The translations under genes were made by a program, and so were the position numbers. 64,000 nt of DNA from Longimicrobiales bacterium (lineage in GTDB: Bacteria > Gemmatimonadota > Gemmatimonadetes > Longimicrobiales > Gaopeijiaceae). The notes below the pieces were generated by a model, which worked only from the letters and a program-made list of their open reading frames with translations, made no database searches and was not told the DNA's origin. Positions within the stretch are counted from its first letter, which is position 1, and every line of letters begins with the position of its first letter. Below, piece by piece: positions 1-64,000 of this stretch. The DNA is taken from contig OY282361.1 in NCBI GenBank assembly GCA_958295645.1, forward strand, positions 310,001-374,000. The letters are read 5' to 3'.

Positions 1-855
1 ATCGTGCTCACCGTCGGGGGCGTCTTCGTGATGTGGCTGGGCGAGCAGATCACCGAGCGGGGCATCGGCAACGGCATGTCCCTGCTGATCTTCTTCTCCA
101 TCATCCAGGGCTTCCCTCAGGCCGTCGCCAACACTTGGGAGTCGGTTCGGCTGGACGAGATCGGCGGCCTGGAGATCATCGCGTTGCTGGGCATCGTGGT
201 GGGCATCACCGCCGGAGTGGTCGCCATGACGATGGCCTCCCGGAAGATACCCATTCAGATCCCGCGCAAGGTGGTGGGGCGGGGACGCATCCAAGAGGGC
301 CAGAAGAGCTTCATTCCGTTGCGCGTGAACTCGGCGGGCGTGATGCCGATCATCTTCGCCCAGTCCTTCATCGTGGTCCCCGGCACGATCGCCGCGTTCA
401 GTTCCATACCTCTGGTCCAGGACGTGGCCGACGTCTTCCAGCCCGGCAACTGGGCCTACTACCTGACCTACGGGTTTCTGATCGTCTTCTTCACCTACTT
501 CTACACCGCCATCATCTTCAACCCGGCCGACTTGGCCGAGAACCTGAAGAAGCAGGGCGCGTTCATCCCGGGCGTGAAGCCGGGGGCGCGCACGGCGGAG
601 TACATCGACCGCGTGCTCACGCGCGTCACGTTGCCCGGGTCCCTCTACTTGGCGCTCATCGCGCTGTTGCCGTATTGGATCTTGGACATCTTCAACGTTC
701 CCACGTTCTTCTTCGGCGGCACCAGCCTTCTGATCGTCGTCGGCGTGGGCCTCGACACGGTTCAGCAGGCCCAGCAACACCTGCTGTTGCGCCACTACGA
801 CGGCTTCATGAAGAAGGGCAGGGTCAAGATGCGCGGTCGCCAGCGCTACATGTAG
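1..855 (+). CDS. secY: Protein translocase subunit SecY, C-terminal part (cut by window start)
   Basis: SecY is the channel-forming membrane subunit of the SecYEG translocon, which works with SecA (encoded at 12737) and the ribosome. The frame is open from base 1, so the N-terminal third lies outside the window; 284 residues remain. The visible part holds the family hallmark of an ERGIGNG motif near the start, a cytoplasmic loop with RKIPIQ and GQKSFIPLRVNSAGVMPIIFA-type sequence, several hydrophobic segments, and a basic C-terminus ending RGRQRYM. It is followed 10 nt later by adk, the usual bacterial order. Identification is certain; only the start is missing. Confidence 0.97.
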   Translation: MVLTVGGVFVMWLGEQITERGIGNGMSLLIFFSIIQGFPQAVANTWESVRLDEIGGLEIIALLGIVVGITAGVVAMTMASRKIPIQIPRKVVGRGRIQEGQKSFIPLRVNSAGVMPIIFAQSFIVVPGTIAAFSSIPLVQDVADVFQPGNWAYYLTYGFLIVFFTYFYTAIIFNPADLAENLKKQGAFIPGVKPGARTAEYIDRVLTRVTLPGSLYLALIALLPYWILDIFNVPTFFFGGTSLLIVVGVGLDTVQQAQQHLLLRHYDGFMKKGRVKMRGRQRYM

Positions 856-865
856 GGATTGGGCT

Positions 866-1543
866 GTGCATAGGGAAGAGGCGCCGAGCCGCGAACAGGG
901 GCCGGTCGTCGTGCTGCTGGGCTCGCCCGGCGTCGGAAAGGGCACGCAGGGCGTTCGCCTGGGGCGCGAGCTGGGATGGGCGCACCTCTCGACGGGGGAC
1001 TTGTTGCGCGAGGCGCGTTCGGCGGGCGCTCCGCTGGGGAAGGCGGCGCAGGAGTACATGGATGTCGGCCGCTTGGTGCCCGACGAACTGATGGTGGCGT
1101 TGCTGAGCGAGAAGTTGGCCGCCATGCCGGAGGAGCAGGGGGTGATTCTCGACGGCTTCCCCCGCACGGAGGCGCAGGCCAGCGCGCTGGACGACGCGCT
1201 GGACAAGGCCGGCCGCCGGGTCGGCCGGGTAGTGCTGCTGGACGCTCCGGAGCCCGTCTTGGTCAAGCGCATATCGGGCCGTCGCCTGTCCCCCAGCGGA
1301 CGCGTCTACAACGTGCACTACGACCCGCCGCACCGCGACGGGATATGCGACGACACCGGCGAGCCCCTCCTGCACCGTTCGGACGACCGCCCCGACGCGG
1401 TGAGAACGCGGCTGGCCGTCTACCGGGAGACGACGGCGCCCCTGGTCGGCCGCTACGAGCAGCGGGGACTGCTGGTGCACGTGGACGGGCAGGGCGCCAT
1501 CGACGAAGTCCACGGCGCGCTGCTGGCGGCCGTGAAGGCGTAG
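866..1543 (+). CDS. adk: Adenylate kinase
   Basis: Cytosolic enzyme that interconverts ATP + AMP and 2 ADP. The P-loop GSPGVGKGT is at about residues 19-27, and the conserved DGFPRT motif follows in the core. The LID region (VYNVHYDPP...GEPL) lacks the four cysteines of the zinc-binding type. At 225 residues it is typical of the long bacterial form. The GTG at 866 is used as start; a GTG at 902 would begin right before the P-loop strand and is too late to be comfortable. It sits 10 nt after secY and 5 nt before map, so it is very likely co-transcribed with them. Confidence 0.95.
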   Translation: MHREEAPSREQGPVVVLLGSPGVGKGTQGVRLGRELGWAHLSTGDLLREARSAGAPLGKAAQEYMDVGRLVPDELMVALLSEKLAAMPEEQGVILDGFPRTEAQASALDDALDKAGRRVGRVVLLDAPEPVLVKRISGRRLSPSGRVYNVHYDPPHRDGICDDTGEPLLHRSDDRPDAVRTRLAVYRETTAPLVGRYEQRGLLVHVDGQGAIDEVHGALLAAVKA

Positions 1544-1548
1544 GGACG

Positions 1549-2436
1549 ATGGCCCGCCGAGCCTCGGCGAAGTCGCCGGAGGAGATCGCTGCGATGGAGC
1601 GCGCCGGCCGGGTCGTCGGAATGCTGTTCGCCGAGATCGAGTCGAAGATCCGTCCGGGTATTGCGACCGGCGCGCTCGACAAGTTCGTCGACGAATTCGT
1701 GCGCTCCTGCGAAGGCGCCGTGCCGGCCTTCAAGGGGCTCTACGGCTTTCCCGGAAGCGCCTGCATCAGCATCAACAACGAGATCGTGCACGGCATTCCG
1801 GGACCCCGGACGTTGCGCGACGGCGACATCGTGTCCATCGACGTGGGCGTGCGGCGCGACGGCTGGTGCGCCGACTCGGCCTTTACCTATCCCGTGGGCG
1901 AGATCAGCGCTGGGGCCGCTCGGCTTCTGCAGGTGACGCGCGAGGCTCTCGGAGCGGCGGTGGCGGCTGCGCAGGCCGGCGGCCGGGTCGGCGACATCGG
2001 GGCGGCCGTCGAAGCCGTGGTGGCCGGATGCGGAATGACGATCGTGAAGGACTTGGTGGGCCACGGCATCGGGCGGGAAGTCCACGAGGAACCACAGGTG
2101 CCCAACCAGGGCCGCGTCGGCGCCGGACCTCTCCTACTGGAAGGGACGACGCTGGCGATCGAGCCGATGGTGTCGTTGGGGACGGGGCGGATACGGACGC
2201 TGGCCGACCGGTGGACGACCAGCACCGCCGACAGATCGCTGTCGGCCCACTTCGAGCACACGGTGGCCGTGACCGCGGAGGGGCCGCGTGTCCTCACCGG
2301 GGGGGGAATCTGGGACGGGGAGGGCGCTGCCCGGATGCCGCAGGCCTGCGAAGCTGGGACGCCGGGCGCCTGCGAAGCCGGGACGCCGGGGGCCTCGGGC
2401 TACGCTCCGCTGGCCTCTACCGCATCCGCGTCCTGA
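1549..2436 (+). CDS. map: Methionine aminopeptidase, type I
   Basis: Removes the initiator methionine from nascent proteins. The five metal ligands of the family can be placed: D98 (SIDVGV), D109 (CADSAF), H172 (GHGIG), E205 (AIEPM) and E236 (HFEHTV); the substrate-contact His is H81 (VHGIPG). At 295 residues it exceeds the usual 250-265 because of a C-terminal tail of about 40 residues. That tail contains two copies of an octapeptide (CEAGTPGA) encoded by a DNA direct repeat near 2345-2400. The tail is not part of the known fold and may be recent expansion. The ATG at 1549 follows adk by 5 nt. Confidence 0.95.
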   Translation: MARRASAKSPEEIAAMERAGRVVGMLFAEIESKIRPGIATGALDKFVDEFVRSCEGAVPAFKGLYGFPGSACISINNEIVHGIPGPRTLRDGDIVSIDVGVRRDGWCADSAFTYPVGEISAGAARLLQVTREALGAAVAAAQAGGRVGDIGAAVEAVVAGCGMTIVKDLVGHGIGREVHEEPQVPNQGRVGAGPLLLEGTTLAIEPMVSLGTGRIRTLADRWTTSTADRSLSAHFEHTVAVTAEGPRVLTGGGIWDGEGAARMPQACEAGTPGACEAGTPGASGYAPLASTASAS

Positions 2437-2527
2437 TGGTTAGTTTCAATGGCTGTCCGGCGAATGAGCCTTTGCTCGCCGGAGAACCGTCCGCCGGACG
2501 AATGAAGGCGCGAGGAGAACAGGCCGC
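2437..2527 (+). other. map-rpmJ spacer without infA
   Basis: In many bacteria infA (IF-1) sits between map and rpmJ. This 91-nt spacer cannot encode it. It contains a 7-bp inverted repeat (2457-2463 with 2476-2482, 12-nt loop) with no T-run, and GAGGA ahead of the rpmJ ATG. I see no other gene in it. Confidence 0.5.
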
Positions 2528-2644
2528 ATGAAGGTTCGAACCAGCGTAAAGCCGATGTGCGAGTACTGCCGGGTCGTGCGCAGGAAGGGCGTCGTGCGCA
2601 TCATCTGCAGCCGGAATCCGCGCCACAAGCAGCGCCAGGGCTGA
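2528..2644 (+). CDS. rpmJ: 50S ribosomal protein L36
   Basis: A 38-residue zinc-ribbon protein of the large subunit. The sequence begins [14 protein letters not shown] and ends PRHKQRQG. The zinc ligands C11, C14, C27 and H33 are all present, so this is the zinc-binding (C+) form. Length and residues match the family almost position by position. It is preceded by a GAGGA ribosome binding site and followed 18 nt later by rpsM, the standard order. Confidence 0.97.
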
Positions 2645-2662
2645 CGGGGAGGCGGGGACGGG

Positions 2663-3043
2663 ATGGCGCGAATAGCGGGAGTCGATCTCCCCAGGAGCAA
2701 GCGGATCGAAGTGGCGCTCACCTACGTCTACGGCCTGGGCCGGACGAGGGCCCGCCGCATCCTCGAAGCGACGGGGATCGATCCGAACCTCCGGACCCAC
2801 GAGCTGAGCGACGAAGACGCCAGCTTGCTGCGCCGGGAGATCGAGCAGAACCACAAGGTCGAGGGCGCGTTGCGCACCGAGGTCTCCATGAACATCAAGC
2901 GGCTCATGGACATCGGTTGCTACCGCGGTCTGCGGCACCGTCGCGGGTTGCCGGTTCGCGGCCAGCGGACGCACACCAACGCTCGCACGAAGAAGGGGCC
3001 CCGCCGGGCCATCGCCGGCAAGAAGAAGGCGCCCAAGAAGTAG
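2663..3043 (+). CDS. rpsM: 30S ribosomal protein S13
   Basis: Small-subunit head protein that contacts tRNA and L5. Its 126 residues begin [19 protein letters not shown]. The conserved [10 protein letters not shown] motif is followed by a very basic C-terminal tail ending KKKAPKK that reaches the P site. Length and motifs are standard. It lies in the rpmJ-rpsM-rpsK-rpsD-rpoA-rplQ cluster. Confidence 0.97.
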
Positions 3044-3081
3044 GGCAAGGCCTGCTCGCGGGCGCTACCGCAACGCGCAAT

Positions 3082-3096
3082 GGGGGCCCGGCCCCC
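3082..3096 (+). other. GC-only hairpin between rpsM and rpsK
   Basis: The 15-nt stretch GGGGGCCCGGCCCCC is a nearly perfect palindrome (7 nt pairing with 7 nt around one base). It lies in the 71-nt rpsM-rpsK spacer and is not followed by a T-run. It could modulate read-through or processing within the operon. Only the palindrome is seen; a role is inference. Confidence 0.3.
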
Positions 3097-3114
3097 GCTT
3101 AAGGACGGCCTCTG

Positions 3115-3507
3115 TTGGCAAAGCCGAAATCGACGAGAAGCAAGAAGTCCAAGAAGATCGTGGAGTCGGAGGGCGTCGCTCACGTCAAGGCGACGTTCAA
3201 CAACACCCTGATCACGATTGCCGACAACTCGGGCAACGTGCTGGTTTGGGCCTCCGCGGGGACGGCGGGCTTCAAGGGCTCCAAGAAGTCCACGCCGTTC
3301 GCCGCGACCATGGCCGCCGAGAAGGCCGGCCGGGACGCGGTGGCGCTGGGCGTGCGCAAGGTGGTCGTGCGCGTTCGGGGCCCGGGCTCCGGGCGCGAAT
3401 CGGCGATACAGGCTCTCTCGGCGGCCGGCCTGCAAGTCAAGTCCATCCACGACGTGACGCCGTTGCCGCACAACGGTTGCCGGCCGCCCAAGAAGCGTCG
3501 CGTCTAG
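3115..3507 (+). CDS. rpsK: 30S ribosomal protein S11
   Basis: Platform protein of the small subunit, 130 residues. The family core ([20 protein letters not shown]) and the C-terminal [18 protein letters not shown] are clear. No ATG or GTG fits the N-terminus. The TTG at 3115 with AAGGA 9 nt upstream (3101-3105) is the best start, giving a lysine-rich N-terminal extension of normal length. Confidence 0.95.
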
Positions 3508-3537
3508 CCGCGCCCCTACCGAGACCTGCATCCAGCC

Positions 3538-4173
3538 ATGTCGCGATATACCGGACCCGTCTGCAAGCGCTGCCGCCGAGAGGGGCAGAAGCTGTTCCTC
3601 AAGGGCGCCAAGTGCTACACCGAGAAGTGTCCCGTCGAGAGGCGGCAGTATCCGCCCGGCCAACACGGCCCGGCGTCGGTGCGCCGCCGCAAGCAGTCCG
3701 CCTACTCGGTGCAGCTGCGCGAGAAGCAGAAGGTGAAGCGCATTTACGGACTGCACGAGAAGCAGTTCCGCAACCTGTTCGAATACGCGGCCTCGCGGCC
3801 GGGCGTGACGGGCCAGAATCTGGTGATCGCGCTCGAGACTCGCCTGGACAACGTCGTGTTTCGCTTGGGTTTCGCGGCGAGCAGAAGGCAGGCCAGACAG
3901 TTGGTGCGGCACCGTCACGTGCAGGTCGACGGCTCCTTGGTGGACATCCCCAGCTACCGCGTGTCCGCCGGCCAGGAGATCGCGTTGCGCGAGGGGTCGC
4001 GCGAGTTGGACATCGTGGCGGCGAGCCTGGGCGCGCGAACCCGTCCGCCCCTCATGGAGTGGCTGGCCCTGGACGAGAAGAGCCGCGTGGGCCGGATCGT
4101 CCGGGATCCCGAGAGGGGCGAGATCCCCTTGCCGGCACAGGAACAGCTGATCGTCGAACTCTACTCCAAGTGA
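3538..4173 (+). CDS. rpsD: 30S ribosomal protein S4
   Basis: Primary 16S rRNA-binding protein that also acts as translational regulator of its operon in several bacteria. It has 211 residues. The N-terminus carries a four-cysteine zinc-finger arrangement (CKRC...CYTEKC), and the S4 RNA-binding domain (RLDNVVFRLGFA...ARQLVRHRHVQVDG) follows at about residues 100-165. Length is normal. It precedes rpoA by 94 nt. Confidence 0.97.
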   Translation: MSRYTGPVCKRCRREGQKLFLKGAKCYTEKCPVERRQYPPGQHGPASVRRRKQSAYSVQLREKQKVKRIYGLHEKQFRNLFEYAASRPGVTGQNLVIALETRLDNVVFRLGFAASRRQARQLVRHRHVQVDGSLVDIPSYRVSAGQEIALREGSRELDIVAASLGARTRPPLMEWLALDEKSRVGRIVRDPERGEIPLPAQEQLIVELYSK

Positions 4174-4254
4174 CGTCCGCGACCGCATCGCCCGACAGCC
4201 TGCGTTCCGCTTGCGGCGGCCTCTGTCGCGCCCTTTGGAGAACCGCTAAGAAAC

Positions 4255-4263
4255 GGAGGAGGA
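4255..4263 (+). promoter_or_regulatory. Strong ribosome binding site that fixes the rpoA start
   Basis: GGAGGAGGA runs from 4255 to 4263. It stands about 5 nt before a TTG at 4268 and about 17 nt before the first ATG (4280). Spacing favours the TTG as the true rpoA start. Confidence 0.6.
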
Positions 4264-4267
4264 TTTT

Positions 4268-5296
4268 TTGGAGATTGACATGACGGGTCTCGTGCTGCCG
4301 GAGCGCATCGAGACCACCAAGGCGTCCGCTGACGGCAAGTCGGCCGAGTTCGTGATGGAGCCGCTGGAAAGGGGCTTCGGACACACGCTCGGCAACGCCA
4401 TTCGAAGGGTGTTGCTCTCGTCGTTGCGGGGCTCCGCGGTCTGGGGTCTTCGCAGCAACGGCGTCCTCCACGAACACGCGACGATCACGTCGGTCGTCGA
4501 AGACGTGCACCAAGTCATTCACAACCTCAAGGCGCTCGTGATCACGCTGGACGAGGGCGTCGAGGAGGCCGTGCTGAAGATCGAGACGCGCAAGGCCGGC
4601 GCCGTCACCGCCGCCTCGATCCTGGCTCCGGCGTCGGTCACCATTCACGATCCGACCCAGCACATTCTGACTCTGCAGGACGATCGCGATCTCGACATCG
4701 AGCTCTACGTCAACAAGGGGAGGGGCTTCGTCCTCGCCGACCAGATGCCCGCGGCCGAGGCCGGCCCGGTGGGCATGGTTCGCATCGACGCGATCTACAA
4801 CCCCGTTCTACGGGCCAACTTCACGGTCCAGGAGACGCGGGTCGGCCAGCGGACCGACTTCGACAAGCTCACGGTTCGAGTCGAGACGAACGGTTCCGTG
4901 CGCCCCGACGAGGCCATCCACTCGGCGGCGGCGCTGGTGCAGCGCTACGTCGGCTTCATGCTCGACTTTGGTTCGGACCTTCCGGCGGCCTCGCCGAGGC
5001 CCGCGGCGCTGATGCCGGCCCATGTCGCCGAGTTGCTCGGCAGGCCCATCAACGACGTCGCGGAGCTCAGCGTCCGCTGGCGGAACGCCTTCCAGAAGGA
5101 GTCGATCAAGACGTTGCGCGATCTGGTCGGCCGCAACCGGGCGAAGGTGCTCGAAATCGAGAATTTCGGAGAGAGAACCGTCGACGAGCTGGTCGGCGCT
5201 CTCGAGAAGATGGAACTTCGGCTCGGCATGCAGATCGAAGAGGACGAGGAGGGGCGCCTCCGCGTCTTCGAAGAGCCCGCGGCGCGAGACGAGTAG
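4268..5296 (+). CDS. rpoA: DNA-directed RNA polymerase subunit alpha
   Basis: Alpha subunit; the dimer nucleates RNA polymerase assembly, and its C-terminal domain contacts UP elements and activators. The 342 residues show an N-terminal domain (LERGFGHTLGNAIRRVLLSS at about 38-57) through about residue 235. A linker follows, then the C-terminal helix-hairpin-helix region (NFGERTVDELVGALEKM). The TTG start at 4268 gives MEIDMTGL and is supported by the ribosome binding site; the later ATG would drop four residues. rplQ follows by 21 nt. Confidence 0.96.
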   Translation: MEIDMTGLVLPERIETTKASADGKSAEFVMEPLERGFGHTLGNAIRRVLLSSLRGSAVWGLRSNGVLHEHATITSVVEDVHQVIHNLKALVITLDEGVEEAVLKIETRKAGAVTAASILAPASVTIHDPTQHILTLQDDRDLDIELYVNKGRGFVLADQMPAAEAGPVGMVRIDAIYNPVLRANFTVQETRVGQRTDFDKLTVRVETNGSVRPDEAIHSAAALVQRYVGFMLDFGSDLPAASPRPAALMPAHVAELLGRPINDVAELSVRWRNAFQKESIKTLRDLVGRNRAKVLEIENFGERTVDELVGALEKMELRLGMQIEEDEEGRLRVFEEPAARDE

Positions 5297-5317
5297 CCGG
5301 ACGAGAGGGAACAACCC

Positions 5318-5668
5318 ATGCGTCACAGAAAGAAGGGGCGCGGACTGTCGCGCTCGCCCAGCCACAGAAAAGCGCTCTTGAGGAACTTGGCCGCTTCCTT
5401 GTTTCTTCACGAGCGGATCACCACGACGACGGCCCGGGCGAAGGAGCTCAGGCCGTATGCCGAGCGGCTGGTCACCATGGCCAAGCGGGGCGACCTGCAC
5501 GCGCGCCGGCTGGCGGCTCGGCGCATCGCGGACCGGGACGTGCTGGGCAAGCTGTTCGACGACATCGGCCCCCGCTACGCGGAGCGGCCGGGCGGGTACG
5601 TCCGCATCTTGAAGCTGGGAAACCGCAAAGGCGACGCCGCCGAAATGGCGCTTGTGGAGTTGGTGTGA
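5318..5668 (+). CDS. rplQ: 50S ribosomal protein L17
   Basis: Large-subunit protein of 116 residues beginning [20 protein letters not shown]. The family block [17 protein letters not shown] follows, then a C-terminus ending [12 protein letters not shown]. It is the usual last gene of the alpha operon, and a stem-loop lies just after it. Confidence 0.97.
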
Positions 5669-5681
5669 TAGAATGCCCGCG

Positions 5682-5704
5682 GCCGGCCCGCCTCGAAGGC
5701 CGGC
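5682..5704 (+). terminator. Possible terminator or attenuator after rplQ
   Basis: GCCGGCC (5682-5688) pairs perfectly with GGCCGGC (5698-5704) over a 9-nt loop, starting 13 nt after the rplQ stop. No T-run follows, so it is not a textbook intrinsic terminator, but its place at the end of the ribosomal operon is suggestive. Confidence 0.35.
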
Positions 5705-5743
5705 TCCGCTAGACCGATCCAACGAGAGAACCGAGGAGGACAG

Positions 5744-6286
5744 ATGGCAGCGCTCGTGAAGTCCCGTGTCGGCGCCGGACATGTCGGCACGTTGCTGATG
5801 GTGGCGGCATTCCTGGCGGTGGCCGGGTTCTTGTATTGGCTCTCGCAGGTGGCCGTGCCGACGGAGAGTCCGGACGACGAGGCCCCGCGCGGCGTGGACG
5901 ACGAGGGGTTGTTGGTGGACTTCGCGGAGTTCTCGACCGGCACGGACGCGTACGTCGACCAGACGATCACGTTGCGGGGCGTGACGGTCACGCAAAAGTT
6001 CGGCCCCCACGCCTTCTGGACCACGCTGAGCGACGAGGGCAACACGTCCTACTTGGTTCATCTCTCGGCGGCTGCCATCGCGGATTCCGTCGAGTTGGTG
6101 GCGAACGCTCCCTACGACTTGTCCGGGACCGTCCACAGCATGACCGATTCCGTCTTGGACGCCTGGGCCGCCGACGGAGACTTTGTGCAGGAGAACGATC
6201 GCTTCTTGGCAGAGTACGCCATTGATTTCCTGGAAGCGGCTCAAGTCGCGGCGGTCGGCCCGGAGACCGGGACTCCCGGCGCCTGA
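5744..6286 (+). CDS. Membrane-anchored protein of unknown function
   Basis: I do not recognise the family. The 180 residues have one N-terminal membrane segment (about 10-34, VGTLLMVAAFLAVAGFLYWL). An acidic linker rich in D and E follows, and then a soluble domain of about 110 residues predicted to face the periplasm. The soluble part has a beta-rich pattern (TITLRGVTVTQKFGPHAFWT...YLVHLSAAA...YDLSGTVHS) that could be an OB-like barrel; that is a guess. A GAGGAGGA ribosome binding site precedes the ATG. It stands alone between the ribosomal operon and sugar-nucleotide genes. Confidence 0.75.
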   Translation: MAALVKSRVGAGHVGTLLMVAAFLAVAGFLYWLSQVAVPTESPDDEAPRGVDDEGLLVDFAEFSTGTDAYVDQTITLRGVTVTQKFGPHAFWTTLSDEGNTSYLVHLSAAAIADSVELVANAPYDLSGTVHSMTDSVLDAWAADGDFVQENDRFLAEYAIDFLEAAQVAAVGPETGTPGA

Positions 6287-6332
6287 TGCTTCCGGCGGTC
6301 GCGTCGCTGAAGCGGTTCGTTTCGGCGGCGGC

Positions 6333-7769
6333 ATGACGAGGGACGGTCCTCAGGAGGACGGTACGGAGAAGCCCCTGGCCGCCCCCGCCAACTTCGGGCG
6401 GGGGCCGGAGGCGACCGGAGCCGGAAGCGCCGTCTTTGGCGTGGTGGGCTTGGGCTACGTGGGGCTTCCGCTGGCCGTCGAGGCGGCGAAGAACGGCATC
6501 CGCGTCGTAGCCTTCGACGTGGACGAGGAGGTCGTCGCCGGAATCGCCGACGGACGCAGCCACATCCGCGACGTCCCCTCGGAGGAGGTGGCAAGAGCGC
6601 GCGGCCGCGGTCTGTTGCGAGCAACGACCAGTCCCGGGGACCTCGCCGGTTGTCACGCCGTGGCCATCTGCGTCCCCACGCCGCTGTCCAAGGGGCGCGA
6701 GCCGGACATCTCCTACGTTCTGGCTGCTTCCAAGACCGTCTCCGCCGTCCTCGCTCCAGGCCAGATCGTGGCCCTGGAGTCCACGACGTACCCCGGGATG
6801 ACGCGGGAACTGGTGCGGCCCGTGCTGGAGGAGAGCGGTCTTCGGGTCGGCGAGGACTTCCACCTGTGCTTCTCGCCCGAGCGCGTCGACCCCGCCAACG
6901 AGACCTGGGGAATCCGCAACACGCCGAAGATCGTCGGCGGCGTGACCTCCGCCTGCACGCGCGCCGGCACGGCCTTCTACTCTCGGTTCGTGGAGACGGT
7001 GGTGCCGGTGTCCTCGGCGGAGGTCGCGGAGTTCGCCAAGATCCTCGAGAACGCCTTTCGGGCCGTGAACATCGGGCTGGCCAACGAGATGGCCGTGATC
7101 GCCGACAGGCTGGGGCTGGACATCTGGGAAGTGATCGACGCCGCGGGGACCAAGCCGTTCGGGTTCATGACGTTCGAGCCGGGACCGGGGTTGGGAGGAC
7201 ACTGCATCCCCGTGGACCCCCACTACTTGTCCTGGAAGATGCGTACGATGGACTGCCCCACGCGGTTCATCGATCTCGCCTCCGAAATCAACCGCGAGAT
7301 GCCCGCCTTCGTGGTCGGCAAGATCCGCAAGGCGCTCAACGGCAGCGGCAAGCCCGTGAACGGCTCGCGCGTGCTGATCGTCGGCGTCGCCTACAAGCGG
7401 GACGTTCCGGACGTGCGGGAGTCGCCCGCCCTGGACGTGCTGGATCTGTTGGCCCGCGAGGGCGCCGACGTGCGCTATCACGACCCCTACGTGCCCGAGT
7501 GGGCCACGGGGGACGGACGGACGCTGCAATCGGCGCCGCTGAGCCGAAGCGTCTTCCGGGAAACCGACGCGGTGGTGGTCGTCACGGACCACGCCTGCGT
7601 CGACTACGGACGGCTCCTGCGCCTCTCGCCGATCCTGGTCGACGCCAGGAACGTGACCCGAAGCGAGCGAGCGTTGCGAGGAGAGGCGTCGGTCCCGCCG
7701 TGGATCGTGAAGGACGGGCGGGAAGGCCGCAGGGAGCCCCGGGCCAGCGCAACGGGATCGGAAGGCTGA
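6333..7769 (+). CDS. UDP-N-acetylhexosamine 6-dehydrogenase (WbpA/WecC family)
   Basis: NAD-dependent four-electron oxidation of a UDP-HexNAc to the uronic acid, used for surface polysaccharides. The Rossmann motif GLGYVGLPLA lies near residue 37. The family signature SPERVDP and the active-site GGHCIPVDPHYL (catalytic C291) are present. SPERVDP and the downstream YLSWK favour the UDP-GlcNAc/ManNAc branch over UDP-glucose dehydrogenase. The ATG at 6333 gives 478 residues with a polar N-terminal leader of about 30 residues not seen in all members. ugd starts 1 nt after the stop. Exact substrate is not decided by sequence. Confidence 0.88.
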   Translation: MTRDGPQEDGTEKPLAAPANFGRGPEATGAGSAVFGVVGLGYVGLPLAVEAAKNGIRVVAFDVDEEVVAGIADGRSHIRDVPSEEVARARGRGLLRATTSPGDLAGCHAVAICVPTPLSKGREPDISYVLAASKTVSAVLAPGQIVALESTTYPGMTRELVRPVLEESGLRVGEDFHLCFSPERVDPANETWGIRNTPKIVGGVTSACTRAGTAFYSRFVETVVPVSSAEVAEFAKILENAFRAVNIGLANEMAVIADRLGLDIWEVIDAAGTKPFGFMTFEPGPGLGGHCIPVDPHYLSWKMRTMDCPTRFIDLASEINREMPAFVVGKIRKALNGSGKPVNGSRVLIVGVAYKRDVPDVRESPALDVLDLLAREGADVRYHDPYVPEWATGDGRTLQSAPLSRSVFRETDAVVVVTDHACVDYGRLLRLSPILVDARNVTRSERALRGEASVPPWIVKDGREGRREPRASATGSEG

Positions 7770-7770
7770 C

Positions 7771-9126
7771 GTGAACATCGCCGTCTTGGGCACCGGCTAC
7801 GTGGGGCTGACCGCTGGGGCGTGCCTAGCCGAGGCGGGCCATCGAGTGGTCTGTTGCGACGTGGACGAGACTGTGATCGCGGTGCTTCGCCGCGGAGAGC
7901 TTCACTTCTTCGAGCCGGGCTTGGCGGAGGTCGTGGCAAGCAACGTGAAGAGCGGCAAGCTGCGGTTCACCGCCGACGTGGCGGAGGGCGTCAGGGCCTC
8001 CTACATGGTCTTCGTGACCGTGGGAACGCCCAGCCGGGAGGACGGGTCCGCCGACGTCGAGCCCGTGCTGGCGGCGGTGTCGGGCATTGCCCGCGCGATG
8101 GACGGCGAGAGGATCGTCGTGCTGAAGAGCACGGTGCCCGTCGGAACCGCGCGTCGCGTCCGCGCCCTGTTGCAGGCGGAGACCAAGTACCGGGCGTACG
8201 TGTGCTCGAACCCCGAGTTCTTGAGGGAGGGGAGCGCCGTCGCGGATTTCATGAGGCCCGAGCGCGTGGTGCTCGGAGTGGAGGACGAAGCGGCCGGCCG
8301 GACGCTCCGAGGTCTCTACGAGCCCTTCCTCCCGCCGGACGGGAAGATCATCATGATGGACACGACCTCGGCCGAGCTCCTCAAGTATGCGGCGAACGCC
8401 ATGCTGGCCAGCCGCGTCAGCCTCATGAACTCGATCGCGCAGTTGTGCGAGAAGGTCGGCGCCGACGTGGAGAAGGTTCGGCTGGGCGTCGGTTCGGACT
8501 TGCGAATCGGGCCGCTCTTCCTTCGGGCGGGCATTGGATACGGAGGGTCCTGCCTGCCGAAGGACGTCGAGGCGCTCACCCGGACGATGCGCGACCAGGA
8601 AGTGGACGCCTTGGTGCTCGAAGCCGTGGATCGCGTCAACGAACGGCAGAAGCGCCGACTCCTCGAGATGGTGGTGGACCAGTTCGGCGAGAACTTGGCG
8701 GGACGGACGTTCGCCATCTGGGGGTTGTCCTTCAAGCCCGGCACCGACGACATGCGCGAGGCGCCGAGCCTCGTCACGATCCGGGGACTCTTGGAGCGAG
8801 GCGCGAGAGTGAAGGCGCACGACCCGGCGGCGATGGGGCGGGCGGCGCAGATCCTGGACGAGGCCGTCGAATACGGGGAAGGGTGCTACGACGTGCTTGA
8901 AGGCGCCGACGCGCTCGTCATTCACTCCGAGTGGCAGGTCTACCGAGATCCGGACTTTGCCGCCATGCACGCCATGATGAAGCAGCCGGTCGTCTTCGAC
9001 GGACGCAACCTCTTCCAGCCGGACGAGATGGAGAACCGCAACTTCGAGTACCGTTCGATCGGGCGCCGGCACGTCCGAGGTCGAGTCGGCGCGGAGCGTC
9101 TGGCCGCGCGAGCCGTGAGCGGCTGA
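7771..9126 (+). CDS. ugd: UDP-glucose 6-dehydrogenase
   Basis: Oxidises UDP-glucose to UDP-glucuronate with 2 NAD+. Motifs in order: GTGYVGLTAGACLAEAGH (NAD site), FFEPGL, STVPVGTA, NPEFLREG, and GGSCLPKD with catalytic C261; a C-terminal GLSFKPGTDDMREAPS follows. The 451 residues match the family. The GTG at 7771 begins directly at the Rossmann strand. Together with the UDP-glucuronate decarboxylase 2 nt downstream, it makes a two-step route from UDP-glucose to UDP-xylose. Confidence 0.93.
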   Translation: MNIAVLGTGYVGLTAGACLAEAGHRVVCCDVDETVIAVLRRGELHFFEPGLAEVVASNVKSGKLRFTADVAEGVRASYMVFVTVGTPSREDGSADVEPVLAAVSGIARAMDGERIVVLKSTVPVGTARRVRALLQAETKYRAYVCSNPEFLREGSAVADFMRPERVVLGVEDEAAGRTLRGLYEPFLPPDGKIIMMDTTSAELLKYAANAMLASRVSLMNSIAQLCEKVGADVEKVRLGVGSDLRIGPLFLRAGIGYGGSCLPKDVEALTRTMRDQEVDALVLEAVDRVNERQKRRLLEMVVDQFGENLAGRTFAIWGLSFKPGTDDMREAPSLVTIRGLLERGARVKAHDPAAMGRAAQILDEAVEYGEGCYDVLEGADALVIHSEWQVYRDPDFAAMHAMMKQPVVFDGRNLFQPDEMENRNFEYRSIGRRHVRGRVGAERLAARAVSG

Positions 9127-9128
9127 TC

Positions 9129-10067
9129 ATGCGAGTCGTCGTCTTCGGCGCGGCCGGCTTCCTGGGTTCGCACCTCGTGGACCGTTGTCTGAGCGAGGGC
9201 TATCGCGTGGTGGGCGTCGACAACCTGTGCACCGGCGCCTCGGAGAACCTGGCCCATCTCGTGAACGAGCCGCGCTTCGACTTCGTGGAACACGACATCT
9301 GCGAGCCGTTCTTCGTGGAGGAGAAGGTCGGCGGAGTCTTCAATCTCGCCTCGCCGGCCAGTCCGATCGTCTTCGAAGTCATGCCCGTCGAAGCCATGCT
9401 GGCAGGCGGCGCCGGGACCCACCACACGCTGGGGTTGGCCCGCCGCCACGGGGCGCGCTATCTGCTGGCTTCCACGTCGGAGGTGTACGGCGACCCGCGC
9501 GTGCACCCGCAGCCCGAGAGCTACTGGGGCAACGTCAACCCGGTGGGGGTGCGGAGCGTGTACGACGAAGCCAAGCGTTACGGGGAAGCGCTCGCCTTCG
9601 CGTACCGCCGCAAGCACGGCACGAACGCGGTCGTGGCCAGGATCTTCAACACGTACGGGCCCCGCATGAGGGCCGACGACGGGCGCGTGATGCCCAACTT
9701 CATCGTCCAGTCGCTGCAGGGCGAGCCGCTGACCGTCTACGGCGACGGCACGCAGACGCGGTCGTTCTGCTACGTGGACGATCTCGTGGACGGCCTCTTC
9801 CGGCTGTTTCGCTCCGATCTGGCCGGGCCGGTCAACCTGGGCCGCCCGGACGAGATGACCATGCTCGAGCTGGCGAACGTGATCCGCGAAGAGACCGGTT
9901 CGAAGGTGCCGCTCGTGGAGTGTCCTCTGCCCGAAGAGGACCCGGCCCGGCGTTGCCCGGACATCTCGTTGGCCCGCCGGGAGTTGGGCTGGAACCCGCA
10001 AGTCGAGTTGCGCGAGGGGATTCGCAAGACGGTGGAGTACTTTCGGCAGGCGTTGCGGCAGAAATAG
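9129..10067 (+). CDS. uxs: UDP-glucuronate decarboxylase (UDP-xylose synthase), SDR family
   Basis: Extended short-chain dehydrogenase that converts UDP-glucuronate to UDP-xylose. The NAD-binding GAAGFLGSHL is at about residues 7-16. STSEVYGDP and the catalytic pair Y145/K149 (YDEAKR) are present. RIFNTYGPRM and the GDGTQTRSFCYVDD block are typical of UXS rather than GalE. The ATG at 9129 gives 312 residues. It begins 2 nt after ugd, whose product is the expected substrate, which strengthens the call. Confidence 0.9.
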   Translation: MRVVVFGAAGFLGSHLVDRCLSEGYRVVGVDNLCTGASENLAHLVNEPRFDFVEHDICEPFFVEEKVGGVFNLASPASPIVFEVMPVEAMLAGGAGTHHTLGLARRHGARYLLASTSEVYGDPRVHPQPESYWGNVNPVGVRSVYDEAKRYGEALAFAYRRKHGTNAVVARIFNTYGPRMRADDGRVMPNFIVQSLQGEPLTVYGDGTQTRSFCYVDDLVDGLFRLFRSDLAGPVNLGRPDEMTMLELANVIREETGSKVPLVECPLPEEDPARRCPDISLARRELGWNPQVELREGIRKTVEYFRQALRQK

Positions 10068-10330
10068 CCGCGCGTCGCAGGGACGGAGGCGAGTTGGGGC
10101 GGGTGGCGCCGTCGCCATCGGTTAAGTTTGTTCCACGGGTCACCGGTCGAGGGTCGTCGCCGGCATCGGTGGCCGTGCCCATGGCCGGCCAGATTGCGTT
10201 CCCGTGCGAACTCGAAGTCGAGCAGTGCGAAATGCCCAAAGCGAAGAAGCCCGAGGTCAACTCCGCCGTGTCGTTGCGCCTGCGCGGCCTGGACCGGCAA
10301 CCGCCCCAGCCGGGGGCCGTGTCGCAGAGC
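10068..10330. other. Spacer, no convincing gene
   Basis: A 263-nt stretch between uxs and the TPR lipoprotein. An open frame runs through it into the lipoprotein, but it has no signal-peptide logic and no ribosome binding site. I see no RNA gene or clear promoter. Confidence 0.4.
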
Positions 10331-11251
10331 ATGCGCAGGGCGAGGCGGGCTTTGGCGGGGATCCTCCTGGCGCTTGCGGGCGGTTGCGGGATCGATCCCG
10401 GCGAAGAGACGGCGCGGCTGAGGGGCGACGGCGCCTTTGCTCGGGGAGAGTACGAGGAGGCGCTGGCCGAGTATCGCCTCTCGCTCCTTCGGGAGAATCC
10501 GGGCGCCGACGGGATGGTTCGGGTCGCGCACGCCTACGCGGCGCTGGGAAGGGTGGACGACGCGCGTTCGCTTTACGAGCGGGCCGTCCGCGAAGACGCC
10601 GTGCACGCGGGGCAGGCGGTGGCCGACTTCATCGCGGTGGCCAAGCGGGCGCATGCGAACGGGGACGCCTATGGATTGGCTTCGGCGGTCGAGGCGGCCT
10701 CGGCGTTCCAGCCCGGCTTGGTGGTCGAGGACTTGGCGTTGCCGCTGGCCCGTCACTACACGGCCGCGGGCGAACCGGTGCGTGCGCTGCCGCTCTATCT
10801 GATGGTTCTGGGGGCCACCCGAGACGACCCGGATCTAGTGCTGGAGACCGCGCGCGCGCACCACGAGATCGGCGACTGCGAGCGAGCCTTGTCGCTCTTC
10901 GAGGAATTCGGCGACTTGGCGCCGCGCCGTGCGCGCGAGACCCGCTGGCACGTGGGCTCCTGCTCCTTCCAGCTCGCGGGCGAACGAATCGCCGACGACC
11001 GCTTGGAAGAGGCGTTGGGGCACTTGGACAGGCTCCTGCGGTTGCAGGAACCCAAGACGCTGGTTCCGCGAACCCACCATCAGCGGGCGCAGCTGCTCGA
11101 ACGACTGGGCGAATGCGGGGCGGCGGTAGAGGCGTATCGAAGGGTCGTGCAGGCGTCGGCGTCGGGTTCGGGGCCCCTGGTGGAGTCGGCGCGCGCCAGG
11201 ATCGACGAGATCCGCTTCGGCGGGCGGGACGGGGCGGAGGGGACGTGTTGA
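10331..11251 (+). CDS. Tetratricopeptide-repeat lipoprotein
   Basis: A 306-residue protein with an N-terminal lipoprotein signal (RRALAGILLALAGGC, cysteine at about residue 20). Helix-pair repeats typical of TPR follow (GAFARGEYEEALAEYRLSL, AHAYAALGRVDDARSLYERAV, HHEIGDCERALSLFEEF). It is probably anchored in the outer membrane, facing the periplasm, as a scaffold. It overlaps the BamD-like gene by 4 nt, suggesting linked function in envelope assembly. The ATG at 10331 is chosen because it starts the signal peptide; longer in-frame starts exist but would bury it. Specific role unknown. Confidence 0.75.
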   Translation: MRRARRALAGILLALAGGCGIDPGEETARLRGDGAFARGEYEEALAEYRLSLLRENPGADGMVRVAHAYAALGRVDDARSLYERAVREDAVHAGQAVADFIAVAKRAHANGDAYGLASAVEAASAFQPGLVVEDLALPLARHYTAAGEPVRALPLYLMVLGATRDDPDLVLETARAHHEIGDCERALSLFEEFGDLAPRRARETRWHVGSCSFQLAGERIADDRLEEALGHLDRLLRLQEPKTLVPRTHHQRAQLLERLGECGAAVEAYRRVVQASASGSGPLVESARARIDEIRFGGRDGAEGTC

Positions 11252-12090
11252 CGAGACGACTGGCGGCGCGGGTGGCGGTGGCGGGCGCCTTGCTGTCGGC
11301 GGCCTGCTCTTCCACGCCCGCGTTCTCGGGATGGACGGCGGAACAGCTGTTCGAGCACGGCGAGCAGGCGTTCGCCGAGCGGGACTGGGACGAGGCGCGC
11401 GACGCCTTCGAGCATGTGCTGCTCGCGTTTCCGGGGTTTGGGCAAGTGGTGCAGGCGCGGTTCTACTTGGCCCAGACCTTCTTCGAGGACGAGGAGTTCG
11501 TGAGCGCCGTTTCCGAGTTCACGCGCATCGTGCAGTCGTACCCCGACCACGAACGCGCCGGCGACGCTTGGATGGGACTCTGCCGGTCGTACGCGGCCAT
11601 GTCGCCGAATCCGCAGCGGGACCAGCAGTACACGCAGCAGGCGCGCACCACCTGCGACAACGTGGCCGTCGACTTTCGGGGCACGGCCGTCGGGGACTCG
11701 GCCGCCGCCGTCGCCGGCCAGATGTTCGACAAGCTCGCGGCCAGGGCGTACGGCGAAGCCCACTTCTACTTCCAGCGGGACATCTACGAATCCGCGGAGC
11801 TCGGCTTCCTTCAGCTGCTCGAGGAGTTCCCGAACACCGAGTCCGCTCCTCTTGCGCTGGCGCGCCTGATCGAGATCTACGAGGAGTGGGGCTGGGACGA
11901 GGAGCGCGAGGAGCACGAAACGCGGCTCCTGGAGGAGTACCCCGATTCGTCGCCGGCCCAGGAGTTGGCAAGAGCGAGGCCGGATTCCACGGCGGCGGCG
12001 AGCGCTGGAGCCGAACCGCCGGGCTGGGGGGCGCGCCCGTCCGCCGGAGAGCCGGGTGGGACGCCGGAATGGGGGCCCCGCTGCACGTAG
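11248..12090 (+). CDS. bamD: Outer-membrane assembly lipoprotein, BamD/YfiO-like
   Basis: BamD is the essential TPR lipoprotein of the BAM complex that folds outer-membrane proteins. A short lipoprotein signal ends at ALLSAACSS. YfiO-type repeats follow: ELFEHGEQAFAERDWDEARDAFEHVL, FYLAQTFFEDEEFVSAVSEFTRIVQSYPDH and the GLCRSY block. The 280-residue length fits. The start is either TTG 11248 (7 nt after GGAGG) or GTG 11245 (4 nt after); spacing favours TTG. The upstream lipoprotein stop overlaps it. The C-terminal 30 residues are low-complexity and overlap nadD by 22 nt. Confidence 0.82.
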   Translation: MTRRLAARVAVAGALLSAACSSTPAFSGWTAEQLFEHGEQAFAERDWDEARDAFEHVLLAFPGFGQVVQARFYLAQTFFEDEEFVSAVSEFTRIVQSYPDHERAGDAWMGLCRSYAAMSPNPQRDQQYTQQARTTCDNVAVDFRGTAVGDSAAAVAGQMFDKLAARAYGEAHFYFQRDIYESAELGFLQLLEEFPNTESAPLALARLIEIYEEWGWDEEREEHETRLLEEYPDSSPAQELARARPDSTAAASAGAEPPGWGARPSAGEPGGTPEWGPRCT

Positions 12091-12736
12091 GAGTCTTCGG
12101 CGGGTCGTTCGATCCGCCTCACGTCGGACACGCGGCGGTGGCGGCCGGAGTCGCCGCGGCGGCTGGGCTGGATCGCGTGCTCTGGGTGCCGGCGGCGAAT
12201 CCTCCGCACAAGCCGAACCGTACGCTGGCGGCTCCCGAAGCACGGGCCCGCATGGTACGGGCGGCGATTCGGGACGATCCCCGCTTCGAACTCTGCACGC
12301 TGGAGCTGGAGCGCGGGTCCACCTCCTTCACGGCCGACACGTTGCGGGCGCTGCGGGCCGCCCACCCGGACTGGCGGCTCTCGCTTATCCTGGGCGCGGA
12401 CCAGATGGCCGGCTTCGCCACCTGGAGGGAGCCCTGCGCCGTCGCCGCCCTGGCGCAGCTGGTCGTGGCTCCCCGATGCGGCCGCCACGGCGCCGGATCG
12501 GGCACGACCCAGTTCGCGCCTCGGCTTGTCGAGACGATCCGAACGGACCTCTCGTCCACGAACATTCGGGACCGCGCCCGCCGCGGGCTGTCCCTTTCGC
12601 CTATGGTCACGTCCAGCGTGATGGCCCTTATTCAAAGCGAAACGCTCTACCGCCGCCGACCGACCTCTAGGGGGCCGGGCGGCAGGAGCCAGGAGGCGGC
12701 TCTCCGTCCCGCGCGGGGCGGAGCCGAGAAAACGCG

Positions 12737-12740
<4 letters not shown>
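12069..12740 (+). CDS. nadD: Nicotinate-nucleotide adenylyltransferase
   Basis: Makes nicotinate adenine dinucleotide in NAD synthesis. The nucleotidyltransferase signature GGSFDPPHVGH is at about residues 9-19, and the C-terminal STNIRDRARRG motif binds ATP phosphates. The 223 residues include a short basic tail after the catalytic domain. The ATG at 12069 lies inside the end of bamD, and the stop overlaps the secA ATG (ATGA at 12737), so translation is probably coupled along bamD-nadD-secA. Confidence 0.92.
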
Positions 12741-16062
<3,322 letters not shown>

Positions 16063-16084
<22 letters not shown>

Positions 16085-16773
16085 GCCGCCGCTCGCCTCC
16101 GGAGGCGCGTCCTCGCGAGCGGTTGCGCCGCTACGGGCCGGGGCCGCTCTCGGAGCAGGAGCTGCTCGCGCTGGTGATCGGGTCGGGCGCGGCCTCGACG
16201 TCGGCGGGAACGCTGGCGGAGCGGGTGTTGGCGCTGTCCGACGGAAGGCTGTGGGACTTGGGGCGCGTGGACCAGGACCGGCTGACGGCCATATCGGGGA
16301 TCGGCACGGCCGGGGCGGCGAGGATCGTCGCCGCCATCGAGCTGGGCAAGCGGGTGGCGTCGGCCAGAACCGCGCGCGAGGAGCCGATCACCGGTCCGCG
16401 CGACGTCCACGCCATGTTCGCCGCCAGCTTGGCCCATCTCCCCCACGAGGAGTTCCACGTGCTGCTGCTCGACGCCCAGAACGCGCCCATCTGCCAGCGG
16501 CAGGTCACGCGGGGCATCTTGGACGCCTCCTTGATACACCCGCGCGAAGTGTTTCGCGACGCCATCGTGTTGCGCGCGGCGGCGCTCATCCTCGTCCACA
16601 ACCACCCGTCCGGCAACCCTGATCCCTCGGGCGAGGACGTCAGGGTCACGCGCCAACTGTCGGCGGCGGGCGACCAACTGGGCATCCCCGTGCTGGACCA
16701 CATCATCGTCGCGGGCAAGGACTTCTCGTCGCTGGCGGGGCGAGGGTGTCTGAGGGGGTCTGCGGAGGATTGA
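16063..16773 (+). CDS. radC: RadC-family (JAB/MPN) protein
   Basis: A 236-residue member of the RadC family. The N-terminal helix-hairpin-helix region (LSEQELLALVIGSG; ISGIGTAGAARIVAAIELGKR) is followed by a JAB metalloprotease-like domain with HNHPSGNPDPSGED. The metal ligands are the two His and the Asp. Its cellular role is unsettled despite the old DNA-repair name. The GTG at 16063 lies inside the end of secA (22-nt overlap) and is the only good start. It is the last core-type gene before the accessory island. Confidence 0.87.
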
Positions 16774-16788
16774 GCGACTGGTGACCGC

Positions 16789-19700
16789 ATGAGCGTCAAC
16801 ACCGGCACCGAGGCGCAACGCGCCTTCGACCTGCGGCCCGACCAGCCGATACGTGTTCCCTTCGAACGCATCTTCGCGGAAGCTGGCACAACCACAGAGA
16901 AGGGCCGCTGGTTCGAGCATCTGTTCATGGCGGTTGCGCGGGAGCTGCCCGACTTCCAAGTGGCGGACATCTGGACGTGGCGGGAGTGGCCCGAGCGCCT
17001 GGAGCGGACGGGGCTTGACGGACGCGACACGGGCATAGACCTCGTTGCGGAGCTGACGAGCGGCAGCTTGGTGGCCGTCCAGTGCAAGTGCTACGACGGC
17101 AGCCACCGCGTTGCCAAGCCGGACGTGGACAGCTTCATCAGCGCCTCCGACGGCGACGTGTTCGATCTCCGATGGGTTGTCTCCACCTGCCCTTGGAACG
17201 CCAACGCCGAGAGCGCGATCAGGAACAAGAAGCCGGAAGTCCGCCGGATCGACTTCCTGGACTATCTGGACCGCACGATTCTTGAACTGGGCAGGCCCAC
17301 CGAGAGGCGCGAGCCGAAGCCGTTGCAGCGCCAAGCCATTGAAGCCGTCTTGGACGGACTGGAGACCCAGGGCAACGACCGCGGCAAGCTGGTCATGGCC
17401 TGCGGCACGGGCAAGACGTTCACGTCCCTGCGGATTGCGGAGCGCTTGGTTCCCGACGACGGACGGATTCTCTTCGCGGCGCCGACGATCTCGCTGGTGT
17501 CGCAGGCCAGGCGGGAGTGGCTGACGCACACCGTCCGACCCATGTCGGCGCTTGTCGTGTGCTCCGACTCCACCGCGGGAGGCAGGGGGGAGCGGCACGA
17601 GGCCGGACCGGACGATCTGGTGTGTCCGGTACTGACGGATCCGTCGAAAGTAGCGGCGCATCTTGCGGGCGACAGCGGAGTCAAAGCGGTGTTCTGCACC
17701 TATCAGTCCCTCGACGTGGTCGTGAGGGCGCAACACGGGCACGACGATCCGCGCTTCGACTTGGCCGTCGCCGACGAAGCGCACCGCACAACGGGCATCG
17801 ACGTGGCCGACCGCAAGGTCAACTTCCAGCACTTTCATCACCGGCTGGACGCGAGCCGGCGCATCTACATGACGGCCACGGAGCGCATCTACAGGGCGAA
17901 GTCCAAGAGCAAGGCGAAGGAGAAGGGGCTGGACGTCGTGGACATGTCGGACTTGGACACGTACGGGCCTCTTCTGCACAAGCTCAAGTTCAAGGACGCG
18001 GTGGCGGCGGGCGAACTGTCGGACTACCGAGTGATCGTGCTGGGCGTCCACGAGAGCCATCTGACGCCGGGCATCCGCAGGTCGCTGGACAGCGCCGCCC
18101 CCAGCGCCAGGGTGGACGAGTCGGATCTGCTCCGGCTCTACGGAACCGCCCTGGCAATGAACGGATACGTGCGCGGCGGACCGGTCGAAGTGCCGAACCG
18201 CTTGCCTCGCACGCTGGCCTTCGCCTCGCGAGTCGTCCGTTCCCAGTGGTTTGCCGACACGCTTTCGACCAACCGCACGTTGAAGGGGCAAATCACACGC
18301 AGGCTGGAGGGCGACGCCCGGGCGCTGGACGTGCAGGCCGTGCACCTGGACGCCCGCAACAGCGCCATCGAACGAGGCGACAAGCTCCGCTGGCTGAACG
18401 ACGCGAAACGCGCCAACGAGTCCCGCATGATCTGCAACGTCCGCCTGTTCACCGAGGGCGTGGACGTGCCGGCGCTGGACGCGGTGTCGTTCCTCGATCC
18501 GCGAACCAGCCAGATCGACATCGTGCAGTCGGTCGGGCGCGTGATGCGGAAGGCCGAAGGCAAGCGGTTCGGCTACATCGTTGTCCCCGTGGCCCTGGCG
18601 GAAGGAGAGGACATCGTCGACAAGCTGGAGAAGCGAGACGACGACTACCGCGCGATCGGGCAGGTCCTTCGGGCGTTGCAGTCCCACGACGAGCGGCTGG
18701 CCGAGGCGACCGGCGACTTCGTGACGGCGCATCAGACGAAGCCCCTGTCGCAGCTCTCGCCGGAAGACCGCGACGAGACGTTCGCGCGCGAACGGCAACG
18801 GGAGTTCGACCTGACGCCCGTGGACGCCGCCAGCATCTTCACGCACATCGGCGCCGCATCCGGCCTGGGCAAGCCCGGCCAGATGACCGCCGAGACGATT
18901 GCCGACGCGGTGAAGCTGGCGGCTGCCTACCTTGCCGCCGACCAGGCGATTCTCGATGCCGCGCGTGATGTCTTGGAACTGCCGGCCGCCGAAGACAAGG
19001 AGACCTCCGTCGTCGCCGCGCTGCTGCTCTGCAACGCCTGTCTGCTGCATAAGCGGCTGAAGTCCGATTCCGAGAGCATGAGGGCCTTGCCGGGACTCGA
19101 CGGGGTTGCTCGCGCCAACGATCCTGTGGAGCGCCTCCGGGCCGCGTGGGAAGTCGTCCTCGAGAGGGACTACGAGCCCGTCTTCCGCCCCCCGCTGGCG
19201 CTTCTGGAGCGGTTCCAGTCTGCCTCTCTGAGGTACAGGGAATCCCCCCCCCCCCCCCCCCGGAATTCTTCCCTACGCGACGACAGAGGACCTTGCGATG
19301 TCGAGGGCCTCGCTCGACCATGCCGACTCACGCCACGACAACATCAAGAAGGCGGTGCAGGTCCTGGCAGAGCGCGCCGAGAGCCTTGCCGACTCGCTCA
19401 ACGAACTGGGTTACGACCACGCGGGGCCGCTGTACCACCGCATTCTCGGAAGCGCGGAGAGCGACGGCGCCTTCTACACGAACAACGTCTCCGCGCTCAT
19501 GTTGGCCGGACTGGCGCTCTCGCCCGACTTGGTGGACTGGTCCGACTACGAGGCGGCGACCAGCCTGCGAATCCTCGACCCTGCGTGCGGCACGGGCACG
19601 CTGCTCATGGCCGCGCTCAAGACGATCAAGGACAGGGGGCTCGAAGGTGGCGCGTTCACGCAGGACACGCTGACCGACGCGCACAAGAAGCTCGTAGAAC

Positions 19701-20046
19701 GATCGATCCACGGCGTGGACATCAACTATCACGCCACCCAGTTCGCCGCGTCCAACCTCACGCTGGGAGCGCCGAGCGTCGACTACGAGGCCATGTCGGT
19801 GCACACGCTCCAGCATGGTCCGCAGCGCGACGGAACGATACGCCTGGGCAGCCTGGAGCTTCTCCGGGACGCGGTGGCCGGCCAGGCGCCCGATCTGTTT
19901 GGGATTGCCAAGACCGCCAGGGTCGTGGAGCGGGGGCGTCCGAGCAAACACGCTCCCGCGCCGGACCTCCGGAAGCAGGACGTCGTCCTGATGAACCCGC
20001 CGTTCACTGCCAACGACAAGCGCGGACGCAAGTACGACAAGACTGA
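16789..20046 (+). CDS. Type ISP-like nuclease-helicase half, frameshifted at the C run
   Basis: Genuine protein runs from the ATG at 16789 to about residue 819. The N-terminal Mrr-like PD-(D/E)xK nuclease has D84 (GIDLVAE) and Q98-C-K100. The superfamily 2 helicase follows with Walker A ACGTGKT (204-210), DEAH 329-332, MTAT at 361-364, and QSVGRVMR near 580. A helical coupler region of about 200 residues ends in LRYRES before the proline run. Beyond the 18 C the frame stays open to 20046 but reads the methylase gene in the wrong frame, so the last 260 or so residues are not expected to fold. COG4889-type features such as EWPER...DTGIDLVAE and VQCK support the family. It starts 15 nt after radC. 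Confidence 0.8.
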   Translation: MSVNTGTEAQRAFDLRPDQPIRVPFERIFAEAGTTTEKGRWFEHLFMAVARELPDFQVADIWTWREWPERLERTGLDGRDTGIDLVAELTSGSLVAVQCKCYDGSHRVAKPDVDSFISASDGDVFDLRWVVSTCPWNANAESAIRNKKPEVRRIDFLDYLDRTILELGRPTERREPKPLQRQAIEAVLDGLETQGNDRGKLVMACGTGKTFTSLRIAERLVPDDGRILFAAPTISLVSQARREWLTHTVRPMSALVVCSDSTAGGRGERHEAGPDDLVCPVLTDPSKVAAHLAGDSGVKAVFCTYQSLDVVVRAQHGHDDPRFDLAVADEAHRTTGIDVADRKVNFQHFHHRLDASRRIYMTATERIYRAKSKSKAKEKGLDVVDMSDLDTYGPLLHKLKFKDAVAAGELSDYRVIVLGVHESHLTPGIRRSLDSAAPSARVDESDLLRLYGTALAMNGYVRGGPVEVPNRLPRTLAFASRVVRSQWFADTLSTNRTLKGQITRRLEGDARALDVQAVHLDARNSAIERGDKLRWLNDAKRANESRMICNVRLFTEGVDVPALDAVSFLDPRTSQIDIVQSVGRVMRKAEGKRFGYIVVPVALAEGEDIVDKLEKRDDDYRAIGQVLRALQSHDERLAEATGDFVTAHQTKPLSQLSPEDRDETFARERQREFDLTPVDAASIFTHIGAASGLGKPGQMTAETIADAVKLAAAYLAADQAILDAARDVLELPAAEDKETSVVAALLLCNACLLHKRLKSDSESMRALPGLDGVARANDPVERLRAAWEVVLERDYEPVFRPPLALLERFQSASLRYRESPPPPPRNSSLRDDRGPCDVEGLARPCRLTPRQHQEGGAGPGRARREPCRLAQRTGLRPRGAAVPPHSRKRGERRRLLHEQRLRAHVGRTGALARLGGLVRLRGGDQPANPRPCVRHGHAAHGRAQDDQGQGARRWRVHAGHADRRAQEARRTIDPRRGHQLSRHPVRRVQPHAGSAERRLRGHVGAHAPAWSAARRNDTPGQPGASPGRGGRPGARSVWDCQDRQGRGAGASEQTRSRAGPPEAGRRPDEPAVHCQRQARTQVRQD
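19244..19261 (+). repeat. 18-nt poly-C run inside the restriction-modification gene
   Basis: Eighteen consecutive C, the longest C run in the window, encodes prolines at the join between the helicase coupler and the methylase. Runs of this kind are classic sites for slipped-strand length change. In the present length the upstream frame reads S-PPPPP-RNSS. With one C fewer it reads S-PPPPP-GILPYATTEDLAMS and continues into the methylase. Confidence 0.9.
19285..19290 (+). promoter_or_regulatory. Ribosome binding site for independent methylase translation
   Basis: AGAGGA at 19285-19290 stands 7 nt before the ATG at 19298, just downstream of the C run. It would allow the methylase half to be made whatever the run length. 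Its use is inferred from position only. Confidence 0.45.
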
Positions 20047-21322
20047 ACTGAAGCGGATGCAGCAGGCGGAAAAGAGGACAAGGGAGGTGGTTGCGACGGC
20101 CGACCCCGAGGGCGGAGCGTCGATCGACTTCAACAGCATTCGGACGTTCTTCACGCCGATGGCCGACGTCTTGCTCAGGACCGACACCGGCGTTCTCGGC
20201 ACGATATTGCCGACCACTGCGTGCACGGGCACATCGGGCGTCGAAGAGCGCAGGTTTCTGGCAAGCCGCTTCCACATCGACGTGATAGTGACGACCCACG
20301 ATCCCAAGCGTCCCAACTTTTCGGAGAACACGGACATTCACGAGACGTTGCTGGTGTGCAGGCGCAAGACCGAGCGGAACGCCGGTGCTCCAACGCTCTT
20401 CGTGTCGCTCGCGCACAAGTGCGACCACCCGTCCGAGATTGCGGAAGTCTGTGATTGGCTGGCAGCGGTGCACGGCCGACGCCCGCACAAGTGGCACTCG
20501 CTCTTTGAATGGCCCGAGGCACGGGTGGCGGCGGGCGACTGGTCGCCTGCGCAGTGGTTCGACGGGGCATTGGCCCTGATCGCTGGCGAGATCGAAGCAC
20601 TGGCGGGGTTGACGCCATTGGGGGAGATGGCGCTGGTGGAGCCGGCGGGGCGAAGGGTGAGAGATGCCTTTCTGAACCCGCGGAAGAACAGGCCGAGACC
20701 CGACTACCCAGTCATGTGGCTCCACCAGACGGGCAAGCGGACGACGATGAGGGCGTCGGTCGATTATGTGACGGAGCCGAAGGCCGGCAAAGGGAGGTAT
20801 GCGCGGAAGCTGTGGCCGAGGGCGAGTCGATTGCTGGTCGCGGCGAAGCTCAACCCCCAGGCCGTTCGAACGGCCTCCATCCTCGTCGACGAGCCGGTGC
20901 TGGGCAACGCTTGGATCCCCGTAACGCCCCTTGGTGACTTGTCGGAGACCGCCGCGAAGGTGCAGATGCGCGTGCAGAAGGCATGGTGCGCCTTCCTGAA
21001 CTCGACGCCGGGCGCAGTTCTGTTCCTGAATCGCCGATCAAAGAAGCTGACCTACCCTGCCTATTCGCTCGATAGCCTACGGTCCCTGCCGTGTCCGGAC
21101 CCCTCGAAGGTGAAAATCGAGCGGCTTGCCACTGCGTGCGACGAACTCCGAGACCGGGAGCTCTTGCCCTGGCCGCAGATGGATCAGTGCCCGGTTCGGG
21201 CGCGGCTGGACGCCGTCGCCGGCGAGACGCTAGGCATTCAGCCCGAGCAAATCGCCAAATGGCGCGGCAAGCTGGTCGCCGAGCCGACGATCTCCAACAA
21301 GGAGCAAACTGTCGGCGAATAG
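19298..21322 (+). CDS. Type ISP-like N6-adenine methylase and target-recognition half
   Basis: Gamma-class adenine-N6 DNA methyltransferase of 674 residues. AdoMet motif I DPACGTG is at 94-100 and catalytic motif IV NPPF at 233-236. YTNN at about 60-63 occupies the usual YTP position. The C-terminal half resembles a target-recognition region (LNSTPGAVLFL...KLTYPAYSLDSLRSLPCPD), which in Type ISP enzymes reads the asymmetric site. The frame is open from 19232, so it can also be the C-terminal half of a fusion with the helicase. The ATG at 19298 has its own AGAGGA. It could act as a stand-alone methylase when the C run is out of frame. Confidence 0.82.
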   Translation: MSRASLDHADSRHDNIKKAVQVLAERAESLADSLNELGYDHAGPLYHRILGSAESDGAFYTNNVSALMLAGLALSPDLVDWSDYEAATSLRILDPACGTGTLLMAALKTIKDRGLEGGAFTQDTLTDAHKKLVERSIHGVDINYHATQFAASNLTLGAPSVDYEAMSVHTLQHGPQRDGTIRLGSLELLRDAVAGQAPDLFGIAKTARVVERGRPSKHAPAPDLRKQDVVLMNPPFTANDKRGRKYDKTELKRMQQAEKRTREVVATADPEGGASIDFNSIRTFFTPMADVLLRTDTGVLGTILPTTACTGTSGVEERRFLASRFHIDVIVTTHDPKRPNFSENTDIHETLLVCRRKTERNAGAPTLFVSLAHKCDHPSEIAEVCDWLAAVHGRRPHKWHSLFEWPEARVAAGDWSPAQWFDGALALIAGEIEALAGLTPLGEMALVEPAGRRVRDAFLNPRKNRPRPDYPVMWLHQTGKRTTMRASVDYVTEPKAGKGRYARKLWPRASRLLVAAKLNPQAVRTASILVDEPVLGNAWIPVTPLGDLSETAAKVQMRVQKAWCAFLNSTPGAVLFLNRRSKKLTYPAYSLDSLRSLPCPDPSKVKIERLATACDELRDRELLPWPQMDQCPVRARLDAVAGETLGIQPEQIAKWRGKLVAEPTISNKEQTVGE

Positions 21323-21380
21323 GGGTAATCCGCTGTGCGGGGCGGCCGCGTCTAGCTCGCAGTGTCCAGCCGGAAGGGAT

Positions 21381-21614
21381 CTATCTGATTCTGTGGTTCA
21401 TACGGAAGGTCAGTAGCTTGCCCTGGCGGGCTTTCTTGCCTTCCTCCCGTGCCTGCTTTGCCCGAGCGATTCGCTCTCGCCAGTCCTCGTCGGGGAACGA
21501 GACACGCACCAGTGCGGGCGCGGGTCTCGGCTCGGATCCAGACTTCGCCGCATCAGCGGTCTCCTGCGACATGTCGCTCGCTTCCTTGCCAAGTCCTAAG
21601 TGGATGATCTCCAA
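21381..21614 (-). CDS. Small protein of unknown function
   Basis: Unrecognised 77-residue frame on the opposite strand, just after the methylase. Composition is protein-like: an acidic start, a middle PALVRVSFPDEDWRERIARAK, and a basic helix-like end KQAREEGKKARQGK followed by LLTFRMNHRIR. Codon third positions are mostly G or C. A second start 14 codons in (MSQETADAAK) would give 63 residues. It could belong to the mobile remnant next to it or to the restriction locus. There is no domain I can name. Confidence 0.45.
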   Translation of the reverse strand: MEIIHLGLGKEASDMSQETADAAKSGSEPRPAPALVRVSFPDEDWRERIARAKQAREEGKKARQGKLLTFRMNHRIR

Positions 21615-21790
21615 AGCGAAACCTAACGCCCTCGGTCGCCGTCCGGTACGGGCCGGTTCTTCCGACGTGGCGGATCCGAGCCGCCAATCTGCCGGAATGG
21701 CAGGTCCACGAGACCGTTACGACGGATACCGCTTCCCGGCTGAATGCCAATTCACCGTACAGGGCGCGAGACGCTTGACGGCGGTCGAAC

Positions 21791-21811
21791 GGGGGGGGGG
21801 GGGGGGGGGGG
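21791..21811 (+). repeat. 21-nt poly-G run
   Basis: Twenty-one consecutive G, about 470 nt after the methylase stop. No recognisable gene crosses it on either strand. It is the longest homopolymer in the window and lies within 2.6 kb of the 18-C run. Confidence 0.9.
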
Positions 21812-21936
21812 CATTGGGGATCGACCCGGCGGGCATGGTCTTGACCTCGGCGCGAGGCCCGAAGCTGCCGAAGCTGGGATGGACCCGTCGATGGCGTCGG
21901 CAGATCCGCGAGAAGCCCACCACCACACCAAGGGGA

Positions 21937-21979
21937 GGACATTTCTACTTTGGCCTACCTCCGGACATTTCTACTTTGG
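21937..21979 (-). mobile_element. Paired 17-bp direct repeats resembling an insertion-sequence end
   Basis: The 17-mer GGACATTTCTACTTTGG occurs at 21937-21953 and again at 21963-21979, 26 nt apart. On the minus strand the outer copy is preceded by TGTCAAACC. A TG-terminus followed by closely spaced repeats is the look of IS21-like (or similar) element ends. No transposase is visible, so at most a relic is left. The family name is from memory of the pattern, not from a search. Confidence 0.4.
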
Positions 21980-22033
21980 TTTGACACTTGATCCGGCGCT
22001 AGGACTTGCGCGAAACGGGAATCGTTCTCATTC

Positions 22034-22474
22034 TTGATAGCTGGTACTTCCAGCATCGCCTCACAGCCGAAAGTAGGATCCTGTGTCGACCAAGAGTCGC
22101 AGGCAACGACGGCTCGCAGGCGCAGTAGTCGCTGTGGCCTCGGCCGTGGGCACGGCCCTTGCTCCGTCTCGAACGACCGCGACCATGCCTTCAACCGGGG
22201 TCTCGTCGGCCACGTGGCAACGGAGGCCGTCATCGACATGGCGGCTGACAGCACATACGTCTTCGTGCTGTTTCGAGGCGAGACGGAATTCCAGCAACAA
22301 ATTATTGACGTCTACCGTGTAGAGACGGGAGAATATGCTGGGTCGTTCATGTTGCCGCATGCCATTGGGTACGTGGCAGCACTGCCGGATGGACTATTAG
22401 CGACACTCGAGACCGTATTCTTTCCAACCATCAGAGTATGGCAAATCTCATCAAAAACCTGGGCACGACGATGA
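22034..22474 (+). pseudogene. Truncated 6-bladed beta-propeller gene (3' part)
   Basis: From about 22150 onward the frame reads like the last blade of a 6-bladed beta-propeller (VIDMAADSTYVFVLFRG, then IIDVYRVETGEYAGSFMLP, then YVAALPDGLLATLE). The first 40 or so residues are not protein-like, and there is no signal peptide, so the 5' part is missing. The loss abuts the IS-like repeats. The stop (22472-22474) overlaps an ATG at 22471, implying this was the first of two coupled propeller genes. GC is clearly lower than in the flanking core genes. Confidence 0.6.
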
Positions 22475-23688
22475 AGCTGGGTCAAAAGACAGCAATCGAA
22501 GAAGATCCGAAGGAAACGCGGACATTCGCACGGATCCGCCCCACGTCGTTTCTTCGGTCGGCTACTTTCTTGCTGTCTTTTTGTTCGATCGCGATGGCGT
22601 GCAGTCGCGACCGCGTGGATGTGCCCTCGGCCTTCTTCGGTGGGTCATGCAGCTTAGATGCGACATTGCCGTGTGCCGACTGCCTTGATTGGACCCTTGA
22701 GACTACCTTGGGCGATTCTGTGGAGTCGGAGGCTGATCAAGGATTCCTTGAAGACCGCGGGACGCTTAACAGTATCGTTCGCGATCAAGTTGGCAACTAC
22801 TGGATCGGTCAGCGAGAGACCATTAAGATTTTTAGTCCCACAGGCGACTACTTGCAGTCGGTGGGACGAGCGGGTCAAGGGCCGATGGAATTCGATTTCG
22901 CACAGCCTATGTATGTAGACTCGGCTGGCCTCGTACATGTATTCGACATAGGAAACAGGAGAGTCTCAAAAATAGATTCGTCCCTTGGCTTGATCGACGA
23001 AAATATGCTTCCCGTGTCTTCGAACGCCATGGTCGCTATTGCCGGCGGAGAGCAGTACGCCATTCAAGCATGGATACCGACGGCAGATCGTATTGGCTTT
23101 CCTTTGCACATTATCGAGCACGGCGACATCATTCATTCCTTCGGTGTGGAAACCGAATCGGACCAAGTGGATCGCTCGTTGTCCGATTTCACAGCGAGAC
23201 GATTTCTCGCAGTAGATTCGAACGACAATATATTTAGTTCGCATCATTATGATTTGTTAATAGAAGCATGGTCGAGTACTGGTCAGCTTGTCGGGCGCAT
23301 GGAAGGTCCGCCAATTCATGATGGCTCGCGAACGGGGGGAGCATGGACCGACGAGAATCCGCCCTGGCACCGAATCTATGACATTCACATTGACGATCGA
23401 GGCTACTTGCGGATAGCGTATTGGTATCGTCGGCCGGATTGGAGGGAGAATATGACCGAGAAAACCCGGCGGGTTGTGCTTGCGCCGAGCGACGGCACGT
23501 TGCAGTCATACTACCACAGTCGCATTGATGTCGTTGATGTTGATGGATGTAAGACAATTGCCTCTCAATGGCGTGAACCCGGCGGTTTATTGATGGCCTT
23601 TGTCGACGACGACTTGCTTGCCGAACTCAACTACACAAGCAGTGGTGAGACTTTCTTGAAGATCTGGCGTGTCTCTCTCAACCGCTAG
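22471..23688 (+). CDS. 6-bladed beta-propeller lipoprotein-like protein
   Basis: A 405-residue secreted protein, probably surface or periplasmic. The N-terminal hydrophobic segment FLRSATFLLSFCSIAMAC resembles a lipoprotein signal, although the lipobox is imperfect. Propeller-type strand motifs follow: NSIVRDQVGNYWIGQRETIKIFSPTGDYLQSVGRAGQGPMEF, then VHVFDIGNRRVSKI and RFLAVDSNDNIFSS. The GRAGQGPGEF-like motif is common in Bacteroidota and Gemmatimonadota propellers. The start at 22471 is favoured by the ATGA overlap with the broken upstream gene; an ATG at 22438 is the alternative. Low GC suggests a foreign or fast-changing origin. Ligand unknown. Confidence 0.7.
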   Translation: MKLGQKTAIEEDPKETRTFARIRPTSFLRSATFLLSFCSIAMACSRDRVDVPSAFFGGSCSLDATLPCADCLDWTLETTLGDSVESEADQGFLEDRGTLNSIVRDQVGNYWIGQRETIKIFSPTGDYLQSVGRAGQGPMEFDFAQPMYVDSAGLVHVFDIGNRRVSKIDSSLGLIDENMLPVSSNAMVAIAGGEQYAIQAWIPTADRIGFPLHIIEHGDIIHSFGVETESDQVDRSLSDFTARRFLAVDSNDNIFSSHHYDLLIEAWSSTGQLVGRMEGPPIHDGSRTGGAWTDENPPWHRIYDIHIDDRGYLRIAYWYRRPDWRENMTEKTRRVVLAPSDGTLQSYYHSRIDVVDVDGCKTIASQWREPGGLLMAFVDDDLLAELNYTSSGETFLKIWRVSLNR

Positions 23689-23819
23689 ATGAGAGAGGGG
23701 ACCATGACGGTCAAGCGGCCGGGGAGCGGCGCAGGCAGACCGTCGAACGCCGTCGGGACGCCCAGCGTCGGTCGCACCTGAACGTCCGCTCATCCCGGAA
23801 GCCCTTCCCGCCCGCAGAC

Positions 23820-23852
23820 ATTGGCCTAGATTTTCTTCCGCCGTAGGCCAAT
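23820..23852 (+). promoter_or_regulatory. Perfect 9-bp inverted repeat upstream of lysW
   Basis: ATTGGCCTA (23820-23828) and TAGGCCAAT (23844-23852) are perfect inverted copies with a 15-nt spacer, ending 41 nt before the lysW ATG. CTAGATTTTC at 23826-23835, inside the repeat, contains a -10-like TAGATT and is repeated exactly upstream of the epimerase gene (34447-34456). This fits an operator overlapping a promoter. There is no T-run, so a terminator is less likely. Confidence 0.4.
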
Positions 23853-23893
23853 CGAGGTGCCGTCGGCGCAACCCGAAACGGAGGCAGGGAAGC

Positions 23894-24058
23894 ATGACGG
23901 AGTGTCCGGAGTGCGGAGCGGAGATCGAGCTGGAGGCTGGGACGGTCGAGGCGGAGCTCCTCGAATGCCCGGATTGCGGGATCGAACTGGAGGTGCTGGC
24001 CCTCGATCCGGCGACGCTTGGACTTGCGCCGGAAGCGGAGGAGGACTGGGGCGAGTGA
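23894..24058 (+). CDS. lysW: Amino-group carrier protein LysW
   Basis: A small acidic carrier protein of 54 residues. The gamma-carboxyl of its C-terminal Glu is joined to alpha-aminoadipate or glutamate so that later steps act on a protein-bound intermediate. Diagnostic features are zinc-ribbon pairs C4/C7 and C25/C28 (CPEC, CPDC) and the invariant C-terminus EDWGE. The family is 53-56 residues long. It is the first gene of a complete carrier-protein operon, 44 nt before lysX. Confidence 0.95.
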
Positions 24059-24102
24059 CGCGCCCCCGGGGTCGGGCCTGAACGAGGCGGAGAGGAGTGG
24101 CG

Positions 24103-24948
24103 GTGAGGGTCGGATTCCTGCATTCGCTGATTCGCAAGGAGGAGAAGCTTCTCCTTGCCGAGTTGCGCGGGCGCCCGGGGGTGGAGCTGGTGTCGCTGGA
24201 CGACCGGCGGTTGGTGTTCGGCTTGGGGTCGCCGCCGGAGGTCGACTTGGTGCTGGAGCGGTGCATCAACCATTCGCGGGCCATGCACGCGTTGCGCCTG
24301 TTCGAGAGCGTCGGCACGCGGTGCGTCAACCGCTACGACGTGGCGAGGCGGTGCGGCGACAAGATCCTCACTGCGACGGCCTTGGCGGAGGCCGGGGTCC
24401 CGCAGCCCCGGTGGCGGGTGGCCTTCACGCCGGAGTCGGCGCTGGCGGCGATCGAGGAGCTCGGATATCCGGCGGTGCTCAAGCCGGCGGTGGGGTCGTG
24501 GGGGCGGCTGCTCTCCAAGATCAACGACCGGGACGCGGCGGAGACGGTGCTGGAGCACAAGTCGATTCTGGGGACGTATCACCACTCGATCTTCTTCGTT
24601 CAGGAATACGTGAGGAAGCAGGGCCGGGACATTCGCAGCTTCGTGATCGGCGACAACTGTGTCGCTGCGGTCTACCGGACGTCCGATCACTGGATCACCA
24701 ACACGGCGCGGGGCGCCCGGACTTCGCTGTGCCCGGTGACGGCGGAGATCGGCGAGCTTTCGCTGCGGGCGGCGGAGGCGGTGGGCGGCGGCGTGCTGGC
24801 GGTCGATCTGCTCGAGCGCGACGGCGAGCTTCTGGCGAACGAAGTCAACTACACCATGGAATTCAAGAACAGCATAGACGTGACCGGCGTGAACATCCCG
24901 GCGGAGATCGTGTCCTACGCGCTGGCCCAGCGAGGGCGATCCGCGTGA
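24103..24948 (+). CDS. lysX: LysW ligase (LysX/ArgX), ATP-grasp
   Basis: ATP-grasp ligase of the RimK-like group that attaches the amino acid to the terminal Glu of LysW. Motifs match Thermus LysX closely: [31 protein letters not shown]...[14 protein letters not shown], and [13 protein letters not shown] with the metal ligands E and N. The 281 residues are normal. The GTG at 24103 lies 5 nt after AGGAG; the GTG at 24097 is too close. Sequence alone does not tell me whether aminoadipate (lysine) or glutamate (arginine) is used. Confidence 0.92.
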
Positions 24949-25006
24949 AGGTCGTGCGCGAGAGGCTCCCAAGCGAACGGCCGGGGCCGGCGGAGCGGCA
25001 AGCGCC

Positions 25007-26032
25007 GTGATTCGCGTCTCGATCGTCGGCGCCTCGGGCTACGCGGGGGGAGAGTTGCTCAGGCTGATGCTGGGCCATCCGAACGTCCGCGTCGGCCAAG
25101 TCACGTCGAACCGGTTGGCGGGGCGTTTCGTGCACGGCGCGCACCCGAACTTGCGCGGCGCCACGAAGCTCAAGTTTTCTGCGACGGACGAACTCGCCGG
25201 CTGCGACGTGCTGTTCGCCTGTCTGCCGCATGGCGAGACTTCGCGCCGGATCGACGAGTTTCGCCGGATCGCGGGCCGGGTCGTCGATCTCGGGGCCGAC
25301 TTTCGGCTGCCGGAGGCGGCCGCTTTCGAGCGCTGGTACGGGCGGGCGCATCCCCGGCCGGAGTTGCTGGGCCGTTTCGTCGGCGGCATCCCGGAGCTGC
25401 ACAGGGACGCTCTCGCCGGCGCGGACTTGGTGGCCTGCGCGGGCTGCAACGCGACCGCCGCCGTGCTCGGGCTTCTGCCGCTTTGTCGCGCGGGGCTGGT
25501 CGATTCCGCCGTAATCGACGTGAAGGTGGGATCGAGCGAGGCAGGCCGGACGGCAACTGCAGCCAGTCATCACTCGGAGCGAAGCGGGGCCGTGCGGTCG
25601 TACAAGCCGACCGGCCATCGCCACACCGGCGAGATCGTCCAGGCGCTGGGGGTCGAAGAGGTGCACATGTCGGCCACGGCCGTCGAGATGGTGCGCGGCG
25701 TGCTCGCCACCTGCCACGTCTTCGTGAACCAGGACGTGGACGACCGTGCGCTGTGGAAGCTGTACCGGGAGGCGTACAGGGCGGAGCCGTTCGTGCGCAT
25801 CGTCAAGGAGCGCGGCGGCGTCCACCGCTATCCGGATCCCAAGCTGCTCGCCGGGACGAACTTCTGCGACGTGGGATTCGAGCGCGACCCGCAGACCAAC
25901 CGCGTGGTGGTCGTCAGTGCGCTCGACAACCTGATGAAGGGAGCCGCGGGCCAGGCCACGCACGCCTTCAACGCGATGCACGGGTTGCCCGAGACGACGG
26001 GCTTGAAGTTCGCCGGCCTGCACCCCGTCTGA
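25007..26032 (+). CDS. lysY: LysW-aminoadipyl/glutamyl phosphate reductase
   Basis: ArgC-family NADPH-dependent reductase that turns the LysW-bound acyl phosphate into the semialdehyde. The Rossmann motif GASGYAGGEL is at about residues 6-15, and the catalytic cysteine is C147 (AGCNATAA). HRHTGEI and the C-terminal DNLMKGAAGQA are family marks. The 341 residues are normal. It acts after LysZ in the pathway although it is encoded before it. The GTG at 25007 starts right at the first beta strand. Confidence 0.92.
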   Translation: MIRVSIVGASGYAGGELLRLMLGHPNVRVGQVTSNRLAGRFVHGAHPNLRGATKLKFSATDELAGCDVLFACLPHGETSRRIDEFRRIAGRVVDLGADFRLPEAAAFERWYGRAHPRPELLGRFVGGIPELHRDALAGADLVACAGCNATAAVLGLLPLCRAGLVDSAVIDVKVGSSEAGRTATAASHHSERSGAVRSYKPTGHRHTGEIVQALGVEEVHMSATAVEMVRGVLATCHVFVNQDVDDRALWKLYREAYRAEPFVRIVKERGGVHRYPDPKLLAGTNFCDVGFERDPQTNRVVVVSALDNLMKGAAGQATHAFNAMHGLPETTGLKFAGLHPV

Positions 26033-26115
26033 CCTCTTGCGCATGCACGGCTTGGCCGAGATCATGGCGGTTGGGCAGGTCGTCCTGGTCCCGCGTCATC
26101 TGGTCTGACCTGGGC

Positions 26116-26766
26116 ATGTGCCGCTTGTTGTGCGTCCACGGCCCGCAAGGCTTCGACATGGCCGAACACCTCGCCGCCTTCTCCCGCATCGCGCGAGACA
26201 GCAGTGAATACCAGGGCGACGGCTGGGGTTGCGCTTGGCTCGACGAGGGCCGCTGGCGCCTCTACCGTTGCCTGGCGCCGGTCTGGGAAGACTCGTTTCG
26301 TCCCGAAGGCCGCACCACTCTGCTTGTCGCGCACGCCCGTAGCGCGTTTCGGAACGAGGGAATCCGCCTGGAGAACAACATGCCCTTCTTCGACGGCGAG
26401 CGGGTGTTCCTCTTCAACGGGGAGCTTCACGGCGTGCGGATTCGCGAGAGCGGCAGGATCGGCGCCGAGAAGGTGTTCAACTTCGTGAAGCGCTTCGATC
26501 GGGGCGACTTCGCCGCCGCACTGCGCCAGGGCTTTGCGGCCATCGAGAAGCGGACTCGTTATGTTCGCGCTATGAACGTGATCGTCGCCGGCGCGTCGGG
26601 CGGCGTCCACTTCGCGAGCCGCTTCAACGAATCGCCGGACTATTTCCAGATGAGGATCGCCCAGGTCGACGGCGCCCGCGTGGTCTGCTCCGAGCCCTAC
26701 CCCGGAGGGGCCGAAGGATGGACGCGCGTGCCGGACGGCGCGGTGGCGGCCCTCGGCGAACCGTGA
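26116..26766 (+). CDS. Class II glutamine amidotransferase-like protein inside the lys operon
   Basis: A 216-residue Ntn-type glutamine amidotransferase domain. C2 directly after the initiator Met is the expected nucleophile (MCRLLCVHGP). GDGWGCAWL, VAHARSAFRNEG and FLFNGELHG match the glutamine-binding loops of the GlxB/YafJ-like group. There is no synthetase or transferase partner domain. The gene overlaps lysZ by 4 nt (GTGA), so it is made together with the carrier-protein enzymes. It is not part of the textbook LysW route, and I do not know its acceptor. It may supply ammonia or act as a glutamine hydrolase or gamma-glutamyl enzyme; that is open. Confidence 0.85.
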   Translation: MCRLLCVHGPQGFDMAEHLAAFSRIARDSSEYQGDGWGCAWLDEGRWRLYRCLAPVWEDSFRPEGRTTLLVAHARSAFRNEGIRLENNMPFFDGERVFLFNGELHGVRIRESGRIGAEKVFNFVKRFDRGDFAAALRQGFAAIEKRTRYVRAMNVIVAGASGGVHFASRFNESPDYFQMRIAQVDGARVVCSEPYPGGAEGWTRVPDGAVAALGEP

Positions 26767-27554
26767 TCCTGGTCAAGATCGGCGGCGGCGAGTCGATCAA
26801 CCTGCGGGGGATCGCGTCGGACTTGTCGGAGGTGGAGGAGCGCTTCATGGTCGTTCACGGCGCGAATGCGTTGCGCGACGCGCTGGGCCGCCGGCTCGGC
26901 ATGGAGAAGCGAGTGCTGACGTCGGTCTCGGGCTACGACAGCGTGTACACGGATACGGAGGCGATCGACCTGCTGCTGATGGCGTACGCGGGCCTGCGCA
27001 ACAAGCGCATCGTCGAGCTCTTGCAGATGCGGGGCGTGGCGGCGGTGGGACTGACCGGGCTGGACGGCGCCGTCGTGCGCGGGACGCGAAACAAGGGAAT
27101 CCGCGTGCGCGAGGGCGGCAAGACGTTGATCAAGCGAGATCTCTCGGGCAAGCCTCTCGCCATCAACAAGCGCTTGTTCGGCCTGTTGCTGGAGGGCGGG
27201 TTCGTGCCGGTGCTGACGGTGCCGATCGCGGACGAAAGCGGCAGGGCGATCAACTCGGAGAACGACGACATCGTGGCGATGCTGGGCAGGGCCCTGCAGG
27301 TGGACTGCGTGGTGCAGCTGATCGAGGCGGCCGGGTTCCTGGACGATCCGGACGACCCCGGCTCGGTGATCGGCAGCATGTCCCGCGGGGAGTTGGCGAT
27401 CCGCGAGGAACAGGCCCAGGGCCGCATGAAGCGGAAGATGCGGGCGTTGCGGCAACTGGCGGAGTCGACCGGGGCGCGCATCCTGATCGCGGACGGACGC
27501 ACGGCGCATCCGCTCCGAGATGCGCTGGCGGGCGGGGGCACGTTGATCTCGTGA
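26763..27554 (+). CDS. lysZ: LysW-aminoadipate/glutamate kinase
   Basis: Amino-acid kinase family member (ArgB-like) that phosphorylates the side-chain carboxyl of the LysW-bound amino acid. KIGGGESIN at the N-terminus replaces the usual KxGG phosphate loop. VVHGANA, VGLTGLDGAVVRG and AINSENDDIVAMLG follow the LysZ pattern. The 263 residues start at the GTG at 26763, whose last bases form the stop of the amidotransferase. lysJ follows by 64 nt. Confidence 0.9.
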   Translation: MILVKIGGGESINLRGIASDLSEVEERFMVVHGANALRDALGRRLGMEKRVLTSVSGYDSVYTDTEAIDLLLMAYAGLRNKRIVELLQMRGVAAVGLTGLDGAVVRGTRNKGIRVREGGKTLIKRDLSGKPLAINKRLFGLLLEGGFVPVLTVPIADESGRAINSENDDIVAMLGRALQVDCVVQLIEAAGFLDDPDDPGSVIGSMSRGELAIREEQAQGRMKRKMRALRQLAESTGARILIADGRTAHPLRDALAGGGTLIS

Positions 27555-27618
27555 GCGCGAGGACGAGGGGCTCGGTAGCAGGCGGAGGGCCAGGCGCGGT
27601 GCGGGCGGCGGCGGTCTC

Positions 27619-28770
27619 GTGAACGCGGAGGCGGCGGAACGCTTGTTTGCGCTCGAGGTCTTCGCGAAACGGAATCTCGTGATCGTGCGCGGTCGGGGCG
27701 CCGAGGTCTGGGACGCGAAGGGGCGGAGGTACTTGGACTGCGTGGCCGGCATCGGCGTCGCCGGCGTGGGGCACGCCAACGAGGCGGTGGCGGAGGCGCT
27801 GGCCGCCCAAGCGCGCGTGCTGGTCGCCTGCGCGGGCGTCTTCTACAACGACAGGCGCGCGGCCCTCCTGCGCAAGCTGGTCGAGATCGCGCCCCCTGGA
27901 CTGGCGCGCGCCTTCCTGTGCAACTCGGGCGCGGAGGCGGTCGAGGCCGCCCTCAAGTTCGCCCGCCTCCACACGGGCCGAGCCAAGGTCGTGGCCGCCA
28001 TGCGGGGCTTCCACGGCCGCACCATGGGCGCGCTCAGCGCGACGCACAAGAAAGCCTATCGGGACGGTTTCGGGCCGCTCGTCCCCGGCTTCTCCTTCGT
28101 GCCGTTCAACGATCCCGCGAAGTTGCGCGGGGCGGTGGACGACGGTGTGGCGGCGGTCGTGCTGGAGCCTGTCCAAGGCGAAGGCGGCGTGCGGCCCGCG
28201 GAGCCCGGCTATCTGCGCGCGGCTCGCGAAGCCTGCGACGAGTCCGGCGCGCTCCTAGTGTTCGACGAAGTGCAGACGGGGTTCTGCCGCACGGGCAGGA
28301 TGTTCGCCTGCGAGCGCCACGGCGTGATTCCCGACATGCTTTGCCTGGCCAAGGGGATTGCGGGCGGGGTGCCCATGGCCGCGGTGCTCTGCCGCGACGG
28401 CCTGCGCGTCCCTCCCGGCAAGCATGGCACGACCTTCGGCGGAAATCCCCTGGCCTGCGCGGCCGCCCTCGCCGCCATCGCCTTCATGGAGGAGCGCCGC
28501 CTCGCCGAGCGAGCCGAAGAGCTGGGCGCCCGCTTCCGCGACCGGTTCGAGCGGCGGTTGCCGGCCCGAGTGCGGCAGGTGCGCCAAGCCGGGCTCATGA
28601 TCGGAGTCGAGTTGCGGGAGCGGTGCGGGCCGTTCTTGTCCGCGTTGGCGGATCGGGGGGTGCTGGCGCTGTCGGCCGGCCCCACGGTCCTCCGCCTTCT
28701 GCCTCCGCTCGTGGCGACCGAGGAGCAGATCGACGAAGTCGCCGAAGCCCTCCAGGCTGTGTTGGCCTAG
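27619..28770 (+). CDS. lysJ: LysW-aminoadipate semialdehyde/ornithine aminotransferase
   Basis: PLP-dependent class III aminotransferase (ArgD/LysJ type), 383 residues. NSGAEAVEAALKFAR and FHGRTMGALSAT form the phosphate-binding region. VFDEVQTGFCRTG is present, and the Schiff-base lysine is K245 (LAKGIAGG). It converts the LysW-bound semialdehyde to the amine. The releasing peptidase (LysK) that should follow is not in the window. The GTG at 27619 is the start. relA begins 7 nt after the stop. Confidence 0.9.
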   Translation: MNAEAAERLFALEVFAKRNLVIVRGRGAEVWDAKGRRYLDCVAGIGVAGVGHANEAVAEALAAQARVLVACAGVFYNDRRAALLRKLVEIAPPGLARAFLCNSGAEAVEAALKFARLHTGRAKVVAAMRGFHGRTMGALSATHKKAYRDGFGPLVPGFSFVPFNDPAKLRGAVDDGVAAVVLEPVQGEGGVRPAEPGYLRAAREACDESGALLVFDEVQTGFCRTGRMFACERHGVIPDMLCLAKGIAGGVPMAAVLCRDGLRVPPGKHGTTFGGNPLACAAALAAIAFMEERRLAERAEELGARFRDRFERRLPARVRQVRQAGLMIGVELRERCGPFLSALADRGVLALSAGPTVLRLLPPLVATEEQIDEVAEALQAVLA

Positions 28771-28777
28771 CACGGCC

Positions 28778-31099
<2,322 letters not shown>

Positions 31100-31124
31100 C
31101 AAGCCTCCGGCCACGGAGCTGACG

Positions 31125-33110
31125 TTGTCCGGTTTCGAGATTCGAGCGCCGTTCTCGCCGTCGGGCGATCAACCCGGCGCCATAGCCGAGCTGGTGGACG
31201 GCCTTCGCTCGGGCGCACGTTGCCAAACGCTCCTGGGCGCCACCGGGACGGGCAAGACGTTGACGATCGCGCACGTCATCGCCCAATCGCAGCGCCCGGC
31301 GCTGGTCATGTCCCACAACAAGACGCTGGCGGCCCAGCTCTACGGGGAACTCAAGTCGCTGATGCCCGCCGCCGCGGTGGAATACTTCATTTCCTACTAC
31401 GACTACTATCAGCCCGAAGCCTACGTTCCCTCGACGGACACGTACATCGAGAAGGACGCCTCCATAAACGAGGACATCGAACGCCTGCGCCTCCGCGCCA
31501 CCTCGTCATTGATGGAGCGAAGCGACGTGGTCGTCGTTTCTTCGGTGTCTTGCATATACGGCCTCGGCAACCCCGCCGACTACCGGAGCTTGATGGTGCA
31601 CTTGTCGGTGGGCCAAGCCGTTCCTCGCCAACAGGTTCTGCGCAGCCTGGTGGACATTCTCTACGAGCGCAACGACGTCTCGTTCGAACGCGGCACGTTT
31701 CGCGTCCGGGGCGACACCATCGAAGTGTTTCCCGCGTACGACGAACAAGGGATACGGATCGAGTTGTGGGGCGACGAGATCGAGCGCATCACGCGCTTCG
31801 ACCCTCTCACCGGCAACGCGATTGCGTCGCTCGAGCGCACCGCGGTGTATCCGGCCTCCCACTACGTGACGCCGCGCCGCACGCTCGAAGAGATCGCGCC
31901 GCTGATTCGGGAAGAGGTCGCTGCCCAGGCCGCGAACTTCAAGGCGGGGAGCCGTCTCCTCGAAGCCCAGCGCATAGAGACGAGAACGCGGTTCGATCTG
32001 GAGATGATGCTGGAAATGGGAACGTGCCCCGGCATCGAGAACTACAGCCGCTACACCAGCGGCCGGCGAGAAGGCGAGCGGCCCGCCTGTCTGTTCGACT
32101 ACTTCCCCGAAGACTTCCTGGTGATCGTCGACGAGTCGCACGTCACAGTGCCCCAGATACACGGCATGTACAAGGGGGACCGGTCGCGCAAGCTCACGTT
32201 GGTCGAGCACGGCTTCCGGCTCCCTTCGGCCATCGACAACCGGCCGCTCATGTTCGAAGAATGGGAATCGTTGCTGAAGCAGGTCGTGTTCGTGTCGGCC
32301 ACGCCCGGCGACTACGAACTGCAGCGTTGCGCCGGCGTCGTCGTGGAACAGATCATCCGCCCCACCGGCTTGGTCGACCCGCCGATCGACGTCCGTCCCG
32401 TCAAGGGCCAAGTGGACGATCTGCTGGCGGAGATCCGGGAGCGGGCAGCCCGCGGTGAACGCGTCCTCGTCACCACGCTCACCAAGCGCATGGCCGAGGA
32501 CTTGGCCGAGCACTTTCAGTACGTGGGCGTGCGCGTCCGCTACATGCACGCCGACATCGACGCGATCGAGCGCATGGAAATTCTGCGGTCGCTCCGCCTG
32601 GGGCGCATCGAAGTGCTGGTCGGCATCAACTTGCTGCGCGAGGGCTTGGACCTGCCGGAGGTCTCGCTGGTCGCGATTCTGGACGCCGACAAGGAGGGGT
32701 TCCTGCGCAATGCGCGCTCCCTGATCCAGACGGTGGGCCGGGCGGCGCGCAACGCCAACGGACGCGCCATCCTCTATGCGGACCGGATCACCGAGTCCAT
32801 GCGCGTGTGCATCGAGGAGACCGAGCGGCGGCGGCGGGTGCAGCTGGAGCACAACGAGCGCCACGGCATTGTGCCCAAGACGATTCGCAAGAGCGTGGAG
32901 GAGATCGAGTGGTCCACGCGGGTCGCGGACGTTCGCGAGGCGCCGGCCGCGCGCGTCGCCGAGACGGAGCCGTCGTATGCGGGCAAGGATCCTGCCGAAC
33001 TCCTGAAGATCGTCGAGGCGGAGATGACGAAGGCCGCCGAAGCGCTGGACTTCGAGCGTGCGGCGGCGTTGCGGGACCGGTTGTTCGACCTGCGGGCGGC
33101 CCGGCCGTGA
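31125..33110 (+). CDS. uvrB: Excinuclease ABC subunit B
   Basis: Damage-verifying helicase of nucleotide excision repair. Walker A GATGTGKT is at 38-45. [21 protein letters not shown] forms the beta-hairpin that probes [12 protein letters not shown] is the Walker B region, and a C-terminal UVR motif ([22 protein letters not shown]) contacts UvrC. The 661 residues are standard. The start is a TTG at 31125 giving [17 protein letters not shown], which matches family N-termini. Confidence 0.96.
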
Positions 33111-33571
33111 GGCTCACGGAGGCGCAGGCCGTGGCCTGGGGACGGCGCGCGGGCGAGGGAGCGCGGCCGCCGCTGTTCGTGGGCTTGAGCGGTCCGGTGG
33201 GAGCAGGGAAGTCGGTCTTGGCGCGCGCGATCGCCGCGGGTGCCGGGGTCGGGGGATTCGTTCCCTCGCCGACCTTCAACCTCGTCTTCCGCTATCCGTT
33301 GCCCGGACGGCCCGCGGGCGCCGTCGTGCACGCCGACCTCTACCGCCTTCGCTCGCAGGAGGAGCTGGCCGGGATCGGTTGGGAGGACCTCTTGGCCGAG
33401 CGCGCGGTTCTGCTGGTCGAATGGCCGGAGCGCGCTGGGGACGCGTTGCCGGCCGACCGCTGGGACGTTTCGTTGCGCGTGTTGCCTGGCGAGCCTCACT
33501 TGCGCGGTGCCGAGGTTCGGCGAGTGGGGAACCCGGGCCCGTTGCCGAGGCTCGGGGTGGTGCGCGAATGA
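33107..33571 (+). CDS. tsaE: tRNA t6A synthesis ATPase TsaE
   Basis: P-loop ATPase of the TsaBDE complex that makes N6-threonylcarbamoyladenosine at tRNA position 37. Walker A GPVGAGKS is at 29-36. [17 protein letters not shown] and LLVEWPER follow in family order. The 154 residues are normal. GTG 33107 overlaps the uvrB stop (GTGA), and its own stop overlaps the tsaB ATG (ATGA), so uvrB-tsaE-tsaB look translationally linked. Confidence 0.92.
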
Positions 33572-34398
33572 CGGAACTGCCGGGGCGTGGCGGCGACCCC
33601 GAAGAAGCCCGGGGCGATTCCGATTCAGCGGGTGTCCGCCTGCCCGCCGCCGCCCGCCCGCCCGCCTGCGCGCTTGCCGTCGAGACGTCCTGGAGCATTG
33701 GGTCGGTCGCGATAGCCATTCAAGGGTCGGTGGCGGCGCGCAGATTCCTCGTGGAGCCGCGGGAGCACGGGGCGCGGCTGGTGCCGGCGGTCGCCGAAGT
33801 CCTGGAGGAGGCAGGCGCCAAGCCCGGGGATCTCGACGCCGTCGTGGCGGGGGCGGGCCCGGGATCGTTTACCGGCGTGCGAACCGGCGCTGCCGTGGCG
33901 AAGGGCTTGGCCGCGGGCCTGGGCGTGCCGCTGTACGCGACCTCGAGCTTGGCGGCCGCGGCCTGCGCCCCCGAGGCTCTGGAGCCGGGAGCGCAGTTGC
34001 CGCCGGAGTTTCCGGGCGAGCAGGAGAGCGGCCTTCCTCCGGACGGGGCGGATCAGGGCGACGGAGCCCTGCGCCTCCGCTACGTGCTCTTCGACGCTCG
34101 TGGCGGGCGAGTCTACGGGGCCTGCTACGATGTCGGCGTCTCCGGGCCGGTGGAGGTGATGCCGGCGCATGGCGGCACCGTTGTGGACGTAGTCAACCGC
34201 CGCCCACCCGCGGGAACCGCGTTCGTGGGCGAAGGCGCCGCCGTGCACGAGAAGCTGCTGCGCGCCGCCGGACATGCCGTAGCGCCTCCGCCTGCGGGGT
34301 ACGCGGTGGCCGACGCCGTGCTGCGGTGCTGCGACTGGACCCCCGTGGACGTGGCAGGATGGGAGCCCAGCTACGTCAGGCAGTGGTGGCCCGGGTAG
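33568..34398 (+). CDS. tsaB: tRNA t6A synthesis protein TsaB
   Basis: ASKHA-fold partner of TsaD in t6A formation. The N-terminal LAVETSWSIGSVAI and the diagnostic GPGSFTGVRTG are present. The 276 residues are longer than the usual 220-240. The excess is a polar N-terminal leader of about 35 residues and an insertion of about 30 (rich in P, E and G) after ATSSLAAAA. The ATG at 33568 overlaps tsaE by 4 nt. Confidence 0.9.
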   Translation: MTELPGRGGDPEEARGDSDSAGVRLPAAARPPACALAVETSWSIGSVAIAIQGSVAARRFLVEPREHGARLVPAVAEVLEEAGAKPGDLDAVVAGAGPGSFTGVRTGAAVAKGLAAGLGVPLYATSSLAAAACAPEALEPGAQLPPEFPGEQESGLPPDGADQGDGALRLRYVLFDARGGRVYGACYDVGVSGPVEVMPAHGGTVVDVVNRRPPAGTAFVGEGAAVHEKLLRAAGHAVAPPPAGYAVADAVLRCCDWTPVDVAGWEPSYVRQWWPG

Positions 34399-34425
34399 AC
34401 TCGTCCGGCGGACGGGGCCGGAGGC

Positions 34426-34453
34426 TTGGAACCGCCCCCGTCTCCACTAGATT
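34426..34453 (+). promoter_or_regulatory. Candidate promoter for the epimerase-tol operon
   Basis: TTGGAA (34426-34431) and TAGATT (34448-34453) are separated by 16 nt in the 132-nt gap after tsaB. The -10-like box lies in CTAGATTTTC, which is also found upstream of lysW. Matches to consensus are 4/6 and 4/6, so this is only a candidate. Confidence 0.35.
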
Positions 34454-34530
34454 TTCGAGTCCGCGGGCGCGTGCGCAACCCTCCGAGTCCCCACAGCAAG
34501 CCGAAGCCCCGGCTACTGCGTGAAAACGAA

Positions 34531-35499
34531 ATGGCCTACCAGAGTCGCAAGGTACTCGTCACCGGAGGAGCCGGCTTCATCGGCAGCCATGTTGCGGAAG
34601 CATATCTGGCACGCGGCGACCAAGTGTGGATCGTCGACGACCTCTCCACCGGCAAGGCCGAGAACATCCCCGAGGGGGCCGTCTTTCACGACATGGACAT
34701 CGCGGAGCCGCACGTCTGCAACTTGATTCGCGACGTGGGCTTCGACGTGATCAACCACCACGCGGCCCAGATCGACGTGCGCAAGTCCGTCGCCGACCCG
34801 CCTCGCGACGCGCGCGTCAACGTCCTGGGTCTTCTCAACGTGCTCGAGGGCGCTCGCGAGGCGGGAGTGGGACGCGTCTTGTTCGCTTCAAGCGGAAGCA
34901 TCTACGCGGGCAGCCCCCAGCCCCGCGGCGAAGAAGACGAGAAGCGGCCGATCTCGCCCTATGCGATCGGCAAGCTGGCGGGCGAGCACTACCTGGGCTT
35001 CTACCGCGAAACGCACGACTTGGAATCGGTGGTGTTGCGCTACAGCAACGTCTACGGGCCGAGGCAGGATCCGCTTCGCAAGACCGGGGTCGTGTCGATC
35101 TTCTGCAGCCGGATTGCGGCCGGGGATCCCGTGATCGTTTTCGGAGACGGCGAACAGACTCGAGACTACGTCTTCGTTCGAGACGTCGTGTCGGCGAACT
35201 TGGCTCTTACCGATCTGCTCTTGCCCAAGGATCGGAGCGTCGCTGGACGGGCGTTCAACGTGTCGAACGGGACGGGCTCCACCGTCAACGAAATCGCCGA
35301 TCAGCTGGCCCGGGTGTCCGGCGTCGGCTTCGGCAGAAATCACGCGAGCGCACGAGCCGGCGAAGTGCGCCACAACATCGTCTCCAGCGCCAAGCTCCGG
35401 GAGGCTTGCGGCTGGGCGCCGAAGACGCCGTTGGCCGACGGCCTGAAGGAGACGTTCCACTACATCGCCGAGACGCTGGCTGCGCTGCAGCGGGCATGA
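34531..35499 (+). CDS. NAD-dependent sugar-nucleotide epimerase (GalE-like SDR)
   Basis: Extended SDR of 322 residues. GGAGFIGSHV (about 11-20) binds NAD. NHHAAQIDVRKSV and SSGSIYAG are followed by the catalytic Y144/K148 (YAIGKLAGE), and VLRYSNVYGPRQDP is a GalE/UDP-glucuronate epimerase mark. It probably interconverts UDP-Glc/UDP-Gal or a related pair; the substrate is not fixed by the sequence. Its stop overlaps the tolQ ATG (ATGA at 35496), an unusual coupling of a sugar enzyme to the Tol system. Confidence 0.85.
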   Translation: MAYQSRKVLVTGGAGFIGSHVAEAYLARGDQVWIVDDLSTGKAENIPEGAVFHDMDIAEPHVCNLIRDVGFDVINHHAAQIDVRKSVADPPRDARVNVLGLLNVLEGAREAGVGRVLFASSGSIYAGSPQPRGEEDEKRPISPYAIGKLAGEHYLGFYRETHDLESVVLRYSNVYGPRQDPLRKTGVVSIFCSRIAAGDPVIVFGDGEQTRDYVFVRDVVSANLALTDLLLPKDRSVAGRAFNVSNGTGSTVNEIADQLARVSGVGFGRNHASARAGEVRHNIVSSAKLREACGWAPKTPLADGLKETFHYIAETLAALQRA

Positions 35500-36215
35500 G
35501 TTCGACGTTCTTTCAGTTGCGGGCGCCCCAGGGCCTGCTGGACATGGTGCTGGCGGCGAGCCTGCCCACGATGATCGTCTTGACGGTCTTGTTTCTGTTT
35601 TCGATCGTCACGCTCTGGGTGATGCTGGCCAAGTTCCGCCACTTCCGGGCCGTTCGCCGCGACGGCGACCAGTTCCTCGACCGGCTCGACGACGGCATGA
35701 GCCTTCAGGAGGCGCAGGTGGTCGTGCGCACCTTGCCGGACTCCCCGTACACGCGAGTGTTCAGGGAGGGGGGCAGCTTCGTGGGCGACATCAGTCCGGG
35801 CGGGCTCGGCAAGCCGGCGGCAGCCGGAGGCGAACCGGGTCTGTCGCTCACGCAGCTGGAGGCGTTGCGGATGGTGATGGACAAGGTGAGGGCCGAGGAA
35901 GCGGACGACTTGGCGCACGGCCTCAACTGGCTGGCGGTAATCGGATCGGTGTCTCCGTTGCTGGGGCTGATGGGCACGGTCATCGGCATCATGAACACGT
36001 TCCTCGGCATCACGCGGGTGGGGTCCACGAACATTTCGGCGGTGGCCCCGGGCATCGCCGAAGCGCTGATCACGACCGTGGCGGGACTGGCTGTGGCGAT
36101 TCCTTCGGTGATGGCGTACAACCACTTCGTCTCGCGGCTCAACTTGGTGCATGGCGAGCTGGAAGGGTTCGCAAGCGAGTTCATCGGGGCGCTGGCGAAG
36201 GAACGGCGGCTATGA
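35496..36215 (+). CDS. tolQ: Tol-Pal system proton channel subunit TolQ
   Basis: MotA/TolQ/ExbB proton-channel family, inner membrane, 239 residues. Membrane segment 1 is near residues 22-46. A cytoplasmic domain follows, then two more segments (GLNWLAVIGSVSPLLGLMGTVIGIMNTF; IAEALITTVAGLAVAIPSVMAYNHF) carrying the conserved small and polar residues. With TolR and TolA it energises outer-membrane constriction during division. tolR overlaps by 4 nt. Confidence 0.93.
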   Translation: MSSTFFQLRAPQGLLDMVLAASLPTMIVLTVLFLFSIVTLWVMLAKFRHFRAVRRDGDQFLDRLDDGMSLQEAQVVVRTLPDSPYTRVFREGGSFVGDISPGGLGKPAAAGGEPGLSLTQLEALRMVMDKVRAEEADDLAHGLNWLAVIGSVSPLLGLMGTVIGIMNTFLGITRVGSTNISAVAPGIAEALITTVAGLAVAIPSVMAYNHFVSRLNLVHGELEGFASEFIGALAKERRL

Positions 36216-36625
36216 CCGAGCCCGGACGCCGGGGCCGTCTTCCGGTGCAAGCGGAAATCAACGTGACCAGCCTTGTGGACGTGGCCTTCACGCTGCTGGT
36301 CATCTTCATCATCACGGCGCCCGTGCTGCAAGGCGGCGTGGAGGTGAACGTGCCCGAGGGAAGAGCCGGCGTGATCGAAGCCACCGACGACCTGATCATC
36401 GTGTCCGTGACCGCGAGCGACTCGGTGTTCTTCGGCACGACCTACGTGCCGCGGAAGGACGTGGCCCCGTTCTTGGCCCGGTTGATCCGCGAGGCCGACC
36501 GGAAGGCCGTGTACGTCAAGGGCGACACGCTCGCCGCCTACGGGCGCGTGTACGACGTGATTTCCGCGGTGGTGGAGCAGGAGGGCGCCGAGTTGTTCCT
36601 CATCGTCCGGCAAGATTCCCGTTGA
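36212..36625 (+). CDS. tolR: Tol-Pal system subunit TolR
   Basis: ExbD/TolR family, 137 residues, a single membrane segment with a short cytoplasmic N-terminus. The key Asp in the membrane segment is in VTSLVDVAFTLLVIFIIT. The periplasmic domain ends KGDTLAAYGRVYDVISAVVEQEG, typical of the family. The ATG at 36212 overlaps tolQ. Confidence 0.93.
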   Translation: MTEPGRRGRLPVQAEINVTSLVDVAFTLLVIFIITAPVLQGGVEVNVPEGRAGVIEATDDLIIVSVTASDSVFFGTTYVPRKDVAPFLARLIREADRKAVYVKGDTLAAYGRVYDVISAVVEQEGAELFLIVRQDSR

Positions 36626-36686
36626 CGCGGCGTGGCGGAGTTTGCATGAGGGGCGGGCGTGGACGCGCGGACACGAGGGCGTGGGA

Positions 36687-37565
36687 ATGAGGCCCCTGGG
36701 GCGGGGGACGCTCGGCATGTCCGCCGGATGCCATGCAGCCGCGCTGACGCTGATCTTCTGGGGCCTGCCCGCCCTCCGCGACGACCCGGTGCGATACGAA
36801 GTGATCCGCGTGGAGGTCGTCTCGCCACCGCCCGCGCCGGCGCCGGAAACGGAGGAGGAGACGCCGCCGCCCGCCGAGGACAAGTTGGTGGTCGAGACCC
36901 CCGACGACCCTCCGCGCGAGCCGCCGCTGGAGGAGACCGTCGAAGAACCGGAACCCGAACCCGTGCCCGAGCTGCCCGAGCCCGTGCCCGAGCTGCCCGA
37001 GCCCGAGCCGGAGCTGCCCGAGCCCGAGCCGGAGCTGCCCGAGCCCGAGCCGGAGCCGGAGCAGCCTGAACCCGAACCGGAGCCGGAGCAGCCTGAACCC
37101 GAACCGGAGCCGGGGCAGCCCGAGCCCGAGCAACCCGAGCCTGAGCCTGCGCCCGCCGACCCTCCCCAGGAAACGCCCCCTCCGTCCGCCGAGGCCGTGC
37201 GGCCCGATTCGTCCTCTGAAACCGACGCCGAAGAGGGCGGTGAGGACATCAACGTCCGCCAGCAAGGCCTGCAACGCGACTTCTCCGAGTACTGGAGCAA
37301 TCTCATTCGCCAGATGAAGCGATGCTTTCGGCCCGAGCGCCGTCTCGCCGCCACGGTCAGGTTCGTCGTGCAGCGGGACGGGAGCACGACCGACATCGGC
37401 ATCTCGAAGTCCTCCGGCAGCTTCGCCTTCGACCTGGACGCGATGGGCGCGGCGGAGTGCATCGGCAAGGCCCAGCGGCTGGGTCCGCTGCCCGACGAGC
37501 TGCCCTGGGACTCGGTGCCCGTCGAGATCGAGCTGTCCCCCCCGGGCAGGAGAGGCGGGCCGTGA
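36687..37565 (+). CDS. tolA: TolA/TonB-like energy transducer with long Pro-Glu linker
   Basis: A 292-residue protein. The short N-terminal membrane anchor is near residues 8-25, and a Glu/Pro-repeat linker spans about 45-155 (PEPEPELPEP units). A C-terminal TonB/TolA-type domain (KRCFRPERRLAATVRFVVQRDGSTTDIGISKSSGSFAFD) follows. The linker is proline-rich like TonB, not helical like E. coli TolA, but position in tolQ-tolR-tolB assigns it to Tol. The ATG at 36687 precedes the anchor; a TTG at 36642 would add 15 residues. Its stop overlaps the tolB start. Confidence 0.88.
   Translation: MRPLGRGTLGMSAGCHAAALTLIFWGLPALRDDPVRYEVIRVEVVSPPPAPAPETEEETPPPAEDKLVVETPDDPPREPPLEETVEEPEPEPVPELPEPVPELPEPEPELPEPEPELPEPEPEPEQPEPEPEPEQPEPEPEPGQPEPEQPEPEPAPADPPQETPPPSAEAVRPDSSSETDAEEGGEDINVRQQGLQRDFSEYWSNLIRQMKRCFRPERRLAATVRFVVQRDGSTTDIGISKSSGSFAFDLDAMGAAECIGKAQRLGPLPDELPWDSVPVEIELSPPGRRGGP
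36951..37150 (+). repeat. Tandem short repeats encoding the TolA linker
   Basis: About 200 nt of imperfect repeats of CCCGAGCTGCCCGAGCC / GAGCCGGAG units encode alternating Pro-Glu. Such repeats readily change length by slippage, which would alter linker reach across the periplasm. Confidence 0.7.
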
Positions 37566-38935
37566 CCGGGAACCTCCGCTGGCGCCTCTTGGCCGCCGGG
37601 CTCGCGGCTCTGGCCGCCGGTTTGCCGAGCGACGGGTCGGCCCAGGACGAGAACGTCATCCCCGGCGTCTCGCTGGGCTTGGTGTACGAGGCGGACTATC
37701 TGCGCCCGCTGGCCCTGATGCCGTTCTTCGGCACCGGCGCCGAGGGCCACGCGGCGGCCGTGGAGGCGGAGCTGATCATGGCCCGCGACCTGCGCAACAG
37801 CGACCGCTTTCGGGTGGTGGACTCCCTGCCCGCGAGCCTAGCGGGCGGCGGGGTGGACTACGGGCTGTGGGACGGCTTCGGCGTGGACCTGCTGGTCACG
37901 GGCTCCGTCGAGGACGGAATGGGCGGACGAACCTTGGCAGTCGAGCTCCACGACGTCGTCTACGCCAGGGTGCTGGAACAGGGCCGCTTTCCGATCCCTT
38001 CGGCCAGCGACGCCGGCTATCGCATGGCCGTCCACCGGGCGGCGGACGCGATCGTCCTGTGGGCCACCGGAGACCCGGGGGCGGCCGCGACGCGAATCGC
38101 GTTCTCCATGCGCACCGATCCCGCCGACGTCGCGACGGAGATATACCTCGTCGACTCGGACGGCGAGAATCTGCGGCGCCTCACGCGAGACGAGAGCAAC
38201 ACGGCCTCGCCGGCGTGGGCGCCCGGCGGCCGCCGCCTCGCCTACACGTCGTGGAAGTCCGGCGAGCCCCGCATCTACGAGAGAAACTTGGCGGACGGGA
38301 GCGAACGGATGCTGGAGCCGGGGCGCGCGGGCCAGCAGATCACGCCTGCGTACCATCCCGGCGGCGGCCGGCTCGCCTTCGCGCTGCTGGGAGGGGCGAG
38401 GGGCGGCTTGTTCGAGTACGCCGTCGGCGAGGACTGCTGCCTGTCCAGTCTCGGCGGCGGCCGGTACCGCAACGTCCAGCCCACGTATTCGCCCGACGGC
38501 ACCGAGATCGCCTTCACCTCCGATCGCCTGGGCGTGGCCACGCCCCAGGTGTACGTCATGCCCGCGAGCGGCGGCGAGGCTCGCCTCCTGTCGCCCTACC
38601 GCTACGGCCAGGGCGGCTACTTCACCGACCCCGACTGGTCTCCGGTGTCGAGCAAGGTGGCGTTCGCCGGGAGGATTCGCGGCCGCCGCACCCTCTACCA
38701 GATACTCGTCGCGGACACGAAGACGGGCGACTCGAGGCTGGTTCAGCTGACGCGCCAGGGCGACAATCAGGACCCCAGCTGGGCGCCCGACGGCCGCCAC
38801 CTCGTCTTCACCGCCGAACAGGGCGTGTACGTCGTGGATTCCGGCACCGGGCGCATTCGCCGGCTGGTGCGCGTGCAGGGCGCGCGCGCGGAAGACCCGG
38901 ACTGGTCGCCGCCCTTGCCCCCCGGCAACGGCTAG
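37562..38935 (+). CDS. tolB: Tol-Pal system periplasmic beta-propeller TolB
   Basis: Periplasmic partner of Pal, 457 residues. A cleavable signal (LAAGLAALAAGLPSDGSAQ) is followed by the N-terminal alpha/beta domain. A six-bladed propeller of WD40-like repeats follows (SPAWAPGGRRLAYTS, QPTYSPDGTEIAFTSDR, DPDWSPVSSKVAFAG, DPSWAPDGRHLVFT). The GTG at 37562 overlaps the tolA stop. A 173-nt gap with a candidate promoter separates it from pal. Confidence 0.93.
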   Translation: MTGNLRWRLLAAGLAALAAGLPSDGSAQDENVIPGVSLGLVYEADYLRPLALMPFFGTGAEGHAAAVEAELIMARDLRNSDRFRVVDSLPASLAGGGVDYGLWDGFGVDLLVTGSVEDGMGGRTLAVELHDVVYARVLEQGRFPIPSASDAGYRMAVHRAADAIVLWATGDPGAAATRIAFSMRTDPADVATEIYLVDSDGENLRRLTRDESNTASPAWAPGGRRLAYTSWKSGEPRIYERNLADGSERMLEPGRAGQQITPAYHPGGGRLAFALLGGARGGLFEYAVGEDCCLSSLGGGRYRNVQPTYSPDGTEIAFTSDRLGVATPQVYVMPASGGEARLLSPYRYGQGGYFTDPDWSPVSSKVAFAGRIRGRRTLYQILVADTKTGDSRLVQLTRQGDNQDPSWAPDGRHLVFTAEQGVYVVDSGTGRIRRLVRVQGARAEDPDWSPPLPPGNG

Positions 38936-38982
38936 CCATCATTGCGCGGCGCGCCCAGCCTCTTGCGCGGGGATGCCCAGCC

Positions 38983-39011
38983 TTGCACGGGACGCGGAAG
39001 TTCTCTAAAGT
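38983..39011 (+). promoter_or_regulatory. Candidate promoter upstream of pal
   Basis: TTGCAC (38983-38988) and TAAAGT (39006-39011) are spaced 17 nt apart in the otherwise gene-free tolB-pal gap. Match to the -35 consensus is weak (3/6) and to the -10 moderate (4/6). A GCCCAGCC element occurs twice just upstream of and across the -35. Confidence 0.3.
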
Positions 39012-39071
39012 ATCCTTGCATCGTTGCGCGTGGCCTGCCCGGCGCACGACACAGCCCCGCGCAGAGAGGCC

Positions 39072-39116
39072 ATGAAACCGCTCACGTCCATCGTCCATGG
39101 GAGCCCGGATGTCTGA
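39072..39116 (+). CDS. Possible 14-codon leader peptide overlapping the pal start
   Basis: ATG at 39072 opens a 14-codon frame (MKPLTSIVHGSPDV) ending TGA at 39114-39116, so its stop lies just past the pal ATG at 39109. GAGAGG lies 2 nt upstream of it, which is short for a ribosome binding site. It could couple translation to pal. It may equally be chance. Confidence 0.25.
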   Translation: MKPLTSIVHGSPDV

Positions 39117-39693
39117 TTCTCGCTTGATTCTCGCCGCTTTCGCCGTGGTTTTCGCCGCCGCTTGCGGGGGAAACGAACCGCCACCTGTGGTCGAGCCCAC
39201 TGGCCCGACCGCCGAAGAGATTGAGCGGATGCGGCAGGACTCGATCCAGCGGGCAGAAGCGGAGGCGCGGGCGCAGGAGGTTGCCGAGGCGGAGCGAGCC
39301 GCGCGGGAAGAAGCGCGGCGGGCCGAAATGGCGCGCCAGACGCTTACGGAGATCGTGTACTTCGATTACGACGAAGCGACGATTCGCTCGGACGCGGAAG
39401 CCAAGCTTCGCGAGAAGATCGACATCCTTCGCCGCAATCCGGGCGTCGAACTTCGCATGGAGGGACATGCGGACGAGCGGGGCACGTCGGAATACAACGT
39501 CGCCCTGGGCAACGAGCGCGCCGAATCCGTGATCCGGTTCATCAGCGGGTTCGGTCTCGGCGCGGATCGCTTTTCGGCGGTTTCCTACGGCGAGGCGCGT
39601 CCCATGGTCGAGGGCAGCGGCGAGAGAGCGTGGGCGAGGAACCGCCGGGTGGAATTCGTCGTGACGGCCGGAGGCGACGACATCGTTCCTTGA
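39109..39693 (+). CDS. pal: Peptidoglycan-associated lipoprotein Pal
   Basis: Outer-membrane lipoprotein that holds the envelope together by binding peptidoglycan and TolB. The signal LILAAFAVVFAAAC is followed by an acidic coiled region (about 35-80, EAEARAQEVAEAERAAREEARRAE split by few breaks). The OmpA-like domain comes next, with FDYDEATIR, GHADERGTSEYNVALGNERA and ARNRRVEF. The 194 residues use the ATG at 39109, which has GGGAG 5 nt upstream; the ATG at 39097 has none. Confidence 0.93.
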   Translation: MSDSRLILAAFAVVFAAACGGNEPPPVVEPTGPTAEEIERMRQDSIQRAEAEARAQEVAEAERAAREEARRAEMARQTLTEIVYFDYDEATIRSDAEAKLREKIDILRRNPGVELRMEGHADERGTSEYNVALGNERAESVIRFISGFGLGADRFSAVSYGEARPMVEGSGERAWARNRRVEFVVTAGGDDIVP

Positions 39694-39769
39694 GGCGGGG
39701 ACGGGGAGCCGGGGCGCGAAGGCGTCCGGGCGTGGGCGGAGGCAGAAGCGTGACCGGACGAGGGGAGTG

Positions 39770-40570
39770 ATGCGTAGAAACCTGCCAGCCGTGCGGCTCG
39801 CGTCGGCGGTCTTCGTTGCGGCGCTGGCGGGCGGATGCGCGACGAAGAAGGATGTGCGCGACGTTCGGATGGACGTGCGGGCCGCCATCCAGCACCAGGA
39901 CTCGGTCCTGCGGGCCATGGAGCGCGACCTCCGCGAGGCCGACATGGCCACGCAGGACTCGCTTCGAGCTGTGACCGACATGCTGTTCGATTTCCGCGGC
40001 GAGATGAACAACCAGCTCGCGACGGTGCTGGAACAGCTGCTCCTCCTAGGGGAACTCGCAGGCCAGGGCCAGCGCAGCTTGGCCGGGATCAGGGATCAGC
40101 TCGACGCGCAACGCTGGGCGTCCGCGAGGACTCCGGCCGCCACGCCGCCCGACTCGGCCGCGCAAGCAGGCGACGAGGCCGATCCCGTCGCCGTGGATCC
40201 CGCCACCGAGACCTACGACGCAGCCGTGCGACAAGTCAATCTGGGCAGCTTCACGGTGGCCCGAATGGCCTTCGCGCGCTTCCTGGAAGAGCACCCCAAC
40301 CACGCGAAGGCCCCCGGCGCCCTTCTCCATCTCGGAGAACTGGCGAGCAACGAGGGCCAGCTGGAAGAGGCCGCCGAGACTTACTTGCGCGTGCCGGAGT
40401 TCTTCCCCGTCGCGGAAGAGGTGCCCTCCGCCCTCTACCGGGCCGCGATGGTCTTCGTGGAGCTGGAGGACGTCGCCCGGGCCCGCGAACTTCTCGAGCG
40501 GATCGTGAATTCGTACAGCGATCATCCGTTCGCCGCCATGGCGGAGGAGCGGCTGCAGGAGATCCCCTGA
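39770..40570 (+). CDS. cpoB: Tol-Pal cell-division coordinator CpoB/YbgF-like
   Basis: A 266-residue periplasmic protein with a lipoprotein-type signal ending LAGGC; E. coli CpoB itself is soluble. It has an N-terminal coiled-coil part (about 25-95) and C-terminal TPR repeats (ETYDAAVRQVNLGSFTVARMAFARFLEEHPNH and the following two). CpoB links Tol energy use to septal wall synthesis. Position right after pal supports the call. A GTG at 39767 immediately before the ATG is an alternative start. Confidence 0.82.
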   Translation: MRRNLPAVRLASAVFVAALAGGCATKKDVRDVRMDVRAAIQHQDSVLRAMERDLREADMATQDSLRAVTDMLFDFRGEMNNQLATVLEQLLLLGELAGQGQRSLAGIRDQLDAQRWASARTPAATPPDSAAQAGDEADPVAVDPATETYDAAVRQVNLGSFTVARMAFARFLEEHPNHAKAPGALLHLGELASNEGQLEEAAETYLRVPEFFPVAEEVPSALYRAAMVFVELEDVARARELLERIVNSYSDHPFAAMAEERLQEIP

Positions 40571-40626
40571 GGGCGGGATAGCGGGCCGCCGGCTCGTCGC
40601 CCCCCGGAGCCCAGGAAGCCGATCCG

Positions 40627-41142
40627 ATGCAGTGTCCCGCTTGCAGATCCGAATCGAGCAAGGTGGTCGACACACGCACGGCTCGCGGAGGCCGCGCCGT
40701 TCGACGCCGTCGCGAATGCTTGGACTGCAACGATCGGTTCACCACCTACGAGTACGTCGAGGAGCGGCCTCTTCAAGTGCTGAAGCGGAGCGGAAGTGCA
40801 GAGGACTTTCGGCGCGACAAGTTGCGCGCCGGCGTGGCCAAGGCCTGCGCCAAGCGCCCGGTGTCGCCAAAGGAGATCGAAACGCTTGTGGACGAGATCG
40901 AGGACGCCGTCTCGCGCTTCGCCGGCGTGCAGATCGCCTCGGCGAACCTCGGCGAGTTGGTCATGAGCCGCCTGAAGCCGCTCGACAGGGTCGCCTACAT
41001 CCGCTACGCCTCCGTGTACCGGAACTTCCAGGATGTCGCGGAGTTCGAGCAGGCGGTCGGCGAGCTGCGCCTCCGCGAGCGCCGCGACCGCCTCTCCGCA
41101 GGGCAGGCCGAGCTGCCCCTCGGCCCCGGGTGCGCGCAGTAG
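40627..41142 (+). CDS. nrdR: Ribonucleotide reductase repressor NrdR
   Basis: ATP/dATP-sensing repressor of nrd genes. An N-terminal zinc ribbon (C3, C6, C31, C34) is followed by an ATP-cone domain (PLQVLKRSG...FRRDKLRAGVAKAC). The conserved VAYIRYASVYRNFQD comes near residue 118. The 171 residues are slightly long because of a C-terminal tail. Start and length match the family. Confidence 0.94.
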   Translation: MQCPACRSESSKVVDTRTARGGRAVRRRRECLDCNDRFTTYEYVEERPLQVLKRSGSAEDFRRDKLRAGVAKACAKRPVSPKEIETLVDEIEDAVSRFAGVQIASANLGELVMSRLKPLDRVAYIRYASVYRNFQDVAEFEQAVGELRLRERRDRLSAGQAELPLGPGCAQ

Positions 41143-41152
41143 CGTGGCGGAC

Positions 41153-42211
41153 ATGATGAACCGGTTGCGCGACGGTCTGCTGGCCGGCAGGAAGCACCTC
41201 AATCCGAAGGCGGAAATGCCCTTCCTCGACCACCTGGAGGAGCTCCGTCGCCGACTGCTGTGGAGCCTGCTCGCGGTGGCGATCTGTTTCGGCATCGGGC
41301 TGGCCGTGGTGCACTACTTGGACGTGACGCGGTTCCTCATCGAGCCCGGACAGGAAGTGCTCGGGTCCGAATGGCGCCTCATCTACCTCGCGCCGACCGA
41401 CTCGTTCTTCATCTTCCTCAAGATTTCCCTGACCGCGGGCTTGGTCTTGGCCTCGCCGATCATCATCTACCACGCCTGGGCCTTTCTGGCGCCGGCGTTG
41501 GAGAGGCGGGAGAAGCGGACGCTGGTGCCCGCCTTGTTCATGGGCGTGATCCTCTTCCTGGCGGGCGTGTCGCTGGCCTACTTCATCGCGCTGCCGCTGT
41601 CGCTGCGGTTCCTTGTCGGCTTCATGGCGGACGTGATGGTTCCGAGCTGGACGGCGACCGGATACATCGGCTTCGTCGTCATGTTGCTGCTCGGCTTCGG
41701 GATTGTCTTCGAACTGCCGGTGGTGGTCCTGATCCTGAGTGTCCTGGGGCTGGTGACTCCGGCTTTCCTGCGGGCCAAGCGGCGCCACGCCATCGTGATC
41801 GTGACGGTGGTCGCCGCCCTGCTTTCGCCGGGCGACATGGTGCAGGTCACGGTGCTGATGATGGTGCCGCTGGTGCTGCTCTACGAATTCAGCATTTGGC
41901 TCTCGGTGCTCATGTGGAGGAGGCGCGACAAGCACGAAGCCTCGATCGGCGGCGAACCGGCGGCCGGATCGGTGGCGGTGGTTCCCGCACCGGAAGAGGA
42001 TCCGCCCCCGCCGGAGCCGAACCCGTACACGCACGGCGACCCGGCGCGGGCGCCGAACGACGGCCGGCCCGAGACGGCAGGCGGTTCACGGGAGACCGGC
42101 GAGCCGGAGGATTCGCGAGAGAGCGGCGTGCCCCTGGACGGTTCGCGGGAGACTGGCGAGCCGGGCGATTCGGGGGCGCAACCGAACGAGGGCGAGGACG
42201 ATTCGTCGTGA
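41153..42211 (+). CDS. tatC: Twin-arginine translocase subunit TatC
   Basis: Six-span receptor subunit for twin-arginine signal peptides. The FLDHLEELRRRL motif near the N-terminus and FAPTD-like YLAPTDSFF with SPIIIYHAW are diagnostic. The six membrane spans end near residue 260. A hydrophilic tail of about 90 residues rich in P, E and G follows and contains two GSRETGEP units. The ATG at 41153 is preferred to GTG 41144 for lack of a ribosome binding site at the latter. Its partner tatA is encoded at 48969. The stop overlaps the lptD start. Confidence 0.92.
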   Translation: MMNRLRDGLLAGRKHLNPKAEMPFLDHLEELRRRLLWSLLAVAICFGIGLAVVHYLDVTRFLIEPGQEVLGSEWRLIYLAPTDSFFIFLKISLTAGLVLASPIIIYHAWAFLAPALERREKRTLVPALFMGVILFLAGVSLAYFIALPLSLRFLVGFMADVMVPSWTATGYIGFVVMLLLGFGIVFELPVVVLILSVLGLVTPAFLRAKRRHAIVIVTVVAALLSPGDMVQVTVLMMVPLVLLYEFSIWLSVLMWRRRDKHEASIGGEPAAGSVAVVPAPEEDPPPPEPNPYTHGDPARAPNDGRPETAGGSRETGEPEDSRESGVPLDGSRETGEPGDSGAQPNEGEDDSS

Positions 42212-45120
42212 GAGGCGGGATCGCGTCATGCTTGCGGGGCGGGATGGGGGTCCGCTGGGGGCTGTGCGCATTGGCGCCTGCTCTGGCCCTCGGCGCCGCC
42301 CCGGCCGGAGCGCAGGAGGTCGCCGACTCGCTGTTGCAGGAGATGCGCGTTCGCCTGGAGAGGCTCGGCCGGCCGCTCGGAGACTCGACGGGTCTTGCGC
42401 CGGTGGACTCGGCAGGCGAGCGGGATCGGCCGAGGCTCTCCGGCAACGACTCGACGCTGCAAGCCCTGCTGGCCCTGCCCGGCTACCAAGTCGTGCAGTA
42501 CCAGGGGGTCGCGGCCAGCTTCGAAGCGGCCTCCCGCATCCTCACGCTCACGGGCACGCCCGAGTCCGAAGCCGCCTTGATCCGGGGAGGCATGGAGCTG
42601 GCGGGCGATTCCGCCCTCGTCTTCAACGAACAGACGGGGCGCTTGGTCACGGTCGGGCGGGAGGCGACCTACCGTCCCCAGCAAGGCGACGAAGTGCAGA
42701 TGCGCAAGATCATCTACGACTTGAACGAAGAGCGAGGGACGGCCACGGGCGCCCGCACGCAGGCCAACGCGGGCGCGGGCGAGTGGATCGTCGAGGGCGA
42801 CTTCGACTGGGTGAGCCGGGACGTCTCCTACGGCCACGACATCATCTTCACGAGCTGCGAAGAAGACGTCCCCCACTACCATTTCGTCGCCCGCGCCCTG
42901 AAGATGGTTCCCGGCGGCACCATGGTCGCCCGCAACGTGTTGCTCTACTTCGCCGACGTGCCGGTCTTCTGGCTGCCTTTCGTGGCGCAGAGCACCGCGC
43001 AGGGACGGCGCTCCGGACTCCTCCCCCTGAGCTTTTCGGTCAACGACATCGTCCGCACCTCGGGGAGCTACTCCCGGCGCATCTCCAACTTGGGCTTCTA
43101 CTGGGCCATGAGCGACTACACGGACGCGCAGGCGGCCCTGGACTGGTGGAGCGGCAACTACCTGGCCGTGACGGCAGGATTCAGGTACCGCTGGCTGCGG
43201 CGCTTTCTCGACGGGCGGGCCAACTTCCGTCAGTTCTGGCGCGAGGGCGGAGGCTCCGAGCTGGCGCTGGACACCAGCCACGAATGGGAGATGTCCGAGA
43301 GGATGCAGCTCCGGATGTCTTTCCGTTACGCGTCGAGCGCGGACTTCGTGCGCCAGAATACGTTCGACCCGCGGGAAGTGACGCAGTCGATCGATTCCGA
43401 CGGGGGTCTCAACCGGCGCTTCGACTGGGGCGCCCTGTCGGTGAGCTTCAACCGGCGGCAGTTCCTTTCCGACGACCGGGTCGAGATGACGCTCCCCACG
43501 GCCAACTTGTCGCTGTCCACGATCACGCTGTTCAGGGAGGCGTCGCCGACCCAGGCGCGCTTCTACAACAACATGACGTTGTCGGCCTCCGGCAACTTCT
43601 CGCGGTCGATCCGCGACCTGCCTGCCCAAGACACGGCTTCCGACTTCAGCATCGGCATGGCGGACAGCCAATCGCTCTCCGGCGGCTTCTCGACCACTCT
43701 GTCCGCGGGCGCGTTCTCGGTGGCGCAGAACGCGAGCCTCAGGCGCAACACGTCGCTCGGACTGCCGGGCGGGTTCTTCGACCCCGAAATGCCGGCTTCG
43801 CAGCCCGGCATGAGGAGCCTGGGCGTGGGGAGCCTGGCGGACTTGGAGCGGCCCGTCTTCGCGCCCGCAGCCGCCGCCGAGTCCTTCGACTTCTCGGCGG
43901 ACGAGCTGACCTGGGCGACCCGGATCAACTACCAGCAAACTTTGGTGGGCTCGACGACGTTGACGCCGCAGCTGGCCATATCGGGCCGGTCGATCCGCTC
44001 CGACACCTCCTCCGCAGGCAGCGGCTTCACGGCGGCGCCCAACCGCATTTCGTTCGGCGTTCAGCTCAAGTCGGACATCTACGGCTTCTACGGGGGCGGC
44101 CGCATCCGCCACAAGATCTCCCCGAGCTTCGACTACTCCTACTCGCCAGAGACCCGCCCTACGCCGCAGCAGGCCGCGATCTTCGGCTCGCGCGCGATTC
44201 AGCCGCGCAACGAAATCCGCATCGGGCTGACCCAGACGTTCGAGGCCCGCAAGGGAGGCGAGGACGCCGACTCGGCAACGGCGCAGGCCGGTCGTCCCGC
44301 CGACGACGGTCCCCGGCGCGTCGCCCGCTCGGAGAAGATCACCTTGCTGGCTTGGCGCACCAGCGCCGTCACCTACGACTTCGAGCAAGCCAGCCAACTG
44401 GGACACTTCACGCGGGGATTCGCCGACAACCTCCGCATCGCCAACCAGTTCAGCTCCGACTACATGAGGGGGTTGTCGATCTCCACCGAACTAGACGTGT
44501 TCGACGACTCGGAGGCGGGCGCGGACGGCGGCAAGCGCGCCTTTTCCCCCTTCCTGTCCAGCGTGAACCTGTCGTTTTCGCTGAACAGCCAGTCGGCGCT
44601 GTTCCGCTGGTTGCGGGGCCGCGGCGACGAAGAGGAGACGGAGGCCGAAACGCCCGCGGAGGCCGAAGAGGAAGAGGAGGAGGACCTGCTCGAAGATCCC
44701 ACGGGGCTCGACGACATGGACTTGGGGGACGCGACGGTCGTCCAAGGCTTCGGCGACGAATCCAGGCGGGGTCGCTCCCGGCAGCGGCAGGGAGGGGTCG
44801 GGAGTTGGAACGCCTCGGCGTCGTATTCGCTGGCCCGCGCCCGCGACGCGTCCACGGCCCCGAGCCAGATGCTCCAGGGGTCCCTGAGGTTCCAGCCGAC
44901 CGACAAGTGGTCGGTGAGTTGGCGCACCTCCTACGACGTCGAAGCGGGCGTGTTCAACGACCACGTCGTGAGTCTCCAGCGCGACCTGCACCGCTGGGAC
45001 GCCGACTTCTCGTTCCGCCAGACGGCGACCGGCAACTGGAGCTTCCTGTTCGAGGTGTCGCTGTCCGACAACCGCGACCTCCACGTCGACTACGAGCAGC
45101 GGACCCGCACGCCCCGATAG
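42208..45120 (+). CDS. lptD: LPS-assembly protein LptD-like outer-membrane barrel
   Basis: A 970-residue outer-membrane protein. A signal peptide ends near APAGAQE. An OstA-like beta-jellyroll follows at about 90-210 (ILTLTGTPESEAALIRGG, LVFNEQTGRLVTVGREA), then a large C-terminal barrel with alternating strand pattern (FRYRWLRRFLDGRANF, SFRYASSADFV). PVFWLPFVAQSTAQGRRSGLLPL is a strong LptD mark. An acidic insert near 812-835 (runs of E) is unusual and probably an extracellular loop. GTG 42208 overlaps the tatC stop. Confidence 0.85.
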   Translation: MRGGIASCLRGGMGVRWGLCALAPALALGAAPAGAQEVADSLLQEMRVRLERLGRPLGDSTGLAPVDSAGERDRPRLSGNDSTLQALLALPGYQVVQYQGVAASFEAASRILTLTGTPESEAALIRGGMELAGDSALVFNEQTGRLVTVGREATYRPQQGDEVQMRKIIYDLNEERGTATGARTQANAGAGEWIVEGDFDWVSRDVSYGHDIIFTSCEEDVPHYHFVARALKMVPGGTMVARNVLLYFADVPVFWLPFVAQSTAQGRRSGLLPLSFSVNDIVRTSGSYSRRISNLGFYWAMSDYTDAQAALDWWSGNYLAVTAGFRYRWLRRFLDGRANFRQFWREGGGSELALDTSHEWEMSERMQLRMSFRYASSADFVRQNTFDPREVTQSIDSDGGLNRRFDWGALSVSFNRRQFLSDDRVEMTLPTANLSLSTITLFREASPTQARFYNNMTLSASGNFSRSIRDLPAQDTASDFSIGMADSQSLSGGFSTTLSAGAFSVAQNASLRRNTSLGLPGGFFDPEMPASQPGMRSLGVGSLADLERPVFAPAAAAESFDFSADELTWATRINYQQTLVGSTTLTPQLAISGRSIRSDTSSAGSGFTAAPNRISFGVQLKSDIYGFYGGGRIRHKISPSFDYSYSPETRPTPQQAAIFGSRAIQPRNEIRIGLTQTFEARKGGEDADSATAQAGRPADDGPRRVARSEKITLLAWRTSAVTYDFEQASQLGHFTRGFADNLRIANQFSSDYMRGLSISTELDVFDDSEAGADGGKRAFSPFLSSVNLSFSLNSQSALFRWLRGRGDEEETEAETPAEAEEEEEEDLLEDPTGLDDMDLGDATVVQGFGDESRRGRSRQRQGGVGSWNASASYSLARARDASTAPSQMLQGSLRFQPTDKWSVSWRTSYDVEAGVFNDHVVSLQRDLHRWDADFSFRQTATGNWSFLFEVSLSDNRDLHVDYEQRTRTPR

Positions 45121-45323
45121 CGGCCAAGCGCACGAGGTCCGTCAATCGTCCTCTTCGTCCGTCCTCGCCCGGGGACACACGAGACGGCGAACCGCGCGCA
45201 AGTGGTTGCACGGCAAGGGCTTCGCTTCCGGCACGCCTCATGCATCCTTCCTGCGGAGCAAATCCAGACGCGCCGGGCGGCTTGCGCGGGGCCGGCGCTT
45301 TCTTCAGGACAGGGAAGCAACAG

Positions 45324-46463
45324 ATGACGAAGAGGACGACAGGGTGGGCGGCCGTGTCCATGGCGTTGGCGCTCGCCGGTTGCGAGGAGGACCGAGTGTT
45401 GGTGCAGGACGGGTTGCCGAACGCTCCGCGCGACTTGGAGGGTTCGTACTACGCCGGGGGCGTGGACTTGTCTTGGCGGTTGGGCCGGGGCTGGGACGGA
45501 GAGGTGTTCCGCGTCTACGGCAAGCGCGACTCGGACGCCGAGTACTACTTCATCGCCGAGGTGACCAGCTGCGCGGAGGGGCGGTGCGTGTACCGAGACG
45601 TGAACGTGCGCCCGGGGATCGCCTACCACTACTACGTGGCCGCCGCCTTTGCGGGCTCCAGTCGCGAACGCGCCGGCGAATCGGTGGAAGTGCACGTGCC
45701 CCGGCCGGTCGCGCCTCCCGCGCCGCGGCACGTCGAGGCCGTGGCGCTGGACGGGGCAGTGTACGTTCAGTGGGACAACGCCCCCGCTTCGGAGGAGGAC
45801 TTCTCGCTCTACGCGGTCTACCTCGACGAGGCGGACGGCAGCGTCCTGCTCGGCGAGACCGATTCGCCCGCCTTCCTCGACCTCCTGGCCGAAAACGGCA
45901 AGACGTACGCCTACTTCGTCACGTCCATCGACGAACACGGCCACGAGAGCCGCGGCAGCCCGGCCGCCGAGGCCACTCCCCGCCCCGACTACGCCGGGGA
46001 AGTCCTCTTCGCCATGGGCGACTCGGCCGCCGCCTCCGGGTTCCGGTTCGAGGCGTCCGACACGGTGCAGGCCGTGATTGACGGCGCCGACCCGTCGCGT
46101 CACTTCCGGCTCGAGGCGCGCGCGGGCGAATTGTGGATCGAGCCGGCCCAAGGCGTCGGAGTGCACTCCACGGTGCGAGCCACGACGGCGCTCAAGTGCG
46201 GTCCGGGCTCGGACGGCGACTGCGTCTCTTGGGAGGAGGCGCCCGCCGCCGGCTATGCGAACGACCCGGTTCGGGTGGCCGAGGGGTATACGCTGATGTT
46301 CCGCGTCTCGGGCCGGGAACGGAGCGCTTGGTTCGGCGCGGTGAGAGTCGAGCGCGTGGGCGAAGACCGGAGAGGACGCCAGTTCATGATCTTCGACTGG
46401 GCGTACCAGACGCAGGCGCACAACCGCGGCCTGGACCGGCGTGGCGAAGCCGGGGCGGGGTAG
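45324..46463 (+). CDS. FN3-type lipoprotein of unknown function
   Basis: A 379-residue lipoprotein (signal WAAVSMALALAGC). Two fibronectin-III-like domains follow: residues about 30-130 (APRDLEGSYYAGGVDLSWRL) and about 135-215 (PRHVEAVALDGAVYVQWDNA, TYAYFVTSIDEHGHES). A C-terminal domain of about 150 residues, which I do not recognise, ends it. It probably lies on the outer membrane. It follows lptD after a 203-nt gap in which I see no gene. Function unknown; binding or adhesion is only a guess. Confidence 0.75.
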   Translation: MTKRTTGWAAVSMALALAGCEEDRVLVQDGLPNAPRDLEGSYYAGGVDLSWRLGRGWDGEVFRVYGKRDSDAEYYFIAEVTSCAEGRCVYRDVNVRPGIAYHYYVAAAFAGSSRERAGESVEVHVPRPVAPPAPRHVEAVALDGAVYVQWDNAPASEEDFSLYAVYLDEADGSVLLGETDSPAFLDLLAENGKTYAYFVTSIDEHGHESRGSPAAEATPRPDYAGEVLFAMGDSAAASGFRFEASDTVQAVIDGADPSRHFRLEARAGELWIEPAQGVGVHSTVRATTALKCGPGSDGDCVSWEEAPAAGYANDPVRVAEGYTLMFRVSGRERSAWFGAVRVERVGEDRRGRQFMIFDWAYQTQAHNRGLDRRGEAGAG

Positions 46464-46574
46464 CGGCCGGCGGCCGTGCCGTGCCGCTTTCGAGCCGGGT
46501 GGCCGGCCGCGGCCCGGCGCGTGCTAGGAGCGGGCGAGGGACGGACGGGGGCGCCGGCGGGAGGACCGGCGGTC

Positions 46575-47528
46575 TTGGAGGCCGTCCCCAACTTCAGCGA
46601 GGGACGGGATCCCGCCTTCGTGGCGGCGGTTGCGGAGGCCTACGCGAGGTCGGGATGCGAGGTGGTGCACGCGACCGCGGACCCCGACCACAACCGCTCC
46701 GTGCTGACGGTCTTGGGTCTCCCGGAGCCGCTCGTGGAAGGATCGGCCGCGGCCGCCGCGGTTGCGCTGGAGCGCATCGACCTGCGCAGACACCGCGGGG
46801 TGCATCCGCGAGTGGGCGCGCTCGACGTGCTGCCGTTCGTGCCGGTTCACGGAGCCGGCATGGCCGAGGCCGTGGAGGCGGCCCGGAGCGCGGCCCGGCG
46901 TCTGGCGGCGATGGGGGTGCCGGCATACCTGTACGGGCAGGCCTCCGATCCGCCCGGGCGCAGCTTGGCGGCCATTCGCCGCGGCGGGTTCGAGCGGCTC
47001 GCGCGGCTTCAGGAACGGGCTGGAGACAGGAGCGGAGCCGGGGTCGGCCTCGCGGACTTCGCGGGGCTCGACGGCGCCGGGAGGATTTCCAGCGCCTTCG
47101 TGCATCCGTCCGCGGGCGCCGTCTGCGTGGGGGCGCGCGGCGTGCTGCTGGCTTGGAACATCGACTTGGCCGGGATCGCGCTGGACAAGGCAGGCGAGAT
47201 GGCCGCCGAGATCCGTGAATCGGGCGGCGGCTTCCTCGGCGTCCGCGCGCTCGCTCTCCAGTTGCCCCAGCAGAACCGGTTGCAGATATCGATGACGATC
47301 GGCGACCTAGCCGCATCCCCGCCTGCCGAGGTCTTTGCGGCGGTCGAGAACTCGGCCCGCCGTCGCGGCGGCTCGGTCGCCGGAACCGAAGTGATCGGCA
47401 TGTTCCCCAGGGCGCTCGCCGACCGCTCGGCGGCTCTAGCGGTGCAGATACGCGACTGGTCGCAAGACCGCGTCCTCGCTCGCCGGGTGGCCCGCCACGC
47501 GGCCTCCAAGTGCGCAACGTCGAAATAA
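46575..47528 (+). CDS. Glutamate formimidoyltransferase-like protein (FtcD N-terminal type)
   Basis: Transfers a formimino (or formyl) group between glutamate and tetrahydrofolate. Diagnostic motifs: VPNFSEGRD at the start, ADPDHNRSV, and HRGVHPRVGALDVLPFVPV; PQQNRLQISM follows. It has only the transferase domain (317 residues), with no cyclodeaminase part. TTG 46575 is chosen because GGGAGGA lies 9 nt upstream and the family begins right before VPNFSEG. GTG 46521 or 46476 would add 18 or 33 unconserved residues. Confidence 0.83.
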   Translation: MEAVPNFSEGRDPAFVAAVAEAYARSGCEVVHATADPDHNRSVLTVLGLPEPLVEGSAAAAAVALERIDLRRHRGVHPRVGALDVLPFVPVHGAGMAEAVEAARSAARRLAAMGVPAYLYGQASDPPGRSLAAIRRGGFERLARLQERAGDRSGAGVGLADFAGLDGAGRISSAFVHPSAGAVCVGARGVLLAWNIDLAGIALDKAGEMAAEIRESGGGFLGVRALALQLPQQNRLQISMTIGDLAASPPAEVFAAVENSARRRGGSVAGTEVIGMFPRALADRSAALAVQIRDWSQDRVLARRVARHAASKCATSK

Positions 47529-47570
47529 TGCTAACTTTGGTGGCCTTCCCACCGCCCCCAGCCCTCCCGC

Positions 47571-48593
47571 ATGAAGAACCTCGTACCGACGCTCGATCGG
47601 CCGTTGACGCTCGACCGGCCCGCCGCCCGGCTCCCGCAGATTCGGGCTCCGGTCGAGGAGCGCTTGGAGGAGGTCGTGGACGGACTGCGGCGCGTCGCAA
47701 CCGCCGATTTTTCGATGATCGACGAGGTCAACTCGTACTTGCTGTCCGTCCCCGGCAAGCTGTTTCGCCCCACGCTTCTGCTGTTGTCCAGCGAGGTGGC
47801 CGGCGAGGCCCGGGAAGAGGCAACCCGGATGGCGGTCGCCGTCGAGCTGGTGCACATGGCGACGCTGCTCCACGACGATGCGGTGGACCATTCCGTGCTG
47901 CGTCGCGGCATGCCCACCGTCAATTCGCTGTGGACGCACCAGATCGCGATCATCATGGGGGACTACCTGTACAGCCGGTCGGTGACCGAGTTGGCGGAGG
48001 TGGGCAATCTCGAGGCGTTGCGGGTCTTGGCTTCCGCCGCCAACGAAATGAGCGTGGGCGAGATGCGGCAGCTCCTGTCCTACGACGACATCGGCTACTC
48101 CGAGGCGGAATACTTTCGCCTCGTCGACGCCAAGACGGCTTCGCTCATGTCCGCGGCCTGCGAAATGGGCGCGCTCGCCGGCACGGGGGCTTACAGGCAG
48201 CCGTTGCGCCGGTTCGGACGGTGCTTGGGGACCGCCTTTCAGATCGCGGACGACATGCTGGACTACGCCGGCCACCAAGACGAGACCGGCAAGCCGCCGG
48301 GGCAGGACCTGCGGGAGCGGAAAGTGACCCTCCCGCTAGTGGGCGCCCTGCGCCAAATGTCCGCCACGAGCGTCGAGCGGGTCCGAGAGATGTTCCGAAC
48401 CGACGCGCCGACCGAGGCTCAAGTTCAGGAGGTCGTCGGCCTAGTGGTGGAGAACGGCGGGTTGCAGTACGCGCTCGGCAAGGCCCAGGAATATGCGGCG
48501 AGCGCCGAGGCGGCCCTCCACTCCCTGGCGCCGAGCGACGCCTTGGACGCGCTGTACGAGTCCGTCGCCTACGCGGTAGACCGTTCTCGCTGA
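47571..48593 (+). CDS. Long-chain polyprenyl diphosphate synthase
   Basis: Trans-prenyltransferase that elongates farnesyl diphosphate for quinone side chains or carrier lipids. First Asp-rich motif LLHDDAVDHS and second QIADDMLDYAG are both intact; GKLFRPTLLLL is the substrate-binding start. The 340 residues suggest an octa/heptaprenyl (IspB/HepT-like) enzyme; exact chain length is not readable. A small membrane protein gene follows by 9 nt. Confidence 0.9.
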   Translation: MKNLVPTLDRPLTLDRPAARLPQIRAPVEERLEEVVDGLRRVATADFSMIDEVNSYLLSVPGKLFRPTLLLLSSEVAGEAREEATRMAVAVELVHMATLLHDDAVDHSVLRRGMPTVNSLWTHQIAIIMGDYLYSRSVTELAEVGNLEALRVLASAANEMSVGEMRQLLSYDDIGYSEAEYFRLVDAKTASLMSAACEMGALAGTGAYRQPLRRFGRCLGTAFQIADDMLDYAGHQDETGKPPGQDLRERKVTLPLVGALRQMSATSVERVREMFRTDAPTEAQVQEVVGLVVENGGLQYALGKAQEYAASAEAALHSLAPSDALDALYESVAYAVDRSR

Positions 48594-48602
48594 CCGAAGC
48601 AT

Positions 48603-48884
48603 ATGGACGCCACGGATCCGATTCGCAGGGCGCGCATCAACAAGGCCGTCGCGACCGTCGCCGTCGGGTTCGTGTTGGGCGGCCTGCTGACGAAGCTCGC
48701 CGAGAGCCTGCCGGAGAGCACCGCCCGCACCGTCTTCACGCAGGGCGTCTCGGCCGAGGTGGGGCCGTTTTCGCTCGACTTGGTCACGGTGGCCATTACC
48801 GTGGGCCCGGTCGGCTTCATGCTCAACGCGCTGGTGCTGCTGGCGATCGGAATCGCGGCCGTGGTCGCGCGCTCCTGGATGTAG
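48603..48884 (+). CDS. DUF4321-like small membrane protein
   Basis: A 93-residue protein with two hydrophobic segments (about 17-31, AVATVAVGFVLGGLLTKL; about 66-90, GPVGFMLNALVLLAIGIAAVVA). FVLGGLL and GPFSLDLVTVAITVGP are the pattern I associate with DUF4321. Function unknown. It lies between the polyprenyl synthase and tatA. Confidence 0.7.
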   Translation: MDATDPIRRARINKAVATVAVGFVLGGLLTKLAESLPESTARTVFTQGVSAEVGPFSLDLVTVAITVGPVGFMLNALVLLAIGIAAVVARSWM

Positions 48885-48968
48885 CCTGGAGGGCTTGGTC
48901 GGCTTACATTCCGAACTCAGCCCCGCGGCGCGTTGCCGCTCGGGCGCACTCGGGCATGGGAGGTGGAA

Positions 48969-49235
48969 ATGCCGATCAACTTTGGGCCCATGGAGATGGT
49001 CCTCGTCTTCGTTGTCATTTTGCTCCTGTTCGGAGCGAAGCGGCTTCCTGAAATCGGTTCTTCCCTCGGCAAGGGCATCAGAGAATTCAAGTCGTCGGTC
49101 AAGGACCTTCAATCCTCGGTTCGCGCCGAGACCGAGATCAAGGCTCCCCCGGGGCCGAACGAACACGTGACTTCCCGCAGCTCGGACTCGCCCGAAGACG
49201 GCGAGCCGAGGCGTCTCAAGACCAGCAGCAACTAG
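48969..49235 (+). CDS. tatA: Twin-arginine translocase subunit TatA
   Basis: Pore-forming Tat subunit, 88 residues. One N-terminal membrane helix (FGPMEMVLVFVVILLLFGAKRLPEIG) with the conserved FG hinge is followed by the amphipathic helix (SSLGKGIREFKSSV) and a polar tail. The ATG at 48969 has GGAGGTGGAA just upstream, deciding it against earlier in-frame codons. Its stop overlaps the convergent ppiD stop in a CTAG. Confidence 0.93.
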   Translation: MPINFGPMEMVLVFVVILLLFGAKRLPEIGSSLGKGIREFKSSVKDLQSSVRAETEIKAPPGPNEHVTSRSSDSPEDGEPRRLKTSSN

Positions 49236-51070
49236 AAGACGGGCGGCAACCCCGGCGAAGACGCGTCCTCGTCCGGCGCGGCCAGCACCTCCTCTCGCCG
49301 GTCCACGACTTCAGCGGCCTCCCGCAACGCCACCAGCCATTGGTCGAGCCGCGAGTTCCGCAAGCCGGCCACGGTCTGGAGCCGCTGGGCCTCGACCTGC
49401 GCGACCCATGCCGCGCTGTCCGCCGCTTCCGATCCGGTGCGCTCCAGCAGAAAGACGTTTTGGTTGGACTCGACCGGATCCGAGACGTCGTCCACGCCGA
49501 TTCCGAAGGCGGTTCCCACGGCCGCGTTGCGGTAGCCCAGGCCGGGGACGAAGTCGTTGCGCGTGAACGGGCCCGCGTCCCGCACTTCCAGACCCGCTTC
49601 GGCGGCGGCTTCCGCTAGCGACCGGCCGCCGCGCACCTGCTCGACCACAAGCCGCGCTTCCTCGGCGGCGACGGCCAGCTTCTTGCGCAACCCGAGCGTC
49701 TGGCGAATGGCGGTCTCCGCTTCTTCGGCCGTCATGTAGCCGGCAGGGTCCACCGAGATCAACTCGATGGAATAGAACGAGGCCCGGTTCTCGAAGACCG
49801 GGCTCACGTCGCCGGGCGCGGTCTCCGGCTCGAACGCCCATTCGCCTCCTTCGGCGATCGGACCCGCTTCGGGAACCAGCGGCCTCGCCTCGATGATCTC
49901 GAGGGTGTCCGCGGACAGCGCGAGCGCGGCCGCGGCCTCGCCCAACGGCATGGTCTCGCCGAGGGCCTCGAGCGAGTCGGCGGCGCCCAGCATGGCGATC
50001 TCCGACTCGTCGGTCCGCTCGAACGGCAACAGGACGTGGCGAGCGCGAGCCGAGTCCTGGCCCCAGCGCTCCGTCACTTCAAGGACGTGGAGGCCGAAGT
50101 CCGTCTTCACCGGCCCCACCACCCGGTTCAGCCGGGCTGCGAAGACCGCCGAGTCGAACGGACCGGTCATGCGGCCCTTCGGGAACACGCCCAAGTCGCC
50201 GCCCGCCTCCGCGGACCCCGGATCGTCCGACTCCCGCTGGGCCGTCTCGCCGAAGTCCGCGCCCCCCCGGAGCGCCTCCAAGAGGCCAGAGGCGCGCTCG
50301 AAGGCGGCCGCGGTGTCCTCCGGCGTCGGCGTCTTCGGCAGGGCGACCGACACGATCTGCGCGGTCGCCGGCGTGGCGAAGTCCTCCCGGTTCTCGGCGT
50401 AGTGCCGCGCCACCTCGTCGTCGGCGATCTCGACTTGATCGTCGGCGAGCAGAAGGGGATCGAAGGCCACGTACCGAACCGACGACTTCTCGTTGGCGTC
50501 CCTGTAGTCGCGCCAGAGCTCGGCGTCCGAGACGTGCACGCCTCGTTCGACTTGGCGGAGCAGCTTGCCTCTGGGGATGACGTCCCGGTAGTACGCCTCG
50601 AACTGCAGCAGGATCTCGCTGCTGGCTGTGGCCAGGAACCGCTGGTACTTCGTCATGTCGAACTGGCCGTCGGTCAGAAAGGCCGCGTTGGACTCCAGCC
50701 CGGGCGGAGGGGAAGACCGCGCCGCGGCGACCACCTCGTCGTCGGTCACCACGATGCCGCGGCGCCGCAGTTCCTGCGCGACGAGAATCGAGTTGACGAC
50801 TTCTTCCCAGGCCTGATCCTCGAGTTCGCGGTTCTGCGCGTTGGTCACGGGCTCTTCCTGGGAGGCCTGAACGGCGTCGTAGATGTTGCGGTACGCCGCC
50901 ATGTACTGGTCGTAGGTGACGGGAGAGCCGTTCACGTGCCCGATCTCGCCGAATCCGCCGGATGTCTGCCCGGTGATGTCCATTCCCCACTCGAAGAACA
51001 TCAAGCCTCCGAAGGCCAGCAAGGCCAGGAGCATGATCCACTTCGTGTTCTCCCGCATCTGCCGCATCAT
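49232..51070 (-). CDS. ppiD: PpiD-like membrane-anchored peptidyl-prolyl isomerase
   Basis: Periplasmic chaperone of 612 residues, one of only two minus-strand genes I call. The N-terminal membrane anchor (about 11-29, WIMLLALLAFGGLMFFEWG) is followed by a SurA-N-like domain with a MAAYRNIYDAVQ helix. A parvulin domain lies near 225-340 (IVSVALPKTPTPEDTAAAF, GGDLGVFPKGRMTGPFDSAVF, GLHVLEVTE). A second, poorly conserved parvulin-like part follows. It helps secreted proteins fold near the Sec exit. The start is an ATG at 51070; the next Met is adjacent. Confidence 0.87.
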   Translation of the reverse strand: MMRQMRENTKWIMLLALLAFGGLMFFEWGMDITGQTSGGFGEIGHVNGSPVTYDQYMAAYRNIYDAVQASQEEPVTNAQNRELEDQAWEEVVNSILVAQELRRRGIVVTDDEVVAAARSSPPPGLESNAAFLTDGQFDMTKYQRFLATASSEILLQFEAYYRDVIPRGKLLRQVERGVHVSDAELWRDYRDANEKSSVRYVAFDPLLLADDQVEIADDEVARHYAENREDFATPATAQIVSVALPKTPTPEDTAAAFERASGLLEALRGGADFGETAQRESDDPGSAEAGGDLGVFPKGRMTGPFDSAVFAARLNRVVGPVKTDFGLHVLEVTERWGQDSARARHVLLPFERTDESEIAMLGAADSLEALGETMPLGEAAAALALSADTLEIIEARPLVPEAGPIAEGGEWAFEPETAPGDVSPVFENRASFYSIELISVDPAGYMTAEEAETAIRQTLGLRKKLAVAAEEARLVVEQVRGGRSLAEAAAEAGLEVRDAGPFTRNDFVPGLGYRNAAVGTAFGIGVDDVSDPVESNQNVFLLERTGSEAADSAAWVAQVEAQRLQTVAGLRNSRLDQWLVALREAAEVVDRREEVLAAPDEDASSPGLPPVF

Positions 51071-51255
51071 TTTCGGTGCGTCCTCGGTCCGTGCGTGGCC
51101 GGCAAGTCCTCTGCAAAAGAGAAATGGAAGCTAACCCTCCAGCGAACGGCGCTTCAAGCCGGGCGGCGCGAGGTGTTGCGGCCCGGACTGGGAAGCCGTC
51201 CACGCCGAGACGCAAGTCCGGCCGCCTCCGATCACGGCGCAACGCGCGGCCCGGA

Positions 51256-51284
51256 TTGACGCCGGAACCGGGGAAACGTACGTT
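51256..51284 (+). promoter_or_regulatory. Candidate promoter for the aroQ-efp-acc operon
   Basis: TTGACG (51256-51261) and TACGTT (51279-51284) are 17 nt apart, 82 nt before aroQ, in the 295-nt divergent gap with ppiD. The -10 box lies in the palindrome AACGTACGTT (51275-51284). The -35 match is 5/6 and the -10 only 3/6. I see no gene in the rest of this gap. Confidence 0.35.
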
Positions 51285-51365
51285 TACGAACTCCGCAGCG
51301 ACCTGCCGAAGGCCTCCCGCCACGGCTCCTGCCGCCCCTCCGCCTCCCCCGAGACGCCCGCCGCC

Positions 51366-51884
51366 ATGTCTCGCATTTCCGGTCACCACCCCCTCTGCAT
51401 CGCCGTCGTTCACGGGCCGAACCTCAATTTGCTGGGCGTTCGCGAGACGGAGATATACGGCACGGACTCGCTCGACCGGGTGAACGAGGCCCTCGCGGAC
51501 TCGGCGGCGGAACTGGGCTGTGCGCTCGAGGTCTTCCAGTCCAATTCGGAAGGCGAGATACTCGACTTCCTGGCCTCGGTCATGCACCGGGCGGACGGCC
51601 TCGTCGTCAATCCGGCCGGCCTGGGCCATACGTCGGTCGCGCTCTTGGACGGCCTGCTGGCGGTGGGGCTGCCGTTCGTCGAGGTGCACTTGAGCAACCC
51701 GGCGGCCCGCGAGTCCTTTCGGCGGCGCTCGCTGTTGTCCCCGGCTGCGGTCGGCGTGGTCGCGGGCTTCGGACTGGACAGCTATCTTTCAGGGTTTAGG
51801 TGTCTCCACAACCACTTGGTTCGCCGGCTGGGGTTGCCTCGCCGTCGCTCTCCGGAGCGCGAACCGCCCGGCCGGGAGGGCTGA
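51366..51884 (+). CDS. aroQ: 3-dehydroquinate dehydratase, type II
   Basis: Third step of the shikimate pathway. HGPNLNLLGVRETEIYG carries the catalytic Tyr. QSNSEGEILDF, NPAGLGHTSVALLDGL (catalytic His) and VEVHLSNPAARESFR follow. In most members the third motif begins NPGAYTHTS; here it is NPAGLGHTS, a mild departure that keeps the His. The 172 residues include a short basic tail. It is followed 10 nt later by efp, a neighbour often seen beside aroQ. Confidence 0.9.
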   Translation: MSRISGHHPLCIAVVHGPNLNLLGVRETEIYGTDSLDRVNEALADSAAELGCALEVFQSNSEGEILDFLASVMHRADGLVVNPAGLGHTSVALLDGLLAVGLPFVEVHLSNPAARESFRRRSLLSPAAVGVVAGFGLDSYLSGFRCLHNHLVRRLGLPRRRSPEREPPGREG

Positions 51885-51894
51885 CGAGGACGCG

Positions 51895-52461
51895 ATGCCT
51901 AGTACCGCGGACTTCCGCAACGGCATGGTCTTGGAGATCGGCGGCGCGCTCTGGACCATTTCGTACTTTCAGCACGTGAAGCCGGGCAAGGGGGGCGCGT
52001 TCGTGCGAACCAAGCTCAAGAACGTCCTCTCGGGGGCGGTGGTGGACCGGACCTTCCGGGCAGGCGAAAGAGTCGTCGCCGTCCGCTTGGAGCGCCGCCC
52101 CGTCAACTATTCCTACACGGACGGCGAACTCTACTACTTCATGGACCAAGAGACCTTCGACATGATCCCGATCAGCGCCGACATGCTGGGCGGCGATCAG
52201 CTCAAGTATCTCAAGGAAAACATCGAGTGCGAGGGGCTCGTCCACGACGGCAGCGTCATCAGCGTCGAGTTGCCGGCCTTCGTCGAGCTGGCGGTGACCG
52301 AGACGGATCCCGGCTTCAAGGGCGACACGGCCCAGGGCGCCACGAAGGCGGCGACGCTGGAGACGGGCGCCGTCGTGCAGGTGCCCTTGTTCGTGACCAC
52401 GGGCGACGTGCTCAAGGTCGATCGTCGCGAGCACAAGTATCTGACCCGGGTGAGCGGATGA
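51895..52461 (+). CDS. efp: Elongation factor P
   Basis: Relieves ribosome stalling at polyproline, which matters here because TolA, FtsK and the restriction protein have Pro-rich stretches. The 188 residues hold three beta-barrel domains. The loop HVKPGKGGAF has K32 at the position modified by EpmA-type beta-lysylation in E. coli; no modification gene is in the window. The stop overlaps the accB ATG. Confidence 0.94.
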   Translation: MPSTADFRNGMVLEIGGALWTISYFQHVKPGKGGAFVRTKLKNVLSGAVVDRTFRAGERVVAVRLERRPVNYSYTDGELYYFMDQETFDMIPISADMLGGDQLKYLKENIECEGLVHDGSVISVELPAFVELAVTETDPGFKGDTAQGATKAATLETGAVVQVPLFVTTGDVLKVDRREHKYLTRVSG

Positions 52462-52913
52462 TCGACGAGAAGGTCGTCGAATCGCTGATCCGTCTGCTTG
52501 ACGAGTCGTCGCTCGACAGCCTCGAGATCGAGCGGGCCGGAACCCGCATCCGCCTCTCGAAGTCGCCCTCGGGCGCCGCGACCGTTGCCGCCTCGTCGCC
52601 GCCGACCGTTCCGGCTCCAGCCGCGCCGCCGCCCGCGGCCGAAGTGGACTCCGGTGCGGCCGCGGGATCGGGCCTGACCGAGGTCGCCTCGCCCATGGTC
52701 GGCACGTTCTACCGTGCGCCGTCCCCGGAGGCCGATCCCTACGTGAGCGTGGGGGACGCCGTGGCGGTGGGGGACGTGCTGTGCGTGATCGAGGCCATGA
52801 AGCTGATGAACGAGCTCGAGTGCGAGGTCGCGGGCCGCGTCGCCGAGGTCTGCGTACGCAACGCCGAGCCGGTGGAGTTCGGACAGGTTCTGTTTCGGAT
52901 CGATCCTGCCTGA
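52458..52913 (+). CDS. accB: Biotin carboxyl carrier protein of acetyl-CoA carboxylase
   Basis: Carrier subunit for malonyl-CoA synthesis, 151 residues. A helical N-terminal part is followed by an Ala/Pro linker (about 38-72). The biotinyl domain has EAMKLMNE with K115 as the biotin site. The ATG at 52458 overlaps efp by 4 nt, and accC begins 17 nt after. Confidence 0.94.
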
Positions 52914-52930
52914 CGCGAGGCGGATCCGCC

Positions 52931-54280
52931 ATGTTCAAGAAGCTGTTGGTCGCGAACCGGGGCGAAATCGCCCTGCGCGTGGTGCGTGCCTGCCGCGAGC
53001 TGGGGGTGACCGCGGTCGCGGTCTATTCGGAGGCCGATCGCGACTCGTTGCACGTGCGCTTCGCCGACGAGGCGGTGTGCATCGGTCCCGCGCGCGCCTC
53101 GCGCTCGTATCTGAACCTGTCGCGCATCTTCGCGGCGGCGGAAATCACGGGAGCGGAGGCGGTGCATCCGGGGTACGGCTTCCTGGCCGAGAACGCGGAG
53201 TTCGCCGAGGTCTGCCAGCGCACCGACCTCACCTTCGTCGGACCTTCCCCGGAGCAGATCCGGGCGATGGGCGACAAGGCTTCGGCGCGCGAGACGATGA
53301 AGAGCGCGGGCGTGCCGGTCGTTCCAGGGTCGGACGGCGTGGTCGAGGACGAGGCCGAAGCGCTTTCGCAGGCGGCGGAGATCGGCTATCCGGTGATGGT
53401 CAAGGCCGCGGCGGGCGGCGGCGGCACGGGCATCCGGATCGTGGAGGGCGAGGACGGTCTCCGGAGGCGGTTCGCCGCGGCGCGGGCCGAGGCCGAGGCG
53501 GCCTTCGGCGACCCCGGCATCTACCTCGAGCGCTACGTCCAGCGTCCCCGGCACGTGGAGTTCCAGGTGTTCGGCGACATGCACGGGCGCGTGATGCACG
53601 TGGGCGAGCGCGACTGCTCGATCCAGCGGCGCCACCAGAAGCTGGTGGAAGAGGCCCCTTCGGTCGCGCTGACCCCCGAGCTGCGGCGTCGCATGGGCGA
53701 GGCGGCGGTCAAGGCCGCCGAGGCGATCGGCTACGTCGGCGCCGGGACGGTGGAATTCTTGCTCGAGCCCTCCGGCGATTTTTACTTCATCGAGATGAAC
53801 ACGCGCATCCAGGTGGAGCATCCGGTCACCGAAGTGACGACGGGCCTGGATCTTGTGAAGGAGCAGATCCGCGTGGCCGCCGGTGCGCCGCTGTCGTTTC
53901 CTCCGGATCCGGTGCATCGCGGGCACGCCATCGAGTTTCGGATCAACGCCGAGGATCCGGAACGCAACTTCGCACCGTCGCCGGGCCTGATCACGACGCT
54001 GCACCAGCCGGGAGGACCCGGCGTTCGCGTGGACACGCACGCCTATTCGGGATACAGCGTGCCGCCGTTCTACGATTCCCTTCTGGCCAAGCTCGTCGTC
54101 TGGGGCGCCACGCGCGACGAGGCCGTGGTGCGGGGCCGGGAAGCTCTGGAGTCCTTCGTGGTCGAGGGCATTTCCACGACGATCGGCTATCTGTCGCGGC
54201 TGACCCGCGACGAGGCGTTCATGGCGGGGGACGTGGACACGGGGTTCGTCGCGCGTCTGGCCGCGGACTCGGCGGACTGA
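52931..54280 (+). CDS. accC: Biotin carboxylase subunit of acetyl-CoA carboxylase
   Basis: ATP-grasp enzyme that carboxylates biotin on AccB, 449 residues. [12 protein letters not shown] starts it, and [10 protein letters not shown] and [18 protein letters not shown] follow. [16 protein letters not shown] carries the metal-binding Glu/Asn and catalytic Arg. The ATP-lid glycine loop reads [12 protein letters not shown], where most homologues have K or R in place of the T. All other motifs are intact. It pairs with accB. Confidence 0.94.
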
Positions 54281-54285
54281 CGGGC

Positions 54286-55056
54286 GTGGACGGGGCCGCG
54301 GGCCGAAACGGTTCTGGACCGGTTCGAGTGTCCGTGGCGTTCACGGGCGCTGCTGCGCGGCGCGCGGGGGCCGAGGGCAGGACGGTGGTGGTGATCGACG
54401 TGGTGCGGGCGACGACCTGCATGGTCGAGGCGCTGGCCAACGGGGCCAGTTCGATCGTGCCCTGCGCGACCTCCCGCGAGGCCGCGGCCTTGGCCGAGGC
54501 CGCGGGCCCCGGCGAGGCGCTGCTCTGCGGCGAGCGCGGCGGGCTCCGTATCGACGGGTTCGATCTGGGGAACTCTCCCGGCGAGTTCACCGCGCAGGCC
54601 GTAGCGGAGAAACATTTGTTCATGAAGACGACGAACGGCACGGAAGCGTTCCTCGCCGTGACGGACGCGGAGCTTGTCCTCGCGGCCGCGTTCCTGAACT
54701 TGGGCGCGGTCGCGGACCGGATCGCGGCTGGCGGCAACGGCGTGATGATCGTCTGCGCAGGCAAGGAGGGCGCCTTCGCGTTGGACGACGCGGTCTGCGC
54801 CGGGCACCTCGTGCGCTCGCTCGAAGCGCGCCTTGCACGGGTGAGCCGGCCGCTGGCGCTGGACGACGGGGGCGAGGCCGTCAGGGACTTGGCCGGAGTC
54901 CGAAGCGTCTCCGCCGAGATGCTGGCCTCTACCGCCGCGGGACAGGCGCTGGCCCGCGTGGGGCTGGCGGAGGACTTGGCCGTCTGCGCGGACGCCGACC
55001 GGCACGCCCTGGCGCCGGAGATGCGCGCCGGCGCGATCGTCGCCGGAGCGGGTTAG
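54286..55056 (+). CDS. 2-phosphosulfolactate phosphatase family protein (ComB-like)
   Basis: ComB family, first known from coenzyme M synthesis in methanogens but also found in bacteria. VVVIDVVRATTCMVEALANGA (about 30-50), LCGERGGLRIDGFDLGNSPGEF and TTNGTEAF are the family motifs. The 256 residues fit. GTG 54286 is used; GTG 54328 would start directly at the first strand and is equally plausible. It lies 5 nt after accC and abuts ftsK. Real substrate in this organism is unknown. Confidence 0.8.
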   Translation: MDGAAGRNGSGPVRVSVAFTGAAARRAGAEGRTVVVIDVVRATTCMVEALANGASSIVPCATSREAAALAEAAGPGEALLCGERGGLRIDGFDLGNSPGEFTAQAVAEKHLFMKTTNGTEAFLAVTDAELVLAAAFLNLGAVADRIAAGGNGVMIVCAGKEGAFALDDAVCAGHLVRSLEARLARVSRPLALDDGGEAVRDLAGVRSVSAEMLASTAAGQALARVGLAEDLAVCADADRHALAPEMRAGAIVAGAG

Positions 55057-58000
55057 ATGCCGCCGTCGGCCGCTAGGAAGAAGAGGAGCGCTCCAAAGGC
55101 GGCGCGCGGCGGAAGGAAGGGGTCTTCCGGCAAGGGCGGGGGCGGGCGGGACAGCGATCATTCGCCCTTGGCAGCGGTGATCGCGGTTGTGGCCCTGCTT
55201 GTCTTCGTGGCCATGTTTCCGCTTGGCCTTCTGGGTTCGCGGGTGGTCGAGTTCTTCCCGTCCGGCAACCCCGTGGGCACCCGTGGGGAGACCGTCGACA
55301 GATGGCTCCGGTCGTTCGTGGGGGCCGGGCGCTTCGCGGTTCCGTTCCTCCTGCTCGCCGGCGGGGCCGCGGTGGGGCAGTGGTGGTCGCCGCTTGCCCG
55401 CAAACGTTGGCGGATCGTGTCGGCGGCGGCGCTCGTCTTGCTGCCGGTGTCGCTCTTCTTGGCCGAGACCATGAGGAGCGGCGTCGCCGAGGCTACGGCC
55501 TGGAGCGGCTACGTGGGCGCCAAGCTGGGCGGTCCGCTCCGGGGGTGGCTAGGGTGGTTCGGGGCCTGGATGATGGTCGGCGGCGGCGTGCTGGGGACGT
55601 CGGTGGCCGCCTTCGAGTTCAACCCGTTGCGCGGAAAGAAGGGGTTCGCCGGCAAGGGTGGGGGCGGGCAGGGCAGCGACCGCTTGCGCCTCGCGGCGGC
55701 GCTGACCGCGGTTGTGGCCGCGCTCCTCCTCGTGGCCATGTTTCCGCTTGGCCTTCTGGGTTCGCGGGTGGTCGAGTTCTTCCCGCCCGGCAACCCCATG
55801 GGCTCCATCGGGGAGGCCTTCAACGGATGGTTGCGCTCGTTCGCGGGGGCCGGGCGCCTCGCGGTTCCGTTCCTCTTGCTCGGCGGCGGGGCCGCGGCTG
55901 GGAAGTGGTGGTCGCCGCTGGCCCGCAAGCGTTTGTGGATCGTTTCGGCGGCGGCGCTGGCGCTGGTGCCCGTGTCGCTCTTCTTGGCCGAGACCGCGCG
56001 GAGCGGCGTCGCCGAGGCTACGGCCTGGAGCGGCTTCCTGGGCGCCCTGTTGGGCCGCCCGCTCTGGGAGCAGCTAGGGTGGTTCGGCGCCTGGGTGGTG
56101 GTCGGCGGCGGCGTGCTGGCGACATCGGTGGCCGTCTCCGGGTTCGACCGCGCCTTGAGGGCGGGCGCCAATCTGTGGACGGTGGCGCGGACGGAGGGGG
56201 GCAAGCTGGCCGGCGGCCTACGGGGATGGTTGGGCCGGAGGGAGCCGAAGCGAGCCCAGCGGGGGCGGCGGGCGGGCGCGGGCGGGCGGGCGGTCTCTCG
56301 GTCTGCGAAGGCTGGGCCCCCCTCTGGGGCGGCAGCGGGCGGGCCGCACGATGCGGAGGCTGGTCCTTTCGGTGTCGGCCCCGCGGCCAGGGGGGTGGTC
56401 AAAGACGATGGGACACTGACAGAGGCGAGCGGCGGGCTGGGGCCGCACCGCGAAGAGGCGGGTTCGCCCGCCGGGACCACGGACGCCGGGGAGGCGACGG
56501 GGCCGGGAGGCCTCTCCCGCCCGCGGGACCCGGCGGGCGCCGCCGCGCAGGCCGAGCGGGAACACGAGCTGCCGGGGCTGGAACTGTTGGCCGAGCCGGA
56601 GCACGAGAACCGGGCGGGCATGTTGCGCGAACTCGATCGCCTGGGCGAGGTCCTGATCGAGACGCTGAAGACGTTCAACATCCGCAGCGAGATCGGCGGA
56701 CGGACCACGGGCCCGGCGGTCACCCAATACGAAGTCGTTCCGGCGGCGGGGATCAAGGTCAACCGCATCGCCAACCTGGACGCGGATCTGGCGCTGGCCA
56801 TGAAGGCGCGCAGCGTACGCATCGTGGCCCCCATTCCCGGCAAGGGCGCCGTGGGCGTGGAGATTCCGAATCCCAAGCCGGAGATGGTGCGCCTGCGGGA
56901 GATCCTGGAGGCGCCGGCCTTCGTCAAGTCCAGCGGGGCGCTTCCCTTGGCGCTCGGCAAGGATCTCGCCGGGCATCCCTTCGTCTCGGACCTCGCCAAG
57001 ATGCCCCACGCGCTCATCGCCGGGGCCACCGGATCCGGCAAGTCCGTCTGCCTCAACACCGTCATTACGAGCTTGGTGTACCGCGCGGGCCCCGGCCGCC
57101 TGCGGCTCCTGCTGATCGATCCGAAGATGGTGGAGCTCTCGGCGTACTCGGATCTGCCGCACCTGCGCCATCCCGTCGTGACCGATCCCCGTGACGCGGC
57201 CGGCGTCCTCAAGTGGGCCGTCCTGGAGATGGAACGCCGCTATGCGCTGCTGAGCGCCAACGGCGTCCGGTCGCTCAAGGAGTTCAACGAACGCGTCGAG
57301 CGCGGGGTCGTCCTGAAGCGCGCCGACAACGGAGCGAGCGGAGGCGGAGCGGGCGGGTCCGTGAACGCGAGCCGCGCGGGCGCTGGAGACGGCCCGGGCA
57401 ATCTCCCCGGAGAGGGACAGGCGGAGGACGAGGACTGGTGGATATACACGGACGGCCCGCTTCCCTACATCGTCGTGGTCGTCGACGAGCTGGCGGATCT
57501 GATGATGACGGTGCAGGCCGAAGTCGAGAAGCCGCTCACGCAGTTGGCCCAAAAGGCGCGCGCCATCGGCATTCACCTGCTGGTGGCGACGCAGCGGCCC
57601 AGCGTCAACGTCATCACCGGACTCATCAAGGCCAACTTCCCCTGCCGCATCGCCTTCCGCGTGGCGTCCAAGACGGATTCGCGGACGATTCTCGACCAGA
57701 ACGGCGCCGACGCCCTCCTGGGCCACGGCGACATGCTCTTCCTGCCGCCCGGCCAGAGCGAGCCCGTGCGGATGCAGGGAGCCTTCATCTCCACCGAGGA
57801 GACCGAAGCGCTCATGAACTGGTACCGGGAACAGGCCGACACGCTGGAGGCGGTCAAGGCGCGGGTGTCGGCCGGCGAGGACGACATCCTGGAGGCGGTG
57901 CGCGCCATGGAAGGGGGCGGCGACGACGGCCCGGAGCCCATCAAGGGAGATTGGGACCCGCTGTTTCGCGAGGCGGCGGAGGCCTGCGTCCAGCACGGCG

Positions 58001-58167
58001 CCGGTTCGACGTCCCTGCTGCAGAGGCGCCTGCGGATCGGATACGGCCGCGCGGCCCGAATCGTGGACCAGCTGCACGAGGCCGGCGTCCTGGGACCCCC
58101 GGACGGGTCCAAGCCGAGAGAGGTCACGCTCGGCGCCGAGACCCTCGACGAGATTTGCCCCAGTTGA
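55057..58167 (+). CDS. ftsK: DNA translocase FtsK with duplicated membrane domain
   Basis: Septal DNA pump that clears chromosome termini and activates XerCD. The 1036 residues begin with a membrane domain of four spans. That unit is repeated almost exactly once more (about 17-190 and 191-365), giving eight predicted spans. A Gly/Ala-rich linker leads to the motor: Walker A GATGSGKS 656-663, Walker B VVVVDELADL (D810, E811) and RIAFRVASKTDSRTILDQNGAD. The C-terminal winged-helix gamma domain (GSTSLLQRRLRIGYGRAARIVDQLHEAGV) reads polar sites. An insert of about 50 residues (774-810) precedes Walker B. Confidence 0.93.
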   Translation: MPPSAARKKRSAPKAARGGRKGSSGKGGGGRDSDHSPLAAVIAVVALLVFVAMFPLGLLGSRVVEFFPSGNPVGTRGETVDRWLRSFVGAGRFAVPFLLLAGGAAVGQWWSPLARKRWRIVSAAALVLLPVSLFLAETMRSGVAEATAWSGYVGAKLGGPLRGWLGWFGAWMMVGGGVLGTSVAAFEFNPLRGKKGFAGKGGGGQGSDRLRLAAALTAVVAALLLVAMFPLGLLGSRVVEFFPPGNPMGSIGEAFNGWLRSFAGAGRLAVPFLLLGGGAAAGKWWSPLARKRLWIVSAAALALVPVSLFLAETARSGVAEATAWSGFLGALLGRPLWEQLGWFGAWVVVGGGVLATSVAVSGFDRALRAGANLWTVARTEGGKLAGGLRGWLGRREPKRAQRGRRAGAGGRAVSRSAKAGPPSGAAAGGPHDAEAGPFGVGPAARGVVKDDGTLTEASGGLGPHREEAGSPAGTTDAGEATGPGGLSRPRDPAGAAAQAEREHELPGLELLAEPEHENRAGMLRELDRLGEVLIETLKTFNIRSEIGGRTTGPAVTQYEVVPAAGIKVNRIANLDADLALAMKARSVRIVAPIPGKGAVGVEIPNPKPEMVRLREILEAPAFVKSSGALPLALGKDLAGHPFVSDLAKMPHALIAGATGSGKSVCLNTVITSLVYRAGPGRLRLLLIDPKMVELSAYSDLPHLRHPVVTDPRDAAGVLKWAVLEMERRYALLSANGVRSLKEFNERVERGVVLKRADNGASGGGAGGSVNASRAGAGDGPGNLPGEGQAEDEDWWIYTDGPLPYIVVVVDELADLMMTVQAEVEKPLTQLAQKARAIGIHLLVATQRPSVNVITGLIKANFPCRIAFRVASKTDSRTILDQNGADALLGHGDMLFLPPGQSEPVRMQGAFISTEETEALMNWYREQADTLEAVKARVSAGEDDILEAVRAMEGGGDDGPEPIKGDWDPLFREAAEACVQHGAGSTSLLQRRLRIGYGRAARIVDQLHEAGVLGPPDGSKPREVTLGAETLDEICPS
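55105..56150 (+). repeat. In-frame tandem duplication inside ftsK (two units of about 522 nt)
   Basis: Unit 1 (about 55105-55626) and unit 2 (about 55627-56150) align over their whole length. Landmarks are GGCAAGGG at 55129 and 55651 (522 nt apart) and the GTGGCCATGTTTCCGCTTGG block at 55207 and 55732 (525 nt apart). The offset is a multiple of three, so the frame is kept. Both units encode MFPLGLLGSRVVEFFP, then WWSPLARKR and SGVAEATAWSG. Confidence 0.9.
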
Positions 58168-58219
58168 CGGCCTGCGCCTTGGCAGACCCGGCCCGGCGCG
58201 CCGCCCCCGCCGCCCTTCG

Positions 58220-58948
58220 ATGATCCGGCTCGGAGAGAGCGCCTTCGGCCTCCGCCTGACGCTCCGGGCCCTCGCGCTGGCGGCAGTGACGGCCGCGGCC
58301 GCTCCGACCCTCGCCTCGGCCGCTCAGCATCGCAGCGACCCTCGGTCGCCCCGCGCAGCGTTCGAGGCGGCGGTTCGGCTCTACCAGGAGGCGAGCGCCA
58401 TGTGCGCCGACTTCGAGCAACGGATCGAGATACGCCTCATCGGCCGCACGGTCGAGAGCAGGGGGCGCGTCTGCCAGCAGCGACCCAACCTGTTCTCGAT
58501 GCGCTTCGCCGAGCCGGCCGGCGACCGGGTGGTGTCGGACGGCGAGAGCCTGTGGGTCTACTACGGCAGCCTCGACGAAGACCAGGTCGTGCGCTATCCG
58601 GTGGCGGAGTCGCCCGCGGGGACGGACTTCTTCAAGGAGTTCTTAGCGGAACCGGGGGTGCGCTACGCCTTGGAGGAGGTCGGCGAAGAAGAGGCCGGGG
58701 GCGCGCGCTGCTTCGTGGTGGAACTGGCGCCCCTCCGCCCCGGGGCGTACCGGCGGGCACGGTTGTGGATCGACGCGGAGACCCACGTCTTGCGGCGCCT
58801 GCAGGTCCACCAGAGCAACAGCGCCGTGCGCACGCTTGCGTTGTCGAACGCGAGGCTCGGGTCCACGGCGGACGACGGCGCTTTTATTTTTCGCCTGCCC
58901 GCCGGCGCCCGAGTCGTCTCTCCTGGACGCCCGGCCGGATCGTCCTGA
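58220..58948 (+). CDS. lolA: Outer-membrane lipoprotein carrier LolA-like
   Basis: Periplasmic shuttle for lipoproteins, 242 residues. The signal peptide ends near LASA. FEQRIEIRLIGRTVESRG, the VCQQRPNLFSMRFAEPAGDRVVSDGESLWVYY core and VELAPL are the LolA pattern. It would serve the many lipoproteins here (BamD, Pal, CpoB and others). It follows ftsK by 52 nt, an arrangement also seen in proteobacteria. Confidence 0.85.
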   Translation: MIRLGESAFGLRLTLRALALAAVTAAAAPTLASAAQHRSDPRSPRAAFEAAVRLYQEASAMCADFEQRIEIRLIGRTVESRGRVCQQRPNLFSMRFAEPAGDRVVSDGESLWVYYGSLDEDQVVRYPVAESPAGTDFFKEFLAEPGVRYALEEVGEEEAGGARCFVVELAPLRPGAYRRARLWIDAETHVLRRLQVHQSNSAVRTLALSNARLGSTADDGAFIFRLPAGARVVSPGRPAGSS

Positions 58949-58967
58949 ACCCCGCGGGGAACGTCAC

Positions 58968-59690
58968 ATGCGAGAAGCACGGCCCATGCGCGGCAGGCTG
59001 GGGTTGCGCCGCCTGCGCTGCTTGCCCAAGCGGAAGGGGATCGCGGGCTTCGCGATCGCGCTGGCGGCTCTGTCCTGGCCTCCGGCGGGCCGCCTCTCGG
59101 CGCAGGAGTTGGCCGACTACGACTACGAGAACCTCTCGTTCAGGGGCCTGGGCGTGTCGGCGGGGGTCATCTACCCGAACAAGCTGGAACGCGCGGTCTC
59201 CTACAACGTGCGAGTGGACATGGGGTTCCTGGGCCCGCAGTTCCGCTTGGTTCCCCATTTGTCGTACTGGCGCTCCGACTTCAACCGGGACGAGCTGTCC
59301 GACTTGGAGCTCCGGTTGCGAGACTTGATCCGCCGAAGCCAAGAGGGCCCGGCGCCCGAAGTGGACTTGGGCGTCCTCACCTGGAGCGACTTGGCGGTCG
59401 CGGCGGACGCGGAGTACGTCTCGCCCTGGGGCGCTCACGTCGAGTCGTTCGCGGGAACGGGCATCGCCTTTCATCTGATGAGGGGGTCCGGCGAAGCGAT
59501 ACGCGACACGTTCGTGGAAGACCTGCTCAACCGGCTGACCCCGGGCCTCAACGTCCACGCGGGGCTGGCCGCGCTGGTCGCGGGACTCCGGGTTTCCGTG
59601 CAGGCTAGGTGGGAGATCATGGACGACCTGTCCTACTTCGACTTCCGCGCCGGCTTGGGCTATGCGTTCGGCGGCCGGGGGGGCGAGTAG
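58968..59690 (+). CDS. Probable outer-membrane protein of unknown function
   Basis: A 240-residue exported protein. The basic N-terminus and signal (GIAGFAIALAALSWPPAGRLSAQ) are followed by alternating strand-like stretches (LGVSAGVIYPNKLERAVSYNVRVDMGFLG, FRLVPHLSYWR, VSVQARWEIMDDLSYFDFRAGLGYAF) typical of a small outer-membrane barrel. There is no named domain. ATG 58968 is taken; ATG 58986 is possible. It lies after lolA by 19 nt. Confidence 0.7.
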   Translation: MREARPMRGRLGLRRLRCLPKRKGIAGFAIALAALSWPPAGRLSAQELADYDYENLSFRGLGVSAGVIYPNKLERAVSYNVRVDMGFLGPQFRLVPHLSYWRSDFNRDELSDLELRLRDLIRRSQEGPAPEVDLGVLTWSDLAVAADAEYVSPWGAHVESFAGTGIAFHLMRGSGEAIRDTFVEDLLNRLTPGLNVHAGLAALVAGLRVSVQARWEIMDDLSYFDFRAGLGYAFGGRGGE

Positions 59691-59706
59691 GGAGCGAGCG
59701 AGGATC

Positions 59707-60741
59707 GTGCCGGAGCCCGTCCGGGAGCGGCAGAGAGGCCGCGAGAAAGTCCGCCTGGGCATCGTCGGCGCCGGGGCGATCACGCAAGTCATGCACTTGC
59801 CGATCCTGGCCGAGCGCGCGGACGTGGAGCTGGCGGCCTTGTCGGACCCGGACGAACACAAGGCGGCGGCGGTGGCTCGGCGGTTCGGCATCCCGCGGGT
59901 GGTCGGCGACGACGCCTTGCTGGCGGGCGGCGGGATCGACGGCGTGGTGATCGCGGCCCCGGAATCCCTGCACGAGAGGCTGGCGGCCGCCGCGCTCGAA
60001 GCGGGCAAGCACGTGCTCGTGGAACGCCCGCTGTCGCAGTCCGCGCAGGGCGCTCGGCGCTTGGTCGCGCTGGCGAAGGCGGAGGGCAAGGGGCTTGTGG
60101 TGGCCATGTCGCACCGGTACCGCACGGATGTGGCGGCCCTGCGGTCGTTCGTGGCCAGCCGGCAGATCGGGGACGCGGCCGCGGTGCGCGCGGCATGGCT
60201 CGACCGCAAGGCGCAGCGTCCGGGGAGGCCTTGGCGCGCTCGGCCGGAGGGCTCGGGCGGCGCGCTGGCGGACTTGGGCACGCCGGTCCTCGACTTGGCG
60301 CTGTGGGTCCTGGGGTGTCCCTGGGTCGAACGGGTCTCGGCCATGGTCTACGGAGACGAGGGCATGGAGGAGGAGGCGCACGTGCAGGCGGTCGTCGAGG
60401 GCGGCACGACGCTCTCGCTGTCGGCCAGCCGGCGGTTCCAGGCGGCGAAGGACAGCCGGGAACTGCGGGTGACGGGGTCGGAGGGGGCCGCCCGCCTCTG
60501 GCCGCTGTCCGTGTACAGGCAGGTGGGCGGACGACCCATGGACGTCACGCCGAGGCAGCCGATTCCCCGGGGCGGAGAGGACCTGTTCACCAGCGGATAC
60601 AGGCGCCTGCTCGACCATTTCGCGAGAGTCGCGTCGGGCGAGGCCGAGGCGCCGCCGCCGGAGGAGCAGGTGGTGCTGGCCGGCCTCGTCGAGGCGGCCT
60701 ACCGGTCGGCCCGCGAGGGTCGCGAGATCGAATTGGCTTGA
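59707..60741 (+). CDS. Gfo/Idh/MocA-family oxidoreductase
   Basis: NAD(P)-dependent sugar-type dehydrogenase, 344 residues. The N-terminal Rossmann fold begins VRLGIVGAGAITQVMHLPIL; SDPDEHKAAAVARRFG and LVERPLSQSAQGARRL follow. The usual EKP motif reads ERP, so the typical catalytic Lys is replaced by Arg; this may mean altered or lost redox activity. GTG 59707 follows a GAGCGAGGA site. Substrate unknown. prfA begins 8 nt after its stop. Confidence 0.83.
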   Translation: MPEPVRERQRGREKVRLGIVGAGAITQVMHLPILAERADVELAALSDPDEHKAAAVARRFGIPRVVGDDALLAGGGIDGVVIAAPESLHERLAAAALEAGKHVLVERPLSQSAQGARRLVALAKAEGKGLVVAMSHRYRTDVAALRSFVASRQIGDAAAVRAAWLDRKAQRPGRPWRARPEGSGGALADLGTPVLDLALWVLGCPWVERVSAMVYGDEGMEEEAHVQAVVEGGTTLSLSASRRFQAAKDSRELRVTGSEGAARLWPLSVYRQVGGRPMDVTPRQPIPRGGEDLFTSGYRRLLDHFARVASGEAEAPPPEEQVVLAGLVEAAYRSAREGREIELA

Positions 60742-60749
60742 GCGGCTCG

Positions 60750-61838
60750 ATGGATTCGCGGCTCGAGGAGCGGCTGTCGGCAGCCGAAGCGCGCCTGCGC
60801 CTCGTGGAGGGCGAGTTGGCCCGGCCCGAGGTGCTCCGCGACCAGAGGCTCCTGCGCGAGTTCGGGCGCGAGAGGGCCGCGCTGGTCGTTGTGGCGGACC
60901 GGGCGGCCGAAGTGCGCCGTCTGGCCGGCGAGCTGGCCGGCGTGCGCGATCTGGCGGCCTCCCCGGATCTGGAGATGAGGCAGCTGGCCAGCGAGGAAGC
61001 GGCCGAACTCGGCGGGCGGCTGGAGGAAGCGACCCGCCGTCTGCGCGAGGCGCTGGCGCCCGCCGATCCGATGGACGACCGCCCGGCCGTCTTGGAAGTT
61101 CGGGCGGGCACGGGCGGAGACGAGGCCGCGCTCTTCTGCGCCGCCCTGTTCCGGATGTACCGAGCGCTGGCCGACCGCAAGGGATGGAGGCTCGAGCTGG
61201 CGAGCCTCTCCGACGGGATTCCAGGCTCCGTCAAGGAGGCGGTCTTCACGGTGCGGGGCAAAGGGGCGTACGGCCATCTCCGCTACGAGTCGGGAGTCCA
61301 CCGGGTCCAACGGGTCCCCGACACCGAGAGCCAGGGCCGCGTGCACACGTCGGCCGCGACCGTCGCCGTGTTGCCGGAGGCCAAGGACGTCGAACTCGTG
61401 ATCGCCCCGGAGGACGTCCGCATCGACGTGTTCCGTTCCTCGGGGCCGGGCGGCCAGTCCGTCAACACGTCCGACTCGGCGGTACGCGTCACGCACGTGC
61501 CCACCGGCCTCGTGGTGACCTGCCAGGACGAAAAGTCGCAGCACAAGAACAAGGCCCGGGCCATGAAGGTTCTGCGCTCTCGCCTCCTCGAGCAGATGAC
61601 GGCCGATCGCGACGCCCAGCGAGCCGCCGAGCGGCGTTCCCAGGTGGGCAGCGGCGACCGCTCGGCCAAGATCCGCACCTACAACTTTCCCCAGAACCGG
61701 GTGACCGACCACCGCATCGGCCTCTCCCTCCACCGCCTGGCGGACGTGATGAACGGCGACCTGGACGAACTCGTCTCCGCTCTCCGGCTCGCGCACGAGG
61801 AAGAGCGGTGGCAGTCGGACGCGGCGGCGGCCGTCTAG
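60750..61838 (+). CDS. prfA: Peptide chain release factor 1
   Basis: Terminates translation at UAA/UAG. VQRVPDTESQGRVHTSAATVAV holds the P-x-T recognition triplet (PDT) and identifies RF1 over RF2. GGQSVNTSDSAVR carries the catalytic GGQ whose Gln is methylated by PrmC, encoded next. The 362 residues are normal. The last codons are duplicated downstream (see the junction repeat). Confidence 0.95.
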   Translation: MDSRLEERLSAAEARLRLVEGELARPEVLRDQRLLREFGRERAALVVVADRAAEVRRLAGELAGVRDLAASPDLEMRQLASEEAAELGGRLEEATRRLREALAPADPMDDRPAVLEVRAGTGGDEAALFCAALFRMYRALADRKGWRLELASLSDGIPGSVKEAVFTVRGKGAYGHLRYESGVHRVQRVPDTESQGRVHTSAATVAVLPEAKDVELVIAPEDVRIDVFRSSGPGGQSVNTSDSAVRVTHVPTGLVVTCQDEKSQHKNKARAMKVLRSRLLEQMTADRDAQRAAERRSQVGSGDRSAKIRTYNFPQNRVTDHRIGLSLHRLADVMNGDLDELVSALRLAHEEERWQSDAAAAV

Positions 61839-61920
61839 AGATGCCCGCACCGCGTGTGGCGCGACCGCGTGCCGGCCTAGGCCCAGCGTCGAACGCGGCG
61901 GCGGCCGTCTAGATGCCCGC
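61819..61920 (+). repeat. Short duplication at the prfA/prmC junction
   Basis: ACGCGGCGGCGGCCGTCTAG followed by ATGCCCGC occurs at 61819-61849 (with an extra GA) and again at 61893-61920. The first copy ends prfA, and the second contains the ATG of prmC. Between them the first ATG (61841) opens a 23-codon frame ending in the second TAG. The prfA tail DAAAAV and this mini-frame's NAAAAV show the shared origin. Confidence 0.75.
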
Positions 61921-62926
61921 GCCGCCCGTCGCCTCCGGACCCCCGCGGCGCTGGACCGTCATGGACGTGATCGAGTGGAGCGGCCCGTACTTGCAGGAGA
62001 AGGGCGTGCCGCAAGGCCGCCTCGACGCCGAACACCTCCTCGCGGGCGCACTCGGAGTCCGCCGCCTCGACCTCTACCTGCGCTTCGACCAGCCCCTGGA
62101 GCCCCGCGACCTGGCCGCCTACAAGCCGCTCCTCCGCCGACGCGCAGCCCGCGAGCCCCTCCAATACGTGCTGGGCACGGCCCCCTTCCGCACGCTCGAC
62201 TTGGCCGTCGACCCTCGCGTCGCGATCCCCAGGCCCGAGACCGAACACCTGATCGACGCGCTCGCGGAGGCGGCGTCGCCGGCCGGCCCCTTCGAAGCCG
62301 CCCTGGACATCGGCACGGGCTCGGGCGCCATCGCCATCTCGCTGGCGGCGGAGGGGCTCGCCCAGACCGTCACCGCGACCGACGTCTCCGCCGAGGCGCT
62401 GGCCGTCGCCCGTGCCAACGCCGAGGCCTGCGGGCAGGCCGCCGTCTCGTTCCGCCACGGCGCGGGAACGCAGGCCGCCGAGCCGCAGACCTACGACCTG
62501 ATCCTGTCCAATCCGCCCTACCTGAGCGAGGCCGGCTGGGTGAGCGCCGAGCCCGAGATTCGGGAATGGGAGCCCCGTCTGGCGATGGTCGGAGGCGCCC
62601 GGGGCCTTGGCGTGCTCAGGGCGCTGACAGCGGGCCTCGGCCAACTCCTGCGCCCGGGCGGCTGGGTGGGATTCGAGGTGGGCGACGGGCAGGCCGACGA
62701 CGCCGCGGCGATGCTCCGCGCGACCGGATTGGGGGAGACCGCGAGCGTGCGCCGCGACTTGGCCGGGAGGCCGCGCTATGTTTTGATGAGGCGAGACGCC
62801 GGGCAGGCCGCGCGGCGCGAAGGAGCCCCGCGGATTCGCCCTTCCCCGCCCGCGACGCCGGCCAGGCCGGCATCCAGCCTGCAACTGCGCGGATCTGCGG
62901 TCCACAAGGAGCCGGAGAATGACTGA
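61913..62926 (+). CDS. prmC: Release factor glutamine N5-methyltransferase
   Basis: Methylates the GGQ glutamine of release factors. The N-terminal substrate-binding helices (about 15-85) are followed by RREPLQYVLG-like ARREPLQYVLGTAPF. The AdoMet site ALDIGTGSGAIAISLA and the catalytic NPPY (SNPPYLSEAGW) come next. The 337 residues include a disordered tail of about 40. The ATG at 61913 lies in the second copy of the junction repeat. It overlaps the next gene by 8 nt. Confidence 0.93.
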   Translation: MPAPPVASGPPRRWTVMDVIEWSGPYLQEKGVPQGRLDAEHLLAGALGVRRLDLYLRFDQPLEPRDLAAYKPLLRRRAAREPLQYVLGTAPFRTLDLAVDPRVAIPRPETEHLIDALAEAASPAGPFEAALDIGTGSGAIAISLAAEGLAQTVTATDVSAEALAVARANAEACGQAAVSFRHGAGTQAAEPQTYDLILSNPPYLSEAGWVSAEPEIREWEPRLAMVGGARGLGVLRALTAGLGQLLRPGGWVGFEVGDGQADDAAAMLRATGLGETASVRRDLAGRPRYVLMRRDAGQAARREGAPRIRPSPPATPARPASSLQLRGSAVHKEPEND

Positions 62927-63278
62927 AGTCCTGGAAATGGCGGAATCGCTCGGCCGAACGATCGGGCGCACCTCGGAACACCGCGTTCTCGCGCGGGCCG
63001 TCGAGGCCGCCGACAACGACCGCGAGTTCGTCGCGCTGAACAACGACCTGCAACGCCTGTGGGAGGCCATGAGAGCCACGGTGGCCCGGGGCGAGGAGCC
63101 GGACGGAGGCGACTTGCGCCGGCACGACGAGATCGCCGGCAAGCTGCACGCCCTCTCGGTCTACCAGAGCTTGGTGGCGGCGCAGACGAACTTCGACAAG
63201 CTGATGACCAAGGTCGACGAGACCATGCGGGAAGGCATGCGCAAAGGCGCCTCTTCGCCGATCCTCGTCGTTTCCTGA
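62919..63278 (+). CDS. YlbF/YmcA-family protein
   Basis: A 119-residue all-helical protein. LGRTIGRTSEHRVLARAVEAADNDREF and LQRLWEAMRA, then YQSLVAAQTNFDKLMTKVDETM near the end, fit the Com_YlbF (DUF964) family. In Bacillus, members form a complex affecting RNase Y and development; its role here is unknown. It is coupled to prmC by overlap. Confidence 0.75.
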   Translation: MTEVLEMAESLGRTIGRTSEHRVLARAVEAADNDREFVALNNDLQRLWEAMRATVARGEEPDGGDLRRHDEIAGKLHALSVYQSLVAAQTNFDKLMTKVDETMREGMRKGASSPILVVS

Positions 63279-63290
63279 TCCGCGCGCTTC

Positions 63291-64000
63291 TTGTCCGCCC
63301 CGGAGACCGCGACGCGCGAAAGTGGCCTGAAGGCGCTTCGACGGCCCGTCTACAACCTGATCGATCCGGTCGTGCAGTGGCTGGTGCGCCGGGGCGTGCA
63401 CCCCAACTTCATCACAGTGATGGGGTTCGTCGCGACCGTGATCGCCGGCGTCCTCTACTCGCGGGACCACGTCCGCACCGCCGGGTTCCTCGTCCTGCTG
63501 GGCGGGCTGCTCGACATCTTCGACGGCCGCGTGGCCCGGGTCTCGGGGCTTGCCTCCAAGTTCGGCAACTTCTTCGACTCGACGCTCGACCGAATCTCCG
63601 AAATCGCCATGTACCTGGGCTTCATGACCCTGTACAACGACTACGGAGCGGCCATGGCCGACGTGTGGATGATCTACGTCATCACGCTCGCCCTTGGCGG
63701 CTCCTTGATGGTCAGCTACACTCGCGCCAAGGCCGAAGCGCTCGGCTTCGACTGCTCGGTGGGATTCATGCAACGCGCCGAACGCATCGTGCTGCTCGGC
63801 TTGGCCTCGCTCCTCTTCGGCCTCGCCTGGAACGGCGTCGTCCTGAGCTGGCTGATCGTGATCGTGGCGGTTCTGACCAACGCGACCGCCGTGCAGCGCA
63901 TCGTCTGGGTCTACCGCCACGGCAAGGGCGTGCCTCTGGGGCGCGCCGCGGGCGCCCACTCCAAGCGTCCGAACGCGGGCGCCGAGCGCAACGGAAAGGA
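63291..64000 (+). CDS. CDP-alcohol phosphatidyltransferase (cut by window end)
   Basis: Integral membrane enzyme that joins CDP-diacylglycerol (or a CDP-alcohol) to a polar head group. The full signature D-G-x2-A-R-x8-G-x3-D-x3-D is present (DGRVARVSGLASKFGNFFDSTLD). Several membrane spans follow, and a polar C-terminal stretch has begun at the edge. TTG at 63291 is the only start between the previous in-frame stop and the first conserved block. At least 236 residues are visible; the stop is outside the window. The head group cannot be assigned. Confidence 0.88.
   Translation, partial: MSAPETATRESGLKALRRPVYNLIDPVVQWLVRRGVHPNFITVMGFVATVIAGVLYSRDHVRTAGFLVLLGGLLDIFDGRVARVSGLASKFGNFFDSTLDRISEIAMYLGFMTLYNDYGAAMADVWMIYVITLALGGSLMVSYTRAKAEALGFDCSVGFMQRAERIVLLGLASLLFGLAWNGVVLSWLIVIVAVLTNATAVQRIVWVYRHGKGVPLGRAAGAHSKRPNAGAERNGK

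Follow-up and report, generated by a model that had tools for sequence, protein, structure and literature searches.

The locus considered here raises the question of why a nuclease-helicase reading frame and a methylase reading frame should meet at a run of cytosines: whether these are two genes, one broken gene, or a single gene that changes in run length could switch on and off. The window, by which we mean the whole 64,000-nucleotide stretch of DNA that was analysed, is 310001-374000 of a single 2.886-Mb contig. Within it the gene occupies 16789-21322, starting approximately 16 nt past the stop of a radC-like gene that itself comes after secA (gene names from sequence).

Reading frames on either side of the run

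The proposed on/off switch is a run of 18 C on the forward strand at 19244-19261, which is pure and is flanked by AGGGAAT on one side and GGAATTC on the other. As assembled, the ORF that begins at ATG 16789 is out of frame once the run has been crossed and meets a stop at 20046, after 1085 aa, and the frame encoding a methylase and target-recognition domain (TRD) is open from ~19232 to 21322. An earlier note had placed the run at exactly this change from one frame to the other, and its coordinates are confirmed, as is its arithmetic that removing one C or adding two would give a frame of ~1510 residues: with 17 or 20 C there are 1510 or 1511 codons. Frame arithmetic across 16789-21322 gives a single open frame of 1508-1511 codons when the run is set to 11, 14, 17 or 20 C, the general rule being a length of 2 modulo 3, and all remaining lengths lead to a stop after 958-1086 codons (1085 for 18 C, 961 for 19 C). 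The gene has in this respect what is found in homopolymer-tract phase-variable genes, a long pure tract in the coding region with a length that sets the frame.

In the joined frame, third codon positions have a G+C content of 0.86 upstream of the run and 0.83 downstream, and downstream in the frame as assembled the value is 0.45. The joined frame is coding in both halves, because it is only there that third-position G+C stays coding-like, and besides the switch at the C run no stop or frameshift was found in the 4.5 kb of the gene. The length of an 18-base homopolymer in an assembly is uncertain by at least one base, and therefore the OFF state of the gene as assembled is not a safe call.

A Type ISP-like chain and its known counterparts

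The 5' half (16789-19243, forward strand; aa 1-818, before the run) encodes a nuclease, an SF2 helicase-like ATPase and a probable coupler, the last placed between ATPase and methylase by position and length only. Pfam matches are to Mrr_cat_2 (1.5e-28), ResIII (4.7e-21) and Helicase_C (9e-7), and this half matches the Type ISP enzymes LlaBIII and LlaGI with E values of 3.8e-96 and 4e-78 respectively. The Mrr-family nuclease domain at 16957-17262 (aa 57-158) contains the motif D84...Q98-x-K100, all three residues of which are invariant in a 15-sequence alignment, and the ATPase at 17311-18552 has the motifs GTGKT, DEAH, TAT and QSVGRVMR. The 3' half (19262-21322, forward strand) encodes a gamma-class N6-adenine methylase (Pfam N6_Mtase, 2e-8) with a C-terminal target-recognition region; its motifs DPACGTG (19577-19597) and NPPF (19994-20005) can be read directly, and the catalytic motifs of the gene are intact.

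The two halves are not equally close to known Type ISP enzymes. Phmmer with the methylase-TRD half gave no hit to LlaGI or LlaBIII, nor was there any significant sequence match to LlaBIII. An AlphaFold model of this half, which is a moderate model with a mean pLDDT of 65, matched the folds of CamA, BpuSI, M.BseCI and BrxX/PglX ahead of that of LlaBIII (E 4.9e-6), and the closest PADLOC profile for the gene is labelled Type IIG. The Type ISP identity put forward in the earlier note stands firmly for the nuclease and helicase (LlaBIII at 4e-96 when rounded) and more weakly for the methylase and TRD, where LlaBIII is reached by fold only. A profile search gave the same division, with a 15-member family profile recovering LlaBIII at 6e-144 and LlaGI at 1e-118 on the ATPase side and aligning on the methylase side at motif I only, with 5 bits. 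In the joined frame the order of nuclease, ATPase, coupler, methylase and TRD is that of a single Type ISP polypeptide, with an Mrr-family nuclease of the D...QxK kind and an SF2 ATPase related to LlaGI and LlaBIII. By its predicted anatomy we would regard the enzyme as Type ISP-like, with strong homology in the nuclease-helicase and a methylase-TRD that appears to be of the right kind but diverged.

LlaGI and LlaBIII of Lactococcus are Type ISP enzymes in which an Mrr nuclease, SF2 ATPase, coupler, N6-adenine methylase and TRD lie on one chain (PMC4872093, PMC4666363). The window gene shares their domain order and is homologous in the nuclease-ATPase, but its methylase-TRD is beyond clear sequence recognition, and no description of a homopolymer switch in either enzyme was found. 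In Helicobacter pylori a Type ISP gene, HP0667-HP0669 or JHP0612-JHP0613, contains frameshifts, and HP0669, its methylase part, is active alone (PMC3936762); the frameshifts in strain 26695 are not due to sequence repeats (PMC3936762), so that, unlike what is proposed for the window gene, it has no reversible tract.

Closer in mechanism are Cj0031 of Campylobacter jejuni and JHP1272 and HP1353-1354 of H. pylori, Type IIG enzymes that are switched by homopolymer length (PMC4889913, PMC3936762). These combine a single-chain restriction-modification (RM) enzyme with a homopolymer switch, as is proposed here, but they have no translocase domain and are found in pathogens, and in H. pylori there is a second tract, which alters specificity. 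BREX likewise has a large defence methylase, BrxX/PglX, for whose gene a homopolymer tract is mentioned (PMC6326788), but that is a separate multi-gene system, and the Type I hsd and Type III mod genes that switch by simple-repeat length (reviewed in PMC12456177) belong to multi-subunit enzymes. Repeat-driven switching is already known for Type I, II/IIG, III and BREX methylases, and the statement in the earlier note that homopolymers drive phase variation in other RM systems agrees with published work on Type IIG (PMC4889913, PMC3936762) and on Types I and III (PMC12456177). That note had also supposed that a Type ISP case would be new, and no report of one was found in the open-access literature, most subscription journals lying outside that search.

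Homologues, the linker and other long runs

Homologues of the gene are found in metagenome-assembled genomes (MAGs) of Longimicrobiales, Pseudomonadales, other Gammaproteobacteria, Alphaproteobacteria, Chloroflexi and others, one being named Candidatus Palauibacter. Isolate names suggest that many of these are sponge or coral associates, and sponge metagenomes seem to be the main source of the nearest relatives. No viral relatives of the gene were found. The nearest homologue (L037) is in a Longimicrobiales MAG of the same family and another genus (G041), and this sister-genus copy, 91% identical, carries an in-frame C26 at the corresponding junction, within an open frame of 1554 codons. The comparison of run lengths among relatives that the earlier note had called for has in this way revealed a difference of C18 versus C26 between genera. 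The gene does not sit at the same locus in the two, since neither SecA nor RadC was found next to the sister-genus copies.

Another genome of the same family (G008) has an unbroken single gene of 1485 aa, with ~50% identity and without the tract, and many further homologues likewise have this domain order in a single uninterrupted gene without a run. The earlier note had envisaged that relatives might show two clean separate genes, and this did not occur: a two-gene layout was rejected as no relative has it, the one apparent exception (G066) being a methylase half that adjoins an unrelated ORF and looks like a truncation. Two Pseudomonadales homologues are split, one (L053, 8415-9738) by a transposase-like insertion very near the corresponding coupler-methylase boundary and the other (L058) by an interruption after aa 488, and no homopolymer was found in either.

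The run sits in an insert of ~37 aa that is lacking in G008 and that, in an alignment of the window gene with 21 others, is confined to the window gene and the sister-genus copy. This insert forms part of a hypervariable linker (19204-19339, forward strand) that leads from the coupler to the methylase. Against the 91%-identical relative dN/dS is 0.13 in the upstream half, 0.19 in the downstream half and 0.80 in the linker (aa 806-850), and the sequence around the run is wholly different in the two genes, whereas the flanking halves are similar. The ratios point to strong purifying selection on both halves, and selection on each side of a tract that differs in length between relatives is again what is seen in homopolymer-tract phase-variable genes. 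The sister genus has a second copy, with ~49% identity, in which an in-frame G24 insert lies in a loop of the methylase region and is absent from every other relative; this insert is independent of the C26 tract. It would seem that the switch arose on more than one occasion, because the two ISP-like copies carry their tracts at different positions, as inserts that other relatives lack.

The run of the window gene is surrounded by a short inverted repeat (19237-19274), AGGGAA at 19237-19242 and TTCCCT at 19269-19274, and in the sister genus (L094, around 5613-5638) a different one, CGTTGAGTA...TACTCAACG, surrounds the run. In a shuffle test p was ~0.07 for the window gene and <0.005 for the sister genus, with no clear enrichment over all tracts. 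That both genera have such repeats beside the C run, though of differing sequence, may be a trace of template switching there. That the tract was brought by a conserved mobile element was considered and rejected, as tract flanks are not one shared sequence and inverted repeats surround only a few.

The 2.89-Mb genome has 17 C/G runs of at least 9, of which 11 are of at least 14. Markov models of the window predict ~0.02 runs of at least 14, and an origin of the run by chance was rejected on this difference. Most of the long runs lie within or next to genes for surface sugars, surface proteins or defence, classes in which phase variation is typical. For tracts other than that of the window gene, several coding assignments are provisional owing to open high-GC antisense frames. 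Among the genes concerned are tandem PMT_2 glycosyltransferase paralogues (L025:5419-12162); their C runs, of 20, 26 and 11, lie close to the N termini, and each is in frame as assembled. In the window genome further tracts lie in two GDSL-type hydrolases, directly upstream of a bacterial sugar transferase, at the start of a surface-protein-like ORF, and in a PDC-M33A defence-candidate ATPase. The only other C/G run above 8 in the window is a G21 (21791-21811) that is probably intergenic, ~470 bp downstream of the ISP-like gene with no convincing ORF across it, and which could affect the expression of a neighbour.

G041 has runs of at least 14 in its two ISP-like genes, in genes for a Type IIG enzyme, a sulfotransferase and a surface repeat protein, and in the orthologue of the PDC-M33A ATPase gene; its PglX gene has a C10. 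The Type IIG-like RM gene of the sister genus (PADLOC E 0) contains an in-frame G22 (L105:4003-4024). The orthologous PDC-M33A genes have 21-base C/G runs with different flanks (L021:7011-7031 and L106:3975-3995); the frame is kept in the window genome and lost in G041, whereas for the ISP-like gene it is the other way round. Runs also occur at the start of ORFs akin to large repeat-containing surface proteins (L108:4056-4070 and L026:7005-7030). Further members of the family have long C/G runs, some of which are at contig ends and may be artefacts, and in several other cases an in-frame tract may be a stretch of poly-Pro or poly-Gly that is tolerated.

Explanations for a frame set by a C run

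The locus is probably one gene for a phase-variable, Type ISP-like, single-chain RM enzyme, with Mrr nuclease, SF2 translocase, coupler, N6-adenine methylase and TRD, in which a dispensable linker holds a hypermutable poly-C contingency tract. The joined coding frame, the selection on both halves, the longer in-frame run elsewhere and the excess of runs in the genome all support this. Slipped-strand mispairing at replication would add or drop C's; lengths of 2 modulo 3 (17, 20) would give the full enzyme of 1510-1511 aa, the ON state, and other lengths would give an out-of-frame tail ending at ~960-1085 aa with loss of methylase and TRD, the OFF state. Restriction and modification would be lost together in OFF cells, because both activities are on one chain, and cells of one population would differ in phage restriction and in the methylation of one motif. 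With switches of this kind there is in principle a hazard, since switching back ON meets unmethylated DNA.

It is quite unlikely that the true length is an in-frame one that does not change, 17 or 20 C for example, with the assembly off by a base and the gene constitutively on. Homopolymers as long as C18 are commonly miscalled, the sister genus has its C26 in frame and purifying selection on the halves is strong, all of which would fit, but such a run explains neither the difference of 18 versus 26 between genera nor the retention of long pure tracts, by a GC-rich genome with few runs of at least 9, in genes for the surface and for defence. Long homopolymers can also cause transcriptional or translational slippage, and polymerase or ribosome might slip on the C run by design to yield full-length and truncated protein whatever the length in the DNA. 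Selection on the joined frame would accord with this, but it is decidedly unlikely, as the sister-genus copy is in frame without need of slippage and neither run length, position nor flanks are conserved as a programmed signal would be; slippage of this kind is compatible with phase variation. That the gene is a pseudogene in decay, interrupted where a run arose by chance, is suggested by the broken frame as assembled, but this is highly improbable and was rejected on the dN/dS of both halves and the absence of other lesions in 4.5 kb, the motifs too being intact.

A further alternative concerns what OFF cells would make. A candidate internal start in the methylase frame (19285-19300, forward strand, read from sequence) consists of AGAGGA at 19285-19290, a 7-nt spacer and ATG 19298, from which out-of-frame cells might still make the methylase-TRD, so that their DNA would stay marked and restriction only would toggle. 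The activity of HP0669, a methylase-specificity part, by itself (PMC3936762) gives a precedent, but the start lies in an insert that is missing from the sister-genus copy, and the signal could be a chance one. As the sister genus does not share this start, we consider the alternative unlikely.

It is similarly unlikely that a restriction-only switch operates within a phase-variable immune repertoire made up of the two ISP-like genes and the Type IIG gene in the sister genus and the PDC-M33A ATPase in both genomes. Were restriction alone to be switched, turning it back on would not cut the cell's own unmarked DNA. The tracts in ISP-like, Type IIG and PDC-M33A genes suggest that these uncultured bacteria bet-hedge their immunity.

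Follow-up and report, generated by a model that had tools for sequence, protein, structure and literature searches.

The release step of LysW-dependent routes

LysK/ArgE, the [LysW]-lysine/ornithine hydrolase, is classified in NCBIfam, and generally regarded, as a metallohydrolase of the M20 family. It completes the known LysW routes, in which LysX attaches its substrate, through the amino group, to the gamma-carboxyl of LysW Glu54 (PMC10433800); given this mode of attachment, release of the cargo amounts to hydrolysis of a gamma-glutamyl amide. A gamma-glutamyl amide is also cleaved, with release of the amine, by EgtC, the gamma-glutamyl-hercynylcysteine sulfoxide amidohydrolase (PDB 4zfj/4zfk/4zfl) (PMC9103826), and the yeast (Dug2p-Dug3p)2 complex is a class II glutamine amidotransferase-type enzyme that cleaves the gamma-glutamyl bond of glutathione rather than glutamine (PMC6508711).

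In a 64,000-nucleotide stretch of a Longimicrobiales genome, hereafter the window, a class II glutamine amidotransferase-like gene (GAT; 26116..26766, + strand) lies within a LysW operon. We propose that GAT is most probably a LysW-gamma-ornithine/lysine hydrolase, non-orthologous and unrelated to LysK, which would unload the LysW carrier. This proposal is wholly comparative and computational, and draws on the gene itself, its operon, its conservation, the mutual exclusion with M20/LysK enzymes, the fold, one residue swap and LysW proteins ending in Gln. The kind of pathway is already known, and the candidate novelty is an unloading enzyme without relation to LysK. The reaction proposed for GAT, hydrolysis of the LysW-gamma-Glu amide, is identical to that of LysK; however, the two are unrelated in fold and chemistry (Cys-Ntn hydrolase versus metallohydrolase) and mutually exclusive in individual clusters. 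The routes of Thermus, Deinococcus, Sulfolobus and haloarchaea share with the GAT-type route the LysW, LysX, LysY, LysZ and LysJ orthologues, the EDWGE tail and the GSWGR motif, but differ from it in that the last enzyme would be GAT instead of LysK/ArgE and in that some of the GAT-type carriers end in Gln. GAT resembles EgtC in its Ntn fold, N-terminal Cys, Arg and Asn-Gly, but the two proteins are only about 21% identical, the EgtC Asp is replaced by Gly116, GAT lies in a lysW operon with lys/arg genes, not egt genes, as its immediate neighbours, and its proposed substrate is a protein tail. (Dug2p-Dug3p)2, for its part, differs from GAT in that it acts in a complex formed with Dug2p, has a small molecule as substrate and lies outside a biosynthetic carrier pathway. 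An earlier note on this DNA stated that no known LysW step needs a glutamine amidotransferase, and indeed we found no published step calling for one; an open-access search for literature joining LysW with "glutamine amidotransferase" returned nothing, and a report elsewhere is possible.

Organization of the operon

The genome containing the window is assembled as one contig of 2.89 Mb with an estimated completeness of 95.7%. The operon, entirely on the + strand, starts with lysW/argW (23894..24058), which encodes a 54-aa amino-group carrier protein (TIGR01206, 66.1 bits, cut-off 53.2; Pfam Zn_ribbon_LysW) with the C-terminus EDWGE, the Glu54 codon being located at 24053-24055. It is followed by lysX/argX (24097..24948; TIGR02144, 325.7 bits, cut-off 275.6), encoding the ATP-grasp ligase which loads Glu (or aminoadipate) onto LysW and which contains the GSWGR motif, as do all 64 of the 64 LysX sequences read, and by lysY/argC (25007..26032; TIGR01850, 373.5 bits, cut-off 233.6) for the LysW-gamma-glutamyl-phosphate reductase. 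Between the lysY/argC stop (26032) and the start of GAT lie 83 nt, and the TGA stop of GAT overlaps by 4 nt the GTG start of lysZ/argB (26763..27554), the LysW-gamma-glutamate kinase gene, whose score is barely above the cut-off (NF010659, 223.5 versus 223 bits). The conserved block ends with the aminotransferase gene lysJ/argD (27619..28770; TIGR00707, 430.8 bits, cut-off 410), downstream of which are rel (28778) and uvrB (31125). LysW, LysX, ArgC, LysZ and ArgD thus all exceed their NCBIfam cut-offs, and the W-X-Y-Z-J set of the carrier pathway is complete in the window; no lysK follows lysJ in this operon. The position of GAT between lysY and lysZ and the 4-nt overlap, both pointed out in the earlier note, are borne out by the ORF coordinates.

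The GAT ORF encodes a single-domain, EgtC-like Ntn amidohydrolase of 216 aa with the N-terminus MCRLLC. Its matches to Pfam GATase_4 (19.4 bits, cut-off 23) and to the NCBIfam EgtC equivalog TIGR03442 (46.8 bits, cut-off 218.65) are weak, and its assignment as a true EgtC was rejected on the latter score. Despite these weak profile scores, we regard the ORF as a genuine gene, since a scan of genome contigs recovered 64 homologues with 45-71% identity in the equivalent operon position. A pseudogene or shadow ORF was rejected because GAT is conserved and its model is well folded. Elsewhere in the window, a type IIG-like restriction-methylase (16789-21322, +) spans two overlapping frames, an Mrr/helicase half (16789-20046) and an N6 methylase half (19298-21322), and appears to be frame-shifted or split near 19300.

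Conservation and co-occurrence with LysW and LysX

The homologues are distributed across about eight phyla, including Gemmatimonadota, Acidobacteriota, Gamma- and Deltaproteobacteria, Binatota, Calditrichota, SAR324 and Bacteroidota/Ignavibacteriota, with the closest named ones found chiefly in Gemmatimonadota and Acidobacteriota. The gene order is conserved in relatives: lysY and/or lysZ adjoin GAT in 64 of the 64 loci, the immediate neighbours are lys/arg genes throughout, and loci on sufficiently long contigs display W-X-Y-GAT-Z-J, except that locus L066 locally shows only GAT-Z-J. With linkage in 64/64 loci, a chance neighbour was rejected. In genome G025, assembled as two contigs, GAT is retained on another contig than W-X-Y (loci L151 and L152), and lysZ and lysJ lie beside neither the W-X-Y block nor GAT.

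Among 98 relatives of the window's genome, LysX is above cut-off in ten, and a high-scoring GAT is present in 9/10 of these versus 0/88 of the others (Fisher p = 6e-12). Most relatives lack GAT, but they likewise lack LysX, so that absence of the gene from most of the relatives' lys operons, which in the earlier note would have told against its reading, is not what is observed. Co-occurrence with lysW was also recovered in a gammaproteobacterial order (109 genomes), where GAT is found in 41 of the 42 genomes with a LysW match versus 3 of the 67 without (p = 3e-25). The three GAT-positive genomes without LysW are contig ends displaying Y-GAT-Z-J, and the single reverse case is a lone LysW-like ORF (L238, 3207-3368, genome G172) on an 11.4-kb contig without LysX, LysY or GAT. 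The genomes compared are mostly metagenome assemblies, and absences are only as reliable as their completeness. The exception among the ten LysX-positive relatives, G035, encodes LysX and argJ without GAT or a recognisable LysK, on a contig that stops after lysZ in an assembly with 6% contamination; its LysW-X-Y-Z locus (L148, G035:C48:19000-31021) carries a LysX that clusters with Deinococcus in the tree.

GAT alternates with M20 hydrolases

The LysK-type model TIGR01902 is above cut-off in none of the 98 relatives and in none of the 22 GAT genomes of other phyla, whereas it exceeds the cut-off in four of 14 control genomes. The window's genome has eleven M20 matches, ten of them over the Pfam cut-off. 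None of the scanned M20 proteins reaches the [LysW]-lysine hydrolase model, the best listed score being 100.8 versus 363, and a hidden LysK among them was therefore rejected. Nor does GAT itself match M20 in the Pfam and NCBIfam profiles, its fold being EgtC-like. Conversely, in eight LysW clusters of the non-GAT type, from Deinococcus, Streptomyces, Staphylococcus and Pseudalkalibacillus plasmids, an M20 hydrolase is present in 8/8 and GAT in 0/8. The M20 domain of the Staphylococcus cluster is fused to a LysZ-type kinase, the very gene that GAT overlaps in the window. Apparent M20 matches inside GAT loci fall on lysZ, the Staphylococcus query being the kinase-M20 fusion, and were rejected; the only GAT locus with a separate M20 gene is L066, where it lies about 3.4 kb beyond lysJ and has no LysK-level score.

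This alternation bears on a different account of GAT, which we consider unlikely, namely that it is an editing or rescue enzyme, akin to a type II thioesterase, clearing stalled or wrong cargo from LysW and deamidating Gln-ending LysW, with the product released by an unlinked ArgE/DapE-like M20 enzyme. The most plausible substitute of this kind, which in principle could perform the release, does exist in the window's genome (L080, G000:C1:2390977; TIGR01892, 212 bits, under the cut-off of 297.7), and the carriers with Gln tails described below would require deamidation ahead of LysX. However, most L080 relatives at 50-60% identity belong to genomes that lack LysX, virtually all LysW operons of the gammaproteobacterial order include GAT, and GAT alternates with M20 hydrolases from cluster to cluster, which would be unnecessary for an accessory editor. 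An unloading role for GAT remains our preferred reading; it is also the one to which the earlier suggestion that the enzyme may remove a product comes nearest, in an operon without LysK.

LysW carriers ending in Gln

In GAT loci of several independent lineages, the LysW tail reads EDWGQ instead of EDWGE: L049, L072 and 7 of 30 further loci, one of the latter in the same genome as L049 (in all, L049, L072, L182, L183, L205, L207, L209, L210 and L211). All of these genomes carry GAT. Placed on the LysX tree, the nine EDWGQ sequences require five changes, four of which are forced by well-supported branches. EDWGQ occurs in 9/91 carriers of the GAT type versus 0/9 of the M20 type (p = 1), the controls being too few to show confinement, and we treat this distribution as supportive only.

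The E54A substitution in LysW turns Natrinema into an arginine auxotroph (PMC10433800). Since LysX needs the gamma-carboxyl, EDWGQ carriers would have to be deamidated before LysX could use them, and a gamma-glutamyl-amide hydrolase acting at the LysW tail could convert Gln54 accordingly. It is conceivable, although less likely than not, that GAT both matures and unloads LysW, acting at the start and the end of the carrier cycle, maturation being either deamidation of Gln54 to Glu or transfer of the cargo amine onto the Gln54-derived thioester.

Predicted fold and a residue swap in the active site

The AlphaFold2 model of GAT (pLDDT 94.7) predicts a class II glutamine amidotransferase/Ntn hydrolase fold. 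The nearest solved fold is EgtC (4zfl/4zfj; Z 25.8, 2.0 A over 201 aa), followed by the GlmS glutaminase domain (Z about 22), with PurF also among the best matches. The nucleophile Cys2 (26119-26121) is invariant in 43/43 GAT homologues, and Arg75 (26338-26340), Asn101 and Gly102 (26416-26421), also invariant, align with an EgtC-type reference set; in class II glutamine amidotransferases, the Arg binds the substrate alpha-carboxylate and Asn-Gly forms the oxyanion hole. Thus, of the glutamine-site motifs described as intact in the earlier note, Cys2, Arg75 and Asn101-Gly102 are so, but the alpha-amino-binding Asp is not. This canonical Asp (TTDSE motif), invariant in 9/9 EgtC-type proteins, aligns opposite Gly116 (GRIGAE motif; 26461-26463), and the profile alignment has Gly here in 68/68 GAT homologues, the divergent L150 displaying GTTGAAK at the site. 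We take the canonical Asp to be the counterpart of GlmS Asp123, which in GlmS structures binds the alpha-ammonium of free glutamine; this reading of the swap comes from the profile alignment and those structures rather than from model coordinates. Replacement of Asp by Gly, with the Arg retained, would suit a C-terminal gamma-glutamyl group on a protein, and the LysW tail fits this description because its alpha-nitrogen is in a peptide bond whereas its alpha-carboxylate is still free.

In the proposed mechanism, LysX, LysZ, LysY and LysJ would assemble the cargo on the gamma-carboxyl of LysW Glu54, ornithine in the window and lysine in some other phyla, and GAT would then bind the LysW tail. 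Arg75 would grip the free alpha-carboxylate of Glu54, and Gly116 would make space for its peptide-bonded alpha-nitrogen. Attack of Cys2 on the gamma-carbonyl would let ornithine depart, and hydrolysis of the resulting gamma-glutamyl thioester would regenerate LysW-Glu54. Equivalent chemistry could deamidate the Gln-ending LysW proteins.

The same residues weigh on the suggestion, also present in the earlier note, that the enzyme feeds glutamate or ammonia to the pathway. A glutaminase supplying glutamate locally, for LysX or LysJ, or ammonia would be in keeping with a class II fold containing Cys2, Arg75 and Asn101-Gly102, and glutamate is both the substrate of ArgX-type LysX and the amino donor of LysJ. 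We nevertheless judge this quite improbable: Gly116 takes the place of the Asp that would contact free glutamine's alpha-amino group in 68/68 homologues, the conserved operon encodes no ammonia-using partner for this single-domain protein, clusters with M20 hydrolases manage without GAT, and no enzyme would remain in the operon to carry out the release.

Arginine and lysine versions of the pathway

All ten LysX-positive genomes have an argF match, nine of them over the cut-off, and lysA is over the cut-off in 10/10. By contrast, argJ is absent from the nine GAT genomes (the window's and eight relatives) and present in the lone LysX genome without GAT, the contrast being modest (0/9 GAT genomes versus 36/89 others, p = 0.024). 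Given the presence of argF and lysA and the absence of LysK and argJ in the nine GAT genomes, the product of the window operon is most likely ornithine destined for arginine, in keeping with the reported use of the LysW-glutamate ornithine route by some Gemmatimonadota (PMC11651109). In three other operons (L061, L069, L076), a homocitrate-synthase-like gene, scoring under the equivalog cut-off, lies between lysW and lysX, which suggests a lysine version. Since GAT accompanies both cargoes, it should act on a shared step, as common unloading requires.

The least probable alternative is that the operon builds a different metabolite on LysW, with GAT adding or removing a product-specific group, as LysW-type carriers also function in other pathways, in Streptomyces and in further plasmid clusters (PMC9303977), but the core operon consists of W-X-Y-Z-J and GAT only, is widespread and single-copy, has argS or a homocitrate-synthase-like gene nearby in some loci, and occurs with argF and without argJ in a phylum with a reported LysW-glutamate ornithine route (PMC11651109). 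The modified pathway envisaged in the earlier note is accordingly less likely, ordinary ornithine/arginine biosynthesis fitting the presence of argF and lysA and the absence of argJ.

If GAT does unload LysW, it would supply the last step that is missing from arginine/lysine biosynthesis on a carrier protein in about eight bacterial phyla. Many of these are represented solely by metagenomes and at present are readily recorded as having no LysK. In the Caldithrix genome paper, a LysWXZYJ-Hcs locus is described, LysK is not named and the lysine pathway is said to need further investigation (PMC5317091). GAT would further be an Ntn hydrolase acting on the gamma-glutamyl amide of a protein tail and substituting for a metalloenzyme, and LysW proteins ending in Gln would find an explanation.

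Two plasmid loci are worth recording separately. A Thermomicrobium roseum plasmid has lysX annotated (L171, 7896-8777) without other lys genes within the 16.7-kb stretch shown. A Staphylococcus epidermidis plasmid carries a LysW-type cluster (L232, 10962-12803) with two transketolase-like genes and the kinase-M20 hydrolase fusion; it resembles a small-molecule biosynthesis cluster, and similar clusters are found in L233 and L237.
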